From Shinella sp. WSJ-2 (GTDB lineage: Bacteria; Pseudomonadota; Alphaproteobacteria; Rhizobiales; Rhizobiaceae): a DNA stretch of 64,000 bases. Under the pieces are notes generated by a model. It made no database searches. It was not told the origin of the DNA and saw only the letters and a list, made by a program, of their open reading frames with translations. Shown here in pieces: positions 1 through 64,000 of the stretch (positions within the stretch are counted from its first letter, which is position 1; each line of letters opens with the position of its first letter). The position numbers and the translations under genes are program-made. Location of the stretch: NCBI RefSeq assembly GCF_003432075.1, contig NZ_QWBU01000009.1, positions 62,001-126,000 on the forward strand. The letters are read 5' to 3'.

Positions 1-351
1 CGCCTGGCGGTCGCCGCTCTTCGTCTTCGGTCCGAGTTTTCCGGACCAGCGGCACATCGGATAGGTCTTGAACAGCGCATATTGGCCGCTCGCATTGACC
101 TTCCAGACCTCGAGCTCGCTCTCCTGCTTGAAGATACGCACCAGCACCGGGCTTTCCGGCCGCATCTTCTTGGCCGCCATCTCCGCCTTCACCTTGCTGG
201 ACAGCTGCGGCGCTTCGGCGAGCGAGGCGACATCCATGGCCATGCAGCCGGCCAGCAGGCTGCCGGCGACCGTCGCGGCGGCAAGGCGAGCGACAAGCGA
301 GAGACGCGGGCGGGTGGTTTCACGAGAAAGGAGATGGCGAAGCGCAAACAT
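1..351 (-). CDS. L,D-transpeptidase (YafK-like) lipoprotein, 3'-truncated by window edge
   Basis: The gene starts at ATG 351 and reads leftwards for 117 codons to the window edge without a stop, so only the N-terminus is present. The N-terminus has a basic/hydrophobic signal followed by a lipobox (LLAGC, Cys36), which predicts an exported lipoprotein. The next part (KQESELEVWK, YALFKTYPMCRWSGKLGPK) matches the start of YafK/YkuD-type L,D-transpeptidase domains, which cross-link peptidoglycan or attach proteins to it. The catalytic HxxxxxSxGC(I/V) motif lies outside the window, so the family call rests on the first strands only. Overlapping plus-strand reading frames are shadows. Confidence 0.75.
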   Translation of the reverse strand, partial: MFALRHLLSRETTRPRLSLVARLAAATVAGSLLAGCMAMDVASLAEAPQLSSKVKAEMAAKKMRPESPVLVRIFKQESELEVWKVNASGQYALFKTYPMCRWSGKLGPKTKSGDRQA

Positions 352-538
352 GGGTCGGTTTCGATTGCTGGGGCCGGTCTTGGAAATCGGGGCGCCGGTA
401 TCGGCGGCGCATCTTAGGCCTAGAGTCCAAGCGATTGCTTAGAACTTCGTTAATCTTATGACCCGGAAGGGCCGCTGCCCGGCATCATGCCGTGGGAATG
501 CCGCGAATCCGGCATCGATCTTGCGGGGAGCTTAAACC

Positions 539-553
539 CTCAAGCTGCTTGAG
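539..553 (+). promoter_or_regulatory. SoxR/MerR-like 7-1-7 dyad upstream of the GFA gene
   Basis: CTCAAGC-T-GCTTGAG is a perfect inverted repeat within the 300-bp gap between the transpeptidase and the GFA gene. It sits between a poor -35-like CTTAAA (531-536) and TCAAGA (556-561), 19 bp apart, the spacing used by MerR-family activators. The arms resemble the CCTCAAG/CTTGAGG arms of SoxR boxes, but the centre is one base rather than even. Downstream at 580-603 is a separate 9-bp-stem hairpin (TTCGTCGCG/CGCGACGAA) in the presumed leader. The rest of 352-654 shows nothing I recognise. Confidence 0.35.
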
Positions 554-654
554 CTTCAAGACCAGCTTTGCGGCTTTCTTTCGTCGCGGGGTCACGCGAC
601 GAACAAAAAATCGTTAGAATAGTTCTCCTCTTCAGGAATCTGGAGGTGAACGAC

Positions 655-1047
655 ATGGAACGCATGACCGGCGGCTGTCTGTGTGGCAATGTCCGCCTTG
701 AGACGTCGGGATCTCCCTACCGGGTCGGGGTCTGCCATTGCCTCGATTGCCGCAAGCATCACGGTGCGCTGTTTCACGCCTCGGCGATCTTCCCGCGCGA
801 GGCGGTGAGCGTGACGGGGGAGACGCGCGACTATGCCGGGCGCTACTTCTGCCCGCGCTGCGGCTCGCCGGTCTTTGCCTGCACCGGCGATGAAATCGAG
901 GTCAATCTCGGCGTGCTCGATGAGCCCGACCGGTTCACCCCGACCTATGAGCTCTGGACGATCCGCCGCGAAGCCTGGCTGCCACCGTTTCCGCTGGCGC
1001 GGCATTATGACCGGGACCGGGAGAACCCCGGTCGCAGCGAGCCTTAG
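655..1047 (+). CDS. GFA-family (glutathione-dependent formaldehyde-activating-like) zinc protein
   Basis: A 130-residue protein of the GFA/CENP-V fold. The zinc ligands are visible in order: GCLCGNVRL near the start, then CHCLDC, then FCPRCG in the C-terminal half. The family includes the enzyme that helps form S-hydroxymethylglutathione, but most short members have unknown substrates, so the specific reaction is not assigned. ATG 655 is chosen because GGAGGTG lies 6 bases upstream; an in-frame start at 568 has no ribosome site. The MerR gene follows 71 bp later on the same strand. Confidence 0.85.
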   Translation: MERMTGGCLCGNVRLETSGSPYRVGVCHCLDCRKHHGALFHASAIFPREAVSVTGETRDYAGRYFCPRCGSPVFACTGDEIEVNLGVLDEPDRFTPTYELWTIRREAWLPPFPLARHYDRDRENPGRSEP

Positions 1048-1118
1048 CCGAGCGACGACGCTTGATTTACAAACCGTCCCGGCACATCTGTGGGGAGTGC
1101 GTTTCAGGAGGGCAGACC

Positions 1119-1535
1119 ATGCTGACGATCGGCGATCTTTCCAAGGCCACGGGCGTCAAGGTTCCGACCATCCGCTATTACGAGCAGATGGGCCTGCTTT
1201 CCCATGCCGAGCGATCGGAGGGCAACCAGCGGCGCTATTCCAGCGGCGAGCGTGACCGGCTCACCTTCATTCGCCACGCCCGCGATCTCGGGCTGACCAT
1301 CGATGCAATCCGCGAGCTGATCGAGCTCAGCCAGCATCCCGAACGCCCCTGCCACGACGCCGACCGCATCGCCGCCGAGCAGCTGACGACCGTGCGGCGC
1401 AAGATCGAGCGCCTGCAGAAGCTGGAGGCAGAGCTGGTGCGCATCACCAGCCATTGCCATTCCGACCAGATCCGCGACTGCTACGTCATCCGCGCGCTGG
1501 CGAACCACGATCTCTGCCAGGACGAACACGATTAG
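1119..1535 (+). CDS. MerR-family metal-responsive regulator (ZntR/CadR/PbrR type)
   Basis: 138 residues: an N-terminal winged helix (LTIGDLSKATGVKVPTIRYYEQMGLL), a long dimerisation helix, and a metal loop at the end. Cysteines at 78, 113, 121 and 133 match the spacing of ZntR/CadR ligands (about 79, 114 and 119-124), so Zn, Cd or Pb sensing is likely. The start is ATG 1119, preceded by CAGGAGG; the upstream in-frame ATG lacks an RBS. Its stop codon overlaps that of the convergent sco gene (1532-1535). Its probable target is the MerR-type promoter at 4380-4410 that drives the ATPase and sco genes. Which metal it prefers cannot be read from sequence. Confidence 0.88.
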   Translation: MLTIGDLSKATGVKVPTIRYYEQMGLLSHAERSEGNQRRYSSGERDRLTFIRHARDLGLTIDAIRELIELSQHPERPCHDADRIAAEQLTTVRRKIERLQKLEAELVRITSHCHSDQIRDCYVIRALANHDLCQDEHD

Positions 1536-2097
1536 GACGCGGCAAGCCGCTTCAATTTCTGAAGCTGCGCCGCGCGGGGCTCATGCATATCCAGCATGCC
1601 CTGCAACCGGCCATCCGCGCGGATGAGGAAAAGCCCGGCGGTGTGCTCCATCGTGTAGCTGCCCGATTCCGTTGCAACCTTCCTGTAAAAGGCGGAAAAC
1701 GCCTCCGCCGCCACCTTGGTCTGGGCGGCATCGCCGCGCAGCGCGATAATGCGCGGATCGAAGGACGTCATGTAAAGCTTCAGAAGCTGCGCCGTGTCGC
1801 GCTCGGGATCGATGGAGATGAAGAGCGGCGTGATGCGATCCGCCGCCGGGCCGATATCCTTGAGCAGGCCGCTCAGTTCGAAAAGCGCGGTCGGGCAGAC
1901 ATCCGGACAATGGGTGAAACCGAAAAAGGCGAGGTAGGGTTTTCCCGCGAGATCGGCCGAGCCGAAGGGCTTGCCATCCACCGTCTGCAAGGTGAAGACG
2001 CGCTGTTTCGGCCGGTCTGCCGGACGCCGCTTTGCCGCGACCGTCGCTCCGACGATCGCGGCAAGCCCGGCAAGGCCGAGAAGGGTCCTGCGCCGCA

Positions 2098-2098
<1 letters not shown>
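1532..2098 (-). CDS. SCO1/SenC/PrrC-family thioredoxin-fold copper protein
   Basis: 188 residues with an N-terminal Arg-rich, hydrophobic signal anchor (RRRTLLGLAGLAAIVGATV) and a thioredoxin fold. The Sco copper/redox motif CPDVC is at Cys64 and Cys68, and a conserved histidine is seen in YTMEHTAG. Family members deliver copper to the CuA site of cytochrome oxidase or act as thiol reductases in the periplasm. The ATG at 2098 shares one base with the TAA of the upstream ATPase gene, so translation is coupled to the metal exporter. Pairing with a Zn/Cd/Pb-type ATPase rather than oxidase genes suggests a role in metal stress; that is inference. Confidence 0.88.
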
Positions 2099-4350
<2,252 letters not shown>

Positions 4351-4379
4351 CGCACAATCCTCTTCAGTCTCATGCGATG

Positions 4380-4410
4380 CTTCTACGACCTCTAGTGACT
4401 AGAGGTGCAA
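4380..4410 (-). promoter_or_regulatory. MerR-type promoter/operator of the metal ATPase
   Basis: Reading toward the ATPase, the -35 TTGCAC (4405-4410) and -10 TAGAAG (4380-4385) are 19 bp apart, the overlong spacing that MerR activators correct by DNA distortion. Between and over them lies ACCTCTAGTGACTAGAGGT (4388-4406), a 9-1-9 perfect dyad. It resembles known CadR and ZntR operators in arm sequence and odd centre. Confidence 0.85.
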
Positions 4411-4525
4411 GAGCGAAATATGAAATTTCTTGATCCCTTGAAAAAAGAGGCGATGGTCGCGGTTTCCGGCGACCCCGTTTTTCCATAGAATTCCTGCTCA
4501 AGACGATCATTCGCGACTAGGGGTA

Positions 4526-4846
4526 ATGGTGAGAAAATTTGAAATCTACGCCGGTGATACTCTTATCGGAACCACGTCGTTTGAACTTGGAGATCCCGCT
4601 ATGGGTGTCGCATGTGGCGAGATGGCCCCCACACCAGCCTATTCGGTCTATTATCCGAAGGCTCCCGACACCCTGAACGCTCGACTGGCTGGCATTCCCA
4701 TCCCGGCAGGTGGCGGGATGTACATAGAAGACTATCTGGAAGAACTGGGGGAAATCACAGTCACCATTCTTGGCATCGATCACGTGCTCTATGGAGAACT
4801 CTTCCCGGAGCATGTCGCGGCCTATGAAGAACAGTTCAAATCCTAG
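4526..4846 (+). CDS. Conserved-looking hypothetical protein, 106 aa
   Basis: I do not recognise the family. The protein is acidic and soluble with no signal peptide, membrane segment or cysteine motif; it has a Gly/Pro-rich middle (LAGIPIPAGGGMYIEDYLEELG) and a C-terminus rich in Glu and aromatic residues. The ATG at 4526 follows a purine-rich TAGGGGTAATG context. It stands alone between the ATPase promoter and the polyamine leader. An antisense frame of similar length overlaps it, but this strand has the more natural amino-acid composition. Confidence 0.6.
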   Translation: MVRKFEIYAGDTLIGTTSFELGDPAMGVACGEMAPTPAYSVYYPKAPDTLNARLAGIPIPAGGGMYIEDYLEELGEITVTILGIDHVLYGELFPEHVAAYEEQFKS

Positions 4847-4861
4847 AAACGGTTTTTTCAT

Positions 4862-5325
4862 TCAAAAAAACCGCACAAGAGATGCATTGAAATCCACGAC
4901 CGCACCATGCTAGGGAGCGCCCCATTGAATGCAGGTTTCATCTGCTGGTTGGGGAGGACGCCATGTCTTGGCAAACCCTCTTCCAATCGGGGATGGGCTC
5001 GGATGCCCCCCGAACGGAAGAACGCTACTCGATGCGCGCCCTCGCGGCCCGCTCTGGCTTTTACGCCGTCAGGCTGGCTGCGCCGTTGCGCCGTCCGGTG
5101 AAGACACCGCGCCTGCCCAATCTCTTCCTTGAGCGTTATCGCGACCGGGGTAACAGCGCCAAAGCGCTGTCACATCGCCGTGTCCGCACGACGATACCGT
5201 AACAGCGGCTTTTTCCCTTTTTGAGCCACGCGGAGCGGGCGGTTTGCGCCTGCCCTCACCCGCGTTCCTATCGCGTTGCCGGCCTTTTTGCCGGCGGCCG
5301 TCCCACCGCAGCAGACAGGTCCCCG
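4862..5325 (+). promoter_or_regulatory. Long 5' leader of the polyamine operon, possibly a regulatory RNA with leader ORF
   Basis: About 460 bases without an assignable gene precede the carboxynorspermidine decarboxylase. A short frame at 4963-5202 (79 codons) has an excellent RBS (GGGGAGG, 9 bases before ATG) and a very basic C-terminal half. Stem-loops include ACAGCGC-CAAA-GCGCTGT (5153-5170) and GCCGGC-N6-GCCGGC (5278-5295) close to the decarboxylase start. Leaders with RNA structure or leader peptides are known upstream of ornithine decarboxylase genes in proteobacteria (the speF class), and a similar polyamine-sensing role is possible. The short frame may equally be chance. Confidence 0.4.
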
Positions 5326-6426
5326 ATGTCCCTGACCACACCCTATTACCTGATCGACAAGTCGAAGCTCCTCGCCAACATGGAGAAGATCGCGCGTCTT
5401 CGCGAACTCTCCCGCGCCAAGGCGCTCCTGGCGCTGAAATGCTTCGCCACCTGGTCGGTCTTCGATTTCATGCGCGACTACATGGATGGCACCACCTCCT
5501 CCTCGCTCAACGAAGTGCGCCTCGGTCACGAGCGCTTCGGCAAGGAGACGCATGCCTATTCCGTCGCCTATGCGGATTACGAGATCGACGAGGTCGTAAG
5601 CCATGCCGACAAGATCATCTTCAACTCCATCGGCCAGCTCGATCGATTCGCCGACAAGGCCTCCGGCATCGTGCGCGGCCTGCGCCTCAATCCCGGCATT
5701 TCCTCCTCGACCTTCGACCTCGCCGATCCCGCCCGCCCCTTCTCGCGGCTCGGCGAATGGGATGTGAAGCTGGTCGAGCCGGTCATGGACCGCATTTCCG
5801 GCTTCATGATCCACAACAATTGCGAAAACGGTGATTTCGACCTGTTCGACCGCATGCTCGGCACGATCGAGGAGAAGTTCGCGCCGCTGCTCAAGAAGGC
5901 CGAATGGGTGAGCCTTGGCGGCGGCATCCACTTCACCGGCGAAAACTATCCGCTGGAAAAATTCGCCGAGCGGCTGAAACGCTTCTCCGGTGAGTACGGC
6001 GTGCAGGTCTATCTGGAGCCGGGCGAGGCCTCGATCACCAAATCCACCTCGCTTGAGGTGACGGTGCTCGACCTGCTGAACAATGGCAAGGACCTCGCCA
6101 TCGTCGACAGCTCGATCGAGGCCCATATGCTGGACCTCCTGATCTACCGGGAGAACGCCAAGCTTTCCCCCAATACGGGACCGCACCGCTATATGGTCTG
6201 CGGCAAGTCCTGCCTCGCCGGCGATATCTTCGGCGAGTTCAATTTCGAAAACCAGCTGAAGGTCGGCGACCGCATCTCCATCCAGGATGCGGCCGGCTAC
6301 ACCATGGTCAAGAAGAACTGGTTCAACGGCGTCAAAATGCCGGCGATCGCCATCCGCGAACTGGACGGCACCATCAGAACGGTCCGCGAATTCACCTACG
6401 CGAACTATGAAGAAAGCCTCTCCTGA
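5326..6426 (+). CDS. nspC: Carboxynorspermidine/carboxyspermidine decarboxylase
   Basis: 366 residues, the usual length for NspC/CASDC, a PLP enzyme of the alanine racemase/ornithine decarboxylase fold. The PLP lysine sits in the N-terminal ALLALKCFATW motif, and the C-terminal domain contains the VCGKSCLAGDIFGEF segment with the catalytic cysteine region. It removes CO2 from carboxyspermidine or carboxynorspermidine, the last step of the alternative spermidine route found in rhizobia and Vibrio. ATG 5326 gives the canonical N-terminus (TPYYLIDKSKL); the RBS is weak, consistent with control through the long leader. The dehydrogenase gene starts 33 bp downstream. Confidence 0.93.
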   Translation: MSLTTPYYLIDKSKLLANMEKIARLRELSRAKALLALKCFATWSVFDFMRDYMDGTTSSSLNEVRLGHERFGKETHAYSVAYADYEIDEVVSHADKIIFNSIGQLDRFADKASGIVRGLRLNPGISSSTFDLADPARPFSRLGEWDVKLVEPVMDRISGFMIHNNCENGDFDLFDRMLGTIEEKFAPLLKKAEWVSLGGGIHFTGENYPLEKFAERLKRFSGEYGVQVYLEPGEASITKSTSLEVTVLDLLNNGKDLAIVDSSIEAHMLDLLIYRENAKLSPNTGPHRYMVCGKSCLAGDIFGEFNFENQLKVGDRISIQDAAGYTMVKKNWFNGVKMPAIAIRELDGTIRTVREFTYANYEESLS

Positions 6427-6459
6427 GGCGTACCGGGTTAGAAGGAGATATCCCCCGAC

Positions 6460-7698
6460 ATGAAGAAGAACGTGCTCATCATCGGCGCCGGCGGCGTCGC
6501 ACAGGTCGTCGCGCACAAATGCGCCCAGAACAACGACGTGCTCGGCGACATCCACATCGCCTCGCGCACCAAGGCGAAGTGCGACAAGATCATCGCGTCG
6601 GTCCATGAGAAGAAGGCGCTGAAGCAGCCGGGTGTGCTGGAAGGCCACGCGCTCGACGCGCTCGATATCGAAGCCACCAAGGCGCTGATCACCGCCACCA
6701 AGTCCGAAATCGTCATCAATGTCGGCACCGCCTTCCTCAACATGTCGGTGCTGCGCGCCTGCATGGATACGGGCGTCGCCTATATCGACACCGCAATCCA
6801 CGAAGAGCCGGGCAAGATCTGCGAGACGCCGCCGTGGTACGGAAACTACGAGTGGAAGCGTGCCGCAGAATGCGCGGAGAAGGGCATCACCGCCATTCTC
6901 GGCGCCGGCTTCGATCCGGGTGTCGTCAACGCCTATGCCAAGCTCGCCAAGGATGAATATCTTGACAAGGTGACGGACGTCGACATCGTCGACATCAATG
7001 CCGGCAGCCATGGCAAGTACTTCGCCACGAACTTCGACCCGGAAATCAATTTCCGTGAGTTCACCGGCGTCGTCTATTCCTGGCAGAACGGCGAATGGCA
7101 GACCAACAAGATGTTCGAAATCGGCAAGGATTACGACCTGCCGGTCGTCGGCACGCGCCGCGCCTATCTCTGCGGTCATGACGAAGTGCATTCGCTGGCC
7201 AAGAACATGGACGGCGCGAACGTGCGTTTCTGGATGGGTTTTGGCGATCACTACATCAACGTCTTCACTGTCCTGAAGAGCCTCGGCCTGCTCTCCGAGC
7301 AGCCGGTCAGGACCGCTGAAGGCCAGGAAGTCGTGCCGCTCAAGGTGGTCAAGGCCGTGCTGCCGGATCCGGCATCGCTCGCGCCGGGTTATGAAGGCAA
7401 GACCTGCATCGGCGACTATGTGAAGGGCTTCAAGGACGGGAAGGAAAAGACCGTCTTCATCTACAACGTGGCTGACCACAAGGAAGCCTATGAGGAAGTC
7501 GGCTCGCAGGGCATTTCCTACACCGCCGGCGTTCCCCCCGTCGCCGCCGCGATGCTGGTTGCGACCGGCGAGTGGGACGTGAAGAAGATGGCCAACGTGG
7601 AGGAACTGCCGCCGAAGCCCTTTATCAACCTGCTCAACGGCATGGGTCTTCCCACCCGCATCCAGGACGAGGACGGCGACCGCGCCGTCAGCTTCTAA
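6460..7698 (+). CDS. Carboxynorspermidine/carboxyspermidine dehydrogenase (saccharopine dehydrogenase family)
   Basis: 412 residues starting with a Rossmann NAD(P) motif (VLIIGAGGVAQVVAHKC), then the saccharopine-dehydrogenase-like C-terminal domain (GAGFDPGVVNAYAK, INAGSHGKYFATNFDPEINFREF). The enzyme condenses aspartate semialdehyde with putrescine or diaminopropane and reduces the imine to carboxyspermidine or carboxynorspermidine. Its position directly after the decarboxylase gives a complete two-step pathway in one operon. The start at 6460 is supported by a strong GAAGGAGATA ribosome site. True saccharopine dehydrogenase is a less likely alternative given the partner gene. Confidence 0.93.
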   Translation: MKKNVLIIGAGGVAQVVAHKCAQNNDVLGDIHIASRTKAKCDKIIASVHEKKALKQPGVLEGHALDALDIEATKALITATKSEIVINVGTAFLNMSVLRACMDTGVAYIDTAIHEEPGKICETPPWYGNYEWKRAAECAEKGITAILGAGFDPGVVNAYAKLAKDEYLDKVTDVDIVDINAGSHGKYFATNFDPEINFREFTGVVYSWQNGEWQTNKMFEIGKDYDLPVVGTRRAYLCGHDEVHSLAKNMDGANVRFWMGFGDHYINVFTVLKSLGLLSEQPVRTAEGQEVVPLKVVKAVLPDPASLAPGYEGKTCIGDYVKGFKDGKEKTVFIYNVADHKEAYEEVGSQGISYTAGVPPVAAAMLVATGEWDVKKMANVEELPPKPFINLLNGMGLPTRIQDEDGDRAVSF

Positions 7699-7829
7699 GC
7701 AAAGGAGCCGGCCGCGTTTTCGACGCGGCCGGTGCCTGTCGGAGCGGGTCCGCATCGACTACAATGGGACTGGCCGGCACGGGCGGCCAGGTCGCGGCGC
7801 AGACAAAAGACTGCGCGAAGGAGAAGACC

Positions 7830-9086
7830 GTGACGGCACTCAAGGACAGTCCCTATCTGCTGGCCGATGTCAGGCTCGAGGAAGGCTTCGAAACGGACGA
7901 CGACGTCATCGTCGCCACGCGAACGGCGCTCCATACGCTCGAAATCAGGGACGGCCGGATCGCCGCTCTGCATGCCGCCGGCAGCACCCTTCCCGCCGGT
8001 CTGCCGATCTACCAGGCGAACGGCCGGCTCGCGCTGCCCACCATGCGCGACATGCATATCCATCTCGACAAGACCTTCTATGGCGGCCCGTGGCGGGCGC
8101 CGCGTCCGCGCCAGGGCAAGACGATCATGGACATGATCGCACTGGAGGAAAAACTCCTGCCGCAGTTGCTGCCGACCTCCGTCGAGCGCGCCGAAGGTCT
8201 GATCGCACTCCTTCAATCCAAGGGCAGCACGGTTGCCCGCAGCCATTGCAACATCGATCCGGTGAGCGGGCTGAAGAGCCTCGAACACCTGAAGATCGCG
8301 CTGGAAAGGCACAGGCAAGATTTCGTCTGCGAGATCGTCGCCTTCCCGCAGCACGGCCTGTTGCATTCCAAGGTCGACGGTCTGATGCGCGAGGCCATGC
8401 AGATGGGCGTGGATTATGTCGGCGGGCTCGACCCGACCAATGTCGACGGCGCCATGGAAAAATCGCTCGACGCGATGTTCCAGATCGCGCTCGATACCGG
8501 CAAGGGCGTCGATATCCACCTGCACGAGACGAGCCCGGCGGGCGTTGCCGCGTTCGACTACATGATCGATACGGTGGAAAAGACCCCTGCACTGAAGGGC
8601 AAGGTGACGATCAGCCATGCCTTCGCGCTGACGAGGCTCTCGCCCGAACAGCTGGAAGAAACCGCCGGCCGGCTCGCGGCAAACGGGATGACCATCGCCT
8701 CGACGGTGCCAATCGCCGACCTGATGATGCCGCTGCCGAAGCTCACCGAAAAGGGCGTCTTCGTCATGACCGGCACCGACAGCGTCATCGACCACTGGTC
8801 GCCCTTCGGCAGCGGCGACATGCTGGATAAGGCCTGTCTCTACGCGCAGCTCTATCGCGGCTCTGACGAATATCAGCTGTCCCGGTCGCTCGCCATTTCC
8901 ACCGGCGGCGTGCTGCCGCTCGATAATGACGGCAACCGCGCGTGGCCGAAGGTCGGCGACGAAGCTAGTTTCTCGCTGGCGGAGGCGAGCTGCACGGCCG
9001 AAGCGGTCGCTCGCGTTTCGCCACGAACGGCGACCTTCCACAAGGGCCGCCTCGTCTCCGGCGGAGTCGACAAGGCTCCCGGCTGA
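7830..9086 (+). CDS. Amidohydrolase, cytosine-deaminase-like
   Basis: 418 residues of the metal-dependent amidohydrolase superfamily. The metal-binding DMHIHLDKTFYGG motif lies in the N-terminal third, then SHCNIDP, a DIHLHETSPAG strand, SHAFAL and GTDSVIDHWSPFGSGD near the end. This set is typical of the CodA/N-isopropylammelide branch that deaminates pyrimidine-like rings. GTG 7830 is preferred because AAGGAG lies 6 bases upstream; an in-frame ATG at 7764 has no clear RBS. It lies about 130 bp after the polyamine operon and ends at a strong terminator. The substrate is unknown. Confidence 0.8.
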   Translation: MTALKDSPYLLADVRLEEGFETDDDVIVATRTALHTLEIRDGRIAALHAAGSTLPAGLPIYQANGRLALPTMRDMHIHLDKTFYGGPWRAPRPRQGKTIMDMIALEEKLLPQLLPTSVERAEGLIALLQSKGSTVARSHCNIDPVSGLKSLEHLKIALERHRQDFVCEIVAFPQHGLLHSKVDGLMREAMQMGVDYVGGLDPTNVDGAMEKSLDAMFQIALDTGKGVDIHLHETSPAGVAAFDYMIDTVEKTPALKGKVTISHAFALTRLSPEQLEETAGRLAANGMTIASTVPIADLMMPLPKLTEKGVFVMTGTDSVIDHWSPFGSGDMLDKACLYAQLYRGSDEYQLSRSLAISTGGVLPLDNDGNRAWPKVGDEASFSLAEASCTAEAVARVSPRTATFHKGRLVSGGVDKAPG

Positions 9087-9106
9087 GGCCTCGCCTCCGC
9101 GCGAAC

Positions 9107-9136
9107 AAAAAGGCCGGCGTCACCGCCGGCCTTTTT
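9107..9136. terminator. Bidirectional intrinsic terminator
   Basis: AAAAAGGCCGGCG-TCAC-CGCCGGCCTTTTT: a GC stem flanked by A- and T-tracts, between the plus-strand amidohydrolase and the convergent cysA. It can end transcription from both sides. Confidence 0.92.
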
Positions 9137-9141
9137 TCGTT

Positions 9142-10194
9142 TCATGCCGCGAATGTCTTCCAGCGGGTCGGCCGGAAGCGGAGCATCGTGCCCGTCGAGG
9201 CCTGCGCGTCGAGCGGCACCTCGATCTCCACGTGATGCGGATCGCCGGGCGTGCCGATATCGATATCTGCTATGCGGGTGCCGGCCAGACGCCGCGAGGT
9301 CGATACGCGCCCTTCCAGCGCCGGCGCCGCCGGATCGGCAACGAGCACGACATCCTGCGGGCGGAAGAACAGCGTGCCGTCGCCGGAGGCGATATCGCCG
9401 CCATGCGGGGCGATACCGATCGGCTCGTTCTGGAAGCGCACGGCGCCATCCGAAATGCTGACCGGCAGGCTGGCGCTGTCGCCGATGAATGAGAACACGA
9501 AGGGCGAGTTCGGCCGATCATAGACATCGTCGGACGAGCCGACCTGCTCGATCTTGCCCTGGCTCATCACGACCACGCGGTCGGCAAGCTCCAGCGCCTC
9601 TTCCTGGTCGTGCGTCACGAAGACCGTGGTATGGCCGGTGCGGTCATGGAATTCGCGCAGCCAGCGGCGCAGTTCCTTGCGAACCTTGGCGTCGAGGGCG
9701 CCGAAGGGTTCGTCGAGCAGCAGGACTTTCGGCTCGATGGCCATGGCGCGGGCGAGCGCCACGCGCTGGCGCTGGCCGCCGGAGAGCTGGTTGGGATAGC
9801 GCTTTTCAAGGCCGGAGAGCTGCACCATCTCCAGGAGATCGCTGACGCGGCGCTGGATCTCGGCCTTCGGCGGGCGCTCGCCGCGCGGGCGCACCGTCAG
9901 GCCGAAGGCGATGTTGTCGGCGACGGTCATGTGGCGGAACAGCGCGTAGTGCTGGAAGACGAAGCCGACGTGACGCTCCTGCACCGTGCGGTGCGAGGCG
10001 TCCTCGGCACCGAAATAGATGCTGCCGAGTGTCGGCGTCTCCAAGCCGGCGATAAGGCGCAGCAGCGTTGTCTTGCCGGAGCCCGAGGGGCCGAGAAGCG
10101 CGATCAGTTCCCCGGAGCGGATATCGAGCGACACGTCGTTCAAGGCCGGGTATCGATCGAATTCCTTGCGAATGTTTTTTACACTGACGTCCAT
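9142..10194 (-). CDS. cysA: Sulfate/thiosulfate ABC transporter ATP-binding protein
   Basis: 350 residues: Walker A GPSGSGKT (35-42), LSGGQRQR signature, [19 protein letters not shown] Walker B region and a C-terminal TOBE-like regulatory domain ending in the CysA-typical [10 protein letters not shown]. It energises sulfate and thiosulfate import with CysT and CysW. ATG 10194 is chosen (GAAAGG about 10 bases upstream); a TTG at 10212 is in frame but overlaps the cysW stop. It is the last gene of the sbp-cysT-cysW-cysA operon, which probably starts under the Rrf2-type site at 12981. Confidence 0.93.
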
Positions 10195-10208
10195 AGAGGG
10201 CGTGCCTT

Positions 10209-11063
10209 TCAATGCTTGCGGCCGGCCGCGATTTCCGCGCCGTAGTGAAGTTCGAGGGCCGTCTTGACGACGAGCGTGACGAGCGCGAGCGCGGCGAGCA
10301 ATGAGGCCACCGCGAAGGCGGCGACGAAATTGTACTCGTTGTAGAGGATCTCGACATGCAGCGGCATCGTATTGGTGAGGCCGCGGATATGGCCCGAGAC
10401 CACCGAGACCGCGCCAAATTCACCCATGGCACGCGCATTGCAGAGCAGCACGCCGTAGAGCAGGCCCCATTTGATATTGGGCAGCGTCACGTACCAGAAG
10501 GTCTGCCAGCCGCTTGCGCCGAGCGACAGGGCTGCCTCCTCGTCACCCGTGCCCTGCTCCTGCATCAGCGGGATCAGTTCGCGCGCGACGAAGGGAAAGG
10601 TCACGAAGACTGTGGCGAGCACGATGCCCGGAACGGCGAAGAGGATTTCGATGCCGTGGCTCTTCAGCCAGGGACCGAGCACGCTGCCTGCGCCGAACAG
10701 CAGCACATAGACCAGGCCGGAAATGACCGGCGAGACCGAGAACGGCAGGTCGATCAGCGTCGTCAGAAACGCCTTGCCCTTGAACTCGAACTTGGCGATG
10801 GCCCAGGCCGCCGCCACGCCGAAGACGAGGTTGAGCGGCACGGCGATGCCAGCGACCAGCAGCGTCAGCCGAATGGCGGCCATCGTATCGGGATCGCCGA
10901 GCAAGGCGAAGAACTCGCCCGGCCCCTTGCGGAAGGCCTCGATAAAGACGGCGGCGAGCGGCAGGATGAGGAAGAGTGCCAGGAACAGGAGGGCCGTCGC
11001 CATCAGCGCGTACCGCGCCAGCGGGGCCTCCGTCGTTGGCGAGCGCAGGGTCTTACGCGCCAT
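10209..11063 (-). CDS. cysW: Sulfate ABC transporter permease CysW
   Basis: 284 residues with about six predicted membrane segments and the binding-protein-dependent transport EAA loop ([27 protein letters not shown]). The end of the loop region carries the CysW-type [20 protein letters not shown] stretch. The start overlaps the end of cysT by 11 bp, indicating tight co-translation. It forms the inner-membrane channel together with CysT. Confidence 0.94.
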
Positions 11064-11916
11064 GTCCGTACCTCCTGCGATTCCATGCCTGGATCAGGTT
11101 GATCACCAGCAGCATGGTGAAAGACAGCGCCAGCATGATCGTGGCGATGGCCGTGGCCGCACCGTAGCTGAATTCCTCCAGCCGGATGACGATGAGGAGC
11201 GGCGCGATTTCCGAGACATAGGGAATGTTGCCGGCAATGAAGATGACCGAGCCATATTCGCCCACGCCGCGGGCGAAGGCGAGCGCGAAACCGGTGAGGA
11301 TGGCGGGGGCGAGACCCGGCAGCAGCACGCGGCGGATGGTCTGGAAGCGGTTGGCGCCCAGCGTCGCGGCCGCCTCCTCCACCTCGCGGTCGATCTCCTC
11401 CATGATCGGCTGCACCGTGCGCACCACGAAGGGCAGGCCGATGAAGATCAGCGCGATGACGATGCCGGTCGGGTTGAAGGCGGCCTTGATACCGAAGACG
11501 TTCAGGATCGAACCGACCCAGCCGTTCGGCGCATAGAGGGCCGCGAGCGCGATGCCGGCGACGGCGGTCGGGAGTGCGAAGGGCAGATCGACGATCGCAT
11601 CGACGATGCGGCGGCCGGGGAATTCGTAGCGCACGATGACCCAAGCGACGAGCACACCGAAGACCACGTTGATCAGCGCGGCGACGAAGGCCGTGCCGAA
11701 GGACACTTCGAGCGCCTTTATGGTGCGCTCGTCAGAAAGGATGGCCAGAAACTCCGCGCCCGTGAGCGAGGCAGAGCGCCAGACGAGGCCGGCGAGCGGG
11801 ATCAGGATGATGAGGGTCAGGTAAGCGAGCGAAAAGCCGAGCGTCAGTCCGAAACCCGGAATGACACTCGGCTGTCTCAGTCGCCACCGCCCGGAGGCAG
11901 CAGCAGATGTCGTCAA
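11053..11916 (-). CDS. cysT: Sulfate ABC transporter permease CysT/CysU
   Basis: 287 residues with six predicted transmembrane helices, the family-typical opening ([20 protein letters not shown]) and the EAA motif [21 protein letters not shown]. The only plausible initiator before the conserved N-terminus is TTG at 11916, five bases after the sbp stop; no in-frame ATG or GTG exists there, so this is a rare-start call. It sits between sbp and cysW in the sulfate uptake operon. Confidence 0.9.
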
Positions 11917-11921
11917 AGGAC

Positions 11922-12947
11922 TTAGTTCCCCGGCTTGTAGATCTGGTCGAAGACGCCGCCGTCGCCGAAGTGCTCGGGCTGTGCCTTGGCCCAGCCGCCG
12001 AAGATCGGGTCGTCTATCGTCACCAGCTTAATGTCCGGAAGCTGTTGCAGCAACTCGGGCTTTACCACTTCCCGTTTCGACGGACGGTAGAAGTGTTTTG
12101 CCGCGATGTTCTGGCCTTCCTCGGAATAGAGGTAGTTCAGATAGGCTTCCGCCTGCTTGCGGGTGCCCTTGGCATCGACGTTGCCGTCGACGACGGCGAC
12201 CGGCGGCTCGGCGAGGATCGAGATCGGCGGCGCGACGATATCGAAAGAGTCCGCACCGAATTCGGCACCGGCAAGATAAGCCTCGTTTTCCCAGGCGAGC
12301 AGAACGTCGCCGATCTGGCGTTGGGCGAAGGTGGTCAGCGAACCGCGGGCACCCGTGTCGAGAACCGGCGCGCGCTTGTAGAGTTCGGCAATGTAAGCCT
12401 TGATCTTATCCTGGTCGCCGCCGAATTCCTGGTTCGCCCAGGCCCACGCCGCGAGATAGTTCCAGCGGGCACCGCCCGACGTTTTCGGGTTCGGGGTAAC
12501 GATCTGCACGTCGCCCTTTACCAGGTCGCCCCAGTTCTTGATGCCCTTCGGGTTGCCCTTCCGCACCAGGAAGACGATGGTCGAGGTGTAAGGCGCCGAA
12601 TTGTTCGGAAGGCGCGTGCGCCAGTCCTTGTTGATCTTGCCGGTCTTGTCGACGATGGCGTTGATGTCGCTTTCCAGAGCGAGGGTAACGACGTCGGCTT
12701 CGAGCCCGTCGATAACCGCGCGGGCCTGCTTGCCCGAGCCGCCGTGCGACTGCTGGATCGTGACGTCTTCGCCGGTCTCGGCCTTCCAATGCTTGGCGAA
12801 GGCCTCGTTGTAGTCCTTGTACAGCTCACGCGTCGGATCATAGGAGACGTTCAGAAGCGTCGTCTCCGCCCGCGTTGCCGTTGCACTGCCGAACGCAAGT
12901 CCGACACTCAGGAGCAATGCCCCCACCCGTTTTACCAAAATCGACAT
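11922..12947 (-). CDS. sbp: Periplasmic sulfate-binding protein
   Basis: 341 residues: a Sec signal peptide with cleavage near ATRA-ETTLL, then the Sbp/CysP core ([50 protein letters not shown]). It captures sulfate or thiosulfate for CysTWA. ATG 12947 follows an ideal GGAGG; the upstream in-frame start is not needed. It is the first gene of the operon, and the Rrf2-type dyad at 12981-12997 lies about 34 bp before the start. The 225 bp between it and the next gene upstream otherwise hold no gene I recognise. Confidence 0.94.
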
Positions 12948-12980
12948 CTCAACCTCCTGGATGCTTGTCCCGACCAAAAC

Positions 12981-12997
12981 CCTATTGAATTAGTAGA
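12981..12997 (-). promoter_or_regulatory. Rrf2-type operator, sulfate operon (site A)
   Basis: On the minus strand TCTAC-TAATTCA-ATAGG, the 5-7-5 dyad shared by seven promoters in 12.9-26.6 kb. It lies just upstream of sbp, where it would overlap or abut the promoter. Confidence 0.65.
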
Positions 12998-13172
12998 GTT
13001 AGTCAACAATGCCCGGAAAGTTCGCAAAACCGGTTCCAAACCGGCCGAAACCGCGCAATGGAAGACCTGCTTTAACCCACAGGTCGCGCACGGTTCATCT
13101 CGCAAACGGGGTCCGAAGCGCAAAATGCATCCGCGGAAAATGCGCGTTTTGGGCCTTCACCTCAAACTTTTT

Positions 13173-14489
13173 TCAGCGCTCGGAGGTGCGGGCGAGGCCG
13201 TGCGGGGTGGCAGCCAGCACCGCGCGATAGGCCTGGCGCACGGTTTCCGCAAAGGTGAAGGGCCCCGGCCGCAGGCTGGAGGCGATCGCACCGACCACGG
13301 AAATCGCCGGTATCGGCGTACCGTGATGGGCGAGATAGCCGCCGTCATCGATGCTCAGCGCCGCCGCATCGCGGGACAGGAGGCCGGCGAGCGCGCGGGC
13401 GGATGGCACCTCACGGCAGTCGATGACGGTCTCGTCGGCGGATTTCGAGGCGCGCGGGGAGACGAAGCGCGTGCGGCCGGTCTCGATTTCAGCGGCGAGG
13501 CGCCGGTGGACGTCGGGCGCGAGGCGAATGGAGAAGTGGCGGTGCAGGCGCAGCAGATGGCGGCGGTAGCGGTTGCGCTCGGCCTGCGGGAGGTTCCGCC
13601 AGACCACGGCAAGACGGGCGGAAGCGGCGTCGACAACGGCCTGCCATTGGCCGCCCTCGCGCGCCTCCGCGCGTCTACATTCGCGCCGCACGTAGCGGAA
13701 CGCTTCCTGCAACGAGCGGCTTGCCGGCGGTTCACCGAAGGCGAGGCCAGATTGCGGGCGGGCATGCGGTTGCGGCAGGCGGCCGCTGGCCGCCGCGATG
13801 TGGATTTCCCCCGCGAAGCCGTTTGCCCGAAGGTGCAGCAGGATGGCAGCCAGGCGTGGGCCGTTGCCGACAAGCGTCAGCGGCATCGGGTTTTCGAGGC
13901 CGGACAGGCGCTCGGCAACACTGTGCGCTGCCTGCCACGAAGCGGCCTCGCGCTGCGTGATGCCAAAGCCGGTGGCGACGAAGACATGGTCGAAATCGGC
14001 GCATTCGCCGTCGCGAAAGATCAGCCGCGGCGTGGCGCCGCCGGCATCGACATGGCGGACATGGCCGCGGAAGGTGCGGATGCGCACATCCTTGCGCAGC
14101 GCCATCACCTCGCCGAAGCGCGCCATGACATAGTCGCGGAACAGCGCGCGCGGCGCATGCAGGTCCTGCGGGCGGCAGAGCGTGGTGACGGTGCCCCCGG
14201 CCAGCCAATTGATCTTCAGCCAGTCGGCGAAATCGTCGGGGCGCTCGGGCACGACCGAGAGGTCACGCGCCGGCTCGGTGGTCGGCACCAGGCCCGCCGC
14301 GCCATTGCCGAAGGCGCCCGGCGCATCCTCGGCATCAACGAGCCAGGCCTCGAAGGGCCGATGCAGGCGCTTCATCAGCGCAATCGCCGTGGCAAGACCG
14401 GACGGACCAGCCCCGATGATCGCGATTTTCAATGCCGGCACACCCTCCGGCCATACCGCGTCTTCCCGCATGCCTCTGTCGAAGAACAT
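13173..14489 (-). CDS. FAD/NAD(P)-binding oxidoreductase (NAD_binding_9/YdhS-like)
   Basis: 438 residues with an N-terminal dinucleotide fold (LKIAIIGAGPSGLATAIAL), a second Rossmann motif about 190 residues later (LTLVGNGPRLAAILLHL) and an FHxATG-like segment (HVFVATGFGI). The architecture matches the broad FAD-dependent, NAD(P)H-using family that includes YdhS; no substrate can be given. The start at 14489 has GGAAGGGAC upstream. It lies downstream of an Rrf2 gene and a second flavoprotein gene of similar type, with its own operator at 14550. The setting suggests a redox step in sulfur metabolism. Confidence 0.78.
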   Translation of the reverse strand: MFFDRGMREDAVWPEGVPALKIAIIGAGPSGLATAIALMKRLHRPFEAWLVDAEDAPGAFGNGAAGLVPTTEPARDLSVVPERPDDFADWLKINWLAGGTVTTLCRPQDLHAPRALFRDYVMARFGEVMALRKDVRIRTFRGHVRHVDAGGATPRLIFRDGECADFDHVFVATGFGITQREAASWQAAHSVAERLSGLENPMPLTLVGNGPRLAAILLHLRANGFAGEIHIAAASGRLPQPHARPQSGLAFGEPPASRSLQEAFRYVRRECRRAEAREGGQWQAVVDAASARLAVVWRNLPQAERNRYRRHLLRLHRHFSIRLAPDVHRRLAAEIETGRTRFVSPRASKSADETVIDCREVPSARALAGLLSRDAAALSIDDGGYLAHHGTPIPAISVVGAIASSLRPGPFTFAETVRQAYRAVLAATPHGLARTSER

Positions 14490-14549
14490 TGGATGTCCCT
14501 TCCTTTCGCCTGGAAGCCGAACGGTATGATAGCGCAGTTTCGGATATTT

Positions 14550-14566
14550 TCTACATTTTTACTAGA
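14550..14566 (+). promoter_or_regulatory. Rrf2-type operator upstream of the second flavoprotein (site B)
   Basis: TCTAC-ATTTTTA-CTAGA, one mismatch from the shared dyad. It overlaps the last codons of the rrf2 gene and stands about 60 bp before the flavoprotein start at 14489. Confidence 0.55.
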
Positions 14567-15036
14567 CTAATTGAGCGCGCAATTCCCATGCTGGCATCCG
14601 ACGCTACGGCAGAGCCTCCTTTGGGATCGGCAAGCAGGTCGGACAGCGTCGTCCCGTCAAGAATTTCATCAGAGGCGGCGGCGACTTTCGCAAAGACCCG
14701 CCGCACCGCGCAGAGCGCCCGGTCGCGGCAATCGGTGCAGGGGCGATTTCCGCCGCGCGACAGGCAGCCGAGCGGCACAAACGGCCCCTCCATCAGGCGC
14801 AGCACATCGCCAAAGACGATTTCCTCCGGGCTGCGCAGCAGGAGATAGCCGCCGTGTTTGCCGCGACGGCTGGCGACGAAGCCCGCCCGCTTCAGGTCCA
14901 GCAGGATCTGCTCCAGGAATTTCTTCGGGATCGTCTCCCGCGCAGCAATCGCGGCGATGCGCATCGTCTCACCCGGCGCGATACGCGCCAGCGCAAGAAG
15001 CGCCCGCAGGGCATATTTGGATTTCTGCGAGATCAT
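14551..15036 (-). CDS. Rrf2-family iron-sulfur-type transcriptional regulator (first paralogue)
   Basis: 161 residues: an N-terminal winged helix (KYALRALLALARIAPGE, IPKKFLEQILLDLKRAGFV, GKHGGYLL) and a cysteine cluster Cys91-x8-Cys100-x2-Cys103-x5-Cys109. The cluster suggests an Fe-S or thiol sensor like IscR, RirA or NsrR, though the spacing differs. The ATG overlaps the TGA of the upstream flavoprotein gene (15033-15036). Being encoded among sulfur genes with shared dyads, it is a prime candidate to bind those dyads and sense cysteine or Fe-S status. The paralogue at 17932 has identical cysteine spacing. Confidence 0.87.
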   Translation of the reverse strand: MISQKSKYALRALLALARIAPGETMRIAAIAARETIPKKFLEQILLDLKRAGFVASRRGKHGGYLLLRSPEEIVFGDVLRLMEGPFVPLGCLSRGGNRPCTDCRDRALCAVRRVFAKVAAASDEILDGTTLSDLLADPKGGSAVASDASMGIARSISLVKM

Positions 15037-16373
15037 GACTTGGCGATCTCGGTGGCCATGCGTCCGGCGACCGAACGAGCCTGCACACGGATATCGGGCA
15101 CGGCGGTAATCTCAAAATGGCGCCCGGCGGTGAGCGGGCCCATGGCATAAAGCTTTCCTTCGGACGCGGGCACCGCGGAATGGTCATCGACCGCGATGCC
15201 GAGGCCGATTGGGTGGGGCGCGACGATCCCTTCGGCGGCAAGGCTGGACAAAAGCGGCGAGGCCGAGACCGTACATCGCTCGAAACCGGTGCAATTGACC
15301 GCCATGGCCACCGACAACGGTCGACCTTGAACGGAGGCGATTACGCCGTCATCCTGCCCATGCAGCGCCTGCAACCGGCCGCGTCGCACGACGAGCCGCC
15401 CCGTCTCACGCAACGCCGCGATTTCGGCGGCGACGGCGGGTGCCATGCGGTGGCGGTGGACATTCCAGAACGGTGCGGCGTGGCGCAGGAACCGGCGCTG
15501 CTGCTCCGACGTCCAGCCTTTCCAGAGGTCCTGCGTCACGGGGCGAAGGCCATCCATGACGGCGCGCCAGTCCGGCGTGGCGGTCGCAGCCGCACGAAGC
15601 TTCGCGAGCATGGCGCTGAGTTCAGCGCTTTCAGGCAGAAGCAACGGCGCGATCGGTTCGGCCCGGTGCGCGAGATGCGCTTGCGGCAGCAGGCCGTGAC
15701 GGGAGACGGCATGCATCGTGCCACGAAAACCGGTCCGCGCGAGGCGAAGACACTGATCGACCATGGTGAGGCCAGTGCCGACGAAGAGCACATCGCCGTC
15801 GTCGGGAAGGCGGCTCCACCACGCATCGTCCCAAGGGTTCTGCACGACGAATGGGCGAACCTCCTCGGATATCGCCTCGTCCGGCAAGGGTAGGCGGCCG
15901 GTGCCGGCACCGGTACAGAGCGCGGAAACGCGCGCCGCAAGCATGGAACCACCGGAGAGATGGAAGAGCAGCCCGCCATCGGCCAGTGCCTCGGCGCGCT
16001 GGGCTTCGGCATCGACGAGCGTGAGCGCGGCGCGATTGGCGGTGCGCTTCAGCGCGGCATCGAGGCAATCCTCGATGTAGTCGCCATAGAGGCGCCGGGG
16101 CGCGAAATCGCCGGCCGTTGCGGCATGGCCATTTTCTGCAAGCCATTGCGTGAAGTGGTCGGGCCGGTCGGCAAACAGGCTCATACGGCCGGCGGGTACG
16201 TTGAGGCGGTGGCAATCAACCGTCGTCGCATAGGCGATGCCCCTGCCCTGCTCTTCACGCGCGCCGACGAGGCTGATTCGTGCCGTCGGCGGTGCCAGTT
16301 CAACGAGATTGAGCGCCAGCGCCACGGCCGAAAAACCCGAACCGATGACCGCCACATCCGTCTCTTGTCTCAT
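15033..16373 (-). CDS. FAD/NAD(P)-binding oxidoreductase (NAD_binding_9/YdhS-like), first in operon
   Basis: 446 residues with FAD-binding VAVIGSGFSAVALALNL at the N-terminus, a GIAYAT-HRLNVPAGRMSLFAD segment typical of the YdhS/hydroxyacyl-type family, and a second motif DVLFVGTGLTMVDQCL. ATG 16373 follows GGGAGGAAAT; the longer frame from 16415 would run through the operator. It is translationally coupled to the rrf2 gene downstream. The partner at 13173 has the same fold but clearly diverged sequence. The reaction is not known; a role in organosulfur oxidation or reduction is inferred from the neighbours. Confidence 0.8.
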   Translation of the reverse strand: MRQETDVAVIGSGFSAVALALNLVELAPPTARISLVGAREEQGRGIAYATTVDCHRLNVPAGRMSLFADRPDHFTQWLAENGHAATAGDFAPRRLYGDYIEDCLDAALKRTANRAALTLVDAEAQRAEALADGGLLFHLSGGSMLAARVSALCTGAGTGRLPLPDEAISEEVRPFVVQNPWDDAWWSRLPDDGDVLFVGTGLTMVDQCLRLARTGFRGTMHAVSRHGLLPQAHLAHRAEPIAPLLLPESAELSAMLAKLRAAATATPDWRAVMDGLRPVTQDLWKGWTSEQQRRFLRHAAPFWNVHRHRMAPAVAAEIAALRETGRLVVRRGRLQALHGQDDGVIASVQGRPLSVAMAVNCTGFERCTVSASPLLSSLAAEGIVAPHPIGLGIAVDDHSAVPASEGKLYAMGPLTAGRHFEITAVPDIRVQARSVAGRMATEIAKS

Positions 16374-16418
16374 TTTATTTCCTCCCGAAGGATGACGCGA
16401 GCAATCTAGCGGCATTTA

Positions 16419-16435
16419 TCTACAAAATCTATAGA
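16419..16435 (-). promoter_or_regulatory. Rrf2-type operator of the flavoprotein-rrf2 operon (site C)
   Basis: TCTAC-AAAATCT-ATAGA on the plus strand, a near-consensus copy 46 bp before the start at 16373. The 16436-16706 stretch between sites C and D has no gene I can support; short frames there lack RBSs. Confidence 0.7.
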
Positions 16436-16706
16436 CTATTAATCGGCATCCCCAGATCGATAAAATGGCCGGCGCGCCGCTTGGTTCCAGTCCCGCCCAA
16501 CCGGAGTGATCCACCAGCTTGAACGGGACGGAGCCGATGGTATTCTGCGTTTGCACCAACGTCGTGATACGGGATCGAGGAACCAGATGGCGGGTTTTCC
16601 ATTCTGTCTCTCGCTCTTGAGACCGCCCGGCTTTGTGCGACGGCGATGTAACGCCGTGCAATGGGGTCCCGGTCTGCCCGGCTTTGCCCCGGGCGCCAAA
16701 GCGATC

Positions 16707-16723
16707 TATACAATGTCTATAGA
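16707..16723 (+). promoter_or_regulatory. Rrf2-type operator of the SfnB-like gene (site D)
   Basis: TATAC-AATGTCT-ATAGA, one mismatch in the left arm (an overlapping TCTAT begins at 16705), 65 bp before the start at 16788. Confidence 0.6.
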
Positions 16724-16787
16724 ATATGATCTTTTGCCCGACCGAACCAGCGCACCCTGAAACCACCTTCCGCAAGGAGCTGACGCC

Positions 16788-17888
16788 ATGGGTACGATTT
16801 CATCCGCGCTTGACCGACCGGTGCGCACCGCCGCCGTGATCGGCACCGAAGACGAAGCGATACATGTGGCCCGCACGGTTGCGGGCCTGTTCGATCTTTC
16901 CAGCCCGGCGGCAAGCGGCACGGCGGAAACACGCCTCGATCTGCTCTCCCGCTCCGGCCTGTTCGGCATTTCCGTTCCCACCGAACAGGGCGGCATAGAT
17001 GTTTCCAATACCGTTCTGGTCGCCGTCTGCGCGGAGGCCGCGTCGCATTCGGCCACCCTCGGCGAGATTCTCGCGGCGCATTTTACCGCGCTCGAACATA
17101 TCCGCAGCTTCGGCACCGAGGGCCAGCGCAACACGATCTTTGCCGCGGCCCGTTCCGGCGCCCGGCTTGCGCGGGCCGTCGGCCGGCGGGGCGGCGCCGA
17201 GCTGGAGGCACTGCCGCTCGCCATTGTCGGCCTTGCGCACCGCCTCAGCGGCGAGGCGCTATCGACGCCCTGCACGCGCCATGCGGACTGGATGCTGATC
17301 CCCGTGCTCGGCGATGGCGGCAAGACCGCCGGCCTGCTATTGCCAACCCGCATCGACGGCCTGCGCTACGCGGCCAACAGCTGCGAGCCCGCACCCGGCG
17401 GCGTGCAGCCCGCCGAGCCCGTCCTGTTCAAGGACGTGCTCATCGATGGCGACGTGCTGCTGCATGCCGCCGGCGAGGCGCCACAGCCACCCGTGCCGCA
17501 CGCGCTCGATCTGCTGCTGGAGGCGAGCCGCCATCTGGGTGCCGGCCGCCGCGCGCTGCGGCAGGTTCTGGAGGGAGCAACGGCACCGGCCACCATAGGC
17601 CTCCTCTCCGCCCGCCTTGCCGCGGCGGAGGCCATGGCCGAGGAGGCGGGGCGCGCCATCGACGCCGCGCAGATCGGCCTTGCCGGACAGCACCGGACAA
17701 ACGCCTTCCTCGCCGCAACGGCCGCCCTCACGGTGGCACAGGAAGCGGCGAGCGCAATACGGCAGGCAGATTCGGTGGGGATGGAGAAAGCGGAGCAAAC
17801 CTTGTCGGCCGCGTCACGGGCCGCGCTGGAACAAAGCGGCCGCCTGCTGATCGAGATGCACCGGCATGCGCCGGAGGCCGAAACCTGA
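16788..17888 (+). CDS. Acyl-CoA-dehydrogenase-fold flavoprotein, SfnB/DszC-like
   Basis: 366 residues with an N-terminal segment typical of the SfnB/DszC branch (LLSRSGLFGISVPTEQGGIDVSNTVLVAVCAEAASHSATLGEI), a central beta region and a helical C-terminus (LLEASRHLGAGRRAL). Members are FMNH2- or FAD-dependent enzymes used to cleave sulfone, sulfonate or thiophene sulfur. It is shorter and more diverged in the middle than typical homologues of about 390-410 residues, and substrate residues cannot be judged by eye. ATG 16788 follows GCAAGGAGCTGACGCC. It is monocistronic, with the Rrf2-type site D upstream, inside the sulfur island. Confidence 0.65.
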   Translation: MGTISSALDRPVRTAAVIGTEDEAIHVARTVAGLFDLSSPAASGTAETRLDLLSRSGLFGISVPTEQGGIDVSNTVLVAVCAEAASHSATLGEILAAHFTALEHIRSFGTEGQRNTIFAAARSGARLARAVGRRGGAELEALPLAIVGLAHRLSGEALSTPCTRHADWMLIPVLGDGGKTAGLLLPTRIDGLRYAANSCEPAPGGVQPAEPVLFKDVLIDGDVLLHAAGEAPQPPVPHALDLLLEASRHLGAGRRALRQVLEGATAPATIGLLSARLAAAEAMAEEAGRAIDAAQIGLAGQHRTNAFLAATAALTVAQEAASAIRQADSVGMEKAEQTLSAASRAALEQSGRLLIEMHRHAPEAET

Positions 17889-17931
17889 AGCATGCCCGGT
17901 TGGCCGCCGTGATGAACGGGCCATAAGCGCC

Positions 17932-18396
17932 TCAGCCGGCGCGCTTTTCCAGTTCTTCGTCGTCGATGACCGCGGCAGCGCCGGGAACGGCTACGAACTG
18001 TTCCAGCGTCATCGTATCGAGAATGGAGGCAATGGCGTCGCGCACGTCGGTCATGGCGCGACGAACCTGACAGGTTTCCGGATCGGCGCAATCCTCGCAG
18101 GCCTCGAAAGCCGTGCGGCTGGCGCAGCGGATGGGCGCGAGCGGACCATCAAGCACGCGGATGGCATGGCCAATGCGGATTTCGGAGGCAGCATGCGACA
18201 GCGAATAGCCGCCGCCCGGCCCCTTCTTGGAGCGCAGCATGCCGGCGTTGCGCAGTTCCAGAAGGATCGTGTCGAGAAACTTCTTCGGAATGTTGTTGCG
18301 CAGCGCGATCTCGCTGACGAAAGCCGTTTCACCGGGCGCAAGCCGCGCCAGATCCACGAGGGCTTTCAGTCCGTACTTTCCCTTTTTCGTCAGCAT
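17932..18396 (-). CDS. Rrf2-family transcriptional regulator (second paralogue)
   Basis: 154 residues: winged helix (MLTKKGKYGLKALVDLARLAPGE, IPKKFLDTILLELRNAGML, GPGGGYSL) and Cys91-x8-Cys100-x2-Cys103-x5-Cys109, the same positions as in the paralogue at 14551. The two proteins align without gaps through the DNA-binding helix, so they may recognise the same dyad. It faces away from the tau genes across a 490-bp gap; I find no TCTAC-N7-ATAGA copy directly at its own start, suggesting different control from its neighbours. Confidence 0.88.
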   Translation of the reverse strand: MLTKKGKYGLKALVDLARLAPGETAFVSEIALRNNIPKKFLDTILLELRNAGMLRSKKGPGGGYSLSHAASEIRIGHAIRVLDGPLAPIRCASRTAFEACEDCADPETCQVRRAMTDVRDAIASILDTMTLEQFVAVPGAAAVIDDEELEKRAG

Positions 18397-18802
18397 GTCC
18401 GCCTGCTTTCCATCCGCATGTCTTAATCGTCCGGATCACCCGGCGGCGCGAAACCGTTTGTCGCGCTCTCCAGATTGGCCCGTCGTCTTCGGGAAGATCG
18501 TTCAGTTCACCCATGAAGGGTGATTCCGGCTCATTCTAGGCACTGAAGTGCGAAAAACATATAAAAACGGTATAATTTATTTGCGCCGACCGTCGCAAGA
18601 AGAACAGACTGGATTTTCGCGTTTTCACGCGGTTTTGCTATCAGACGTGCCCTATCCGCATCATTTTTTAACCGTCTTAGGCAACACGTCCTGCATTTTA
18701 GGCTTCTGCCACCCTAGTACGGTCGTACAACCCGTTCCACGGCAGCCTGCAATCAACGAAAAACCAATTGCCGCACGGCCTCAAAATTGAGGCGAAAATT
18801 TC

Positions 18803-18819
18803 TCTACTAAATTCATAGA
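18803..18819 (+). promoter_or_regulatory. Rrf2-type operator of the tau operon (site E)
   Basis: TCTAC-TAAATTC-ATAGA, a perfect copy of the shared dyad, about 65 bp before tauA. The remaining 18397-18802 gap is AT-richer than its surroundings and holds no supportable gene; it includes a GTACG-GT-CGTAC palindrome near 18718. Confidence 0.72.
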
Positions 18820-18883
18820 TTTTATAATCTCAATTTACCGGCCCGCCCAGAGAGCTCGGGCAACGGCAACTTGAGGAGAGATC

Positions 18884-19888
18884 ATGAGCATTACCCGCAG
18901 AACCCTGCTGGCCGCCACCGCCGCGCTGACGCTGGCCGCATCCTTCGGCACCGCCTTTGCCGACGAAGTCACGCTCAACATCGGCTACCAGCCGATCGTC
19001 GAGCCCTCGCGCGTTCCCCAGGCTGACGGCACCTATGAGAAGGTGACCGGCGCCAAGATCAACTGGCAGAAATTCGACGGCGGCGCCGACGTAATCGCAG
19101 CCATCGCCTCCGGCTCGCTCGATATCGGCTATGTCGGCTCCTCGCCGCTCACTGCCGCTGCCAGCCGCGAATTGCCGATTGAGACGATCTTCGTCGTCGG
19201 CCTGATCAGCGAAGCCGAGGCGCTCGCCGTGAAGGGCATCGAAAAGCCCGAGGACCTCGCCGGCAAGAAGATCGCGACACCCTTCGTCTCGACCGCCCAT
19301 TACAGCCTGCTGACGGCGCTGAAGCACTGGAACGTCGATCCGAAGTCCGTCGAGATCCTCAACCTGCGTCCACCGGAAATCGCGGCTGCCTGGGAACGTG
19401 GCGACCTCGACGGCGCCTATGTCTGGGATCCGGTCCTGTCCGAGCTGAAGAAGAGCGGCAAGGTTCTTGCGACGTCCGCCGACGTCGCCGAATGGGGCGG
19501 CCCGACCTTCGACGCCTGGATCGTCAGCAAGAAGTTCGCCGAAGAGCATCCCGATGTCGTCACCGCCTTCGTGAAGGTAACGGGCGACGCGACGGCCGCC
19601 TATCGCGCCAATCCCGATGCCTGGAACGCGACCTCGCCGGAAGCGGAAAAGATCGCCCGCCTCACCGGCGCCAAGCAGGACGAGGTTCCGGCGCTCCTTA
19701 AGGGCTATATCTTCCCGACGCTGGAAGAGCAGGCTGGCGAAGCGCTGCTCGGCGGCGGCACGGTGAAGGCGGTTTCCGATACCGCGGCCTTCCTGCTCGA
19801 ACAGGGCAAGATCCCCGCCACCCTCTCCGACTACAAGCCCTACGTCTCTACCCGCTGGGTCACGGACGCGACCAAGCTCGCCTACTGA
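18884..19888 (+). CDS. tauA: Taurine/sulfonate ABC transporter substrate-binding protein
   Basis: 334 residues with a signal peptide (LLAATAALTLAASFGTAFA) and a TauA/SsuA-type core (NIGYQPIVEPSRV, GGADVIAAIASGSLDIGYVGSSPLTAAASRELPIE, WERGDLDGAYVWDPVL). It binds taurine or a related sulfonate in the periplasm. The start has GAGGAGAGATC upstream. It is the first gene of tauABC. No tauD dioxygenase or TauXY dehydrogenase follows, so the bound substrate may not be taurine itself. Confidence 0.9.
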   Translation: MSITRRTLLAATAALTLAASFGTAFADEVTLNIGYQPIVEPSRVPQADGTYEKVTGAKINWQKFDGGADVIAAIASGSLDIGYVGSSPLTAAASRELPIETIFVVGLISEAEALAVKGIEKPEDLAGKKIATPFVSTAHYSLLTALKHWNVDPKSVEILNLRPPEIAAAWERGDLDGAYVWDPVLSELKKSGKVLATSADVAEWGGPTFDAWIVSKKFAEEHPDVVTAFVKVTGDATAAYRANPDAWNATSPEAEKIARLTGAKQDEVPALLKGYIFPTLEEQAGEALLGGGTVKAVSDTAAFLLEQGKIPATLSDYKPYVSTRWVTDATKLAY

Positions 19889-19977
19889 CCGGCGAACATC
19901 CTGCGGCGGAGGTGGCCCGGTTGCGCGAAAGCGCCGCCGGGCCGTCGCCAATCTCAAGCAAACCTCCCGGAGGCCCC

Positions 19978-20781
19978 ATGAGCATCCTGACCTTCCGCAA
20001 CGTCTCGCTCACCTATCCGGCGCGCACCGGCAAAGGCGGGGCAGCCGAAAAGCGCGTTCTCGACGGCATCAACCTGCAGGTCGCCTCTGACGAGCTGGTG
20101 GCGATCATCGGCCGCTCCGGTTCCGGCAAGACGAGCCTGCTGAACCTGGCCGCCGGTTTCCTGAAGCCCACCGAGGGTGCCATCACCGTCGACGGCACGC
20201 CCGTCACCGGACCGGGCGCCGACCGCGCCGTAGTGTTCCAGGACGATGCGCTCTATCCTTGGCTCGATGCCCGCGACAACATCGCCTTTCCCCTGAAACT
20301 AAAGGGCGTAGCGCTTGCCGAACGCCGCGCGAAAGCCGAGGTGCTGCTGGCGCGCGTAGGGCTTGCGGATGCCGGCGACCGGCACATCTGGGAACTCTCC
20401 GGCGGCATGCGCCAGCGGGTCGGCATCGCCCGGGCGCTCGCCGCCGAGCCGCGCTTCCTCTTGCTCGACGAGCCGCTCGGCGCACTCGACGCGCTGACCC
20501 GCACGCGCATGCAGGACTTCCTGCTGCGCATCAAGGCCGAGAGCGGCGCGGGCGCCGTACTCATCACCCACAGCATCGAGGAGGCGCTGCTGCTCGGCAC
20601 GCGCGTCGTCGTGCTCTCGCCCAATCCGGGCCGCCTGACGGCGGAGGTCGAGGCCGGCTTCAATGCCGAGATCCTGAACGGCGCTTCGGTTGCCGACGTG
20701 AAGGCCTCGCCGATCTTCAAACGCATGCATGCCGGACTGACTGGCCTCATCCACGCCGGCGAAGAGGAGCTTGCCGCATGA
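19978..20781 (+). CDS. tauB: Taurine/sulfonate ABC transporter ATP-binding protein
   Basis: 267 residues: Walker A GRSGSGKTS, the family-typical VVFQDDALYPWLDARDNIAFPLKL Q-loop region, LSGGMRQRVGIARAL signature, LLLDEPLGALD Walker B and ITHSIEEALLLG switch. ATG 19978 follows GGAGGCCCC; the longer frame includes untranslated intergenic sequence. The stop overlaps the tauC start (ATGA). Confidence 0.92.
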   Translation: MSILTFRNVSLTYPARTGKGGAAEKRVLDGINLQVASDELVAIIGRSGSGKTSLLNLAAGFLKPTEGAITVDGTPVTGPGADRAVVFQDDALYPWLDARDNIAFPLKLKGVALAERRAKAEVLLARVGLADAGDRHIWELSGGMRQRVGIARALAAEPRFLLLDEPLGALDALTRTRMQDFLLRIKAESGAGAVLITHSIEEALLLGTRVVVLSPNPGRLTAEVEAGFNAEILNGASVADVKASPIFKRMHAGLTGLIHAGEEELAA

Positions 20782-21614
20782 CGCTTCTGAGTGAACTCGA
20801 CGCCCTCGCGGGCGAAACGACCGATGAGACGCCGGCCCGCGCTGCCCGCCCCCTCCCCATTGCTGTCATCTCCACGCTCACTGTCGGCGTGATCATCGGC
20901 CTATGGGCGCTCGCCTCGGCCTATGCGCTGGTCTCGCCGGTCTTCCTGCCCTCGCCGCGACAGGTCGTCATCGCGCTCTACAATCTCGTCGTGACGGGCT
21001 TCGTCGATGCGACGCTGGCCGAGCATGTCGGCGCGAGCCTCTATCGCATCTTCGGCGCGCTGATCGCCTCCATCCTCATCGGCATTCCCGCCGGCCTTGC
21101 CATCGGTACGAGCCGCGTCGGCCGCGGCATCCTCGATCCCATCGTGGAGTTCCTGCGTCCGCTGCCGCCGCTCGCCTATCTGCCGCTCGTCATCATCTGG
21201 GTCGGCATCGGCGAAGCCTCGAAGATCACGGTCATCGCGCTCTCCATGCTACCGTCGATCATCCTGTCGACCTCGGCCGGCGTGCGCGCCGTCTCGAAGG
21301 ACCACATCAATGCCGCCCGCTCGCTCGGCGCCAGCAAGGCGCAGGTGCTGCGGGAAGTGGTCCTGCCGAGTGCCGTCCCCTCCATTCTGACCGGCATCCG
21401 CATCGCTCTCGGCGCGGGCTGGACGACGCTGGTGGCGGCAGAACTCGTGGCGGCGACCAGCGGCATCGGCTTCATGATCCAATCGGCGGCGCAATTCCTC
21501 GTCACCGATATCGTCATTGCCGGCATCATCGTCATCGCACTGATCGCCATCGTGCTGGAATATGTCGCGCGCCTCATCGAGCGGCGCCTGGTGCCATGGG
21601 CATCGCACCGATAG
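20778..21614 (+). CDS. tauC: Taurine/sulfonate ABC transporter permease
   Basis: 278 residues with six predicted membrane helices and the SsuC/TauC-type EAA loop (INAARSLGASKAQVLREVVLPSAVPSILTGIRIALG). The start overlaps the tauB stop by 4 bp. It completes the import complex. A 10-bp-stem hairpin (21619-21642) follows immediately. Confidence 0.93.
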   Translation: MTLLSELDALAGETTDETPARAARPLPIAVISTLTVGVIIGLWALASAYALVSPVFLPSPRQVVIALYNLVVTGFVDATLAEHVGASLYRIFGALIASILIGIPAGLAIGTSRVGRGILDPIVEFLRPLPPLAYLPLVIIWVGIGEASKITVIALSMLPSIILSTSAGVRAVSKDHINAARSLGASKAQVLREVVLPSAVPSILTGIRIALGAGWTTLVAAELVAATSGIGFMIQSAAQFLVTDIVIAGIIVIALIAIVLEYVARLIERRLVPWASHR

Positions 21615-21618
21615 GAAG

Positions 21619-21642
21619 ACTGGCGCTCAGTGGAGCGCCAGT
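21619..21642. terminator. Perfect 10-bp-stem hairpin between convergent genes
   Basis: ACTGGCGCTC-AGTG-GAGCGCCAGT separates tauC from the convergent hydrolase and overlaps the hydrolase's last codons. There is no T-tract, so it is either a weak or Rho-assisted terminator or an mRNA-end stabiliser. Confidence 0.5.
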
Positions 21643-22262
21643 CCCATGCCCGCGACGGCCACCGTGAACAGGCGGCCGTCTTTGTTTGCGGCAAAGGGAT
21701 CGCGCTCGCTGCGCAGCTTCAGAAGTTCAAGGAAGTCGTAGCCCGCCGTCCAGCGGCCGAAGCCGCTGGCAATGTTGATATGTCCGGCATTGCCGATATC
21801 GACGAGATCGCTGCCCCAGGCGCGCGCCGTGCGGCGCAGCTGATCCGTCGGCATGTAGGGATCATCGAGACTGCCGACGACGAGCGAGGGGAACGGCAGG
21901 CGGCGGCGCGGCATGGCGCCGAACCGGATGATACAGGGATGCAGCGTCTCGGTCGTATCGAGATCGCAGGGCGCGACGAGAAGCGCTCCGCGAATGCGCG
22001 AGGCCAGCCGGCTTTCGGCGAAATGCGCCGCCAGCACGCAGCCGAGACTATGGCCGACCAGAAAGAGATCGCCCGTCGTCATCGCCACCTGCCGTTCCAG
22101 CTCGGAAAGCCAGGCCTCGCGGTCAGGGCAGGCCCAGTCGGACTGCTCGACGACCCGACTGCCCGGATTGTCGCGCGTCCAGTGCCGCTGCCAGTGCCCC
22201 TCCGCCGAACCATTGAGGCCGGGCAGGATCAGCGTATCCACGGGAATATCGATCGACGGCAT
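21627..22262 (-). CDS. RBBP9/YdeN-family alpha/beta hydrolase
   Basis: 211 residues. LILPGLNGSAEGHWQRHW near the N-terminus and the nucleophile elbow GHSLG (Ser72) mark the RBBP9/YdeN serine-hydrolase family; a late Asp and GHINIASGFGRW supply the rest of a likely triad. The substrate is unknown. ATG 22262 is chosen for AAAGGTG upstream and because the longer frame from 22469 would run through operator site F. Sharing that site with the sulfur genes suggests a role in splitting a sulfur ester or thioester. Confidence 0.82.
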   Translation of the reverse strand: MPSIDIPVDTLILPGLNGSAEGHWQRHWTRDNPGSRVVEQSDWACPDREAWLSELERQVAMTTGDLFLVGHSLGCVLAAHFAESRLASRIRGALLVAPCDLDTTETLHPCIIRFGAMPRRRLPFPSLVVGSLDDPYMPTDQLRRTARAWGSDLVDIGNAGHINIASGFGRWTAGYDFLELLKLRSERDPFAANKDGRLFTVAVAGMGLALH

Positions 22263-22341
22263 GGCAGCACCTTTCTTCGCAAACAGGATAGAGCAATGAT
22301 GCGGGCAAACGGCCGGATTGATAAGAAAGCGGCTGCTATAG

Positions 22342-22358
22342 TCTACAAAAACCATAGA
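22342..22358. promoter_or_regulatory. Rrf2-type operator between hydrolase and LVIVD genes (site F)
   Basis: TCTAC-AAAAACC-ATAGA, a perfect-arm copy in the 270-bp divergent gap, 80 bp before the hydrolase and 176 bp before the LVIVD gene. It may serve one or both. Confidence 0.65.
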
Positions 22359-22533
22359 ATTTTCTTGCCTATGTTGCGGCCCGCCGGAAAATGCGGGAAC
22401 CGCCCGCGGGATCGCGCGCAAGCATCTGGAATTATTTTCCTTTTTCCAATTCTTCTTCGCAAAGCGCACGCTTGTTCAACGCCGCCGCCAGCTGCGAGAG
22501 TGCTGTTTCATGCCCCTGAAGAGGACGCCCGTA

Positions 22534-23778
22534 ATGAGCCTGCCGACACCCGATTTCGCCCGCAACATGACGCTGATCGGCCATTCCGACATCGGCGGGC
22601 GGGGCGATGGCTTGCAGCTGATGGTGCATAGGGGTTTTGCCTATGTCGCCCATCCCTGGTCGCAGGGTTTTTCGATCGTCGACGTGCGCGATCCGAAACG
22701 GCCGGGCAATGTCACCTATGTGCCGGCACCGCCGAACACCTGGAACATCCATCTCCAGACCCATGACGACCTGCTGCTCGTCATCAACGCACTTGACCTC
22801 TTCGCCGATATCGAGACCTTCACGGACGAGAAGGCCTATTACACAAAATCAGTCGGCGAGACGGTCTTGCGCGCCAAGCGGTCACGCGCCTGGACGGCGG
22901 GCATGACGGTCTATGACATTTCGGCACCTGACCGGCCAAGAAAGATCGGCCAGCTCAATGTGGACGGCGTCGGCTTTCACCGGCTCTGGTATGTCGGTGG
23001 TCGTTATGCCTATGCCTCGGCGCTGCTCGACGGCTTCACCGACTATATCTTCGTGACGATCGACATGGCCGATCCGACAAAACCGGAGCTGGTCGGCCGC
23101 TGGTGGCTGCCCGGCATGAATGCGGCGGCGGGCGAGGTTTCTCTGGCCCCCCAAGGCCGACGCCATGCGCTGCACCACGCGCTGGTGCACGGCGACACCG
23201 CCTATGCCTGCTGGCGCGACGGCGGGCTGACGCTGCTCGATATCCGAGATCACGCCGCGCCAAAACTCATCAAGCACCACAACTGGTGCCCGCCCTATGG
23301 CGGCGGCACGCATTCGCCGCTGCCGCTGGTGGAGCGCGGTCTGCTGATCGTCGCCGACGAGGCGGTGGCGGACCATGAGGAAGACGGCCGCAAGCACACC
23401 TGGGTCTTCGATATCCGCGAACCGTCGAACCCGATCAGCATCGCGACCTTCCCGATCCCCGACGAGATCGACTATGCGAAAAAGGGCGGCCATTTCGGGC
23501 CGCATAACCTGCACGAGAACCGGCCGGGATCCTTCGTCTCGGATAGGCTGATCTTCGCCACCTGGCAGAATGCCGGCATTCGCGCCTTCGACATTTCCGA
23601 TCCTTACAGGCCGGTGGAAACCGGCGCATTGGTGCCAGCCGCACCGAGGACGATGACCGACCGGCGGCCCGGCCGTCCGCAGGTCATCCAGTCGGCCGAT
23701 GTCTTCGTCGATGCGCGCGGCCTGATCTACGCAACCGACTACAATGCCGGTCTGGAGATCATCGAATACGGGGGCTGA
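22534..23778 (+). CDS. LVIVD-repeat beta-propeller protein
   Basis: About 414 residues built from repeated blades with the x-hydrophobic-(V/D)-DIS/DVR-(D/P)P signature (GFSIVDVRDPKRPG, GMTVYDISAPDRPRKIG, LLDIRDHAAPKLI, VFDIREPSNPISI, AFDISDPYRPVETG, GLEIIEYGG), the hallmark of LVIVD repeats. No signal peptide is seen, so it is probably cytoplasmic. His-rich stretches (HALHHALVHGD, LIKHHNWCPPYGGGTHS) could bind metal. ATG 22534 has GAGGA upstream; ATG 22510 is an alternative. Its function is not established; divergence from the hydrolase across site F links it to sulfur supply. Confidence 0.75.
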   Translation: MSLPTPDFARNMTLIGHSDIGGRGDGLQLMVHRGFAYVAHPWSQGFSIVDVRDPKRPGNVTYVPAPPNTWNIHLQTHDDLLLVINALDLFADIETFTDEKAYYTKSVGETVLRAKRSRAWTAGMTVYDISAPDRPRKIGQLNVDGVGFHRLWYVGGRYAYASALLDGFTDYIFVTIDMADPTKPELVGRWWLPGMNAAAGEVSLAPQGRRHALHHALVHGDTAYACWRDGGLTLLDIRDHAAPKLIKHHNWCPPYGGGTHSPLPLVERGLLIVADEAVADHEEDGRKHTWVFDIREPSNPISIATFPIPDEIDYAKKGGHFGPHNLHENRPGSFVSDRLIFATWQNAGIRAFDISDPYRPVETGALVPAAPRTMTDRRPGRPQVIQSADVFVDARGLIYATDYNAGLEIIEYGG

Positions 23779-23800
23779 TCCCGCCGCCGTATCCTTGCAC

Positions 23801-24457
23801 TCAACCGCGATGATCGAGCTTGGCCACCCAGCGGTCGCCGATCCACTGGATGCCGCAGACCATGACGATCAGCACGGCGACGACGGCCACCATCACGGAG
23901 GTCTCGAAACGCTGGTAGCCATAGCGGATGGCGAGGTCGCCGAGACCGCCGGCACCGATGGCGCCGGCCATGGCCGAGGCACCGATCAGCGTGACCAGTG
24001 TCACCGTGAAACCCGCGACGATGCCGGGCAGCGCCTCGGGGATCAGCACTTCGCGAACGATCGTCCAGCGATTGCCGCCCATAGCACGCACGGCCTCGAT
24101 CAGGCCGCGATCGACCTCGCGCAGCGACACTTCGGCGATGCGCGCATAATAGGGTGTGGCGGCAATCGACAGCGGCACGATGGCCGCCCAGGTACCGATC
24201 GACGTGCCGACGATGAGGCGCGTGACCGGAATAAGCGCGACGAGCAGGATGATGAAGGGCACGGAGCGGAAACCGTTGATGACGGCGCCGAGCACACGGT
24301 TGACCCAGAGGTTTTCCGCAATGCCCCCACGGGCCGTCGCCACCAGCGCGAGGCCGAGCGGCAGCCCGAAGACCAGCGAGATGATGCCCGAGGCGGCCGT
24401 CATAACGACGGTTTCCCAGAGCGAGCGGACGAGAAGTTCAAGCATGATCGGCGACAT
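23801..24457 (-). CDS. metI: D-methionine-type ABC transporter permease
   Basis: 218 residues with five predicted membrane helices and the MetI EAA loop (LIEAVRAMGGNRWTIVREVLIPEALPGI), followed by GASAMAGAIGAGGLGDLAIRYGYQRF, which is diagnostic for MetI. ATG 24457 has GGAGGTC upstream and overlaps metN by 20 bp. It is the last gene of the metQ-metN-metI unit. Confidence 0.92.
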   Translation of the reverse strand: MSPIMLELLVRSLWETVVMTAASGIISLVFGLPLGLALVATARGGIAENLWVNRVLGAVINGFRSVPFIILLVALIPVTRLIVGTSIGTWAAIVPLSIAATPYYARIAEVSLREVDRGLIEAVRAMGGNRWTIVREVLIPEALPGIVAGFTVTLVTLIGASAMAGAIGAGGLGDLAIRYGYQRFETSVMVAVVAVLIVMVCGIQWIGDRWVAKLDHRG

Positions 24458-25508
24458 GGCCGAGGACCTCCACCTGGGCGCCGAGGCGCTCTGCATAGGA
24501 TGCTAGCGACGCGGCCTTTTCGGCCGGCACCGCGAGGAAGAAGCGGCCGACTGCCTGCTCCTGGATATGATCGACGCCGCCATGGATGAGGCGGTAGCCA
24601 CCGGGGAATTCCTGCGACAGCCCCTCAAACAGCGGGCCGGTGGCGGCCGGGCCGGCAATGTCGATGCCGAGGATCGCCTCGCCGCCGACATCCGTCGTCA
24701 ACTTGTCGGCGATATGGGCGGGAAGCTGCGGGCGGATGCTGCTGAGCAGGCTGCGCGTCGTCTGCGCCTGCGGGCGGGAAAAGACCTGCCAGACCGGCCC
24801 CTCCTCCACGACGCGGCCGGCATCGAGCACGGTCACGCGGTCGGCGATGCCCCTGATCACCTCCATCTCATGGGTGATGAGCAGGATGGTGAGGCCGAGC
24901 TTGCGGTTGATGTCCTTCAGAAGCGCCAGGATCGAACGGGTGGTTTCCGGGTCGAGCGCGGAGGTCGCCTCGTCGGAAAGCAGCAACGCAGGCTTGGCGG
25001 CGAGCGCGCGCGCAATGCCGACACGCTGCTTCTGGCCGCCGGAAAGTTCGGACGGATAGGCTTTCGCCTTGCCGGAGAGGCCGACGAGCTCAAGCAGCTC
25101 GGCGGCGCGCGCCAACCGCTTTGCCTTCGGCCAGCCCTCGATCTTCAGCGGCAGCGCGACATTCTCCTCGACGGTCTTCGCGGAGAGCAGGTTGAAGTGC
25201 TGGAAGATCATGCCGATACGGCGGCGCAGCGGCTGGAGATCGGCTTCACCCAACCCCGTGATCTCGCGGCCCTCGATCGCGATCGTACCGCTGTCGGGCC
25301 GTTCCAGCCCGTTAAGGCAGCGGATCAACGTCGATTTGCCGGCACCGCTGCGGCCGATGATGCCGAGGATTTCGCCGCGGCGGACGGTAAGCGTTACGCC
25401 ATCCAGCGCCGCCGTCTCGCCGAAGCGCCGGCGCACGTCCGCAAGGCGGATGACATCCGTCTCTTCGGCCGCGGCGGAGGCCGCTTTCCAGGTCACATGT
25501 GAGTTCAT
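24438..25508 (-). CDS. metN: Methionine ABC transporter ATP-binding protein with NIL domain
   Basis: 356 residues: Walker A GRSGAGKST, FQHFNLLSAKTVEENVALPL, LSGGQKQRVGIARAL and LLSDEATSALDPETT, then a C-terminal NIL domain (about 270-350) that senses methionine in MetN proteins. ATG 25508 follows GGAAGGACG; the frame upstream is not needed. The 82-bp gap from metQ holds a strong hairpin, which probably sets different expression of the binding protein and the ATPase. Confidence 0.92.
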   Translation of the reverse strand: MNSHVTWKAASAAAEETDVIRLADVRRRFGETAALDGVTLTVRRGEILGIIGRSGAGKSTLIRCLNGLERPDSGTIAIEGREITGLGEADLQPLRRRIGMIFQHFNLLSAKTVEENVALPLKIEGWPKAKRLARAAELLELVGLSGKAKAYPSELSGGQKQRVGIARALAAKPALLLSDEATSALDPETTRSILALLKDINRKLGLTILLITHEMEVIRGIADRVTVLDAGRVVEEGPVWQVFSRPQAQTTRSLLSSIRPQLPAHIADKLTTDVGGEAILGIDIAGPAATGPLFEGLSQEFPGGYRLIHGGVDHIQEQAVGRFFLAVPAEKAASLASYAERLGAQVEVLGHVADHA

Positions 25509-25535
25509 TGCGCGTCCTTCCGCAAATGCCAAGAC

Positions 25536-25568
25536 AGCCCGCGACGGCGTTTCAGCGCGTCGCGGGCT
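25536..25568 (-). promoter_or_regulatory. Intercistronic hairpin between metQ and metN
   Basis: Perfect 10-bp arms AGCCCGCGAC/GTCGCGGGCT around a 13-base loop with no T-tract. Such structures often protect the upstream binding-protein message and reduce read-through. Confidence 0.6.
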
Positions 25569-25590
25569 GCCGGATTGGCCGTCCTGTGCC

Positions 25591-26424
25591 TTAGTAGGCG
25601 CTAATGCCCGTACCCTTGTAGACACGGTCGAACTCGGCCTTCACGACGTCGTTCTGATAGGCCTCGACCAGCGGCTTGACCCAGGGCTCATCCTTTGATT
25701 CCTCGCGCACGGCGATGAAGTTGCGGTAGGGATTGTCGGCGACCGGCTCCTGCGCGATGCGATTTTCCGGGGTGAGACCGCTCTTCAGCGCCCAGTCGGT
25801 GTTGACCACGGCGGCGTCAAGATCTTCCACCGAGCGGCCGACGATGCCGGCGTCGAGTTCCTTGATCTCGAGCTTCTTCGGGTTTTCCGAGATATCGGCG
25901 ATGGTCGCGAGAATACCCGTGCCGTCCTTCAGCTTGATCAGACCCTCGTTCTGCAGCACGCGCAGCGCGCGGCCTTCGTTGGACGGATCGTTCGGCACGC
26001 CGACGACGGCGCCTTCCGGCAGGTCGCCAACGCTCTTGTGCTTGTTGGAATAGAGGCCGATCGGCCAGACGCCGGTATAGCCGACGGGCACGATCTTGTA
26101 GCCGTTCGTCTTGATCTGGTTTTCCAGATAGGGCAGGTGCTGGAAGGCGTTAGCATCGATTTCGCCGCGCGACAGTGCCTCGTTCGGCTGCGTATAGTCG
26201 TTGAAGACGACGGTCTCGATCGTCAGGCCCTTCTTGGCGGCCTCGGCGGTGACGACGCGCCAGACGTCCTCATCCTCACCGGAAATGATGCCGACCTTCA
26301 GGTCCTTCTTGTCTTCCGCGACGGAGGGGCTGGAAACGGAGAGGACCGAGACGGACACGGCGGCAACGGCGATCGCTGCGAGCGCCACGCGGCGGGAGAG
26401 AAGATTTTTGGTGATATTCAACAT
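25591..26424 (-). CDS. metQ: Methionine-binding periplasmic (lipo)protein, MetQ/NlpA family
   Basis: 277 residues with a Sec signal ending near PSVAEDKKD (no lipobox cysteine, so probably soluble periplasmic) and the NlpA core (TVVFNDYTQPNEALSRGEIDANAFQHLPYL, VPNDPSNEGRALRVLQ). It delivers methionine to MetNI. ATG 26424 gives the natural signal sequence; the longer frame runs into the leader. The operator at 26589 lies 165 bp upstream, implying a leader in between; I see no SAM riboswitch core there. Confidence 0.93.
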   Translation of the reverse strand: MLNITKNLLSRRVALAAIAVAAVSVSVLSVSSPSVAEDKKDLKVGIISGEDEDVWRVVTAEAAKKGLTIETVVFNDYTQPNEALSRGEIDANAFQHLPYLENQIKTNGYKIVPVGYTGVWPIGLYSNKHKSVGDLPEGAVVGVPNDPSNEGRALRVLQNEGLIKLKDGTGILATIADISENPKKLEIKELDAGIVGRSVEDLDAAVVNTDWALKSGLTPENRIAQEPVADNPYRNFIAVREESKDEPWVKPLVEAYQNDVVKAEFDRVYKGTGISAY

Positions 26425-26588
26425 GATAGCCTGCTTTCGCGATTGGGAGGATCGACGCTCGAAACCAACCCGGTTTCTGTGAAGCAAAATCGCAAATGCC
26501 GCTTTCGTGAACAACGAATGGCGATTTATTGGGCAGCGCGAACGGGAACTTTCGGTCTCCGAAATCGCCGGAGAACGAGAAAATAATT

Positions 26589-26605
26589 TCTACTGATTTT
26601 ATAAA
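26589..26605 (-). promoter_or_regulatory. Rrf2-type operator of metQNI (site G)
   Basis: TCTAC-TGATTTT-ATAAA, one mismatch in the right arm. It is the most distal copy relative to its gene and lies just outside the terminator of the next operon. Confidence 0.5.
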
Positions 26606-26610
26606 GTATT

Positions 26611-26637
26611 GAAAGGAAAGAGCGGCCCTTCGGCCGC
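26611..26637 (-). terminator. Terminator of the outer-membrane protein gene
   Basis: On the minus strand GCGGCC-GAAG-GGCCGC followed by TCTTTCCTTTC, directly after the gene ending at 26653. Confidence 0.75.
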
Positions 26638-26652
26638 CCCAAGAGTTCAAGA

Positions 26653-28047
26653 TCAGAAGCTCGCCTTCAGTTGCAGGCCGGCATTCCAGCGCGGCTTGCT
26701 CTCTTCGGCGACCGTCAGGCTGGCACGCGTATCGACCGCCCAGTTCTCATGGAACTTCCAGCCGACGCGCGCACCGACCGAGCCGAAACGACGTGTTTCC
26801 CAACCGCCCGTCGCCTTGCCGACCCAATCGACATCCGCCTTGACCGCATCGCCATTGCCAAAGGTCTGGCCGGCGGTGGCGAAAAGCGAGTAGTCGACCG
26901 TCGGATTGAGCGCATGCGTCCACATGACCGTAACGTCTGCGGTGTCGGCCACCGTGCTCTTGCCAGAAAGGGCCGCGGCGAACAGGTTGTCGGCGTCGGG
27001 CGTTTCCGCATAGGACGCGACATCAAGTGCCGAGCGGGACAGCCGCAAGGCTGCGGTGAACTCGTTCTGTGTATCTGGCGCATAGGCGACGCCGACGCGG
27101 ACATGGCCGCCGATCAGCGAGCCCGAGGCATCGTTCGTGCGGGACACGAGTTTTCCGGCATTGATATAGTCGCGCGTGTATTTCGCTTCGACATCCGGCG
27201 AGCCCCAGATGCCGACTTCGCCAAAGGCCTTCCAGCCGTCGTCGAGCGGTATGGCATAGCGTGCCGAGGCGGCAGCGATCAGCATATTGTCGGCATCGGT
27301 GCCGGTCTGGCGCGCATCGTAGCCGGCCAGACCGCCCATCAGGGTGATCTCTTCTGTCGCGTTCCAGCGCGCATTGAAGCCCACCAAGCCCTCGGTGCCG
27401 GCGAAGGCGGAAATGTAGTCGTCGCCCGCGAACGGATCGGTCAGGCCGAGGATGCGGCCAGCCACGGTATCGACACCGGCCAGAAGCGAGCGGCGCTGTT
27501 CGGCAAGGCCATCGAGCGAGCCCTTGACGGATTCGCGGGTCGTGAAGCCGATGCGCGAGACATCGAGCGTATCCAGGAATATCTGCGCGGCATCGAGGTC
27601 ACCGTCCTGTCCTTCAGCCGTCAGGAGGATGGAGAGGTCGAGCGTCTCGGAATCGACCGTACCCATGCGGCGGTTGATTTCGTAATCCTCGGCAACCTCA
27701 CCGTCGGGATTATAGAGGCGAACGCGATCGCCCTTCTTGCCGCCGTCGAGCGTTACCGTCTGGTCGCCGGTCTTGGTGGTGAAGCCGCGATAATCGACGG
27801 AGAACACCGAGTAACCCTTGGCCTGCGTGACCGGCGCGGAAAGCGAACAGGTCGTGCGACCCGGACCTTGCGTACGGTCGCTGATGGCGAAGAGGGAATC
27901 GAAGAGGAAGCTGGTGGAATTCCTGTCCGGTGACAGGGTCGTGGAAAAGGTGCCCGGCGCACAGCCGTTGGCAGCCTGGGCGGAACCCGCCGCGAGCACG
28001 AGACCCGTCAGGATCAGCGCGCGATTTGCATTCTTGAGAACCGTCAA
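26653..28047 (-). CDS. Secreted protein with DUF4360-like N-terminus and outer-membrane beta-barrel C-terminus
   Basis: 464 residues. A signal peptide ends at AGSAQA-ANGC. Residues about 26-170 resemble the DUF4360 protein encoded next door (shared GCxxxTxSxTLSPDxxSxSxLFD and a VxxVDYRGF strand). From about 200 the sequence alternates like an autotransporter-type barrel with Gly/aromatic repeats and ends in LQLKASF, the terminal Phe used for outer-membrane insertion. The only early initiator is TTG 28047 with GGGTGAAG upstream. Function unknown; surface display of a small exported domain is the best reading. Confidence 0.7.
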   Translation of the reverse strand: MTVLKNANRALILTGLVLAAGSAQAANGCAPGTFSTTLSPDRNSTSFLFDSLFAISDRTQGPGRTTCSLSAPVTQAKGYSVFSVDYRGFTTKTGDQTVTLDGGKKGDRVRLYNPDGEVAEDYEINRRMGTVDSETLDLSILLTAEGQDGDLDAAQIFLDTLDVSRIGFTTRESVKGSLDGLAEQRRSLLAGVDTVAGRILGLTDPFAGDDYISAFAGTEGLVGFNARWNATEEITLMGGLAGYDARQTGTDADNMLIAAASARYAIPLDDGWKAFGEVGIWGSPDVEAKYTRDYINAGKLVSRTNDASGSLIGGHVRVGVAYAPDTQNEFTAALRLSRSALDVASYAETPDADNLFAAALSGKSTVADTADVTVMWTHALNPTVDYSLFATAGQTFGNGDAVKADVDWVGKATGGWETRRFGSVGARVGWKFHENWAVDTRASLTVAEESKPRWNAGLQLKASF

Positions 28048-28079
28048 AACTTCACCCGGTCTTAGTGATTTACAAAGGA

Positions 28080-28095
28080 GCGGCCCGAAGGCCGC
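28080..28095 (-). terminator. Hairpin after the DUF4360 gene
   Basis: GCGGCC-TTCG-GGCCGC on the minus strand followed by TCCTTTGTAA, between the DUF4360 gene and the barrel gene. The stem is the same as that of the terminator at 26622, with a short imperfect T-run, so it may be leaky and let the pair be co-transcribed. Confidence 0.55.
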
Positions 28096-28125
28096 CCCGA
28101 TTTGCGCATATCCGTGTCTAACGGC

Positions 28126-28716
28126 TTATTTGCACTTGCGCCACTGCAGCTGGTAGATGATCGCGGCCTTGACGTCCTGCGTATCGACCGTTGCCATGGC
28201 TTCCTGGTTGCGCGTCGTCGAGACACGGATCGAGGAATTGGTGCGCAGGTTGACGTCCTGGCCGCAGGGCGACCAGACGAGCGCATCGGCGACCAGCTTG
28301 TTGGTGATCAGGTAGTCGGCTTCCTTCGGGCCCGTAAAGGTCTTGGCGAAGGACGGGCCACGCGAGCCGGCGAAGAAATACTCCACGCTGAACTGCGAAC
28401 GGGCGCCGCGCGGCAGCTGGTTGAAGCCGCGATAGTCGATGGCCAGAACCGAGACGCTGCGGCCCTGCGGCACGTGAACCGGGATCGCGACGTTGCAGGT
28501 CTTTCGGTCCAGCGACTTGCCGGTGTCACCGCCGGCCTGGACGATGTATTCGTCGAACAGCAGGCTGAGCGACTTGGAGTCGGGGCTGAGCGTCGCCGAA
28601 ACGCTGTTGGACGGGCAGCCGCTTCCGCCGTAGCCCGGCACGCCGAGCGAAATGTCATCTGCATGGGCAACGGCCGCAAAGCCGAGAACGCCGATCATAG
28701 CACCAATAATCTTCAT
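28126..28716 (-). CDS. Exported DUF4360-family protein
   Basis: 196 residues with a signal peptide (MIGVLGFAAVAHA-DD) and the DUF4360 pattern: a GSGCPSNSVSATLSPDSKSLSLLFDEY opening, VSVLAIDYRGF, a GSRGPSFAKTF strand and paired cysteines (for example Cys-Gly-Gln-Asp and the C-terminal RKCK) suited to disulfides in the periplasm or outside. ATG 28716 follows GAGAGGAAG. The family is of unknown function, with members in fungi, cyanobacteria and other bacteria. The downstream gene fuses a similar domain to a barrel. Confidence 0.78.
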   Translation of the reverse strand: MKIIGAMIGVLGFAAVAHADDISLGVPGYGGSGCPSNSVSATLSPDSKSLSLLFDEYIVQAGGDTGKSLDRKTCNVAIPVHVPQGRSVSVLAIDYRGFNQLPRGARSQFSVEYFFAGSRGPSFAKTFTGPKEADYLITNKLVADALVWSPCGQDVNLRTNSSIRVSTTRNQEAMATVDTQDVKAAIIYQLQWRKCK

Positions 28717-28865
28717 GATTCTTCCTCTCGCAAGCCACAGCGGCTTCTTGCGTTGCATATTCGGACATGCACCCTGAACCGTGCCTGAGCGGATCATTCA
28801 GGGCGAGTTCACTCAAAGGGATATAAACGGATGGTAAAGATTATATTAAGCATTTGAAGGATCGA

Positions 28866-28891
28866 GTTGTTAGGATCGCTAAGATAACAAC
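28866..28891. promoter_or_regulatory. GTTGTTA-N12-TAACAAC inverted repeat in the DUF4360/lacI gap
   Basis: Perfect 7-bp arms in the AT-rich divergent intergenic region, which also holds CTGCAT-N13-ATGCAG at 28906-28930. Either could be an operator for the LacI-type regulator or for the DUF4360 promoter (a TAATATAAT-like -10 lies near 28845 on the minus strand). Confidence 0.4.
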
Positions 28892-29148
28892 CACTGCGTG
28901 TTTTTCTGCATTTTTTTTCGGCAGATGCAGGTTTATTCCGCAGGGTAAACGCGATGCGCCACGATATCCGCCATCGTGTCCATAATTACGCACATGCGCG
29001 CGCAATCATGAGCAAAATCCATCGTTTAGCCTGCCGCTTTCCCTCCATAAACTCTTGCCGAATCCCTTGTTTTCCGGGAAAAAGCGAGATCGGCTACACC
29101 GCTGGACCGCGCCGATTGCCTGCGACGAATTCATGGGAGAAGACCGAC

Positions 29149-30165
29149 ATGTCGACGCTGCGGGGTAAACCGAAAAAATCCTCGGTCAGCGCCTTGCGCG
29201 TCGCCGAGCTTGCCGGCGTCTCCCGGTCGGCGGTGTCGCGCACCTTCACAGACGGCGCCAGCGTCTCGCCGGCGACACGCGTCAAGGTGCTCGCAGCGGC
29301 GGAAAAGCTCGGCTATCACGTCAACCATCTCGCACGTGGGCTCATCCACCATCGTTCGGGCATCGTCTGCCTGGTCGTCGCGGAATTGGAATCGCCCTTT
29401 CAGGCGCATGTCGTTGAGACCATCACCCGCAAGCTGCAGGCGATCGGCAAGGTCGTGATGGTGCTGAACACCGCCGGCCAATCCGACACTGTTGCGGCGG
29501 CGCTGCGACAGACGCTGAACTACCGCGCCGACGCTACCGTGGTCGTCTCCGGCATGCCGCCGGTATCGCTGATCGAGACCTGCATCGAAAACGGCCAACG
29601 CGTCGTCCTCATCAATCGCGACGACCCGGTCGAGGGGCCCGAATGTGTGCTGGTGGAAAACGAGGCGGCGGCACGCGAGGCCTGCCTGATGCTGCATCGC
29701 GCGGGCTGCCGGCAGCTTGCCTTGGTCACCTCGACCGCGGCCACCCCGAGCATTCTGGCACGCGAGGCATCCTTCCTGGCGGCGGCGGCAGAACTCGGCG
29801 TTGACGTCAGGATCGGCCGCGCAGGTCCGACGAGCTACGCCACGGGTGCGGAGGGCGCGCGGCAATTGCTCGGCGCCTCCAGCCGGCCGGATGGCGTGTT
29901 CTGCGCCACGGACCTTCTCGCCCTAGGCTTCATGGATGTTGCGCGCCAGGAGTTCCGCCTGAGCATTCCGGAGAATCTCTGCGTCATCGGCTTCGACGAC
30001 ATTCCGCAAGCCGGCTGGCTCGGGTACAACCTTACCACCTTCCGTCAGCCGGTCGATGAGATCGCCGACCATATCGTCGGCATCATCGAGCGGGACGATC
30101 CGGAACCTGCCTCGACCAAGCACCTGCCGGTCCAGGTCGCCTGGCGCAAGACCGTACGCCCGTAG
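29149..30165 (+). CDS. LacI-family transcriptional regulator
   Basis: 338 residues: a helix-turn-helix (SALRVAELAGVSRSAVSRTFTDGASVSPATRVKVLAAAEKLGY) with the hinge helix (HVNHLARGL), then a periplasmic-binding-like effector domain ending in VIGFDDIPQAGWLGYNLTTFRQP. ATG 29149 follows GGGAGAAG; the longer frame from 28954 has an unnatural N-terminus. No sugar or other catabolic operon is adjacent, so the effector and targets are unknown; the neighbouring DUF4360 pair is the nearest candidate. Confidence 0.88.
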   Translation: MSTLRGKPKKSSVSALRVAELAGVSRSAVSRTFTDGASVSPATRVKVLAAAEKLGYHVNHLARGLIHHRSGIVCLVVAELESPFQAHVVETITRKLQAIGKVVMVLNTAGQSDTVAAALRQTLNYRADATVVVSGMPPVSLIETCIENGQRVVLINRDDPVEGPECVLVENEAAAREACLMLHRAGCRQLALVTSTAATPSILAREASFLAAAAELGVDVRIGRAGPTSYATGAEGARQLLGASSRPDGVFCATDLLALGFMDVARQEFRLSIPENLCVIGFDDIPQAGWLGYNLTTFRQPVDEIADHIVGIIERDDPEPASTKHLPVQVAWRKTVRP

Positions 30166-30263
30166 ATTTGTCGACCGCGGTGCCGCCCACGGCCCCGCGC
30201 TCCCTTCCGAAACGCCTGCGACGCCTTGGCACTTTTCGCGCCGTGCTCCTTGCGATAAAAGTA

Positions 30264-30276
30264 GTATTTGAAATAC
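30264..30276 (+). promoter_or_regulatory. NsrR-type operator
   Basis: GTATTT-G-AAATAC inside a longer imperfect AAAGT...CATTT dyad, about 55 bp before nsrR. It fits the NsrR pattern (AAGatGyATTT-n-AAATrCatCTT) and suggests NO-relieved autoregulation. Confidence 0.7.
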
Positions 30277-30330
30277 TCATTTACAGTATGCGGGCCGAAA
30301 CCAAACTACCTGCCTCCCGAAAGAATGCCC

Positions 30331-30780
30331 ATGCGCCTGACGCTGCATACCGACTATGCGCTTCGAATGCTGATCTATGTGGCGGCGCGCGCCGATGGAC
30401 TCTGTACCGTGAGCGACGTAGCGGCGGCCTATGGGCTCTCGCGCAACCATCTCCTCAAGGTGGCGCAGACGTTGCGGGATATCGGCGTCGTCGAGACGAC
30501 GCGCGGCCGGACCGGCGGCATCAGGCTCGCCAAAGCGCCTGAGGCTATCGGCATCGGGGCGCTGGTGCGGGCGACGGAGGAAGCGTTCTCGCTCGCCGAA
30601 TGCATGCAGGCCGAAGGCGGCAGCTGTTGCGTCATCTCGCCCGCCTGCCGGCTGAAGGGCATGCTGCACGAAGCGCTCGCCGCCTTCCTCGCGGTGCTTG
30701 ATCGATACACACTCGCCGATATCGTGCGCAACCGCGCCGAGCTCGGCCCGCTGCTCGGCCTTGGTGCCGTCGCGGCCTGA
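30331..30780 (+). CDS. nsrR: NsrR-like Rrf2-family nitric-oxide-sensing repressor
   Basis: 149 residues beginning MRLTLHTDYALRMLIYVA, typical of NsrR, with the helix-turn-helix through LSRNHLLKVAQTLRDIG, the wing GRTGGIRLA, and cluster cysteines at 91, 99 or 100, and 106, close to the 91/96/102 pattern of E. coli NsrR. It should carry an Fe-S cluster destroyed by NO. ATG 30331 is preferred over the one two codons earlier. The downstream globin gene supports an NO role. It differs in cysteine layout from the two sulfur-island Rrf2 proteins. Confidence 0.87.
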   Translation: MRLTLHTDYALRMLIYVAARADGLCTVSDVAAAYGLSRNHLLKVAQTLRDIGVVETTRGRTGGIRLAKAPEAIGIGALVRATEEAFSLAECMQAEGGSCCVISPACRLKGMLHEALAAFLAVLDRYTLADIVRNRAELGPLLGLGAVAA

Positions 30781-30813
30781 TGAAAAGGACTGGACCATGC
30801 CCGAGGTGAGCCC

Positions 30814-31293
30814 ATGAAAGGCCGGCCCGCGCCCAAACGCAGCCCCCAAAGCAGCATCGTCATCGATGGCAAGCTGCTGCCCGATGTGCTCGACGAGGCG
30901 ATGATCCGCGCCGTCGTGTTCGGGTTCTATGACAAGATCCGCGAGGACGCGCTGCTCGGCCCCGTCTTCAACGGCATCATCGCGGCCAAGGACTGGCCGG
31001 TGCATCTGGAAAAGATGTGCGCTTTCTGGTCCGCAACGCTGCTGCGCACCGGCCACTATGAAGGCCGGCCGCTGCCGCCGCACCTTTCCATTCCCGAACT
31101 CGGCGAGGCACATTTCCAGCGCTGGCTTTCTCTGTTCCGCGCGACCGTTGAACGGCTCTGCCCGCCCGAGGTCGCCGATCTCTTCCTCGACCGGGCGCTG
31201 CGCATCGCCCATTCCTTCCGCCTCGCCATCGCCTTCCATCGCGGCGAGGATTCCATGCAGGTTCTGCCGATCTCGCGGCAGGCGCTGTCGTGA
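30814..31293 (+). CDS. Group III truncated hemoglobin
   Basis: 159 residues of the TrHb3 type: FYDKIREDALLGPVF helix, WPVHLEKMCAFWSATLL in the distal region, and the proximal heme ligand in AHFQRWL. Members bind O2 or NO and often accompany nitrosative-stress regulators. ATG 30814 follows GAGGTGA and lies 33 bp after nsrR; its stop overlaps the next gene's GTG. NO detoxification is inferred from context. Confidence 0.9.
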   Translation: MKGRPAPKRSPQSSIVIDGKLLPDVLDEAMIRAVVFGFYDKIREDALLGPVFNGIIAAKDWPVHLEKMCAFWSATLLRTGHYEGRPLPPHLSIPELGEAHFQRWLSLFRATVERLCPPEVADLFLDRALRIAHSFRLAIAFHRGEDSMQVLPISRQALS

Positions 31294-31577
31294 CCGCCCC
31301 CCTCACCCTCGCACGGGATGAAAACGGTGAGTTCCTGCTGCCGGCCGAAATGCTCGCCGCCCGTTTCGGCTGGCCGATCGAGACGTTCCGCGACATGATG
31401 CGCCGCGGCCTCGTCTCCTCCCGCGTCGAGCGCGGCGAGGGCGAGGACGAGGGCCGCTGGCGGCTGTCCGTCCGCTGCGGCAACCGGCGCTGGCAGGCGA
31501 TCGTCGAGGCCGACGGCAAAGTGGGCGAACAGCGGATTGACATTCTCCCCGCCGCACCGCCGAGGAAAGTCCCTTAG
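31290..31577 (+). CDS. DUF6522-family protein
   Basis: 95 residues that look like DUF6522: DENGEFLLPAEMLAARFGWPIETFRDMMRRGLVSSRVERGEGEDEGRWRL, followed by a small beta domain. The start is GTG 31290 overlapping the globin stop by 4 bp. The family is recurrently found next to NO-response and denitrification-linked genes; its molecular role is not known. It is the last gene of the nsrR operon. Confidence 0.75.
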   Translation: MTAPLTLARDENGEFLLPAEMLAARFGWPIETFRDMMRRGLVSSRVERGEGEDEGRWRLSVRCGNRRWQAIVEADGKVGEQRIDILPAAPPRKVP

Positions 31578-31649
31578 GATGCCACTTGCCAGAAGGAGGT
31601 CGGACGTTTCCGACGCGCTGACGAACGTGCTTTCCCGAGGTTCGGCCGA

Positions 31650-31678
31650 TTGACATCGTTTTCTTGTATGCAATAAGA
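31650..31678 (+). promoter_or_regulatory. Sigma70-like promoter of the amidohydrolase gene
   Basis: TTGACA (31650-31655), 17-bp spacer, ATAAGA (31673-31678), 31 bp before the gene at 31710. The spacer contains TTGTATGCAA, a partial palindrome of the kind bound by GntR-type regulators. Confidence 0.45.
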
Positions 31679-31709
31679 AACACGATCCAATACAATCGGG
31701 GGCGAGCCA

Positions 31710-33212
31710 ATGACGACACTTCCGCATTCCGGTCGCCTCGCCGGCCCGGTCCTGATAAGCGCGCGCTGGGTCGTCGGTCATCAGGACGGTCGTCATGTGC
31801 TCTATGACGACGGTTGCGTCGTATTCGAAGGCGATACGGTCACCTTTGTCGGCCAAGAATATCCCGGCGAGGTCGCCCACCGCATCGATTGCGGCAATGC
31901 CATACTCTCGCCCGGCTTCATCGATCTCGATGCGCTGTCCGACCTCGATACGACGGTACTCGCCTTCGACAACCAGCCCGGATGGCGCACCGGCCGCGTC
32001 TGGCCGAAGAGCTATATGGACCGCGGCCCCTACGAGATGTACTTGCCGGAGGAACTGGCCTTCCAGAAGCGCTATGCCTTCGCCCAGCTCATCCGCAACG
32101 GCGTGACGACGGCGCTGCCGATCGCCTCGCTGTTCTACCGCGAATGGGCGGAGACCGACGGCGAATTCTCCGCCGCGGCCCACGCCGCACACGATCTCGG
32201 CCTGCGCGTCTATCTCGGCCCGGCCTATCGCGCCGGCAATAGCTTCGTCGATAACGACGGCAAGATCGGCTTCTACTTCGACGAGGAGCGCGGGCTTGCC
32301 AATCTCGCCGGCGCGGTGACCTTTGCCGAGCGGATCGAGGCGATGGCCTCGCCGCTGGTGCGCGCGATGCTGGCGCCCGACCGTATCGAGACCGGCACTG
32401 CCGAATTCCTGCGCCGCACCGCCGCCGCCGGCAACGATCTCGACGTATCGGTGCGCCTGCATTGCTGCCAGTCCGAACTCGAATTCGACCGCATCGTCGC
32501 CGTGCATGACGCCACACCGCTCGAATGGCTCGACAGCCTCGGTGTGCTCTCTGAGCGCATGCTGCTGCCGCATGGCGAACTCGTCGCCGGCACGCGCAAT
32601 GTGGCGCGCGCCGGGCGCGACCTCGATATCCTCGCCAAGGCGGGTGCAACCTTGGTGCATTGCCCCATCGTCTCGGCCCGCCACGGCGGTTTCATGGACA
32701 GTTTCAGCAAGTTCCGCGCTCTGGGCGTGCGCATCGGCCTCGGCACCGATACCTGGCCGCCGGATTTCATCCAGAACATGCAGGTCGGCATCATGGTGTC
32801 GCGCGTGATGGATGCCTCGATCGAAAGCGTGCGCTCGGAGCATTATTTCGATGCCGCCACGATCGGCGGCGCCGATGCGCTGCGCCGTCCCGATCTCGGC
32901 CGTCTCCAGCCGGGCGCCAAAGCCGACATGATCGTCATAGACATGGGCCATGACCGTATCGGCCATGTCATCGATCCGATCCAGACGCTGATGATGAATT
33001 CTTCCGGCCGCGATGTGCGCACCGTGGTCATCGACGGCCGCTTCGTCATGGTCGACGGTGTCATTCCCGGCTTTGACGCGGCGGCGGAGCAGGCGCGCGC
33101 CCAACGCCAGTTCGATGGCCTGCTCACCCGCTATCCCGACCGCACCTACGGCCACCCGCCGCTCGAACAGATATTCTCGTCGAGCTATCCGCGCATCGGC
33201 CGCAAGGGGTGA
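31710..33212 (+). CDS. Amidohydrolase (chlorohydrolase/deaminase type)
   Basis: 500 residues of the ATZ/TRZ-like amidohydrolase branch: a beta-sandwich N-terminus, the metal site region NAILSPGFIDLDALSD (Asp where many relatives have HxH), VRLHCCQSE, ELVAGTRN, HCPIVSARHG and GLGTDTWPPDFIQNM, then a C-terminal composite domain (GRLQPGAKADMIVIDM). The loss of the usual HxH is notable and may mean an altered metal site. It is followed by a convergent PLP enzyme; together with the M81 peptidase it may process an imported peptide- or amide-like compound. Substrate unknown. Confidence 0.78.
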   Translation: MTTLPHSGRLAGPVLISARWVVGHQDGRHVLYDDGCVVFEGDTVTFVGQEYPGEVAHRIDCGNAILSPGFIDLDALSDLDTTVLAFDNQPGWRTGRVWPKSYMDRGPYEMYLPEELAFQKRYAFAQLIRNGVTTALPIASLFYREWAETDGEFSAAAHAAHDLGLRVYLGPAYRAGNSFVDNDGKIGFYFDEERGLANLAGAVTFAERIEAMASPLVRAMLAPDRIETGTAEFLRRTAAAGNDLDVSVRLHCCQSELEFDRIVAVHDATPLEWLDSLGVLSERMLLPHGELVAGTRNVARAGRDLDILAKAGATLVHCPIVSARHGGFMDSFSKFRALGVRIGLGTDTWPPDFIQNMQVGIMVSRVMDASIESVRSEHYFDAATIGGADALRRPDLGRLQPGAKADMIVIDMGHDRIGHVIDPIQTLMMNSSGRDVRTVVIDGRFVMVDGVIPGFDAAAEQARAQRQFDGLLTRYPDRTYGHPPLEQIFSSSYPRIGRKG

Positions 33213-33213
33213 T

Positions 33214-34335
33214 TTATGGCATCGTGAAGGTGCCCGTATCCAGGAACGTCTCGATGGCGTGACGCCAGGGGTCGATGTCGATCCTGTTCTGGGCAAGCCA
33301 GTCGGCGTTGAAATAGGTGCCGGCATAGCGGTCGCCGCTGTCGCAGATCAGCGTGACGAGCGAACCTTCGCGCCCCTCCTTCATCATGCCCTCGGCAATC
33401 GAGAGCAGGCCGAAGAAATTCGTGCCCGTCGAAGCGCCCACCCGGCGGAACAGCCGGTCGGACAGGACATGGGCGGCGGCGATCGAGGCGGCGTCCGGCA
33501 CCTTGATCATGTGGTCGATGACCGTCGGGATGAAGGACGGTTCGACGCGCGGGCGGCCGACGCCTTCGATGCGGGACGGCGTCGGACAGGTGGCTTCGAG
33601 GTCGAGATCCTTCCAGGCATCGTAGAACACCGAGTTCTCGACATCCGTCACGCAGAGCCGTGTGGAAAGATTGCGGTAGCGGATATAGCGGCCGATGGTG
33701 GCCGAGGTGCCGCCGGTGCCCGCCCCCATGATGACCCAGCTCGGCACCGGATGTGCCTCACGCTCCATCTGGCCGAAAATGCTCTCGGCGATGTTGTTGT
33801 TGCCGCGCCAGTCGGTGGCGCGCTCGGCATTGGTGAACTGGTCGAGATAGTGGCCGTTCGTCTCGGCCGCGATGCGCGCGGCGGTGTCGTAGACCTCCGC
33901 CGGGCGATCGACGAAGGCGCAGCGGCCGCCGAAGCGCTCGATGACGTCGATCTTCGCCTTGCTGGTGCTGCGCGGCATGACGGCGATGAAGGGCAGCTCC
34001 AGCAGATTGGCGAAATAGGCCTCCGACACGGCTGTCGACCCAGAGGACGCCTCGACCAGCGTTGTGCCCTTGCAGATACGGCCGTTGCAGATGCCGTAGA
34101 GGAAGAGCGAGCGGGCAAGCCGGTGCTTCAGGCTGCCCGTCGGATGGGTGCTCTCGTCCTTGAGATAAATCGAGATACCCTTGAGGCCCTTGAACACCGG
34201 ATTGACGAGATGCGTATCAGCCGAACGGCGGGCGTCACCCTCCAGAATACCGATTGCATGGCGCGCCCACGCGCGGTCCGCGCAATCGTGAGAAGGCGCC
34301 GGTTCGACGGCGATGGGGGCCGGTGTCGTGTCCAT
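33214..34335 (-). CDS. PLP-dependent cysteine-synthase-family enzyme
   Basis: 373 residues of fold-type II. The PLP lysine is in [30 protein letters not shown] is the substrate loop and [17 protein letters not shown] the phosphate-binding loop. GDRYAGTYF near the end is as in cysteine synthase or cystathionine beta-synthase relatives. It could make or break a beta-substituted alanine. ATG 34335 follows GGAGGAGATT. The gene is transcribed convergently with the amidohydrolase, with almost no gap. Confidence 0.83.
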
Positions 34336-34465
34336 GATAATCTCCTCCCAGAGACCGGGATCGTGCGGTATTTTCCATGAGGGATCAACAGGTTCCTGCG
34401 GAAACCCTGATGGCGTTGAGCGCGGGAAACAACAGGGCCATTGCAAGCGGATGGCCCGCGCGTCG

Positions 34466-35329
34466 TCAATCCCCGAGCAGCTGCCGGTCGTCGCCATCGC
34501 GGCGGCTGACCAGCTCCTGCTTGATGCCGCGCAGCGTCCTCAGCGCCGTGCTTCGATCGGCATAGGCGACGAGATTGGCGAGCATGTCGATGACGGCGAG
34601 ATAGGCGTAGCGCGTCGCGGTGGGGCGAAAGATGTTGCGGCCCTCGGGCAAATCGACGGCCAGCACGACATCGGCTGCCGCCGCCACGGGTGAGCCGCTC
34701 TGCGTGATCACAATGCTCGGCACGCCACGCTCGCGCAGAAGCTCCAGGCAATGCACAAGCGCCATATCGCGCCCGGTGAAGGAGGAACCGAACACCACCG
34801 TTCCCGGCTGCGCGGCGGCCGACAGCATGGCATTCATATTGTGATCGTTCGAGGCATTGATCCGGCAGCCGAGGCGAAAGAGGCGATTGTGCAGCTCGTT
34901 GACGATCATCGCCGAATTGCCGCTGGCGCCGAAGGCCTGGATGAAATCGGCGCCGCGCAGCAGGCGGGCGGCGGTTTCCAGCGCCGAGAGATCCAGCTGG
35001 CGCTGCAGCTGGAACAGCGCATTCTGCGCGTTGGCTATGATATCGGCCGCCACCTCGCCGGGTGTTTCGGCCGGCACGTCCGGCTTGACGTAGCGCAGCC
35101 CAACATATGCGAGCCGGGCGAGTTGGACCTTGAAATCCGGATAGCCCTTGCAACCGAGTCTTCGGCAGAAGCGGGTGATGGTGGGCGGCGAGACACCGGC
35201 CCGCGCAGCCATCTCGCTGATCGAGGCATTGACCACGAAATCCACGTCGTCGAGCGCAAGCTGTGCCAACCGCCTGTCAAGGCGGGAGCGCTTTTCATCC
35301 TCGTCCGACAGGACATGAAAAAGGTCCAT
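34466..35329 (-). CDS. RpiR-family transcriptional regulator
   Basis: 287 residues: an N-terminal HTH_6 domain ([40 protein letters not shown]) and a C-terminal SIS domain ([38 protein letters not shown]). ATG 35329 has a strong GGGAGAGGGAAG; the frame extends to GTG 35419 but without RBS and through a candidate operator. SIS domains bind phospho-sugars or amino-sugar-like ligands. Its neighbours make it the likely regulator of the amidohydrolase/PLP/M81 group. Confidence 0.87.
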
Positions 35330-35364
35330 TGCTTCCCTCTCCCGCGGGCGCATCGTGAAAATCA

Positions 35365-35386
35365 ATTTCTCAATCCGGCGAGAAAT
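35365..35386 (-). promoter_or_regulatory. ATTTCTC-N8-GAGAAAT inverted repeat before the RpiR gene
   Basis: Perfect 7-bp arms 36 bp before the preferred start at 35329; it fits an autoregulatory operator. The remainder of the 500-bp gap to the M81 gene also has TTTCCTG/CAGG-GAAA arms around 35470-35495 and is AT-rich toward 35830. Confidence 0.45.
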
Positions 35387-35829
35387 ATCATGGATGGCCG
35401 GCACATCAAGCCCGGTCACGCGCCGCTAAAGTCGCGGAGAGCCGCGTATCGGATGGCAGCGTTTCGTTTCATTTTTCCTGGAATTTTTCAGGGAAACGGT
35501 GCGCGCGGCACACACCGCCTCGATCTCGCGCAGAAAATAGCACCTGTTTTTATGCGATTATTTTCACCGCCTCCGACCGAGACGGTTCCCGAAGAGGTCA
35601 GTCCTATCAAGCGCAATGCCCTGATAGGACAAACACATTCCGCTCTCGCCTCGATCGCTACGCTCTTCTGGCAGCGTGAAAATCCAGCGTTACCGGAGGG
35701 GTCAAAAGAACGCAGAAACTTGCGCCACGGAGACCATACTAACCAATTGACTTTATTGACTTTCCCGACAATAAGAAAATGAATTTCACAAAAATCAAGG
35801 CTCTGCATCAAAGTCTTCGGGAGTCACAG

Positions 35830-37320
35830 ATGCGTATTTTCACGGCCTCGCTTGCGACGGAGACCAACACATTCTCGCCTGTGCCGACCGACATGAATTC
35901 GTTCAAGGCCGCCTTTTATGCGGGGCCGGGCGAGCATCCGGATACGCCGACGCTCTGCTCCTCCGTCGTGCCGATCCTGCGCCGGCGCGGCCGGGCTGAG
36001 GGTTTCACGGTGATCGAGGGAACCGCCTGCTGGGCCGAGCCAGCCGGCCTGATCCAGCGCCGGACCTATGAGACGCTGCGCGATCAGATCCTCGGCGAAC
36101 TCACCGCCGCGCTGCCGGTCGATGCCGTCGTGCTCGGCCTGCATGGCGCGATGGTCGCGCAGGGCTATGACGATCCCGAGGGCGACTTTCTGGAGCGCAT
36201 CCGGTCGCTCGTCGGGCCGCAGGTGCTGATCGCAGTCGAGTTCGACCCGCACAGCCACCTCACCGCAAGGCGCGTCGCCAATCTCGACCTGATGGCGGCC
36301 TTCCTCGAATTTCCGCATACGGATTTCGAGGAGCGCGGCGAGCATGTGGTGGAACTGGCGCTGCGCACGCTGAAAGGCGAAATCCGTCCCGTCGTCTCCA
36401 CTTTCGACTGCCGCATGATCACGATCTACCCGACGAGCCGCGAGCCGATGCGCTCCTTCGTCGACCGGCTGAAGGCAATGGAGGGCAAAGATGGCATTCT
36501 CTCCATCTCCGTCATCCACGGTTTCATGGCCGGTGACGTGCCGGACATGGGCACACGCATCGTCGTCGTGACCGATAACGACAAGGCGAAGGGCGATGCC
36601 CTGGCACAGGTGCTCGGCCGCGAACTTTACCGCCTGCGCAAAATGACGGCGATGCCGATGCTCGGCACCGAAGCCGGCCTCGACAAGGCGCTGGCGATCC
36701 AGGTGGCGCATCCGCAACGGCCGGTCGTCATCGCCGATGTCTGGGACAATCCAGGTGGCGGCGTCGCGGGCGATGCAACTTTCATTCTGCGGCGCATGAT
36801 CGAGCGTGGTTTCGAGCACGTCGCTGTCGCGACGATCTGGGACCCGATTGCCGTCTCCTTCTGCCATGCGGCGGGCAAAGGCGCAGAACTGGCTTTGCGC
36901 TTTGGTGGCAAATCCGGTCCGGAGGGTGGGGAGCCGCTGGACCTGCGCGTGACTGTAGAGCATGTCCTCGACGCCGGTTGGCAGAGTTTTCGAAAAAGCC
37001 GTGTGACGCTCGGCAGCACGGCCGTGGTGCGCCCGCTCGGCACGACCATCGACATTGTACTTATCACCAGCCGCACCCAGACCTACGAGCCGGATATCTT
37101 CTCAAACCAGGGTCTGGATTTCTCGAAAAAGGCTTTCCTTCTGGTGAAATCGACGAACCATTTCCACGCTGGCTTCCAGCCCGTCGCCTCCGAGATCGTC
37201 TATATCGCGGCCCCGACCTCCTACCCGACCGACCCGGCAACCACGGCCTATCGCAAGGCGAGCGCCGACCTCTGGCCGCGCGTCGCCGATCCGCTTGGTC
37301 TGGACGACCCCACGCGCTGA
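35830..37320 (+). CDS. M81-family (MlrC-like) metallopeptidase
   Basis: 496 residues. The N-terminal MRIFTASLATETNTFSPVPT and GLHGAMVAQGYDDPEGDFLERIR, the EFDPHSHLTARRV metal region and the C-terminal KSTNHFHAGFQPVASEIVYI are all features of the microcystinase C (MlrC) family, which cleaves small peptides or amide bonds. ATG 35830 has GGGAG upstream; the frame from 35779 adds a poor N-terminus. Relatives lie beside amidohydrolases and peptide transporters; no transporter is present in this window. Confidence 0.88.
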   Translation: MRIFTASLATETNTFSPVPTDMNSFKAAFYAGPGEHPDTPTLCSSVVPILRRRGRAEGFTVIEGTACWAEPAGLIQRRTYETLRDQILGELTAALPVDAVVLGLHGAMVAQGYDDPEGDFLERIRSLVGPQVLIAVEFDPHSHLTARRVANLDLMAAFLEFPHTDFEERGEHVVELALRTLKGEIRPVVSTFDCRMITIYPTSREPMRSFVDRLKAMEGKDGILSISVIHGFMAGDVPDMGTRIVVVTDNDKAKGDALAQVLGRELYRLRKMTAMPMLGTEAGLDKALAIQVAHPQRPVVIADVWDNPGGGVAGDATFILRRMIERGFEHVAVATIWDPIAVSFCHAAGKGAELALRFGGKSGPEGGEPLDLRVTVEHVLDAGWQSFRKSRVTLGSTAVVRPLGTTIDIVLITSRTQTYEPDIFSNQGLDFSKKAFLLVKSTNHFHAGFQPVASEIVYIAAPTSYPTDPATTAYRKASADLWPRVADPLGLDDPTR

Positions 37321-37323
37321 TTG

Positions 37324-37701
37324 TTACGTCGCGACCCGGCGAGCGACTGATCGGCTACGCTTGTCGATCGCGCGTTGCAGCGCCTCGGTGATCTCCTCGT
37401 CGCGGAACGGCTTTGCGATCACCGCGAGCGCGCCGTCGAAACCGTAGGGAAGCGAGCCGGGATCACCGGTGACAAAGATGACGTCGATGCCGAAACGGTC
37501 AATGAGACGGCGGGCGAGCAAGTGGCCGCTGTTGCCGTCGGACAGGCCGAGATCGACGAGCGCGATGTCGGCGCGTGGCGCATAGGCAAGCGCTTGCTCG
37601 ACGGTCGAAACCGGCCCGAGTGTTTCGTGGCCGTTGTCATGCACCACGCTTTCGAGAAGGCTGGCGATGAGGAATTCGTCCTCGACGATCATGACGCGCA
37701 T
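37324..37701 (-). CDS. Single-domain response regulator (receiver)
   Basis: 125 residues, only a CheY-like receiver: acidic pocket VEDE at the start, phospho-acceptor Asp50 in ALVDLGLSDG, switch Thr in FVTGD and conserved Lys in VIAKPF. With no output domain it probably acts as a phosphate sink or protein-interaction switch. ATG 37701 follows GGGAGGAAG. It lies downstream of DUF3008 and the hybrid kinase on the same strand and is a likely partner of that kinase. Confidence 0.9.
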   Translation of the reverse strand: MRVMIVEDEFLIASLLESVVHDNGHETLGPVSTVEQALAYAPRADIALVDLGLSDGNSGHLLARRLIDRFGIDVIFVTGDPGSLPYGFDGALAVIAKPFRDEEITEALQRAIDKRSRSVARRVAT

Positions 37702-37715
37702 GACTTCCTCCCGTT

Positions 37716-37907
37716 TCACGCCGATTTCGCGTCGTGCTCAGGTTTGCCCTTGCGCTTGGTCGAGGCCATTTCCTTCAGCTCCTTCTCCGACATGGATTTC
37801 TCCATGCTCTTGGAAGCGCCTTTCAATTCGCTTTTCTTGGTCTCGCCGCGCTTTGCCGATAGCGCGGCGCCGGCGGCCTTTTGCTGCGCTTTGGATTTTG
37901 CAGGCAT
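37716..37907 (-). CDS. DUF3008 small stress protein
   Basis: 63 residues, highly basic and Ala/Lys/Ser rich: MPAKSKAQQKAAGAALSAKR and ELKEMASTKRKGKPEH are the DUF3008 signature. The family is small, abundant in rhizobia and of unknown function; composition suggests nucleic-acid contact or a disordered protectant. The RBS AGGAGATCG precedes the ATG, and an EcfG-like promoter lies 32-56 bp upstream, indicating general stress induction. Confidence 0.85.
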   Translation of the reverse strand: MPAKSKAQQKAAGAALSAKRGETKKSELKGASKSMEKSMSEKELKEMASTKRKGKPEHDAKSA

Positions 37908-37938
37908 AGTGCGATCTCCTGTTGGCGATATTCCGTCA

Positions 37939-37963
37939 AACCATCGAGGCCGTCCAATGTTCC
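37939..37963 (-). promoter_or_regulatory. EcfG-like promoter of DUF3008 (and the receiver gene)
   Basis: GGAAC-N16-GGTT reading toward 37907, against the alphaproteobacterial EcfG consensus GGAAC-N16/17-CGTT. It lies between the kinase stop and DUF3008. Confidence 0.65.
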
Positions 37964-37970
37964 CGCAGCC

Positions 37971-40900
37971 TCAGGCGCCCGCGGCAGCAAGCGCCACGGC
38001 GATCTCCCTGGCATCATAAGGCTTCTGCAGCAGGACGGCGGGCCGGCCGACGGCAAGCACAGGCAGGTCGCTGTGGCCTGTCGCGAAAACGACGCCGATA
38101 TCAGGCCGTACCTCGCGGGCGCGGATCGCCAGGTCCGTGCCCGACATGCCCGGCAGCCCGACATCTGTCAGGAGCACATCGAAGGCGCGGCTCTCGAGAA
38201 TCGGCAAAGCCTCCTCCGCCGTCGTCGCCTCGACCACCTCATGGCCCAGTTCCTGCACCAGATCGGCGGCGTTGAGGCGGATCAGGAAATCGTCCTCGAC
38301 CAGAAGAATGCTGAGCCGCCGCGGCTTTTCAGGCACGGTCTGCGGTTTCGGTACGCTTTCCGGTTCAAGCGCAAGCGGCATTTTCGCCTCCGACGCAACC
38401 GGCTTTCGGCCGGCGAGCGTGGCGCGCAGTTTTCGGGCCAGTGCCTCGCGCGTATAGGGCTTCGGCAGAAGCTCGACGCCGGCATCGAGCCGCCCTTCAT
38501 GCACGATGGAATTTTCCGTGTAGCCCGAGGTAAAGAGCACCGCGAGGCCGGGCAGCCGTTCGCGCGCCTTGCGGGCGAGATCGGGACTGCGCAGCGGCCC
38601 AGGCATGACGACGTCGGTGAAGAGGAGATCAATGCTCACACCGCTTTCGATAACCGTCAGGGCGCTGGCGGCATCGCGCGCCTTGAGCACGGAATAGCCG
38701 AGATCGCCGAGCATTTCGACGACCGTGGCGCGTACGTCGTCGTCATCTTCCGCGACGAGCACGGTCTCCGTGCCGCCAATGATCGGCCCAAAATCGACCT
38801 CGGCGAGACGGTCCTCCTCTTCCAGCGAGCGCGGCAGATAAATCCGCACGGTCGTGCCCTCGCCCGGTTCACTGTACATCTTGATATGACCGCCGGACTG
38901 CTTGACGAAGCCGTAGACCATGGAGAGGCCGAGACCACTGCCCTTGCCGGCCGGCTTCGTGGAGAAAAACGGCTCGAAGGCCCGCTCCATAACGTCGGGG
39001 GGCATGCCCTCGCCGGTATCCGTTACGGCGACAAGCACATATTGACCCGGCTTGATATCGCCATGCCGCCTTGCATAGGTGTCGTCGATATAGGCATTTC
39101 CGACCTCGACGGTCAGCTTGCCGACGCCCTTCATGGCATCGCGGGCGTTGATCGCCAGGTTGAGCACGGCGTTTTCGATCTGCAACGGATCGACAAAGGT
39201 GTTCCAGAGGCCGCCGGACCGAATCGTCTCGATTTCGATCGCCTCGCCGATCGTCCGGCGCAGGAGGTCCTCCAGCCCGGCAACAAAGCGGCCGATATTG
39301 ATGACTTTCGGCTCCAGCGCCTGCCTACGGCCGAAGGCGAGCAACTGGCTGGCGAGCTTGGAACCGCGACTGACGCCGGCAATTGCATTGGCGACACGCT
39401 GCTCGGCGCGCGCATTGCCGGCAATGTCCTTGCCGAGCAATTGGAGATTGCCCGAAATGACCTGAAGCAGATTGTTGAAATCGTGCGCGACGCCACCGGT
39501 CAGCTGGCCGATCGATTCCATCTTCTGTGCCTGTCGCAGCAATTCCTCGGCTTCCGCCAGCGCGCGCGCCTGCTCGCGCTCGCCGGTCACGTCGCGTCCA
39601 TAGGCAAAGGTCAGACCCTCCTCGGCGAAGATGCGCCAGGAAATCCATCGCACGGACCCGTCGAAATGCCGGAAGCGCACTTCCCGCTCGGCTGTGCCGA
39701 AACGATAGTCGCCGGCCAAAAATTCTGCCGCATCCTCCTGCCGGACGAAAGTCCCCAGACGTCGGCCAACGCTTTCGCGGGCAGGAAAGCCCAGTACTTC
39801 GGACCAGGCGGGGTTGACGGAGCGGATCGTGCCATCCTCGCTGGTCACGACAAGCAGGTCGCGCGCATTGCGCCACAGGCGGTTGACCTCCGCGGTGCGT
39901 TCACCGACCTGCCGCTCCAGCGAATTGGCGAGCTGTTCGAGCTTCTGCTCCGCCCGCCGCCGCTCTACGGCGCTGCGGGTGCGGGCAGCGACGTCGCGCA
40001 CGAAATCCAGTTCGCTCGGCGACCATTCGCGCACGTCTTCATGGTTGAGATAGAGCAGCGCGACGAGGCCGGAAGCTTCCGTGACGGGCATGTTTATGAA
40101 GGCCCGCGCCTTGATCGCTTTCAGCGCTTCGGCCGTTGCCTTGGTGCGAGGGTCCTGCTCCGCATCTGCCACGACGACAGTCTCGCCGCGCTTGAGGTCA
40201 TCGATATAGGTCCCGTATTCGCGGAAATTCAGCACGCCGGCAATCGTCTTGACGCCGGGCGCATTCCAATCGCGCTCGATGGTGATCGTCTCGGCGACGA
40301 GATCGATCGTGCCATAGCCGGCGCGGCTGACATTGTGCACCTTGGCAAGCATCTCGGCTGCCGCAAAGGCAATGTCGGCCGGGTCGGTGAGCTGGTTGAA
40401 ACGGTCCGTAAGTTCGATCAGCGCATTGCGCCTGACCTCCTCGGCCCGCACCTCGGTCACATCGACATTGACGCCGATCATGCCGAGAAATTCGCCACCT
40501 GCCCCGAAACGCGGCTGCGCATCCGTACGCAGCAGGCGATAGCAGCCGAGCTTGCGGCGATAGCGGGCCTCGACGACGAATGGCACCTGTCGTTGCATCG
40601 CATCGCCGAACACCTGCGCCAGCGCCTGCCGGTCATCGGGATGCACGGTGGTGTTCCAGTCGAAGCCCGCGATCTCCTCCGGCTCGACACCCCAGAAGGC
40701 GCGCTTGGCCGCATTGAGATAGACGCACTTGCCATGCTCATCACCCATCCAGAGCATGACCGGCGCGCTTTCCGCGGCAAGGCGGAACCGGGCCTCGCTT
40801 TCGCGCAGCGCATCCTCAGCCGTCTTCTGCTCGGTCACATCGTGGCCCTGCACGAAGACGCCGGTCGGCCTGCCGTCTTCACCGAAAACCGGCTGGTAGA

Positions 40901-41717
40901 TGAAATCCAGAAAACGCTCGTCCGGCGCCATATCGTGGCGGCGCTTCAGCAGCACGCGCACGCCTTTGCCCACATAGGGGCGGCGCGTGGCGAGCACGCG
41001 ATCGAGAATCTCGACGAAACCCTGTTCCACCACCTCCGGCAGCGCCTCGCGGAGAGGCTTTCCGAGGATGTCCCTGTTATCGACGAGCTGGCGGTAGGCA
41101 TTGTTTGCAATGCCGAAAACGTGGTCCGGCCCAACAAGCGTCGACACGAAGCCGGGCGCCTGCTCGAACATGAGGCGCAGCCGCTCGCCTTCCGATTTCA
41201 GCCGCTCCTCCGCCTTCACCTTGTCGGTCGTCTCGACCACAATGGCGATGACGCCGGCCGGACGGCCGTCCTCGCCAAGCACGGGGGAATAGTCGAGGTT
41301 CATCCAGACCTGCTCAGGCTCACCCCGATGGCGAAACAGCGTCAGCTCCTGATCCTTATAGGCAAGCGTGCCGCCGGCCAGACCGACCTTCATGACATTG
41401 TCGTTGAAATCGGCGACCTCGGGCCAGCCTTCGCGCACCTTGCTGCCGAGAAGCTCCGGATGGCGGCCGCCTGCAAAAACGGAGTAACCGTCATTGTAGA
41501 TCATAATGCCATCCTCGCCCCACAGGAGGACGATCGGCACCGGAGAGCGCAGCATCAGGCTGACCGTGGTCTTGAGGCTTTGCGGCCAGCCGTCGATGGG
41601 GCCTATCGGGGTGCGGGTCCAGTCGAAGGCGGAAATCAAGCGGGCAGCATCGCCTCCGCCGCTGAGGAATGGATAACGGCTGTTAACCGCCTCCTCCAGC
41701 CCGTCTTCCACCCGCAT
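37971..41717 (-). CDS. Large hybrid sensor histidine kinase with multiple PAS, GAF and two receivers
   Basis: 1248 residues, no membrane segment: several PAS-type sensory domains in the N-terminal half (for example VLLWGEDGIMIYNDGYSVFAG and ARFRLAAESAPVMLWMGDEHG), a GAF domain (about 430-590), another PAS, then HisKA with His745 in GGVAHDFNNLL. The ATPase has NARDAMKG, DTGEGMPP and GKGSGLGLSMVYG. Two C-terminal receivers follow, with Asp1035 (FTDVVMPG) and Asp1185 (LTDVGLPG). ATG 41717 has AGGGGG upstream; GTG 41747 is possible. It is cytoplasmic, so an internal redox, light or small-molecule cue is likely. DUF3008 and a lone receiver follow. Confidence 0.92.
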   Translation of the reverse strand: MRVEDGLEEAVNSRYPFLSGGGDAARLISAFDWTRTPIGPIDGWPQSLKTTVSLMLRSPVPIVLLWGEDGIMIYNDGYSVFAGGRHPELLGSKVREGWPEVADFNDNVMKVGLAGGTLAYKDQELTLFRHRGEPEQVWMNLDYSPVLGEDGRPAGVIAIVVETTDKVKAEERLKSEGERLRLMFEQAPGFVSTLVGPDHVFGIANNAYRQLVDNRDILGKPLREALPEVVEQGFVEILDRVLATRRPYVGKGVRVLLKRRHDMAPDERFLDFIYQPVFGEDGRPTGVFVQGHDVTEQKTAEDALRESEARFRLAAESAPVMLWMGDEHGKCVYLNAAKRAFWGVEPEEIAGFDWNTTVHPDDRQALAQVFGDAMQRQVPFVVEARYRRKLGCYRLLRTDAQPRFGAGGEFLGMIGVNVDVTEVRAEEVRRNALIELTDRFNQLTDPADIAFAAAEMLAKVHNVSRAGYGTIDLVAETITIERDWNAPGVKTIAGVLNFREYGTYIDDLKRGETVVVADAEQDPRTKATAEALKAIKARAFINMPVTEASGLVALLYLNHEDVREWSPSELDFVRDVAARTRSAVERRRAEQKLEQLANSLERQVGERTAEVNRLWRNARDLLVVTSEDGTIRSVNPAWSEVLGFPARESVGRRLGTFVRQEDAAEFLAGDYRFGTAEREVRFRHFDGSVRWISWRIFAEEGLTFAYGRDVTGEREQARALAEAEELLRQAQKMESIGQLTGGVAHDFNNLLQVISGNLQLLGKDIAGNARAEQRVANAIAGVSRGSKLASQLLAFGRRQALEPKVINIGRFVAGLEDLLRRTIGEAIEIETIRSGGLWNTFVDPLQIENAVLNLAINARDAMKGVGKLTVEVGNAYIDDTYARRHGDIKPGQYVLVAVTDTGEGMPPDVMERAFEPFFSTKPAGKGSGLGLSMVYGFVKQSGGHIKMYSEPGEGTTVRIYLPRSLEEEDRLAEVDFGPIIGGTETVLVAEDDDDVRATVVEMLGDLGYSVLKARDAASALTVIESGVSIDLLFTDVVMPGPLRSPDLARKARERLPGLAVLFTSGYTENSIVHEGRLDAGVELLPKPYTREALARKLRATLAGRKPVASEAKMPLALEPESVPKPQTVPEKPRRLSILLVEDDFLIRLNAADLVQELGHEVVEATTAEEALPILESRAFDVLLTDVGLPGMSGTDLAIRAREVRPDIGVVFATGHSDLPVLAVGRPAVLLQKPYDAREIAVALAAAGA

Positions 41718-41889
41718 CCGTACCCCCTTGTTGTATGCCAATCTCACGGGATCACTTCTAGCGTGGCTTCCCGGCGAAAGATTGCAATCGATACTGTCTC
41801 AACAAATTTTTCCCGCTACGGCCGAAGCCCCTGACGGCAGCGACGGACATAGGGCGGGAACAGACAACGTCAATTATTTGGCAGGGGCA

Positions 41890-42099
41890 CTACCGTTGAA
41901 AAACGGGAAGGTCGGAAGGTTTTGCAGCACGACCGCTTTTAAGGCCCAGCCGCTCCCAGGCGAAGGTTTTCGCCGCCGCAGCGGCCGCTTCCTTGGTAGG
42001 GTAGGTATCCGGCAGCACATAATCCCTGCCCTCGCAGGACAGCATCGCACGGCAACTCATCACATCGAAATGCAGCTGGATATTGGACTGTTCGTTCAT
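41890..42099 (-). CDS. Small hypothetical protein, 69 aa
   Basis: 69 residues, not recognised: MNEQSNIQLHFDVMSCRAMLSCEG, then a YPTKEAAAAAAKTFAWERLGL helix. It looks like a compact alpha/beta protein. The RBS GAAGGAGGATGCG directly before ATG 42099 is excellent, and a weak EcfG-like promoter (GGAAC-N16-CATT) precedes it, in keeping with the stress genes around. The interval 41748-41889 before the kinase shows nothing I recognise. Confidence 0.7.
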   Translation of the reverse strand: MNEQSNIQLHFDVMSCRAMLSCEGRDYVLPDTYPTKEAAAAAAKTFAWERLGLKSGRAAKPSDLPVFQR

Positions 42100-42127
42100 C
42101 GCATCCTCCTTCGACACAACACGATAA

Positions 42128-42152
42128 AATGAGGCTGATATCGATAAGTTCC
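42128..42152 (-). promoter_or_regulatory. Weak EcfG-like promoter of the 69-aa gene
   Basis: GGAAC-N16-CATT, with the -10 deviating at one base. A copy of the same form lies at 43019-43043 before the SDR gene. Confidence 0.4.
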
Positions 42153-42205
42153 CGATCCTCCCCGTCTTCTCCAAATTCCATCGATTTCCGGGTGCTGCCG
42201 AGCGC

Positions 42206-42988
42206 TTAACGCAGCAGCCCCTGTCCGCCGTCTATCCACAATGGCACGCCGGTAATGTGGCGGGCCTTGGAGGAAGCGAGGAAGAGGATTGCGTCGGCGA
42301 CTTCCGCTGCCGTGCCCGGTTCGCCGGCGGAAATCGGGATTTGCCCCTGCGGCCACACCACGGGAATGCCGGCCTCATCCGTGCCGCGCTGGCGCGTGTT
42401 GTCGTCAATCTCAGTCTCGATGGCGCCGGGGCAGATGGCGTTGACGCGGATATGCGACTTGCCGAGTTCGAGGGCGAGTTGCTGCACCATTGCAAGCTGT
42501 GCGGCCTTGGTCGCGGAATAGGCGGTCGCGCCCGGCGTGGTGAAGGTGCGCGTCCCATTGATGGAAGAGACCACAACGATGCTTCCCTCTCCGGCAGCCT
42601 TTAGATGCGGCACAGTGAGGTGCAGGGTCAGGTAGGTTCCGCGCAAATTGACGGTGATCGTCTCGTCCCATTCAGCGGGCTCCAGATCGTCGATCGGCGC
42701 CCAGACGCCATTGATTCCGGCATTGGCGATCACAATGTCGAGAGCGCCGAAGGCCCCGACGAGCCGGTCCACCGCCGCCCGCATCGCGGCCTCGTCCGCA
42801 ATATCGGCGATCAGCGCGATAGCATCGCCCCCTTGGCCGCGGATGTCGCGCACAACGGCGTCAACCTCCTCTTCCGTTCGGCTCAGCACACCGACGCTCG
42901 CGCCAAGACGGGCAAAAGCTTCCGCCGTCGCCTTGCCGATCCCAGACCCGGCCCCCGTCACGAGGGCGACCTTTCCTGCAAAAAGCAT
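42206..42988 (-). CDS. Short-chain dehydrogenase/reductase
   Basis: 260 residues, classical SDR: cofactor motif TGAGSGIGKA, NAG (VIANAGINGVW), catalytic Ser in SIVVVSSINGT and Tyr-x3-Lys in TAYSATKAAQ, ending WIDGGQGLLR. Asp/Arg determinants after beta-2 (LSRTEEEV) suggest NADP(H). ATG 42988 follows GGAGGAAAAG; the frame stays open far upstream only by antisense chance. Substrate unknown; it sits next to stress genes and has a weak EcfG-like element upstream. Confidence 0.9.
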   Translation of the reverse strand: MLFAGKVALVTGAGSGIGKATAEAFARLGASVGVLSRTEEEVDAVVRDIRGQGGDAIALIADIADEAAMRAAVDRLVGAFGALDIVIANAGINGVWAPIDDLEPAEWDETITVNLRGTYLTLHLTVPHLKAAGEGSIVVVSSINGTRTFTTPGATAYSATKAAQLAMVQQLALELGKSHIRVNAICPGAIETEIDDNTRQRGTDEAGIPVVWPQGQIPISAGEPGTAAEVADAILFLASSKARHITGVPLWIDGGQGLLR

Positions 42989-43053
42989 GGCTTTTCCTCC
43001 GTTGCACAGCCCGAAAAGAATGCTTCGCAAGCGGTCCTGTTCCGAGATTTCTT

Positions 43054-43078
43054 GGAACCATGACCCAACCCCGGAGTT
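43054..43078 (+). promoter_or_regulatory. EcfG-like promoter of the five-gene stress operon
   Basis: GGAAC-N16-AGTT, 37 bp before the GTG at 43115. It supports the operon start at the small basic ORF rather than at the CBS gene. Confidence 0.65.
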
Positions 43079-43114
43079 TGCTTCTGACATCAAACCAGTT
43101 CGTAGGAGTTTTAC

Positions 43115-43318
43115 GTGCGTCAGAAGAAAAAGCCGCTCGCCCGCAAACCCGCCCCACAGACGGATACCGAAACCGGCCACAGGGCCAAACGCCGCAATTC
43201 CTGGGACCCGCAGGTCATCGTGCCGCATCAGGTGGATCTGCCGCTCGATCAGGGACGTGACGAGATTGCCGTACCCGCAGCGGTCCATGGCCGCAGCCTG
43301 TCCAACGGAAGGCTTTGA
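43115..43318 (+). CDS. Small basic hypothetical protein, 67 aa
   Basis: GTG 43115 is preceded by TAGGAG at good spacing and by an EcfG-like promoter, which is the main reason to call it. The product starts with a very basic stretch (RQKKKPLARKP) and has a VDLPLDQGRDEIAVPA middle; no family recognised. Its stop codon lies within the RBS of the CBS gene (GAGGAGG), suggesting coupling. The alternative is a leader with no real protein. Confidence 0.5.
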   Translation: MRQKKKPLARKPAPQTDTETGHRAKRRNSWDPQVIVPHQVDLPLDQGRDEIAVPAAVHGRSLSNGRL

Positions 43319-43331
43319 GGAGGCGATCGGG

Positions 43332-43721
43332 ATGCTTGTGAAGGACGTTATGTCCGCCCAGATCGTTACCGCGTCTCCCAATGACACGGCCCAGTCGGCC
43401 GCCCGTCTGATGGCGGAAACGGAAGTCGGCGCGCTCCCCGTGGAGGTTCCGGGCGTCGGCGCCATTGTCGGCATCATCACCGATCGCGACATAGTCGTTT
43501 CAGTGCTGGCGAAGGGTCTTTCGACCTCGACGGGACTTGCCGAATTCATGACCGTGTCGCCTGAGGTCTGTAACGAGAATGACGAGACGGACGCCGTTGC
43601 GGCCCGCATGCGCGATCTTGCGGTGCGGCGTCTCGTGGTCGTCAACGATGAGCGGCGCGTGGTCGGCATCGTGAGCCTCGTCGATATTCCGGCCGAACCG
43701 GCAGTGGAGGGCGTGCAATGA
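43332..43721 (+). CDS. CBS-domain pair protein
   Basis: 129 residues comprising two CBS motifs: LVKDVMSAQIVTASPNDTAQSAARLMAETEVGALPV...GIITDRDIV, then EFMTVSPEVCNENDETDAVAARMRDLAVRRLVVV...GIVSLVDI. Stand-alone CBS pairs bind adenine nucleotides and modulate partners. ATG 43332 follows GAGGAGG; the longer frame overlaps antisense sequence. It overlaps the DUF982 gene by 4 bp. Confidence 0.87.
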   Translation: MLVKDVMSAQIVTASPNDTAQSAARLMAETEVGALPVEVPGVGAIVGIITDRDIVVSVLAKGLSTSTGLAEFMTVSPEVCNENDETDAVAARMRDLAVRRLVVVNDERRVVGIVSLVDIPAEPAVEGVQ

Positions 43722-43984
43722 CGATCTACGCAACTGACAGGCTGTGGGACGAGGCGGTCATCCTGGAGGGTGAAGGGCGGGTTCTGCGCGTGCACAGCAC
43801 GCGGGACGCTCTGCTCTGCCTCAAGAACCACTGGCCAATCGATGACGGCCCTGCCCTGCTGACGGCAACGAGTGTTGGCGAGCAGGGGCTGACCAGCGAC
43901 GACGATCCGGCCTTTGCGCGCCGGGCTTTTATCGAAGCCGCCAAGGAAGCCGGCTTCAGCGTGAATACTTGGACGACGGCATAG
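43718..43984 (+). CDS. DUF982 protein (first copy)
   Basis: 88 residues with the DUF982 pattern: VSV-like opening strand, REALxCL(x)NHWP (here TRDALLCLKNHWPIDDGPAL) and a C-terminal ARRAFIEAAKEAGF helix. The family is confined mostly to rhizobia, and its function is unknown. The ATG overlaps the CBS stop (ATGA). A second DUF982 gene lies at 53271. Confidence 0.85.
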   Translation: MTIYATDRLWDEAVILEGEGRVLRVHSTRDALLCLKNHWPIDDGPALLTATSVGEQGLTSDDDPAFARRAFIEAAKEAGFSVNTWTTA

Positions 43985-44014
43985 ACCCGTCGCCGCATTC
44001 GAAGGGACATCACC

Positions 44015-44287
44015 GTGCAAGACGACGAACGCCAGGAATGGATTAACAAACGTGCCTACAGTTTGTGGGAGGCCGATGGCCGCCAACACGGTAAGGACAG
44101 GGAGCACTGGGAACAGGCCGTGCGTGAGCGCGAAGAGTTCGAGAAAGTCGTGCTTCCAGAACATCTGCTCAAGAAGCGCAATTCGGTCGAAGCCGACGCC
44201 GAAACCCGCAGGGCGGTTGCTTCGACCCGACAGCCCCGGTCGAAACGCGAGGCGAAGGGGCCTTTGTCGCGCCCCACAGCAATCTGA
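44015..44287 (+). CDS. DUF2934 protein
   Basis: 90 residues: RQEWINKRAYSLWEADGRQHGKDREHWEQA is the DUF2934 signature, followed by a charged low-complexity tail. Function unknown; common in rhizobial stress operons. GTG 44015 with GAAGGGAC upstream, 30 bp after DUF982 and 11 bp before the PfpI gene. Confidence 0.85.
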   Translation: MQDDERQEWINKRAYSLWEADGRQHGKDREHWEQAVREREEFEKVVLPEHLLKKRNSVEADAETRRAVASTRQPRSKREAKGPLSRPTAI

Positions 44288-44298
44288 AAGGAAAGAAC

Positions 44299-44859
44299 AT
44301 GCCCTCCATCAACCAAGCCCGCATCCTCATTCTCGCCACTGACGGTTACGAACGGTCCGAACTGCGTGTGCCTCTCGAGGAGCTGAAAAAACGCGGGGCG
44401 GCGGTTACCATCGCTTCGCTTGAAAAGCGCCCCATCACGAGTTGGGACAAGAAGGATTGGGGCGACACAGTCGATGTCGACCTGGCGGTCGCGGATGTTA
44501 AGACAACCGACTTCGACGCCCTCGTTCTGCCCGGCGGCCAGATCAACCCGGACCTGCTTCGCAAGGACGAGACGGCGATGCGTGCCGTGCGGGACTTCCT
44601 CGCCTCCGGCAAGGTGGTCGCGGCGATCTGCCATGCGCCATGGCTGCTGATCGAGGCCGATGCGTTGCGCGGCCGCAAGGCCACGTCCTATCCGTCGATC
44701 AAGACGGATGTCATCAATGCCGGCGCCGATTGGCGTGACGAAAAAGTGGTGACCGATCAGGGGATCATCACTTCGCGCTCCCCAGAGGATCTCGACGCCT
44801 TCGTGGCGAAAATCGTGGAAGAGATCGAAGAAGGCCGCCACAATCGCCGCGCGGCCTGA
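44299..44859 (+). CDS. PfpI/DJ-1-family protein (YhbO-like)
   Basis: 186 residues with nucleophile Cys111-His112 in AAICHAPWLLIEAD, a Glu near residue 21 (ERSELRVPLEEL) and LVLPGGQINPD. Family members act as glyoxalase III, deglycase or chaperone-like stress proteins. The AAGGAAAGAAC ribosome site is good. It is the last gene of the stress operon and ends at a strong terminator. Confidence 0.9.
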   Translation: MPSINQARILILATDGYERSELRVPLEELKKRGAAVTIASLEKRPITSWDKKDWGDTVDVDLAVADVKTTDFDALVLPGGQINPDLLRKDETAMRAVRDFLASGKVVAAICHAPWLLIEADALRGRKATSYPSIKTDVINAGADWRDEKVVTDQGIITSRSPEDLDAFVAKIVEEIEEGRHNRRAA

Positions 44860-44877
44860 TCCCGCAAGTCAACCTGC

Positions 44878-45948
44878 CTAAGCCGGCGGCTGCGCATCGC
44901 AAGCCGCCGGATTTTTTTTGCCCGCACGGCGGCGGGCATTGCGGCGGTTTTCGAGGAAACGCAGAAGGCGCTCCTCCTCCGCGCGCAGGCCCTTGATGGC
45001 GAGCGGCGGGCGGCGCATCGCACGCTGCAGCGTTTCCGGCGTCTCAGCGAGCGCGATAACATCGGGATGGATGTAGCTCGACCGGGCGATGGCCGGCGTA
45101 TTGTGTAGCGCCTCGGAGGCGGCGGTTGCCATGCCCTTGATTGTCGGCCGCCCCCCGTCTTCGATGGCTTGGCGGGCCATCGCGAAGGCCGCGAGACTTC
45201 CCGCCCAGGTGCGAAACGTCTTGGCCGAGACCGCGATGCCGGCGATCTGGGCGAGATATCCGTTGAGCCGGCCGGAATCGATCGGGCGCACCAAGTTCGT
45301 CTCATCCTTCCAGACGAAGAGCTGCCGGCCCGGCAGATCGGCGCTGTCTTCCAGGATGCGCTGCAGGCGCGGATGTTTCAGCGTGCGCTGCACGCGTTTA
45401 CCGCCCTTGGCTGTGAAGCGCAATTCGATGCGGCCGTCAGCCAGCCTGACATGGCGCTTCAACAGCGTCGTCGCGCCATAGGTCTTGTTTTCCTCCGCAT
45501 AAGCGCGGTTGCCGACGCGCAGCTGCGCCTCATCGAGCAGCACGGTGATCGCCGCCAGCATCGTATCGACCCTGCCCGGCGCGCCATCCAGATCACGCCG
45601 GACCGCGCGTCGGATTTTCGGCAGCGCCCGGCCGAAGGCGATGAGCTGGCCGAACTTGTCGCCGCTCTTCAACGCCTGCCAGTCGGCATGATAGCGGTAC
45701 TGCTTTCGCCCGCGCGCATCGTAACCGGTTGCCTGGAGGTGACCATTGTCCTGAATGCAGATCCAGACGTTCTGATAAGCTGGCGGCAGGCCGAGCGCCG
45801 AGATGCGCGCCTTCAGCGCCGCATCTCGTACAAGGGCACCATCCGGCAGACGGTAACAAAAGCTGCGGCCTGCACGCTGACGCCGGATTCCGGGCTCGCT
45901 GTCAGAGACATAGACGAGACCGGCTTGCGAAAGCGTGTCCGGCACCAT
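44878..45948 (-). CDS. Type IB DNA topoisomerase (poxvirus-like)
   Basis: 356 residues. Catalytic residues are visible: RVGN (Arg144), Lys in FTAKGGK, KTFRTW (Arg246), and nucleophile Tyr292 in IARSSYIHP. It relaxes supercoils through a 3'-phosphotyrosine. Bacterial TopIB genes are often stress linked. It begins 9 bp after glgX and probably shares the EcfG-like promoter at 48172; the terminal codons contain the PfpI terminator. Confidence 0.92.
   Translation of the reverse strand: MVPDTLSQAGLVYVSDSEPGIRRQRAGRSFCYRLPDGALVRDAALKARISALGLPPAYQNVWICIQDNGHLQATGYDARGRKQYRYHADWQALKSGDKFGQLIAFGRALPKIRRAVRRDLDGAPGRVDTMLAAITVLLDEAQLRVGNRAYAEENKTYGATTLLKRHVRLADGRIELRFTAKGGKRVQRTLKHPRLQRILEDSADLPGRQLFVWKDETNLVRPIDSGRLNGYLAQIAGIAVSAKTFRTWAGSLAAFAMARQAIEDGGRPTIKGMATAASEALHNTPAIARSSYIHPDVIALAETPETLQRAMRRPPLAIKGLRAEEERLLRFLENRRNARRRAGKKNPAACDAQPPA
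44883..44919 (+). terminator. Terminator of the stress operon, inside the end of the topoisomerase gene
   Basis: CCGGCGGCT/AGCCGCCGG around a 10-base loop, then A and eight Ts, just after the PfpI stop on the plus strand. It also encodes the last residues of the convergent topoisomerase. Confidence 0.9.
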
Positions 45949-45957
45949 GGCACACCG

Positions 45958-48042
45958 TCAGTTCACAGGTTCGAAGACGGCGATGCTCGCGCCATAGACA
46001 GTGGCCGGGCTTTCCGCCGGGTGCTCGGCAAAGGCATCATCCGCCGCCCCGGTATCCAACACGCGCTTCCATACCGTAATGCCGTTCACCGAGGGCAACT
46101 GTACGGTGCAGTCGCCGCCGGCATTGCAGACGAGGAAGAGCTGATCCATACCCTCGCCGTTCGCCGGCTTGGAGAGGAAAAGCCCGAGCGCACGCAGATT
46201 GCTATCCGTCCAGGCGGCATCGGTCATGAAATTGCCATCCGGCATGTACCAGGCGATCTCGATCGAGCCGTCTTCCGCCGCGTCTCCCGTGAGAAAACGT
46301 TCCTGCCGCAGCGCCGGATGCGCCTTGCGGAACGCGATCGCGCCCTTGCAGAAATTCAGGAACGGATCGCCGAGCCCGCTCCAGTCCGTCCAGCCGATCT
46401 CGTTGTCCTGGCAATAGGCGTTGTTGTTGCCACCCTGGCTGTTTCCGAGTTCATCGCCGCCGAGCAGCATGGGCACGCCCTGGCTCAGCATCAGCGTCGC
46501 GATCATGTTGCGGCGCCGGCGGTCGCGGGCGGCGATGATGTCGGCGTTATCGGTCGCCCCTTCCGCGCCCAGATTGTGCGAATGGTTGTCGGAATGGCCG
46601 TCGCGATTGTCCTCGCCATTGGCCTCATTGTGCTTGCCGTCATAGGAGACGGTGTCCATGAGCGTGAAGCCGTCATGGGCGCTGATCAGGTTGACCGAGG
46701 AGGTCGCGCCGCGGTCGGAGTGGTTGAACTGCGGCGCCGAGCCGGTGAGGCGCGAGGCAAGGCCGGAAACCAGCCCGCCGTCGCCCTTCCAGAACCGGCG
46801 CACGTCGTCGCGGTACTTGTCGTTCCATTCGCGGAACGGATAGGGGAAGCCGCCGACCTGATAGCCGCCGTCGCCGACATCCCAGGGCTCGGCGATGAGC
46901 TTGACGCCTGACAGGATCGGGTCCTGCCGGATGGCGTCGAAGAAGGTGCCGTCGCGGTCGAATTCGATATGGCGCGTGCGACCGAGCGTGCTGGCCAGAT
47001 CGAAACGGAACCCGTCGACATGCATTGCGCTGACCCAGTAGCGCAGACTGTCCAGCACCATGCGCAGGACCATGGGATGGGCGATGTTGACGGTGTTGCC
47101 GGTGCCGGTCGTGTCGTAGGAATGGCGTGGATCGTCCGGCGACAGGCGATAGTAGCTGAGATTGTCGAGGCCGCGGAAGCTGAGGGTGGGACCACGCTCG
47201 GAGCCTTCGGCCGTGTGGTTGTACACCACATCCATGATGACCTCGATGCCAGCGGCATGGAAGCGCTTCACCATGGTCTTGAATTCGGTGATGGCCTTGC
47301 CGGAAAGGAAGCGCGGCTGCGGCGCGAAGAAGCCCAGCGTCTGGTAGCCCCAATAGTTGCGCAGGGCCTTTTCGAGCAGGTAGCGGTCATCCGGGAAATA
47401 CTGGATCGGCAGAAGTTCGATGGCGGAAATGCCCAGGTCGACGAGATGCTCGATGATCGCGTCGCTCGCCATGCCCATAAAGGTGCCGCGAAGCTCTTCG
47501 GGCACACCGGGATGGGTCATCGTCATGCCGCGCACATGGGCTTCATAGATGATCGTATCGGTCCAGGGGCGGCGGATGGCGGCGTCGCCCGCCCAGTCGA
47601 AATCCGGATCCTGTACCACGCCCTTTACCATGAAGGGTGCGCTGTCGCGCTCGTCGAAGGAGAGATCTTCCGCCGCATCGCCGATCTTGTAGCCATAAAG
47701 CGCATCGTCCCACTGGATTTCGCCGAGAACCTGCTTGGCATAAGGGTCGAGCAGCAGCTTGTTCGGATTGAAGCGATGACCGGCTTTCGGATCATAGGGC
47801 CCGTGCGCACGGTATCCATAGACGGTGCCCGGCTTCAGGCCGGCGATATAACCCGACCAGATGTCGCCCTCGCGCTTGGGCAAGGCCAAGCGCGCCGTCT
47901 CTTCTTTTCCGTCGGGAGAAAACAGACACAGCTCCACCTGCTCGGCATGAGCGGAAAAGACCGCGAAGTGCGTGCCGTCGCCAGTAAATTCGGCGCCAAG
48001 CTCCGGCTTGATGAAGTCGAGTTCGGAAAAAGAATAGCTCAT
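45958..48042 (-). CDS. glgX: Glycogen debranching enzyme (isoamylase-type, GH13)
   Basis: 694 residues: an N-terminal CBM48 domain (GTHFAVFSAHAEQVELCLF), GH13 barrel motifs VVYNHTAEG, the nucleophile region VDGFRFDLAST, AEPWD (acid) and SAHDGFTLMDTVSYDGKHNEANGEDNRDG, which is typical of GlgX. It removes alpha-1,6 branches from phosphorylase-trimmed glycogen. ATG 48042 gives the usual start. Divergent treZ and the shared EcfG-like promoter core suggest maltodextrin release for trehalose synthesis under stress. Topoisomerase IB follows. Confidence 0.94.
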   Translation of the reverse strand: MSYSFSELDFIKPELGAEFTGDGTHFAVFSAHAEQVELCLFSPDGKEETARLALPKREGDIWSGYIAGLKPGTVYGYRAHGPYDPKAGHRFNPNKLLLDPYAKQVLGEIQWDDALYGYKIGDAAEDLSFDERDSAPFMVKGVVQDPDFDWAGDAAIRRPWTDTIIYEAHVRGMTMTHPGVPEELRGTFMGMASDAIIEHLVDLGISAIELLPIQYFPDDRYLLEKALRNYWGYQTLGFFAPQPRFLSGKAITEFKTMVKRFHAAGIEVIMDVVYNHTAEGSERGPTLSFRGLDNLSYYRLSPDDPRHSYDTTGTGNTVNIAHPMVLRMVLDSLRYWVSAMHVDGFRFDLASTLGRTRHIEFDRDGTFFDAIRQDPILSGVKLIAEPWDVGDGGYQVGGFPYPFREWNDKYRDDVRRFWKGDGGLVSGLASRLTGSAPQFNHSDRGATSSVNLISAHDGFTLMDTVSYDGKHNEANGEDNRDGHSDNHSHNLGAEGATDNADIIAARDRRRRNMIATLMLSQGVPMLLGGDELGNSQGGNNNAYCQDNEIGWTDWSGLGDPFLNFCKGAIAFRKAHPALRQERFLTGDAAEDGSIEIAWYMPDGNFMTDAAWTDSNLRALGLFLSKPANGEGMDQLFLVCNAGGDCTVQLPSVNGITVWKRVLDTGAADDAFAEHPAESPATVYGASIAVFEPVN

Positions 48043-48171
48043 GCAATGCGTCCCCTTCGAGCGAGCAAATGACCTCCCCACATAAGACTGCGACAGGCTG
48101 CAGTCTCGGCCTTCTCACGTCCAGCGGTTCTCCACCGGACCGGTTATCAGGGCGCGAAAAGACAATGATGC

Positions 48172-48196
48172 AACGCGAAAAGATGCTGATTGTTCC
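48172..48196 (-). promoter_or_regulatory. EcfG-like promoter of glgX
   Basis: GGAAC-N16-CGTT on the minus strand, an exact match to the consensus, about 130 bp before glgX. Its -35 abuts that of the treZ promoter to form GTTCCGGAAC. Confidence 0.75.
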
Positions 48197-48221
48197 GGAA
48201 CAATTTGCTGCCCGCCCGGTT
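48197..48221 (+). promoter_or_regulatory. EcfG-like promoter of treZ
   Basis: GGAAC-N16-GGTT on the plus strand, 29 bp before treZ, back to back with the glgX promoter. Confidence 0.7.
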
Positions 48222-48249
48222 CGATCCTGTCGAATGAGAGAGGCAACGA

Positions 48250-50103
48250 ATGACGGAGCCATTGATGATGCAGCGCAGTTGGGGACCGGTTTTGGAGAAG
48301 GACGGTGGCGTCACGTTTCGCCTCTGGGCACCGGCCGAAGCGGCAGTCACACTTCTGGTCGAAGATCGGGAAATCTCCATGCGGCGAACCGAAGATGGCT
48401 GGCACAGCCGCCGGGCCGAGGCAAAGGCCGGCGACCGCTATGCCTTCCGCCTTGACGATGGCACCACGATACCGGACCCGGCCACGCACGCCCAGCTGGA
48501 CGATGTGGACGGCCTGTCGCTCATCGTCGATCATGGTGCCTTTGTCTGGCAACATCCCCACTGGACGGGGCGTCCCTGGGCGGAGACCGTTCTCTACGAA
48601 CTGCATATCGGCACCTTCACGCCGGAAGGTACCTTTCGGGCCGCGATCGACCGCCTGCCGCATCTGCGCGCGCTGGGCATCACCGCCGTCGAGCTCATGC
48701 CCGTTGCCCATTTCGCCGGCCGGCGCGGTTGGGGTTACGATGGTGTGCTGCTCCATGCCCCGCATCCGGCCTATGGAACGCCCGACGAATTGAAGGCCTT
48801 TGTCGACGCGGCCCATGGACAGGGCATGATGGTGCTGCTCGACGTCGTCTACAATCACTTCGGCCCGGTCGGGAACATGCTGCCACGCATCGCGCCTGAC
48901 TTCTTCCATCCCGAGCGGCACACGCCCTGGGGTGCGGCCATCGCCTTCGACGAACCGGCCGTTCGGCGCTACTTCATCGAGAATGCTCTGCAATGGGTCG
49001 TCGACTACCGCTTCGACGGGCTGCGGCTCGATGCGACCGAGCAGATAGAGGACACGAGCGAGACGCATCTTTTGATCGAGCTTGCGGAAACCGTGCGGGC
49101 AGCGGTCCCAAACCGGCACATTCACCTTGCCGTGGAAGACCAGCACAGCCGCAAGAGCCTGCTGAACCGCGACGGCGGCATCGTCAGGCACTACACCGCC
49201 GGCTGGAATGATGAATTCCACCATGCCCTGCATGTCGTCGCGACCGGTGAGACGGGCGGCTATTACGAAAACTTCCTCGACGATACGATCGGCACGCTTC
49301 GCGAGGCCACAGCCAAGGGCTTCGTGCATGCGGACCGCGCCAAGGATCGCGTCGGTCCGGCACCGCAGGATCCGCTTCCGCCCGACGTCAACATCAACTT
49401 CCTGCAGAACCACGACCAGATCGGCAACCGTGCTTTCGGCGACCGGTTGGGAAATCAAACCGGTCCCGACCTGCTCAAGGTCTTGACGGCGCTGCTGATG
49501 CTGTCCCCGCCAGTGCCGCTCGTGTTCATGGGCGAGGAATATGGCGAGGAGCAGCCCTTCCAGTTCTTTGCGGACTTCGAGGGAGAGCTTGCCCATGCGA
49601 CAAAAGAAGGTCGCGAGGCGGAAGCCGAAAAATTCGGTGGCATGCCGGACGGCAAGACCATGGCGGATCTGCCCGATCCGCTCTCGGAAGAAACCTTTAA
49701 GCGCTCGAAGCTTGACTGGTCGCGCGCCGTAACGCCAGAAGGTCGACAGCGGATGGAGTTTCTCCGCGAGCTGATCGATTTGCGCCAACGGTATATCGCG
49801 CCGCTGCTGAAGACAGGGACGGTCGAACCGCGTATCCTGCCTGCAGACGAGGGCATTGTCGCCATCGACTGGCGCTCGCCCTTCGGAACCCTCCTTCTTC
49901 GTGCCAATCTGCTGGAAGAGAACGTGACACCCTCCACTTTGCCCGGCGAAACGGTCTACAGCTTTTCGCCGGGCGCCAAGACCGGACCGTGGATATCCGT
50001 CGCCTTCGACAGGACACAGCGGATTTCGGAACCAAAACTGCCTTCGGCTGTTCCTACGGAGATGGATTTCGAGAGGTCCGCATGCATATCGGCGACATCA
50101 TGA
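48250..50103 (+). CDS. treZ: Malto-oligosyltrehalose trehalohydrolase
   Basis: 617 residues: an N-terminal carbohydrate-binding region (GGVTFRLWAPAEAAVTLLV) then GH13 motifs VLYELHIGTFTPEGTF, GYDGVLLHAPHPAYG, VVYNHFGPVGN, nucleophile in FDGLRLDATEQI, NHDQIGNRAFGDRL and FMGEEYGEEQPFQFF. It releases trehalose from maltooligosyl-trehalose made by TreY. No treY is in the window, so the partner must be elsewhere or the gene context has been split. ATG 48250 follows GAGAGAGGCAACG. Its end overlaps the CBS gene by 22 bp. Confidence 0.94.
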   Translation: MTEPLMMQRSWGPVLEKDGGVTFRLWAPAEAAVTLLVEDREISMRRTEDGWHSRRAEAKAGDRYAFRLDDGTTIPDPATHAQLDDVDGLSLIVDHGAFVWQHPHWTGRPWAETVLYELHIGTFTPEGTFRAAIDRLPHLRALGITAVELMPVAHFAGRRGWGYDGVLLHAPHPAYGTPDELKAFVDAAHGQGMMVLLDVVYNHFGPVGNMLPRIAPDFFHPERHTPWGAAIAFDEPAVRRYFIENALQWVVDYRFDGLRLDATEQIEDTSETHLLIELAETVRAAVPNRHIHLAVEDQHSRKSLLNRDGGIVRHYTAGWNDEFHHALHVVATGETGGYYENFLDDTIGTLREATAKGFVHADRAKDRVGPAPQDPLPPDVNINFLQNHDQIGNRAFGDRLGNQTGPDLLKVLTALLMLSPPVPLVFMGEEYGEEQPFQFFADFEGELAHATKEGREAEAEKFGGMPDGKTMADLPDPLSEETFKRSKLDWSRAVTPEGRQRMEFLRELIDLRQRYIAPLLKTGTVEPRILPADEGIVAIDWRSPFGTLLLRANLLEENVTPSTLPGETVYSFSPGAKTGPWISVAFDRTQRISEPKLPSAVPTEMDFERSACISATS

Positions 50104-50453
50104 CCCGCAATGTTCACCTCGTCCGCCCGGAGGAGACGTTGCAATATGCCGCCAGCCTCATGGCGGAGTGGGATATCGCCTTCTTGCCGGTCGCAGATGC
50201 CAGCGGTCTCGTCGGCACGCTGACGGACCGCGATATCATCCTGCGCGCCGTTGCTCCCGGTTTCGATGCCGAGACCACCAAGGTCTCCGACATCATGACC
50301 ACCAACATCACCTATTGTTACGACGACGAGGAGCCAGCCGGCGTGCTCGCCAACATGCAGTCGCTGCACCTGCGCCGCCTCGCCGTGCTGGACCGCCAGA
50401 ACCGACTTTCCGGCGTCGTGTCTCGCACGGACTTCAAACGCCATCAGATCTAG
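50082..50453 (+). CDS. CBS-domain pair protein (second)
   Basis: 123 residues: IGDIMTRNVHLVRPEETLQYAASLMAEWDIAFLPV...GTLTDRDII and VSDIMTTNITYCYDDEEPAGVLANMQSLHLRRLAVL...GVVSRTDF. GAGAGG precedes ATG 50082 inside treZ, so it is probably co-transcribed and stress induced. The convergent udgX stop shares the CTAG at 50450-50453. Confidence 0.87.
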   Translation: MHIGDIMTRNVHLVRPEETLQYAASLMAEWDIAFLPVADASGLVGTLTDRDIILRAVAPGFDAETTKVSDIMTTNITYCYDDEEPAGVLANMQSLHLRRLAVLDRQNRLSGVVSRTDFKRHQI

Positions 50454-51922
50454 CCGAGAAAGCCCTTGGCCAGATGGCCGACATCCCTGATGTCCTCGAG
50501 AAAGAGAGCCCGCTGGCGTCGGCGTTCGGCCTCGTCGGGTAGGCGCAGCAGGAATGAGGGGTGGATGGTCGGGTACAGCACGACATTGTCCTCCATCACA
50601 GCATCCCGCATTGATATCGGCCGACTGCGCACGTGACTGAGCGGCTGCCGGTCGCCCGTCAGCGCGTAAAAAGCCGTTGCGCCGAGAGCGACGATGATCT
50701 TGGGTTTGACGAATTCGATCTCCTTCGTCAGCCACCAACGGCAATGATCGATCTCGCCGCGATTCGGCTTTTCGTGGATGCGGCGCTTGCCACGCGGCTG
50801 GTATTTGAAATGCTTGACGGCGTTGGTCAGGTAGAGCGTCTCGCGCGCCAGGCCAGCCTCCTTGAGCACGCCGTCCAGCACTTTCCCGGCCGGGCCTACA
50901 AAGGGCCGGCCGGCAAGGTCTTCGTGATCGCCCGGCTGCTCGCCGACCATCATCATTGTCGCCGTTTCCCGACCTTCGCCGAAAACGGTCTGCGTCGCCG
51001 TGCAGTGCAGCGGGCAGCGCGTACAGCGCCGCGCCTCCTCGCGCAGCCCCTCCAGCGTGCCGGCTTCGGCAAAGTTGGCGGGCGGCATCGCTTGCGCAGC
51101 CTCCTGAAGCCGGTAGTGGAATGTCGGCGGATCGCTGGCGGCCCGCTCGGCCATGGCGCGCACATTCGCCTCCGCATTGGCAATCAGCTCGGGAATGAGG
51201 GATGCCTCGGGCAGATTGCGCCAGTATTTCTTCGGCATCTCCGCCTGCATGGCCTTCGTCTTCAACCGCGCCGGATTGAAAATGCTGGCATAATAGGTGC
51301 GCCAGAGCGCGTCGGTCGGATCACCATGGCCGGGGTTCTCGCCCGGCCGCATATCGGCGATCAGGCTTTCGCCGTCCCAGCTCGCCGTGCCCTTCGGCGT
51401 GGCGATAATCCAGTCCATATCTGCAAAGCGTCGACGGAAGAACGGCGCGGTGCGGGCGACGACGAAATGCGTCGGCTCGAACCAGGCAAAGAACCGCCGG
51501 CGGCCTTCCGCTTCGCCTGCAATTTCCTTGAACCGTACGAAGGCCGTCATCTTGTGGCTGTCGCGCGCCACGTTCTTGGCCAGCAACCGTGCCCAGGCGA
51601 CATCCTTGTCCGCCGTCAGTTCCAGCAGGCGCCGGTCGGATTGCAGGCGCCAGAGCAGGCGATAGAGCAGATGGAAACGCCCCGGTTCCGTATGGCACAC
51701 AACCGCCTCGGCCAGCGGAAGGAAGGCCTGCGGCACCACGAGCGGTGCGGCGGCGGCATCCGGCGGCGGCAGCTCCGGCATCGTGCTGGCCTCGAAGAGT
51801 TCTATGTCGCCCTTTATGCGCCAGTCCACCTCGCGCGGCGAAATGCCGGCGGAGGCAAGCGCGCGGGCGGCGTCGCGCCACTCGGAAAAATCACCGCGGG
51901 CGAGAAGCGGGATCGTCCACAT
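50450..51922 (-). CDS. udgX: UdgX-type uracil-DNA glycosylase fused to a DUF4130 (TIGR03915-like) domain
   Basis: About 490 residues. Residues about 1-270 match the DUF4130/TIGR03915 DNA-metabolism domain (LYRLLWRLQSD, FVRFKEI, ARTAPFFRRRFADMDWIIATP). The rest is a family 4-like UDG with Fe-S cysteines (CTRCPLHC plus a later Cys), GEQPGDHEDLAGRPFVGPAGK, and the UdgX-defining loop KRRIH (about 379-383), whose histidine forms a covalent bond with the deoxyribose after uracil removal in characterised UdgX. HPSFLL closes the active site. ATG 51922 shares one base with the radical SAM stop, so the pair is coupled. Confidence 0.93.
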   Translation of the reverse strand: MWTIPLLARGDFSEWRDAARALASAGISPREVDWRIKGDIELFEASTMPELPPPDAAAAPLVVPQAFLPLAEAVVCHTEPGRFHLLYRLLWRLQSDRRLLELTADKDVAWARLLAKNVARDSHKMTAFVRFKEIAGEAEGRRRFFAWFEPTHFVVARTAPFFRRRFADMDWIIATPKGTASWDGESLIADMRPGENPGHGDPTDALWRTYYASIFNPARLKTKAMQAEMPKKYWRNLPEASLIPELIANAEANVRAMAERAASDPPTFHYRLQEAAQAMPPANFAEAGTLEGLREEARRCTRCPLHCTATQTVFGEGRETATMMMVGEQPGDHEDLAGRPFVGPAGKVLDGVLKEAGLARETLYLTNAVKHFKYQPRGKRRIHEKPNRGEIDHCRWWLTKEIEFVKPKIIVALGATAFYALTGDRQPLSHVRSRPISMRDAVMEDNVVLYPTIHPSFLLRLPDEAERRRQRALFLEDIRDVGHLAKGFLG

Positions 51923-53151
51923 CACAGCAACGAAAGTTGTTCCGGCTTGCGCGCGAAGAGCGTTTTCAAGTCGGCGCGGTCGGCGAGCTTCAGCGGCGTC
52001 CAGCCCTCCGCCTCGATGAAGGCCTTCACCTTGCGCACGGACACGCCGAGCCGCGCCATATCCTCCAGCCGCAGGCGGCGGAAGCGGCGGCTGGAGAGGA
52101 TCGCATCGACCGTCTTCGTACCGAAGCCGGGCACGCGCAGCAGAGTTTCCTTCGCCGCCCTGTTGACGTCGACGGGGAAATCCTGCCGGTTGGCGAGCGC
52201 CCAGGCGAGCTTGGGGTCCATGTCGAGATCCAGCATACCGCCGGTCGCGGCCGTGATCTCGTCCACGCCGAAACCATAGAAACGATAGAGCCAGTCGGCC
52301 TGGTAGAGCCGGTGCTCGCGCACCAGCGGCGGCTTGATCAGCGGCAGCGCACGCGAGGCATCCGGGATGGGACTGAAGGCGGAATAATAGACGCGCTTCA
52401 GGCCATAGCTGCCATAAAGCCGGGCACTGGTCTTCAGGATGGTCGCATCGTCGGCGCCATCGGCGCCAACGATCATCTGCGTGCTCTGGCCGCTCGGCAC
52501 GAAACGCTTGCGGTGCTTGCTTTGCAAGGTCGGGTCATCGGCCGCCTCGATCTTGCGGCGCAGGTCCCCCATAGCGCGGCGGATGCCCTCGGGGCGCTTT
52601 TCCGGCGCGAAACGGCCGATGCCGGCATCCGTCGGCAGTTCGATATTGAGCGACAGACGATCGGCATAAAGCCCCGCCTCCTCGATCAATTCGGGTGCCG
52701 CATCGGGGATCGACTTGAGATGGATATAGCCGCGAAAACCATGCACTACGCGCAGGTCTTTCGCCACCCGCACCATTTCGCCCATCGTATGGTCAGGCGA
52801 GCGAATGATGCCCGAGGAGAGGAACAGGCCTTCGATGTAGTTGCGCCGGTAGAATTCCAGCGTCAGCCAGACCACCTCGTCCGGCGTGAAGCGGGCGCGC
52901 TCAACATTGCTCGACGAGCGGTTGATGCAATAAGCGCAGTCGAAGATGCAGAAATTGGTGAGCAGGATTTTCAGAAGCGAAATACAGCGCCCATCCGGCG
53001 CATAGGCGTGGCAAATGCCCGCCCCTTCGGTCGAGCCGAGACCACCGCTCTTTACGGAGTCGCGTTTGACGGTTCCACTCGACGCGCAGGAGGCATCGTA
53101 CTTGGCGGCATCCGACAGGATGGCCAAACGTTTCTGCAGCGATTTCTTCAT
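51922..53151 (-). CDS. Putative DNA modification/repair radical SAM protein (TIGR03916-like)
   Basis: 409 residues with the radical SAM cluster CIFDCAYC (Cys68/72/75), the family block GICHAYAPDGRCISLLKILLTNFC and GYIHLKSIPDA. A C-terminal helix-hairpin-helix DNA-binding segment follows (LLRVPGFGTKTVDAILSSRRFRRLRLEDMARLGV). The family is known to pair with UDG-like genes, but its chemistry is unknown. It is the first gene of the pair; the LexA box at 53156 sits 5 bp before its start codon, which predicts SOS induction. Confidence 0.92.
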   Translation of the reverse strand: MKKSLQKRLAILSDAAKYDASCASSGTVKRDSVKSGGLGSTEGAGICHAYAPDGRCISLLKILLTNFCIFDCAYCINRSSSNVERARFTPDEVVWLTLEFYRRNYIEGLFLSSGIIRSPDHTMGEMVRVAKDLRVVHGFRGYIHLKSIPDAAPELIEEAGLYADRLSLNIELPTDAGIGRFAPEKRPEGIRRAMGDLRRKIEAADDPTLQSKHRKRFVPSGQSTQMIVGADGADDATILKTSARLYGSYGLKRVYYSAFSPIPDASRALPLIKPPLVREHRLYQADWLYRFYGFGVDEITAATGGMLDLDMDPKLAWALANRQDFPVDVNRAAKETLLRVPGFGTKTVDAILSSRRFRRLRLEDMARLGVSVRKVKAFIEAEGWTPLKLADRADLKTLFARKPEQLSLL

Positions 53152-53155
53152 ATCT

Positions 53156-53170
53156 GTTCACTATATGTTC
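53156..53170 (-). promoter_or_regulatory. LexA box (alphaproteobacterial type) of the radical SAM-udgX operon
   Basis: GTTC-ACTATAT-GTTC (GTTC-N7-GTTC) lies between the start codon and a TTGACA -35 (53181-53186, read leftwards), covering the likely -10 TATAGT region. This is the classic repression position. Confidence 0.88.
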
Positions 53171-53270
53171 TTCTTCTCACTGTCAAGCACGGGATTTGCG
53201 CACTGCGGGGTATGGAACTTTTTTCGCCATCCCTGATTGTATGGAGAGGAACACCGGACGGAGGTTCGTC

Positions 53271-53525
53271 ATGGAAGACGCTCACAATTGGCCGATGCCC
53301 GTCGTTGTCGCCAACGACGAAGCGAAATCCTTCGTGGTCGTGCGCAGTTCGCTCGAGGCGGCCGCCTATCTCCTGGAATTCTGGCCAAAACAACACGGCG
53401 ATGCCTTCTTCAATGCCATCCGCATTTGCGCCGATGCGCTCGACGGCGATGTCGAGGATGAGGATGTGCGCGACGCCTTTCTGGCCGCCGCCTACGATGC
53501 GAATATCGCCATCACCGTTCATTGA
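53271..53525 (+). CDS. DUF982 protein (second copy)
   Basis: 84 residues: PVVVANDEAKSFVVVRSSLEAAAYLLEFWPKQHGDAFFNAIRIC and VRDAFLAAAYDANI, the DUF982 layout. It differs from the copy at 43718 in length and N-terminus. ATG 53271 follows GGAGG. A GGAAC-N16-GATT element (53214-53238) is a poor EcfG match. It is transcribed away from the repair operon. Confidence 0.83.
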   Translation: MEDAHNWPMPVVVANDEAKSFVVVRSSLEAAAYLLEFWPKQHGDAFFNAIRICADALDGDVEDEDVRDAFLAAAYDANIAITVH

Positions 53526-53572
53526 GACGCGCGCGGCCGACCCGGCGTTAACGCCGGGCCGCCATGATGCAT

Positions 53573-54067
53573 TTATTCATCGACATCGCTGGGAATATGG
53601 CTGTCGACGCCGCGCGTCATCAGGCGTTCCGCCCGAACGCCGCGCACGCCCTTGACGCGCCGCACGACACCGATGAGATGGCGGCGGTCTTCGTCGCTAT
53701 CAACGGAACCATCGAGATCGGCGATACCGCCGCGGATGGCGATCTCGATCAGATCAAGATCGAAGCGACCGTCTTCTTCAAGGCTCAGTGCGATGCGCTC
53801 TTCCAGATCGTCGTCGGCAATCGTGTCGGCCTCGTCGTCGGAGAATGGCAGCGGTGCACCATCGACATCCCGCAGTTCGGGATCGCCGGCAACTTCCACG
53901 CCCTTGTTGTCCAGCTGCTCGAGATTAGCGCCCGCAGTGCCGTAGGGCGCATTCCTGGCGGCCTTGCGATCACCATCGCTGTCCGCATAGGGCCAGCCGT
54001 CGCGAATATCGCGCTGTTCGTAATCGCGGAAATCGTCCTCGCGGGAGGCTTGTTTGCGGTCGCCCAT
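53573..54067 (-). CDS. BON-domain protein
   Basis: 164 residues: an acidic, disordered N-terminal 75 residues (DDFRDYEQRDIRDGWPYADSD) and a BON domain from about 85 (DDDLEERIALSLEEDGRFDLDLIEIAIRGGIADLDGSVDSDEDRRHLIGVVRRVKGVRGVRAERL). BON domains bind membranes or ligands; this one lacks a signal peptide. An EcfG-like promoter lies 36-61 bp upstream. Confidence 0.85.
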   Translation of the reverse strand: MGDRKQASREDDFRDYEQRDIRDGWPYADSDGDRKAARNAPYGTAGANLEQLDNKGVEVAGDPELRDVDGAPLPFSDDEADTIADDDLEERIALSLEEDGRFDLDLIEIAIRGGIADLDGSVDSDEDRRHLIGVVRRVKGVRGVRAERLMTRGVDSHIPSDVDE

Positions 54068-54102
54068 TGTTTTGCTCCATCGGTTTCAGATGATGGAGCC
54101 CG

Positions 54103-54128
54103 AACTGCGCAGGGCAGCGCTTTGTTCC
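54103..54128 (-). promoter_or_regulatory. EcfG-like promoter of the BON gene
   Basis: GGAAC-N17-AGTT reading toward 54067, just after the phosphatase gene. Confidence 0.6.
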
Positions 54129-54131
54129 GCC

Positions 54132-54908
54132 TCAGCCGGCAAGCAGCTTGAGCGCGCTTGCATGCAGCGCCGGATCGCCGGCCGCGATGACGCACCCCTT
54201 CCAGCCGAGATCGAGCGGACCGCCCTGCCAATCGGTGACGATACCGCCTGCGCCCTCGATGATGGCGGTCGGGGCAAAGAGGTCATAGGCGTCGAAACCG
54301 GCATCCACGGCGAGGTCCGTGCGGCCGCGCGCGAGGCAGCCATAGCTGTAGCAGCTGCCGCCGTATTGCGTGAACTGCACGGCGTTGTCGAGCCGCGCGA
54401 AGGGTATGCGGTCGGCTTCCGGTACGAAGCGCGGGTTGGAGGAGGTCATATAGGCATCGGCCAACGCCGTGCCCTTGCGGCAGCGGATCGGCTTGCCATT
54501 GTGCCAGGCGCCGCGACCGGAAATGCCAGTCAGGCGCTCGGCGGTGGCGGGCAGATCGATGACGCCGAGCAAGGGCTTGCCGCCACGTGCCAGCGATATC
54601 AGCGTGCCATAGACCGGGATGCCGGCGACCCAAGCGGCGGTGCCGTCAATCGGGTCGAGCACCCAGACGAACTCGGCCTCCAGCCGTTCGCTGCCATATT
54701 CTTCACCCATGATGCCGTGGTCGGGAAAGGCGGCGCGGATCTGTTCGCGCAGCCGGGCTTCCACCGCGCGGTCGGTGGCGGTGACGAAACTCGCATCCTG
54801 TTTCAGGTCGACGCGGGGCGCCTCTTCGGCGGCGGCCAGAAGCAGGGTGCGGGAGCTATCGGCGATTTTCTCGGCGAAGGCGAGGAAGGTTTCGGTGCTG
54901 TCGGTCAT
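54132..54908 (-). CDS. Inositol-monophosphatase-family enzyme (HisN/CysQ-like)
   Basis: 258 residues with Mg-binding motifs GEEYGSE and the DPIDGTAAWVAGIP loop, and a C-terminal DAYDLFAPTAIIEGAGGIVTDWQG. The family covers inositol-phosphatase, histidinol-phosphatase (HisN) and 3'-phosphoadenosine phosphatase; sequence alone does not decide. ATG 54908 is preferred to TTG 54920. It follows the ABC ATPase gene by 8 bp in the same operon, so the phosphatase may act on an imported compound. Confidence 0.85.
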   Translation of the reverse strand: MTDSTETFLAFAEKIADSSRTLLLAAAEEAPRVDLKQDASFVTATDRAVEARLREQIRAAFPDHGIMGEEYGSERLEAEFVWVLDPIDGTAAWVAGIPVYGTLISLARGGKPLLGVIDLPATAERLTGISGRGAWHNGKPIRCRKGTALADAYMTSSNPRFVPEADRIPFARLDNAVQFTQYGGSCYSYGCLARGRTDLAVDAGFDAYDLFAPTAIIEGAGGIVTDWQGGPLDLGWKGCVIAAGDPALHASALKLLAG

Positions 54909-54916
54909 GGCGTTTC

Positions 54917-55654
54917 TCAATGGGCAAGGATCTGTCCGAGGAAAGTGCGGGCACGCTCGGATTTGGGGGCTGCGAAGAATTCGGCGGGGGTGGAGACTTC
55001 GACGATCTCGCCCTGGTCCATGAAGACGATGCGGTCGGCGACGGAACGGGCAAAGCCCATCTCGTGCGTCACGCAGACCATCGTCATGCCCTCGCGGGCA
55101 AGGTCGGTCATCACGTCGAGCACTTCGGAGATCATTTCCGGATCGAGCGCCGAGGTCGGCTCGTCGAACAGCATGACCTCCGGGTTCATGCAGAGCGCGC
55201 GGGCGATCGCGACGCGCTGCTGCTGGCCACCGGAAAGCTGCGAGGGATATTTGTGCGCCTGGTCGGGAATGCGCACGCGGGTGAGATATTTCATGGCGAT
55301 GGCTTCCGCCTCCACCGTCGCCATCTTGCGCACCAGGCGCGGCGCGAGCGTCAGGTTTTCCAGCACGGTCATGTGCGGGAAGAGGTTGAAGCTCTGAAAC
55401 ACCATGCCGACCTCGCGGCGCACGAGATCGATCTTCTTCTCGTCGTCGGTCAGCTCCTCGCCGCCGACAACGATGCGGCCGCCGTCATGCTCCTCGAGCC
55501 GGTTGATGCAGCGGATCATGGTCGATTTTCCCGAGCCCGAAGGGCCGCAGACCACGACCTTCTCGCCCTTGGCGATCGTGAGATTGACGTCCTTCAGCGC
55601 GTGATAGGTGCCGTAGAACTTGTTCATCTTTTCCAGGACAATGATATCGGCCAT
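54917..55654 (-). CDS. Polar amino-acid ABC transporter ATP-binding protein
   Basis: 245 residues: Walker [45 protein letters not shown] and [13 protein letters not shown], ending [14 protein letters not shown] as in GlnQ/HisP/OccP-type proteins. The ATG shares one base with the upstream permease stop. Third in a four-gene transporter order; the phosphatase gene follows. Confidence 0.93.
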
Positions 55655-56346
55655 CAGGTCTTTCTCACATGGCGGTTCGCATAGGTCTCGATCAGCGTGA
55701 AGCCGGTCTGGATGATCCAGACGAGCACGAGATAGATGATCGTCGCGGCGATGAAGATCTCGTAAGGGGCGAAGGTATCGGCCACGATGGTGCGGGCGAC
55801 ACCCGTCATTTCCATCAGCGTGACGGTGGAGGCGAGCGCGGTCGACTTCAGCATGGAGACAATCTCGTTGCTGTAAGCGGGCAGCGCCAGCCGGACGGCG
55901 AGCGGCGCGGTGATGCGGGTGGTGCGCTGGAACTTGGAAAGACCAAGCGCCTTGCCGGCCTCGACGAAACCCTTGTCGACGCCGAGCACGCCGCCGCGCA
56001 GGATTTCCGAGACATAAGCCGCCGTGTTGAGCGACAGCGCGATGACCGAGCACCAATAGGGCTCGCGCAGGAGCGGCCAAAGCACGCTCTGCCGGATGAA
56101 ACCGAACTGCGGCAGGCCGTGATAGATGACGAAGAGCTGCACGAGCAGCGGCGTGCCGCGGAAGAAGTAGATATAGGCCTTGGCCGGCCAGACGAGCCAG
56201 GACCGGCGCGATAGCCGCATCAGCAGGATGCCGACGGCGAGGATCAGGCCGAACAGGGTGGAGACGGCGAGAAGGTTGAGGGTCAGCCCCAGGCCTTGCA
56301 GGATCTTTGGCAGGCTGGTGGCGATCAGCGAGAGATCGAAGCTCAT
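55654..56346 (-). CDS. Polar amino-acid ABC transporter permease (HisM/OccM-like)
   Basis: 230 residues with about five helices and the PAAT EAA loop ([47 protein letters not shown]). The start overlaps the previous permease by 4 bp. It pairs with the permease at 56343 in a heterodimeric channel. Confidence 0.92.
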
Positions 56347-57038
56347 CGGGCACCTCTCAGATGACGGTTGGCACGCCGCTCCAGCCAGCCGACGGCGAGC
56401 GTGATGACAGTGGTCATGGCCAGATAGATCAGGGCGACGGTCATGTAGAGCAGGAAGGGGCGGTGGATGAGCGAGTTCGCCATCTTGGCGACGAAGAGGA
56501 TTTCCTCCAGCCCAATGATCGAGACGAGTGCGGTGTCCTTCATGATGGACAGCATGTGATTGCCGAAATTCGGCAGCGCCAGCCGCCACATCTGCGGCAG
56601 GCGGACATAGCGGAAGATCTGATGGCGCTTGAGGCTGAGCGCCCGCGCCGCCTCGACCTGCCCGCGATCGACGCCGAGAAAGGCGCCGCGGAAGGTCTCG
56701 GTCATATAGGCCCCGACGATCAGGCCGATGGCGATGGAGCCCGCCCAGAACGGCGGCAGATCGATGAACTTCACCGAGGGATCGACGAGCTGCACCAATT
56801 GGGTAAGCGCGATCGCCATGCCGAAATAGAAAAGCAGCAGCACGAGCAGCTCGGGTGCGCCGCGAAACACGATGGTGTAGCCCTGGGCCACGCCGCGCAG
56901 GATGCGGCTTTTCGACAGTTTCGCCGAGGCCCCGAGGAGACCGCAGACGACCGCAATCACCAGCGACACCGAAAAGACCTGCAACACCGTCATCAGGCCG
57001 AAGAAGAAGTCGTCCCACCAGCCGTCGAGTACCGACAT
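56343..57038 (-). CDS. Polar amino-acid ABC transporter permease (HisQ/OccQ-like)
   Basis: 231 residues: [16 protein letters not shown] and [47 protein letters not shown] are typical of the HisQ/OccQ permeases. RBS GGAGGTACGGC precedes the ATG. It lies 65 bp after the binding-protein gene. Confidence 0.92.
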
Positions 57039-57102
57039 GCCGTACCTCCAGAATCTCTATGCGGATCGGGCGCCGCGACGGACGCGACGCCCGGAGGTCT
57101 TG

Positions 57103-57918
57103 TTACTGGCCGACGCCCTTCCAGTTTGCCGGCTGGATGGAGAAGGGGAAATATTTCAGGCTGAACTTCTCGAGCGAGCCGTCCTTGATCATGTCTTCCA
57201 GCGCCTTGTCGATCTTGGCGAGCAGTTCGTCATTGCCCTTGCGCAGGCCCACGCCGACGCCCGGACCGAAATATTCGACCTCGTCGATCGGCGGCGAGAC
57301 GAATTCGAAGCCGGCACCATTCTCCTTGCTGAGGAAGTCGAGATAGGCCTTCATGGGATTGGTGATGGCGATGTCGATGCGGCCGTTCTGCAGGTCGAGC
57401 AGCATGGGCTGGGCACCGTCGTAAAGCGCGATTTCCGCGCCCGGCAGCTTGGCCTCCACCCATTTCGCATAGGTCGAGGCACGCTCCACGCCGAAGCGCA
57501 GGCCGTTGAAAGCGTCCGGGATCGGCTTGCCGTCCGCGTCGAACAGCTTCAGCGCGGCGTCCTTGGAGCCGAGGATACGGCCGAGCGAGACGCGGTAGGG
57601 GACCGAGAAATCGATCTTCTGCTTGCGCTCTTCAGTGATCGACATGGAGGCAACGATCAGGTCGAACTTGCTGGCGAGCAGCGCCGGGATCATGCCGTCC
57701 CACTCCTGGCAGACATAATCGAGCTCGACGCCGATGCGCTCGGCAATGCCCTTGGCGACATCGACATCGTAGCCGGCCATCTCGCCCTCGGGCGTGCGGT
57801 AGTTGAAGGGCGCGTAGGTGCACTCCATGCCGACGCGCAGCGTTTCGGCTTGGGCGGGCATGGCAACCGCCATCAGGCTGACAACTGTGGCGGACAACAG
57901 ACCGGTCATGAGTTTCAT
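57103..57918 (-). CDS. Polar amino-acid ABC transporter substrate-binding protein
   Basis: 271 residues: signal peptide ending AMPAQA-E, then TLRVGMECTYAPFNYRTPEGEMAGYDVDVAKGIAERIGVELDYV, the family 3 solute-binding (HisJ/OccT) core. A Cys near residue 33 and another near 69 could form a disulfide. The ligand is probably a cationic or otherwise polar amino acid or opine-like compound. It is the first gene of the transporter operon. The 200-bp gap before it has CCTAGG in an ATCCaCCTAGGggat context at 58002. Confidence 0.92.
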   Translation of the reverse strand: MKLMTGLLSATVVSLMAVAMPAQAETLRVGMECTYAPFNYRTPEGEMAGYDVDVAKGIAERIGVELDYVCQEWDGMIPALLASKFDLIVASMSITEERKQKIDFSVPYRVSLGRILGSKDAALKLFDADGKPIPDAFNGLRFGVERASTYAKWVEAKLPGAEIALYDGAQPMLLDLQNGRIDIAITNPMKAYLDFLSKENGAGFEFVSPPIDEVEYFGPGVGVGLRKGNDELLAKIDKALEDMIKDGSLEKFSLKYFPFSIQPANWKGVGQ

Positions 57919-58121
57919 GGCATTCCCCTTCTTTGTTGGCTCTGACGGCGGTCCTCACTCCGCCGATGGGCAACGATGCGCCGCCGGGAGGGGGGGAGGA
58001 AATCCACCTAGGGGATGATGCCGATGAGCTCGAAAATGACGCCCGCCATCACCCTCGGGGTGGATGGAATGTGACATCAGGTTGATCTAGCCCTTTGGTA
58101 TGCAGGCCAGAGGAGAGCCCC

Positions 58122-59234
58122 ATGAAATATGTCCGCATGCCCATCGAGCTGGAATCCCCCGAGCAGCTCGGCTACGACACGATCCGCTACAATCTCTCGG
58201 AAAGCTCGGTCGCCGATCGCCGCCTGGGTGAGCTGAATCTCCGGCTGGACGACATCCTGCTGTGCTACGGCGACCATCGCGGCGCGCCGGATCTGCGCGG
58301 CCTGATCGCCGGCACGGGTGAAGGGCTGAAGGCCGATGACGTGCTCGTCACGGCGGGTGCGGCGGGTGCGCTCTTCATCATCGCGACCTCGATGCTGGAG
58401 GCCGGCGACCACATCGTCGTGGTCAGGCCGAACTATGCGACGAACCTCGAAACGCCGCGCACCATCGGTGCCGACATGACCATCGTCGATCTCACCTTCG
58501 AGACCGGCTACCGGCTCGATCTTGCAGCTATCGAGGCGGCGATCCGGCCGGAGACGAAGTATGTCTCGGTCACCTATCCGCACAACCCGACCGGCGTGAT
58601 GATTTCCGAAAGCGAGCTGAAGGCGCTCGTCGCACTCATCGAACGTAAAGGCACGCGCCTGCTGTTCGACGAGACCTATCGCGAGATGACCTCGGGCACG
58701 ATGCTGCCGGTTGCCGCCAGCCTGTCTGACCGGGTGATCAGCGTGTCCTCGCTGTCCAAGACCTACGGCATTCCCGGCATCCGCATCGGCTGGCTGATCA
58801 CGCGCGATGCCAACCTCATGGAAACCTTCCTCGCCGCGCGTGAGCAGATCGGCATCTCCGGCAGCACGGTGGATGAATACATCGCCTATGTCGCGCTCAG
58901 CCAGCGCGATGCGTGGCTCGCCTTCAACAATGCCCGCATCGCCAGCGCCTTTGCCATCGTCAAGGACTGGATCGCGTCCGAGCCGCTCGTCGAGTGGATT
59001 GCGTCGTCGGGCGGCTGCGTCTGTTTCCCGCGCATCGTGCCTTCGGCCAATGTCGATCTCGCCGGTTTTCACGAAAGCCTGTACAGCCGCCACCAGGCCT
59101 ATGTCGGCCGCGGCAGCTGGTTCGAGCAGGACGACCGGCACTTCCGCATCGGCTACGCCTGGCCGACCGAGGACGAGCTGCGCAAGGGGCTTGCGGCCAT
59201 CTCGGCCGCGATCCGCGAAAACCTGAAGAACTGA
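58122..59234 (+). CDS. Class I/II PLP aminotransferase
   Basis: 370 residues of fold type I: substrate and PLP residues in YPHNPTGVM, LLFDETYREM (Asp contacting PLP nitrogen) and the Schiff-base Lys213 in SVSSLSKTYGIPGIRIGW. Relatives include capreomycidine-synthase-like and other beta/gamma-lyase-type aminotransferases. ATG 58122 follows AGAGGAG. It is divergent from the amino-acid transporter, suggesting it acts on the imported compound. Confidence 0.9.
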   Translation: MKYVRMPIELESPEQLGYDTIRYNLSESSVADRRLGELNLRLDDILLCYGDHRGAPDLRGLIAGTGEGLKADDVLVTAGAAGALFIIATSMLEAGDHIVVVRPNYATNLETPRTIGADMTIVDLTFETGYRLDLAAIEAAIRPETKYVSVTYPHNPTGVMISESELKALVALIERKGTRLLFDETYREMTSGTMLPVAASLSDRVISVSSLSKTYGIPGIRIGWLITRDANLMETFLAAREQIGISGSTVDEYIAYVALSQRDAWLAFNNARIASAFAIVKDWIASEPLVEWIASSGGCVCFPRIVPSANVDLAGFHESLYSRHQAYVGRGSWFEQDDRHFRIGYAWPTEDELRKGLAAISAAIRENLKN

Positions 59235-59297
59235 TGGAACGAGGGGCGAACCAGGTTCGCCCCTAGCCGTCGACACGGTCCTCCTGCCCTCTCCTCC

Positions 59298-59382
59298 GTC
59301 ATGTCAGGGCTTGACCCGAGGATCCACCCATCCGCACCGCCTCGCTTGTGGCGTGGATCCTCGGCTCAAGGCCGAGGATGAC
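59298..59382. repeat. Rhizobial-type palindromic intergenic repeat
   Basis: Imperfect inverted arms of about 30 bp (59298-59327 and 59353-59382), both containing the CGAGGATCCAC core and a TTGA-centred stretch, separated by 25 bases. Elements of this kind are scattered between genes in rhizobial genomes. It lies between convergent genes, so it may also help end transcription. The remainder of 59235-59466 holds nothing else I recognise. Confidence 0.75.
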
Positions 59383-59466
59383 GTTGGTGGGTGGGATGGG
59401 CGCACGGGTTTTTAATGAGGCGCGGGCTGTGGGAGCGGCCTGGGACGCGAGCATGCCCCCCTCACC

Positions 59467-60282
59467 TCACAGATTGAGACTGCGCAGAAACGTCGAGAAC
59501 AGCTCCTGCTGCGTGGAGAGATTGAGCTTGGCATAGAGCTTCTGCCGGTGCGTCTTCACCGTGGCGATCGAGATGCCCAGGTGAAAGCTGATCGACTCGC
59601 TGGAATGTCCCTTCAGGATCAACAATGCCACCTCGCGCTCGCGCGGGCTCAGCACATCACGGCCGAAATCGCTGAAGAGATGATCGATGGGGCGTGCCTG
59701 CGGCGCATTCTCGTTGCGCGACAGATGCGCCCAGAGCCTGCGGAAGATCGCCGCGATCAAGGGATGCGCCTCGCGCAGCCGGGCGACGGACGCCGCGTCG
59801 AAACCGCCTTCGCTGCGGATGCGCGACAGGCTGATCTCCGCCATTTCGCCACCCGGCAGGTCCATGGCGATCAGCAGCTCCTCCATGCCTTCCGGCCAGC
59901 CATGGGTGCGATAACCCAATTCCTCGTCCTGATGGCGGCGGATATCAAGGCCACGATAGAGATCGGAGCCGAGATACTCATCCGGCGCCAGATCCCGCAT
60001 CAGGTAGATGCCCCCGGGCAGACCGGCGAGATAGGCGTTGTAGAACGGATTGAGCAGGTAGGTACCGGCGATGAAGAGCTGCACCGCCCGTTTGGCCTTG
60101 GGGCCGGAAAACGTATCGAAGACGTAGCTCGGCCCACCGTTCTTACGGTGCACCACCGACAGCGCCAGATGGAACCGCGCCACCGAGCCGATGGCCGCCA
60201 GCAGCGCCGACACGCTGTCGGGCTGGTCGTAGCGGTCGAGCGCATGAGAGAAAGGCTCTATCCAGCGGGCACTGTCGGTCAT
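59467..60282 (-). CDS. LuxR-type transcriptional regulator
   Basis: 271 residues: an unrecognised N-terminal sensory region of about 190 residues (no clear autoinducer-domain or receiver motif) and a C-terminal GerE/LuxR helix-turn-helix (DVLSPREREVALLILKGHSSESISFHLGISIATVKTHRQKLYAKLNLSTQQELFSTFL). It sits in the middle of the PLP/catabolic genes and is their likely regulator. The ATG is preceded by weak purine signals. Confidence 0.87.
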   Translation of the reverse strand: MTDSARWIEPFSHALDRYDQPDSVSALLAAIGSVARFHLALSVVHRKNGGPSYVFDTFSGPKAKRAVQLFIAGTYLLNPFYNAYLAGLPGGIYLMRDLAPDEYLGSDLYRGLDIRRHQDEELGYRTHGWPEGMEELLIAMDLPGGEMAEISLSRIRSEGGFDAASVARLREAHPLIAAIFRRLWAHLSRNENAPQARPIDHLFSDFGRDVLSPREREVALLILKGHSSESISFHLGISIATVKTHRQKLYAKLNLSTQQELFSTFLRSLNL

Positions 60283-60343
60283 GTTCCATCTGTGAGATTC
60301 CCGAAGAAAAACGGCTAGTTATATCCCTTTACGACAGCCGCCC

Positions 60344-61579
60344 TCACGCGACAAGCTTGCCGACCGCGCCAAGCGTCCGCTCGATCTCCTCGGCGCAATT
60401 GTAGTGTGCGATACCGATACGCACCACACCTTCATCCTCGGAAAGGCCGAGATGGCGGGCCGGCTCCAGCGCGTAATTGTGGCCGGACCAGATATTGATG
60501 TCCTCGCCCGCCAGCGCCTCGGCGAAACGATGGGTCGAGACACGGTCATGCGTGAACGAGATCGTCGGCACGCGATGGGCGAAGAGGTTGGGATTGGCGA
60601 TGCCGACCAGCCGGACGCCCGGCAGCGCGGTCAGGCCGCCGATCAGCCGGCGCGTCAGGCCCGCCTCATAGGCATCGAAGGCCTGATAGGCAGCGGCCAT
60701 CTTTTCGCGCCGTGTGCCCGTGCTGCCGGCCGCTTCGCCTGTCGATGCGAGATAATCGATCGTCGCGGTGAGGCCGGCGAGAAGCTCGGTCTGCGGCGTG
60801 CCGGTGCAGAAGCGATCCGGAATGTCATCGCTCTGGCAGCGCACGCGATGCGGCGGCAGCGCGCGCAACAGATCGCCACGGCCCCAGAGCACGCCGAGAT
60901 GCGGGCCGAAGAACTTGTAGGACGAGCAGACGAGGAAATCGCAGCCGATCGCCTGCACATCCGGCAGGTGGTGCGGCGCAAGCTGCACCGCATCGATCCA
61001 GACGAGCGCGCCTGCCGCCTTGGCCAAGGCCGTCAGCGCGGCGACGTCGTTGATGCTGCCGGTCATGTTCGAGGCGTAGTTGAGCGCCAGGAATTTCGTG
61101 CGCGGCGTGAGAAGGGCTGCAAGGTCCTCCGGCTCGATGCGCCAGGTCTCCTTGTTGAAGGGCAGCCACTTTACCGTCAGCCCATAGGCCTCGGCCATGG
61201 CAAGCCACGGCGAGACATTGCCTTCGTGATCCATGCGCGTGACGATGATCTCGTCGCCGGGGGAAAGCGTGCTGCCGATGACGCGCCCCATCTGGAAGGC
61301 GAGCGTCGTCATGTTCGGGCCGATGATCATCTCCTGCCAGGAGGAGGCGTTGACGAATTCGGCTGCCGCGTCATGCGCCGCACGCCAGGTGGCATCCGCG
61401 CGCTGAGAGGCTGCAAAGCGCCCGCCGAGATTGGACGAGGCCGTCGCCATCGCCCCGGCCACGGCGTCGATCACCGTTTTGGGAACGAGCGTCCCGGCGG
61501 GATTATCGAGATAGGCGGTGCGCGAACCCTCCAAAGCGGGGAAGGAAGCGCGGATGAGGTCGATCGGATAGGCAGTCAT
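60344..61579 (-). CDS. Cysteine-desulfurase-like class V PLP enzyme
   Basis: 411 residues: YLDNPAGTLVPKTVIDAV opening, HEGNVSPWL, a DAVQLAPHHLPDVQAIGCDFLVCSSYKFFGPHLGVLWG segment with the Schiff-base Lys222, and a C-terminal RVSTHRFAEALAGEDINIWSGHNYA. This matches the VC1184-like subfamily, whose substrate is not known and may not be cysteine. ATG 61579 gives the natural start; the longer frame overlaps intergenic sequence. It lies 70 bp downstream of the hydroxyacyl-CoA dehydrogenase gene. Confidence 0.88.
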   Translation of the reverse strand: MTAYPIDLIRASFPALEGSRTAYLDNPAGTLVPKTVIDAVAGAMATASSNLGGRFAASQRADATWRAAHDAAAEFVNASSWQEMIIGPNMTTLAFQMGRVIGSTLSPGDEIIVTRMDHEGNVSPWLAMAEAYGLTVKWLPFNKETWRIEPEDLAALLTPRTKFLALNYASNMTGSINDVAALTALAKAAGALVWIDAVQLAPHHLPDVQAIGCDFLVCSSYKFFGPHLGVLWGRGDLLRALPPHRVRCQSDDIPDRFCTGTPQTELLAGLTATIDYLASTGEAAGSTGTRREKMAAAYQAFDAYEAGLTRRLIGGLTALPGVRLVGIANPNLFAHRVPTISFTHDRVSTHRFAEALAGEDINIWSGHNYALEPARHLGLSEDEGVVRIGIAHYNCAEEIERTLGAVGKLVA

Positions 61580-61649
61580 GGGCGGCACCCTTTGCAGAAC
61601 GCTGTTGTCTGCTCCTGTGTGCCGCGTTCTGCCCCTCGCCGCCATCCTC

Positions 61650-63608
61650 CTAGGAGATGAGGCCGGCGGCAAACATCGGGCCGCCCTTGTGCGCAGGAAA
61701 GCCGTAGCCGTTGATCATCACCAGATCAATATCGCTGGCGCGCGCGGCAATGCCCTCCGCAAGCAGCGCCCTGCCCTCATCGGCCATCACCTTCAGAAGC
61801 CGGTCCATGATCTCGTCTGCCGTGAAGGCGCGCGGCACGATGCCCTTCGCCGCCCGCGCCGCCTCGATCACGGCGGTGACGGCGGGATCGACGGTTTTCT
61901 CACCGTTCGGATAGGCATACCAGCCGAGCCCGGTCTTGCGCCCGAGCCGACCCGCCTCGCACAGCCTGTCGGCGATGTCGACATAGCGTTCGGCGGGATC
62001 GCGTGTCGCGGCCTGGCGCTTTCGGCGCGCCCAGGCGATCTCGAGGCCGGCCATGTCGCTGACGGCGAAAAAGCCCATCGGGAAACCATAGGCCTCCATC
62101 GCCGCATCGATCTCCTGCGGCAGCGCACCATCCTCCACCATGAATTCTGCCTCGCGACGATAGGCGGAGAAGATGCGGTTGCCGACGAACCCTTCGGTGA
62201 CGCCGCAGACGACGGGGAGCTTGCCGAGGCGTTTGACGAAAGCGAGCGCGCTTGCCAGCACGTCGGGCGCGGTTTTCGTGCAGTCGACCACTTCCACGAG
62301 GCGCATGATATTGGCCGGCGAGAAGAAATGCAGGCCGACCACGCGCGACGGATCGGCGGTTGCGGCAGCGATCGTGTCGGGATCGAGATAACTCGTATTG
62401 GTCGCCAGGATGGCCTGTGGCGCGACGATGCCGTCGAGCCTGCGGAACAGTTCCGTCTTGACCGCGAGGTCGTCGAAGACCGCTTCGATCACCAGATCGG
62501 CCGTCGCGAGGTTTTTGGCCTCGGCTGTCGTTTCCAACCGGGAGAGGCAGGCGTCGCGCATGTCGGGCGTAAGGCGCTTTGACTGGACGGCCTTGTCGAG
62601 CAGGCCGGCGATGCGGGCGCGGCCGCTCTCGGCCGCCTCCACACTCTGCTCCAGCGCAACGACGCGATAGCCGCCGGTGAGCGCCGAGACGGCGATGCCG
62701 GAGCCCATCAGCCCCGTGCCGACCACACCGATGGTTTCGATGCGCCGCGCCTGCACGCCCTCAAGCGCATCGACCTTGCCGGCGGCGCGCTCGGCGAAGA
62801 AGACATGCCGCAAGGCGGCGGATTCCTGGGAATCGCGCAGGCGAAGGAAGGTGGCGCGCTCCTCCGTCAGCCCCTGTTCGAGGCTGAGCCGGCCGGCTGC
62901 CTTGACGAGGCGGATGGCCTCGGCGGGTGCGATCTGGCCACGGCTCTTGCCGATGACCTTCGCCTCCGCCGCGCTGACGGCGGTCTCATCTGCGCGGGGC
63001 ACGGCAAGCGCGCCGGTACGGCGCAGCGGCTGCCCGGCCTTTTCCTTCATGGCGGCGATGGCGGCAGCAATGGCGTCGGCGGCAACCGCGTCGGCAAGGC
63101 CCAATGCCACAGCTTCGGCGCTCTTTACCGCCCGTCCCGTGCCGATGAGATCGATGGCCGCGACCGTGCCAATCAGACGCGGCAGGCGCTGCGTTCCGCC
63201 GGCACCGGGAACGAGGCCGAGCTTTACCTCCGGCAAGCCAAAGCTTGCGCCTTCCCCGGCGATACGGCCATGGCAGGCCAGCGCCACCTCGCAGCCACCG
63301 CCGAGCGCCGCGCCGTTCACGGCTGAGACTACGGGTTTTTCGAAGCGCTCAATACGCTCGATAACATCAGGAAGTATGGGTTCGACCGGCGGCTTACCGA
63401 ATTCCTTGATATCGGCCCCGCCGATGAAGGTGCGGCCTGCGCCCGTAACCACGATACCGACGATGTCCGTCGCGCTGGCGGCATGGTCCAACGCTTCGAC
63501 CAGTCCCGCACGGACATGCGCCGACAGCGCGTTGACCGGCGAATTGTCGATGGTGACGACGAGCACGCCGTCATGGCTTAAGGCCGAAACGCTCTCGGAA
63601 AACCGCAT
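61650..63608 (-). CDS. Bifunctional enoyl-CoA hydratase/3-hydroxyacyl-CoA dehydrogenase (FadB/FadJ-like)
   Basis: About 652 residues. The N-terminal crotonase domain (1-190) has NGAALGGGCEVAL and LPEVKLGLVPGAGGTQRL, holding both catalytic glutamates. A GxGxxG motif (VVGTGLMGSGIAV) near 300 starts the NAD-dependent hydroxyacyl-CoA dehydrogenase (LHFFSPANIMRLVEV), followed by two C-terminal dimerisation repeats. It lacks the extra isomerase hints of long FadB. ATG 63608 is chosen; GTG 63614 is possible. No thiolase lies nearby, so degradation of a CoA ester from an unusual carbon source is suggested. Confidence 0.9.
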   Translation of the reverse strand: MRFSESVSALSHDGVLVVTIDNSPVNALSAHVRAGLVEALDHAASATDIVGIVVTGAGRTFIGGADIKEFGKPPVEPILPDVIERIERFEKPVVSAVNGAALGGGCEVALACHGRIAGEGASFGLPEVKLGLVPGAGGTQRLPRLIGTVAAIDLIGTGRAVKSAEAVALGLADAVAADAIAAAIAAMKEKAGQPLRRTGALAVPRADETAVSAAEAKVIGKSRGQIAPAEAIRLVKAAGRLSLEQGLTEERATFLRLRDSQESAALRHVFFAERAAGKVDALEGVQARRIETIGVVGTGLMGSGIAVSALTGGYRVVALEQSVEAAESGRARIAGLLDKAVQSKRLTPDMRDACLSRLETTAEAKNLATADLVIEAVFDDLAVKTELFRRLDGIVAPQAILATNTSYLDPDTIAAATADPSRVVGLHFFSPANIMRLVEVVDCTKTAPDVLASALAFVKRLGKLPVVCGVTEGFVGNRIFSAYRREAEFMVEDGALPQEIDAAMEAYGFPMGFFAVSDMAGLEIAWARRKRQAATRDPAERYVDIADRLCEAGRLGRKTGLGWYAYPNGEKTVDPAVTAVIEAARAAKGIVPRAFTADEIMDRLLKVMADEGRALLAEGIAARASDIDLVMINGYGFPAHKGGPMFAAGLIS

Positions 63609-63616
63609 CTTCACGC

Positions 63617-64000
63617 CTATTCGGGAACGACGGCCGTGGCCTGGATTTCGATCTTGGCGCGGTCTTCGACCAGCGCCACCACCTGCATGGCCGCCATGGC
63701 GGGATAGTGCCGGCCGATGGTTTCGCGATAGGCCTGGCCGATGCCGCGCAGGTTGCCGAGATATTCCTGCTTGTCCGTGAAGTACCAGGTCATCGTGGTG
63801 ATGTGGTGTGGCTCCGCACCGCCAGCGGCGAGCACGGCCACGACATTCTTCAACGTCTGGCGCACCTGCTCGACGAAATCGTCGGTCTCGAACTGCGCCC
63901 GCGCATTCCAGCCGATCTGGCCGCCGACGAAGAGCGTGCGGCCCGACGCCGCCACGCCGTTGGCATAGCCGATGGGCTTCGCCCAGCCTTCCGGTTGCAG
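63617..64000 (-). CDS. RidA/YjgF-family protein, 5' end outside the window
   Basis: 128 codons are open to the window edge, and the first ones (LQPEGWAKPIGYANGVAASGR) are clearly family sequence, so the true start lies beyond 64000. The core has LFVGGQIGWNARAQF, QTLKNVVAVLAAGGAEPHHITTMTWYFTD and RHYPAMAAMQVVALVEDRAKIEIQATAV. RidA proteins hydrolyse reactive enamine/imine intermediates made by PLP enzymes, which suits the two PLP genes nearby. It precedes the hydroxyacyl-CoA dehydrogenase gene by a few bases in the same operon. Confidence 0.9.
   Translation of the reverse strand: MQPEGWAKPIGYANGVAASGRTLFVGGQIGWNARAQFETDDFVEQVRQTLKNVVAVLAAGGAEPHHITTMTWYFTDKQEYLGNLRGIGQAYRETIGRHYPAMAAMQVVALVEDRAKIEIQATAVVPE

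Follow-up and report, generated by a model that had tools for sequence, protein, structure and literature searches.

Back-to-back EcfG-like promoters with touching −35 elements between glgX and treZ in Shinella

Analysis of a 64,000-nucleotide stretch of the Shinella sp. WSJ-2 genome (hereafter the window) identified two EcfG-like promoters that lie back to back between the divergent genes glgX and treZ, with their −35 elements in direct contact. In all likelihood these are two separate EcfG (ECF15) promoters, which, judging from sequence comparison, would induce glgX and treZ jointly under stress. The glgX promoter is designated R and the treZ promoter F; positions are those of the window.

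44878 to 45948, − strand: DNA topoisomerase IB gene (PF01028 and PF21338), 9 bp behind glgX
45958 to 48042, − strand: glgX, glycogen debranching enzyme, 694 aa (TIGR02100, 1025 bits; cut-off 641)
48163 to 48165, − strand: predicted glgX transcription start, same offsets as for treZ below; 5′ leader of about 121–123 nt
48172 to 48175, − strand: −10 CGTT of R, N16 from the R −35
48189 to 48204: perfect 16-bp palindrome ATTGTTCCGGAACAAT, both −35 elements plus three bases past each
48192 to 48196, − strand: −35 GGAAC of R, reading GTTCC on the + strand
48197 to 48201, + strand: −35 GGAAC of F, abutting the R −35
48218 to 48221, + strand: −10 GGTT of F, N16 from the F −35
48228 to 48230, + strand: predicted treZ transcription start, 7–9 nt past the −10; 5′ leader of about 20–22 nt
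48250 to 50103, + strand: treZ, malto-oligosyltrehalose trehalohydrolase, 617 aa (TIGR02402, 669 bits; cut-off 539)

R reads GGAAC-N16-CGTT from 48196 to 48172 on the − strand and F reads GGAAC-N16-GGTT from 48197 to 48221 on the + strand, with a gap of 0 bp, inside the intergenic region of 48043 to 48249. The original prediction had placed two EcfG-like promoters here, with adjacent and opposite −35 elements and −10 elements at N16 on both sides; its coordinates and letters were correct, and the arrangement is conserved in relatives. Compared with the EcfG motif (GGAAC and CGTT separated by N16-17, or a close variant), R is an exact match, and F differs by its GGTT, which lacks the consensus C of CGTT. 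From the sequence, glgX starts with the ATG at 48042, with AAGGGG upstream, and the topoisomerase IB gene is probably carried on the glgX transcript. The two predicted transcription starts lie 63–67 bp apart; the offsets used to place them were taken from three 5′-RACE rows of S. meliloti, not Shinella (PMC6180224).

The five best TreZ matches were from Shinella (Shinella curvata at 74%), and a search of 21 Shinella genomes identified treZ of this type in 17, with a divergent glgX in 16. Conservation of the core in relatives with divergent glgX and treZ had been proposed as a check, and the comparison bore it out: the −35 elements touch in 15 of the 16 loci and are 1 bp apart in the other. Both GGAAC elements were invariant in all 16 loci. 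The F −10 was GGTT throughout, with an F spacer of N17 in L096 and L098, and the R −10 was CGTT in 15/16 loci and CATT in L091, where the gap is 0 bp. L001, L002, L003 and L005 carry promoter pairs identical to those of loci already among the 16 and were not recounted. Parsimony on a tree built from glgX and treZ revealed 1 change across the 18 sites of the four elements compared with 74 across 25 spacer sites (Mann-Whitney P = 1.9e-7, all sites sharing one tree); third codon positions showed 3.5 changes per site in treZ and 2.4 in glgX. To hold the alignment in register, one spacer base was dropped from each of the N17 loci L096 and L098, as was the additional base of L099, and the seven bases directly past the −35 elements (three for R, four for F) were placed in neither group. 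The ten bases past the R −10 (48162 to 48171) were rather conserved, at 1.3 changes per site compared with 5.2 past the F −10, and perhaps act as a discriminator or early transcribed signal. On the − strand they read GCACCATCGC in most Shinella and GCATCATTGT here. Several relatives also carry a third GGAAC...GTT site on the − strand, face to face across F, where CC follows F; this site is absent in the window.

Conservation of the elements refutes the reading that GGAAC and GTT words merely happen to stand in the right place, which we regard as scarcely credible. Taken by themselves, word counts were compatible with it. The loose pattern GGAAC-N16-18-GTT occurred 7 times in the window against 3.1 expected, which is near chance (10 of 100 shuffles reached 7), and genome-wide it was rarer than its reversed control (334 versus 471). 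The 10-bp core GTTCCGGAAC has an expected count of 0.05 in the window. Genome-wide it was found at 5 places and its reversed control at 10, which shows no enrichment of the core by itself; only the glgX/treZ copy among these five has −10 elements on both sides. Against chance, however, stand elements kept over 16 genomes between variable spacers, and the outcome of a matrix scan in which 255,902 positions were scored and R ranked 1 and F ranked 2, making them the two best EcfG-like sites of the window. The matrix was built from 31 published EcfG/RpoE2 sites, comprising 25 from Sphingomonas melonis (score 10 or higher) and 6 among the listed Sinorhizobium meliloti rows, with the rpoE5 and SMa0187 rows left out; it inherits the choices behind these sets, because the motif itself had guided selection of the S. 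melonis sites in the source paper and RpoE6 also activates the S. meliloti genes. The scan also returned EcfG-like sites elsewhere in the window. Ranks 4 and 7 fell at 16488 (− strand) and 16579 (+ strand), facing apart, both with CATT, upstream of the open reading frames 15033–16415 (− strand) and 16788–17888 (+ strand), and rank 5 fell at 54128 (− strand), about 60 bp upstream of the gene for a BON-domain protein (53573–54067, − strand).

In Sinorhizobium/Ensifer the same gene pair carries the same two promoter types, with N16-17, in all 7 loci listed among the best 80 TreZ loci. The −35 elements there, however, are 21, 21, 31, 32, 32, 34 and 79 bp apart (the last, L007, measured from positions) and the F −10 is AGTT, compared with 0 bp and GGTT in the Shinella window. 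The elements are conserved ahead of the orthologous genes, as in all 16 Shinella loci with divergent genes. For this comparison a locus had to have divergent genes, high scores and a GlgX match that begins at residue 1, which excluded L015, L022 and L028 (match beginning at residue 15); the short pattern loci L084–L086 were excluded as well. Single promoters were also identified. The Shinella genomes G254 and G247, without this treZ type, have glgX with a lone GGAAC-N16-CGTT or GGAAC-N17-CGTT, and G252, whose glgX and treZ do not adjoin in the loci examined, has GGAAC-N16-CGTT at glgX and GGAAC-N16-TGTT at treZ; none of these four single promoters is directly preceded by GTTCC. The glgX genes of G219 and G262, also without this treZ, stayed outside this comparison. 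In the Rhizobium loci L015, L022 and L028, glgX faces treZ from about 400 bp away with an F-like site, and no R-like site was found with the strict pattern; L010 and L012 have an R-like site near treZ and no strong GlgX match there.

Because the halves occur separately or singly in relatives and the outer symmetry is not kept, we read the pair as two independent promoters and not as an operator. The 10-bp palindrome of the original prediction is real as a core and is kept in relatives, but the perfect palindrome in this sequence measures 16 bp, not 10; the window holds three perfect palindromes of 16 bp. A perfect palindrome of this length, with a central CG and between divergent sugar genes, could be taken for the site of a dimeric repressor, for example a LacI-like one, with the likeness to promoters secondary. 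We consider this highly improbable. The half-arm ranges from 5 to 8 across the 16 Shinella loci, leaving symmetry beyond the core unkept, and where the halves are separated (Sinorhizobium/Ensifer) or single, each retains a −10 at N16-17. The palindromic operator was rejected on these grounds, as its arms vary and its symmetry is not conserved as a unit.

The genome carries an EcfG system, with PhyR (NF006623), NepR (PF18557) and the sigma factor (NF009169) together at L121. A second NepR-like match above cut-off was observed at G000:C12:723846-723938 (L118). GGAA-type −35 elements are used by other ECF sigma factors too, and the genome has 17 sigma-70 region 2 matches, so the assignment to EcfG is probable and not established. 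In S. meliloti, RpoE2 is reportedly necessary for trehalose synthesis. It is very unlikely that R and F are real promoters of another ECF sigma factor of this genome. The 17 matches would allow it, as would the overlap of RpoE6 with RpoE2 targets in S. meliloti (PMC6180224), but in R. etli (PMC3892343) and Sphingopyxis granuli (PMC7083833) the EcfG motif is GGAAC-N16-CGTT, and papers on relatives list this pathway among the targets of EcfG or RpoE2 (PMC6599016, PMC2651895). In Sphingomonas melonis, the trehalose cluster containing glgX is listed as EcfG-dependent, and so is a topoisomerase IB gene; the site proposed there for glgX has a low score (5.11), and the gene was examined as a putative indirect target (PMC6599016). 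In S. meliloti, glgX2 is listed as dependent on RpoE2 (PMC2651895) and treZ is smb21447 (PMC4960864); glgX2 may be the copy that faces treZ in that species. In S. granuli, CATT or TGTT in place of CGTT lowered in vitro transcription, and GGTT is not among the variants named there (PMC7083833).

The original prediction had called the arrangement uncommon, which holds for the 0-bp contact and not for tight pairs in general. Of 247 family genomes, 6 have a pair in direct contact under the pattern of CGTT for R, GTT for F and N16-18; the reversed pattern used as a control matched 4 times, in 3 genomes. Three of the six are among the 4 Shinella genomes sampled, at glgX/treZ; two have the pair at Ku and one at a zinc-type dehydrogenase. 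Outside Shinella, the number of such pairs is therefore close to that of the control, but two genomes share the Ku locus and the flanking genes are divergent, which argues that these pairs are real. The Ku pair (G140 and G047, one other genus; L082 and L083, the latter from G047, near 1521) lies between Ku, assigned by PF02735 in L082, and a small gene. Like the glgX/treZ pair it consists of GGAAC-N16-CGTT and GGAAC-N17-GGTT touching at their −35 elements between divergent genes; the genes themselves differ, and its origin is presumed to be independent. The remaining pair, in another genus (L081, near 1522), lies between the zinc-type dehydrogenase and a DUF6496 gene.

Closely spaced pairs were common. 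Pairs with a gap of 0–24 bp were present somewhere in 161 of 394 family genomes (reversed control nonzero in 5, counted by eye), and divergent pairs with a gap of 0–30 bp in 19 of 21 Shinella genomes (reversed control once). A pair with a 4-bp gap is common to at least six genomes of genus g94 (G094, G169, G229, G299, G339 and G403). At phyR/nepR-ecfG, as at glgX/treZ, two EcfG-like promoters stand back to back between divergent units, here those of the general stress response. This genome has 7 bp between the two (L121:1576-1665; G000:C2); the gap is 7 bp in 20 of the 21 Shinella genomes and 6 bp in the other (L226–L245 plus this genome), and the F −10 in the Shinella loci is CATT, in contrast to GGTT at glgX/treZ. 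Among 30 family loci (L166–L195), the gap is 5–10 bp in 22, 19 bp in 3 and 98 bp in 1, and only one promoter was recognised in the other 4. These 30 are the best EcfG matches, a match being present in 50 of 61 genomes, and the gap distributions rest on these 30 family loci and the 21 Shinella loci only. Since the gap is 5–10 bp and not 0, the phyR/nepR-ecfG pairs have no palindromic core.

The prediction also held that two polymerases could not bind at once, and that glgX and treZ might be fired alternately. Simultaneous binding being impossible is plausible: the −35 elements touch and, with predicted starts 63–67 bp apart and a polymerase footprint of the usual size, the footprints should overlap. 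Exclusion is likely but not self-evident, because the centres of the two −35 elements are separated by 5 bp, roughly half a turn of the helix (171 degrees), and so present opposite faces of the DNA. An alternating switch, in which the shared −35 core admits one polymerase and the two genes are fired in turn, is quite unlikely. It might draw on the contact kept in Shinella and on bidirectional promoters of E. coli, where polymerases compete when one direction is strongly active; at basal activity, though, no competition was observed at five such promoters (PMC12825309). The kept contact is weak evidence, with a single insertion site and one 1-bp insertion in 16 loci. One sigma factor would drive both promoters, no second input was seen, glgX and treZ belong to one pathway, and in the listed Sinorhizobium/Ensifer loci the same promoters stand well apart. 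In addition, treY, on another contig and not adjoining treZ (G000:C24:312600-315182; L160, L164), has its own GGAAC-N16-CGTT, beginning 68 bp ahead of the TreY match. Alternate firing is thus unsupported.

Competition itself is a separate matter. As it was seen in E. coli only with one direction strongly active, competition at glgX/treZ under full stress is possible (PMC12825309), although those promoters differ in geometry from this pair. The bidirectional promoters of E. coli and Salmonella described by Warman and Grainger likewise fire divergently from overlapping elements, with possible competition (PMC12825309, PMC10268837). In these, however, the −10 elements overlap and starts are 7–25 bp apart, mostly 18 (PMC10268837), whereas at glgX/treZ the −35 elements touch, the −10 elements are not shared and the predicted starts are much further apart; the pair was not assigned to that class. 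A bolder proposal would treat the touching −35 elements as one symmetric EcfG docking site that serves one direction at a time, with competition setting the glgX:treZ ratio and its noise under full stress, the contact kept by selection in Shinella, and the same design arising separately at Ku and at further stress loci in related genera. We consider this proposal unlikely. Selection for the 0-bp contact is not claimed; abutting elements offer a single insertion site, and for that reason drift could also give the distribution observed.

Joint induction of the whole glycogen-to-trehalose route is the simplest reading, and would proceed as follows. Stress would act through PhyR to release EcfG from NepR. 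From R, the EcfG holoenzyme would then read leftward through glgX and probably the topoisomerase IB gene, and from F it would read rightward through treZ. Debranching of glycogen and formation of trehalose would increase in parallel, and treY, elsewhere in the genome, would be switched on by an EcfG-like promoter of its own. Two holoenzymes may compete at the overlapping −35 region, and single initiations may exclude each other without alternation at the level of the programme.

The literature covered, which took in few subscription papers, contained no account of EcfG promoters standing back to back at glgX/treZ; an earlier account may therefore exist. The glgX/treZ pair is a conserved EcfG-type pair in an unusually tight setting and is ordinary in kind; EcfG promoters and closely spaced divergent pairs of such promoters are both of known kinds, and as a regulatory discovery the finding is modest. 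Back-to-back EcfG-like −35 elements provide a natural series of gaps (0, 1, 6–7, 21, 31–34 and 79 bp) that suits the measurement of polymerase competition at ECF promoters. For Shinella, the arrangement would link both the breakdown of glycogen and the synthesis of trehalose with the general stress response.
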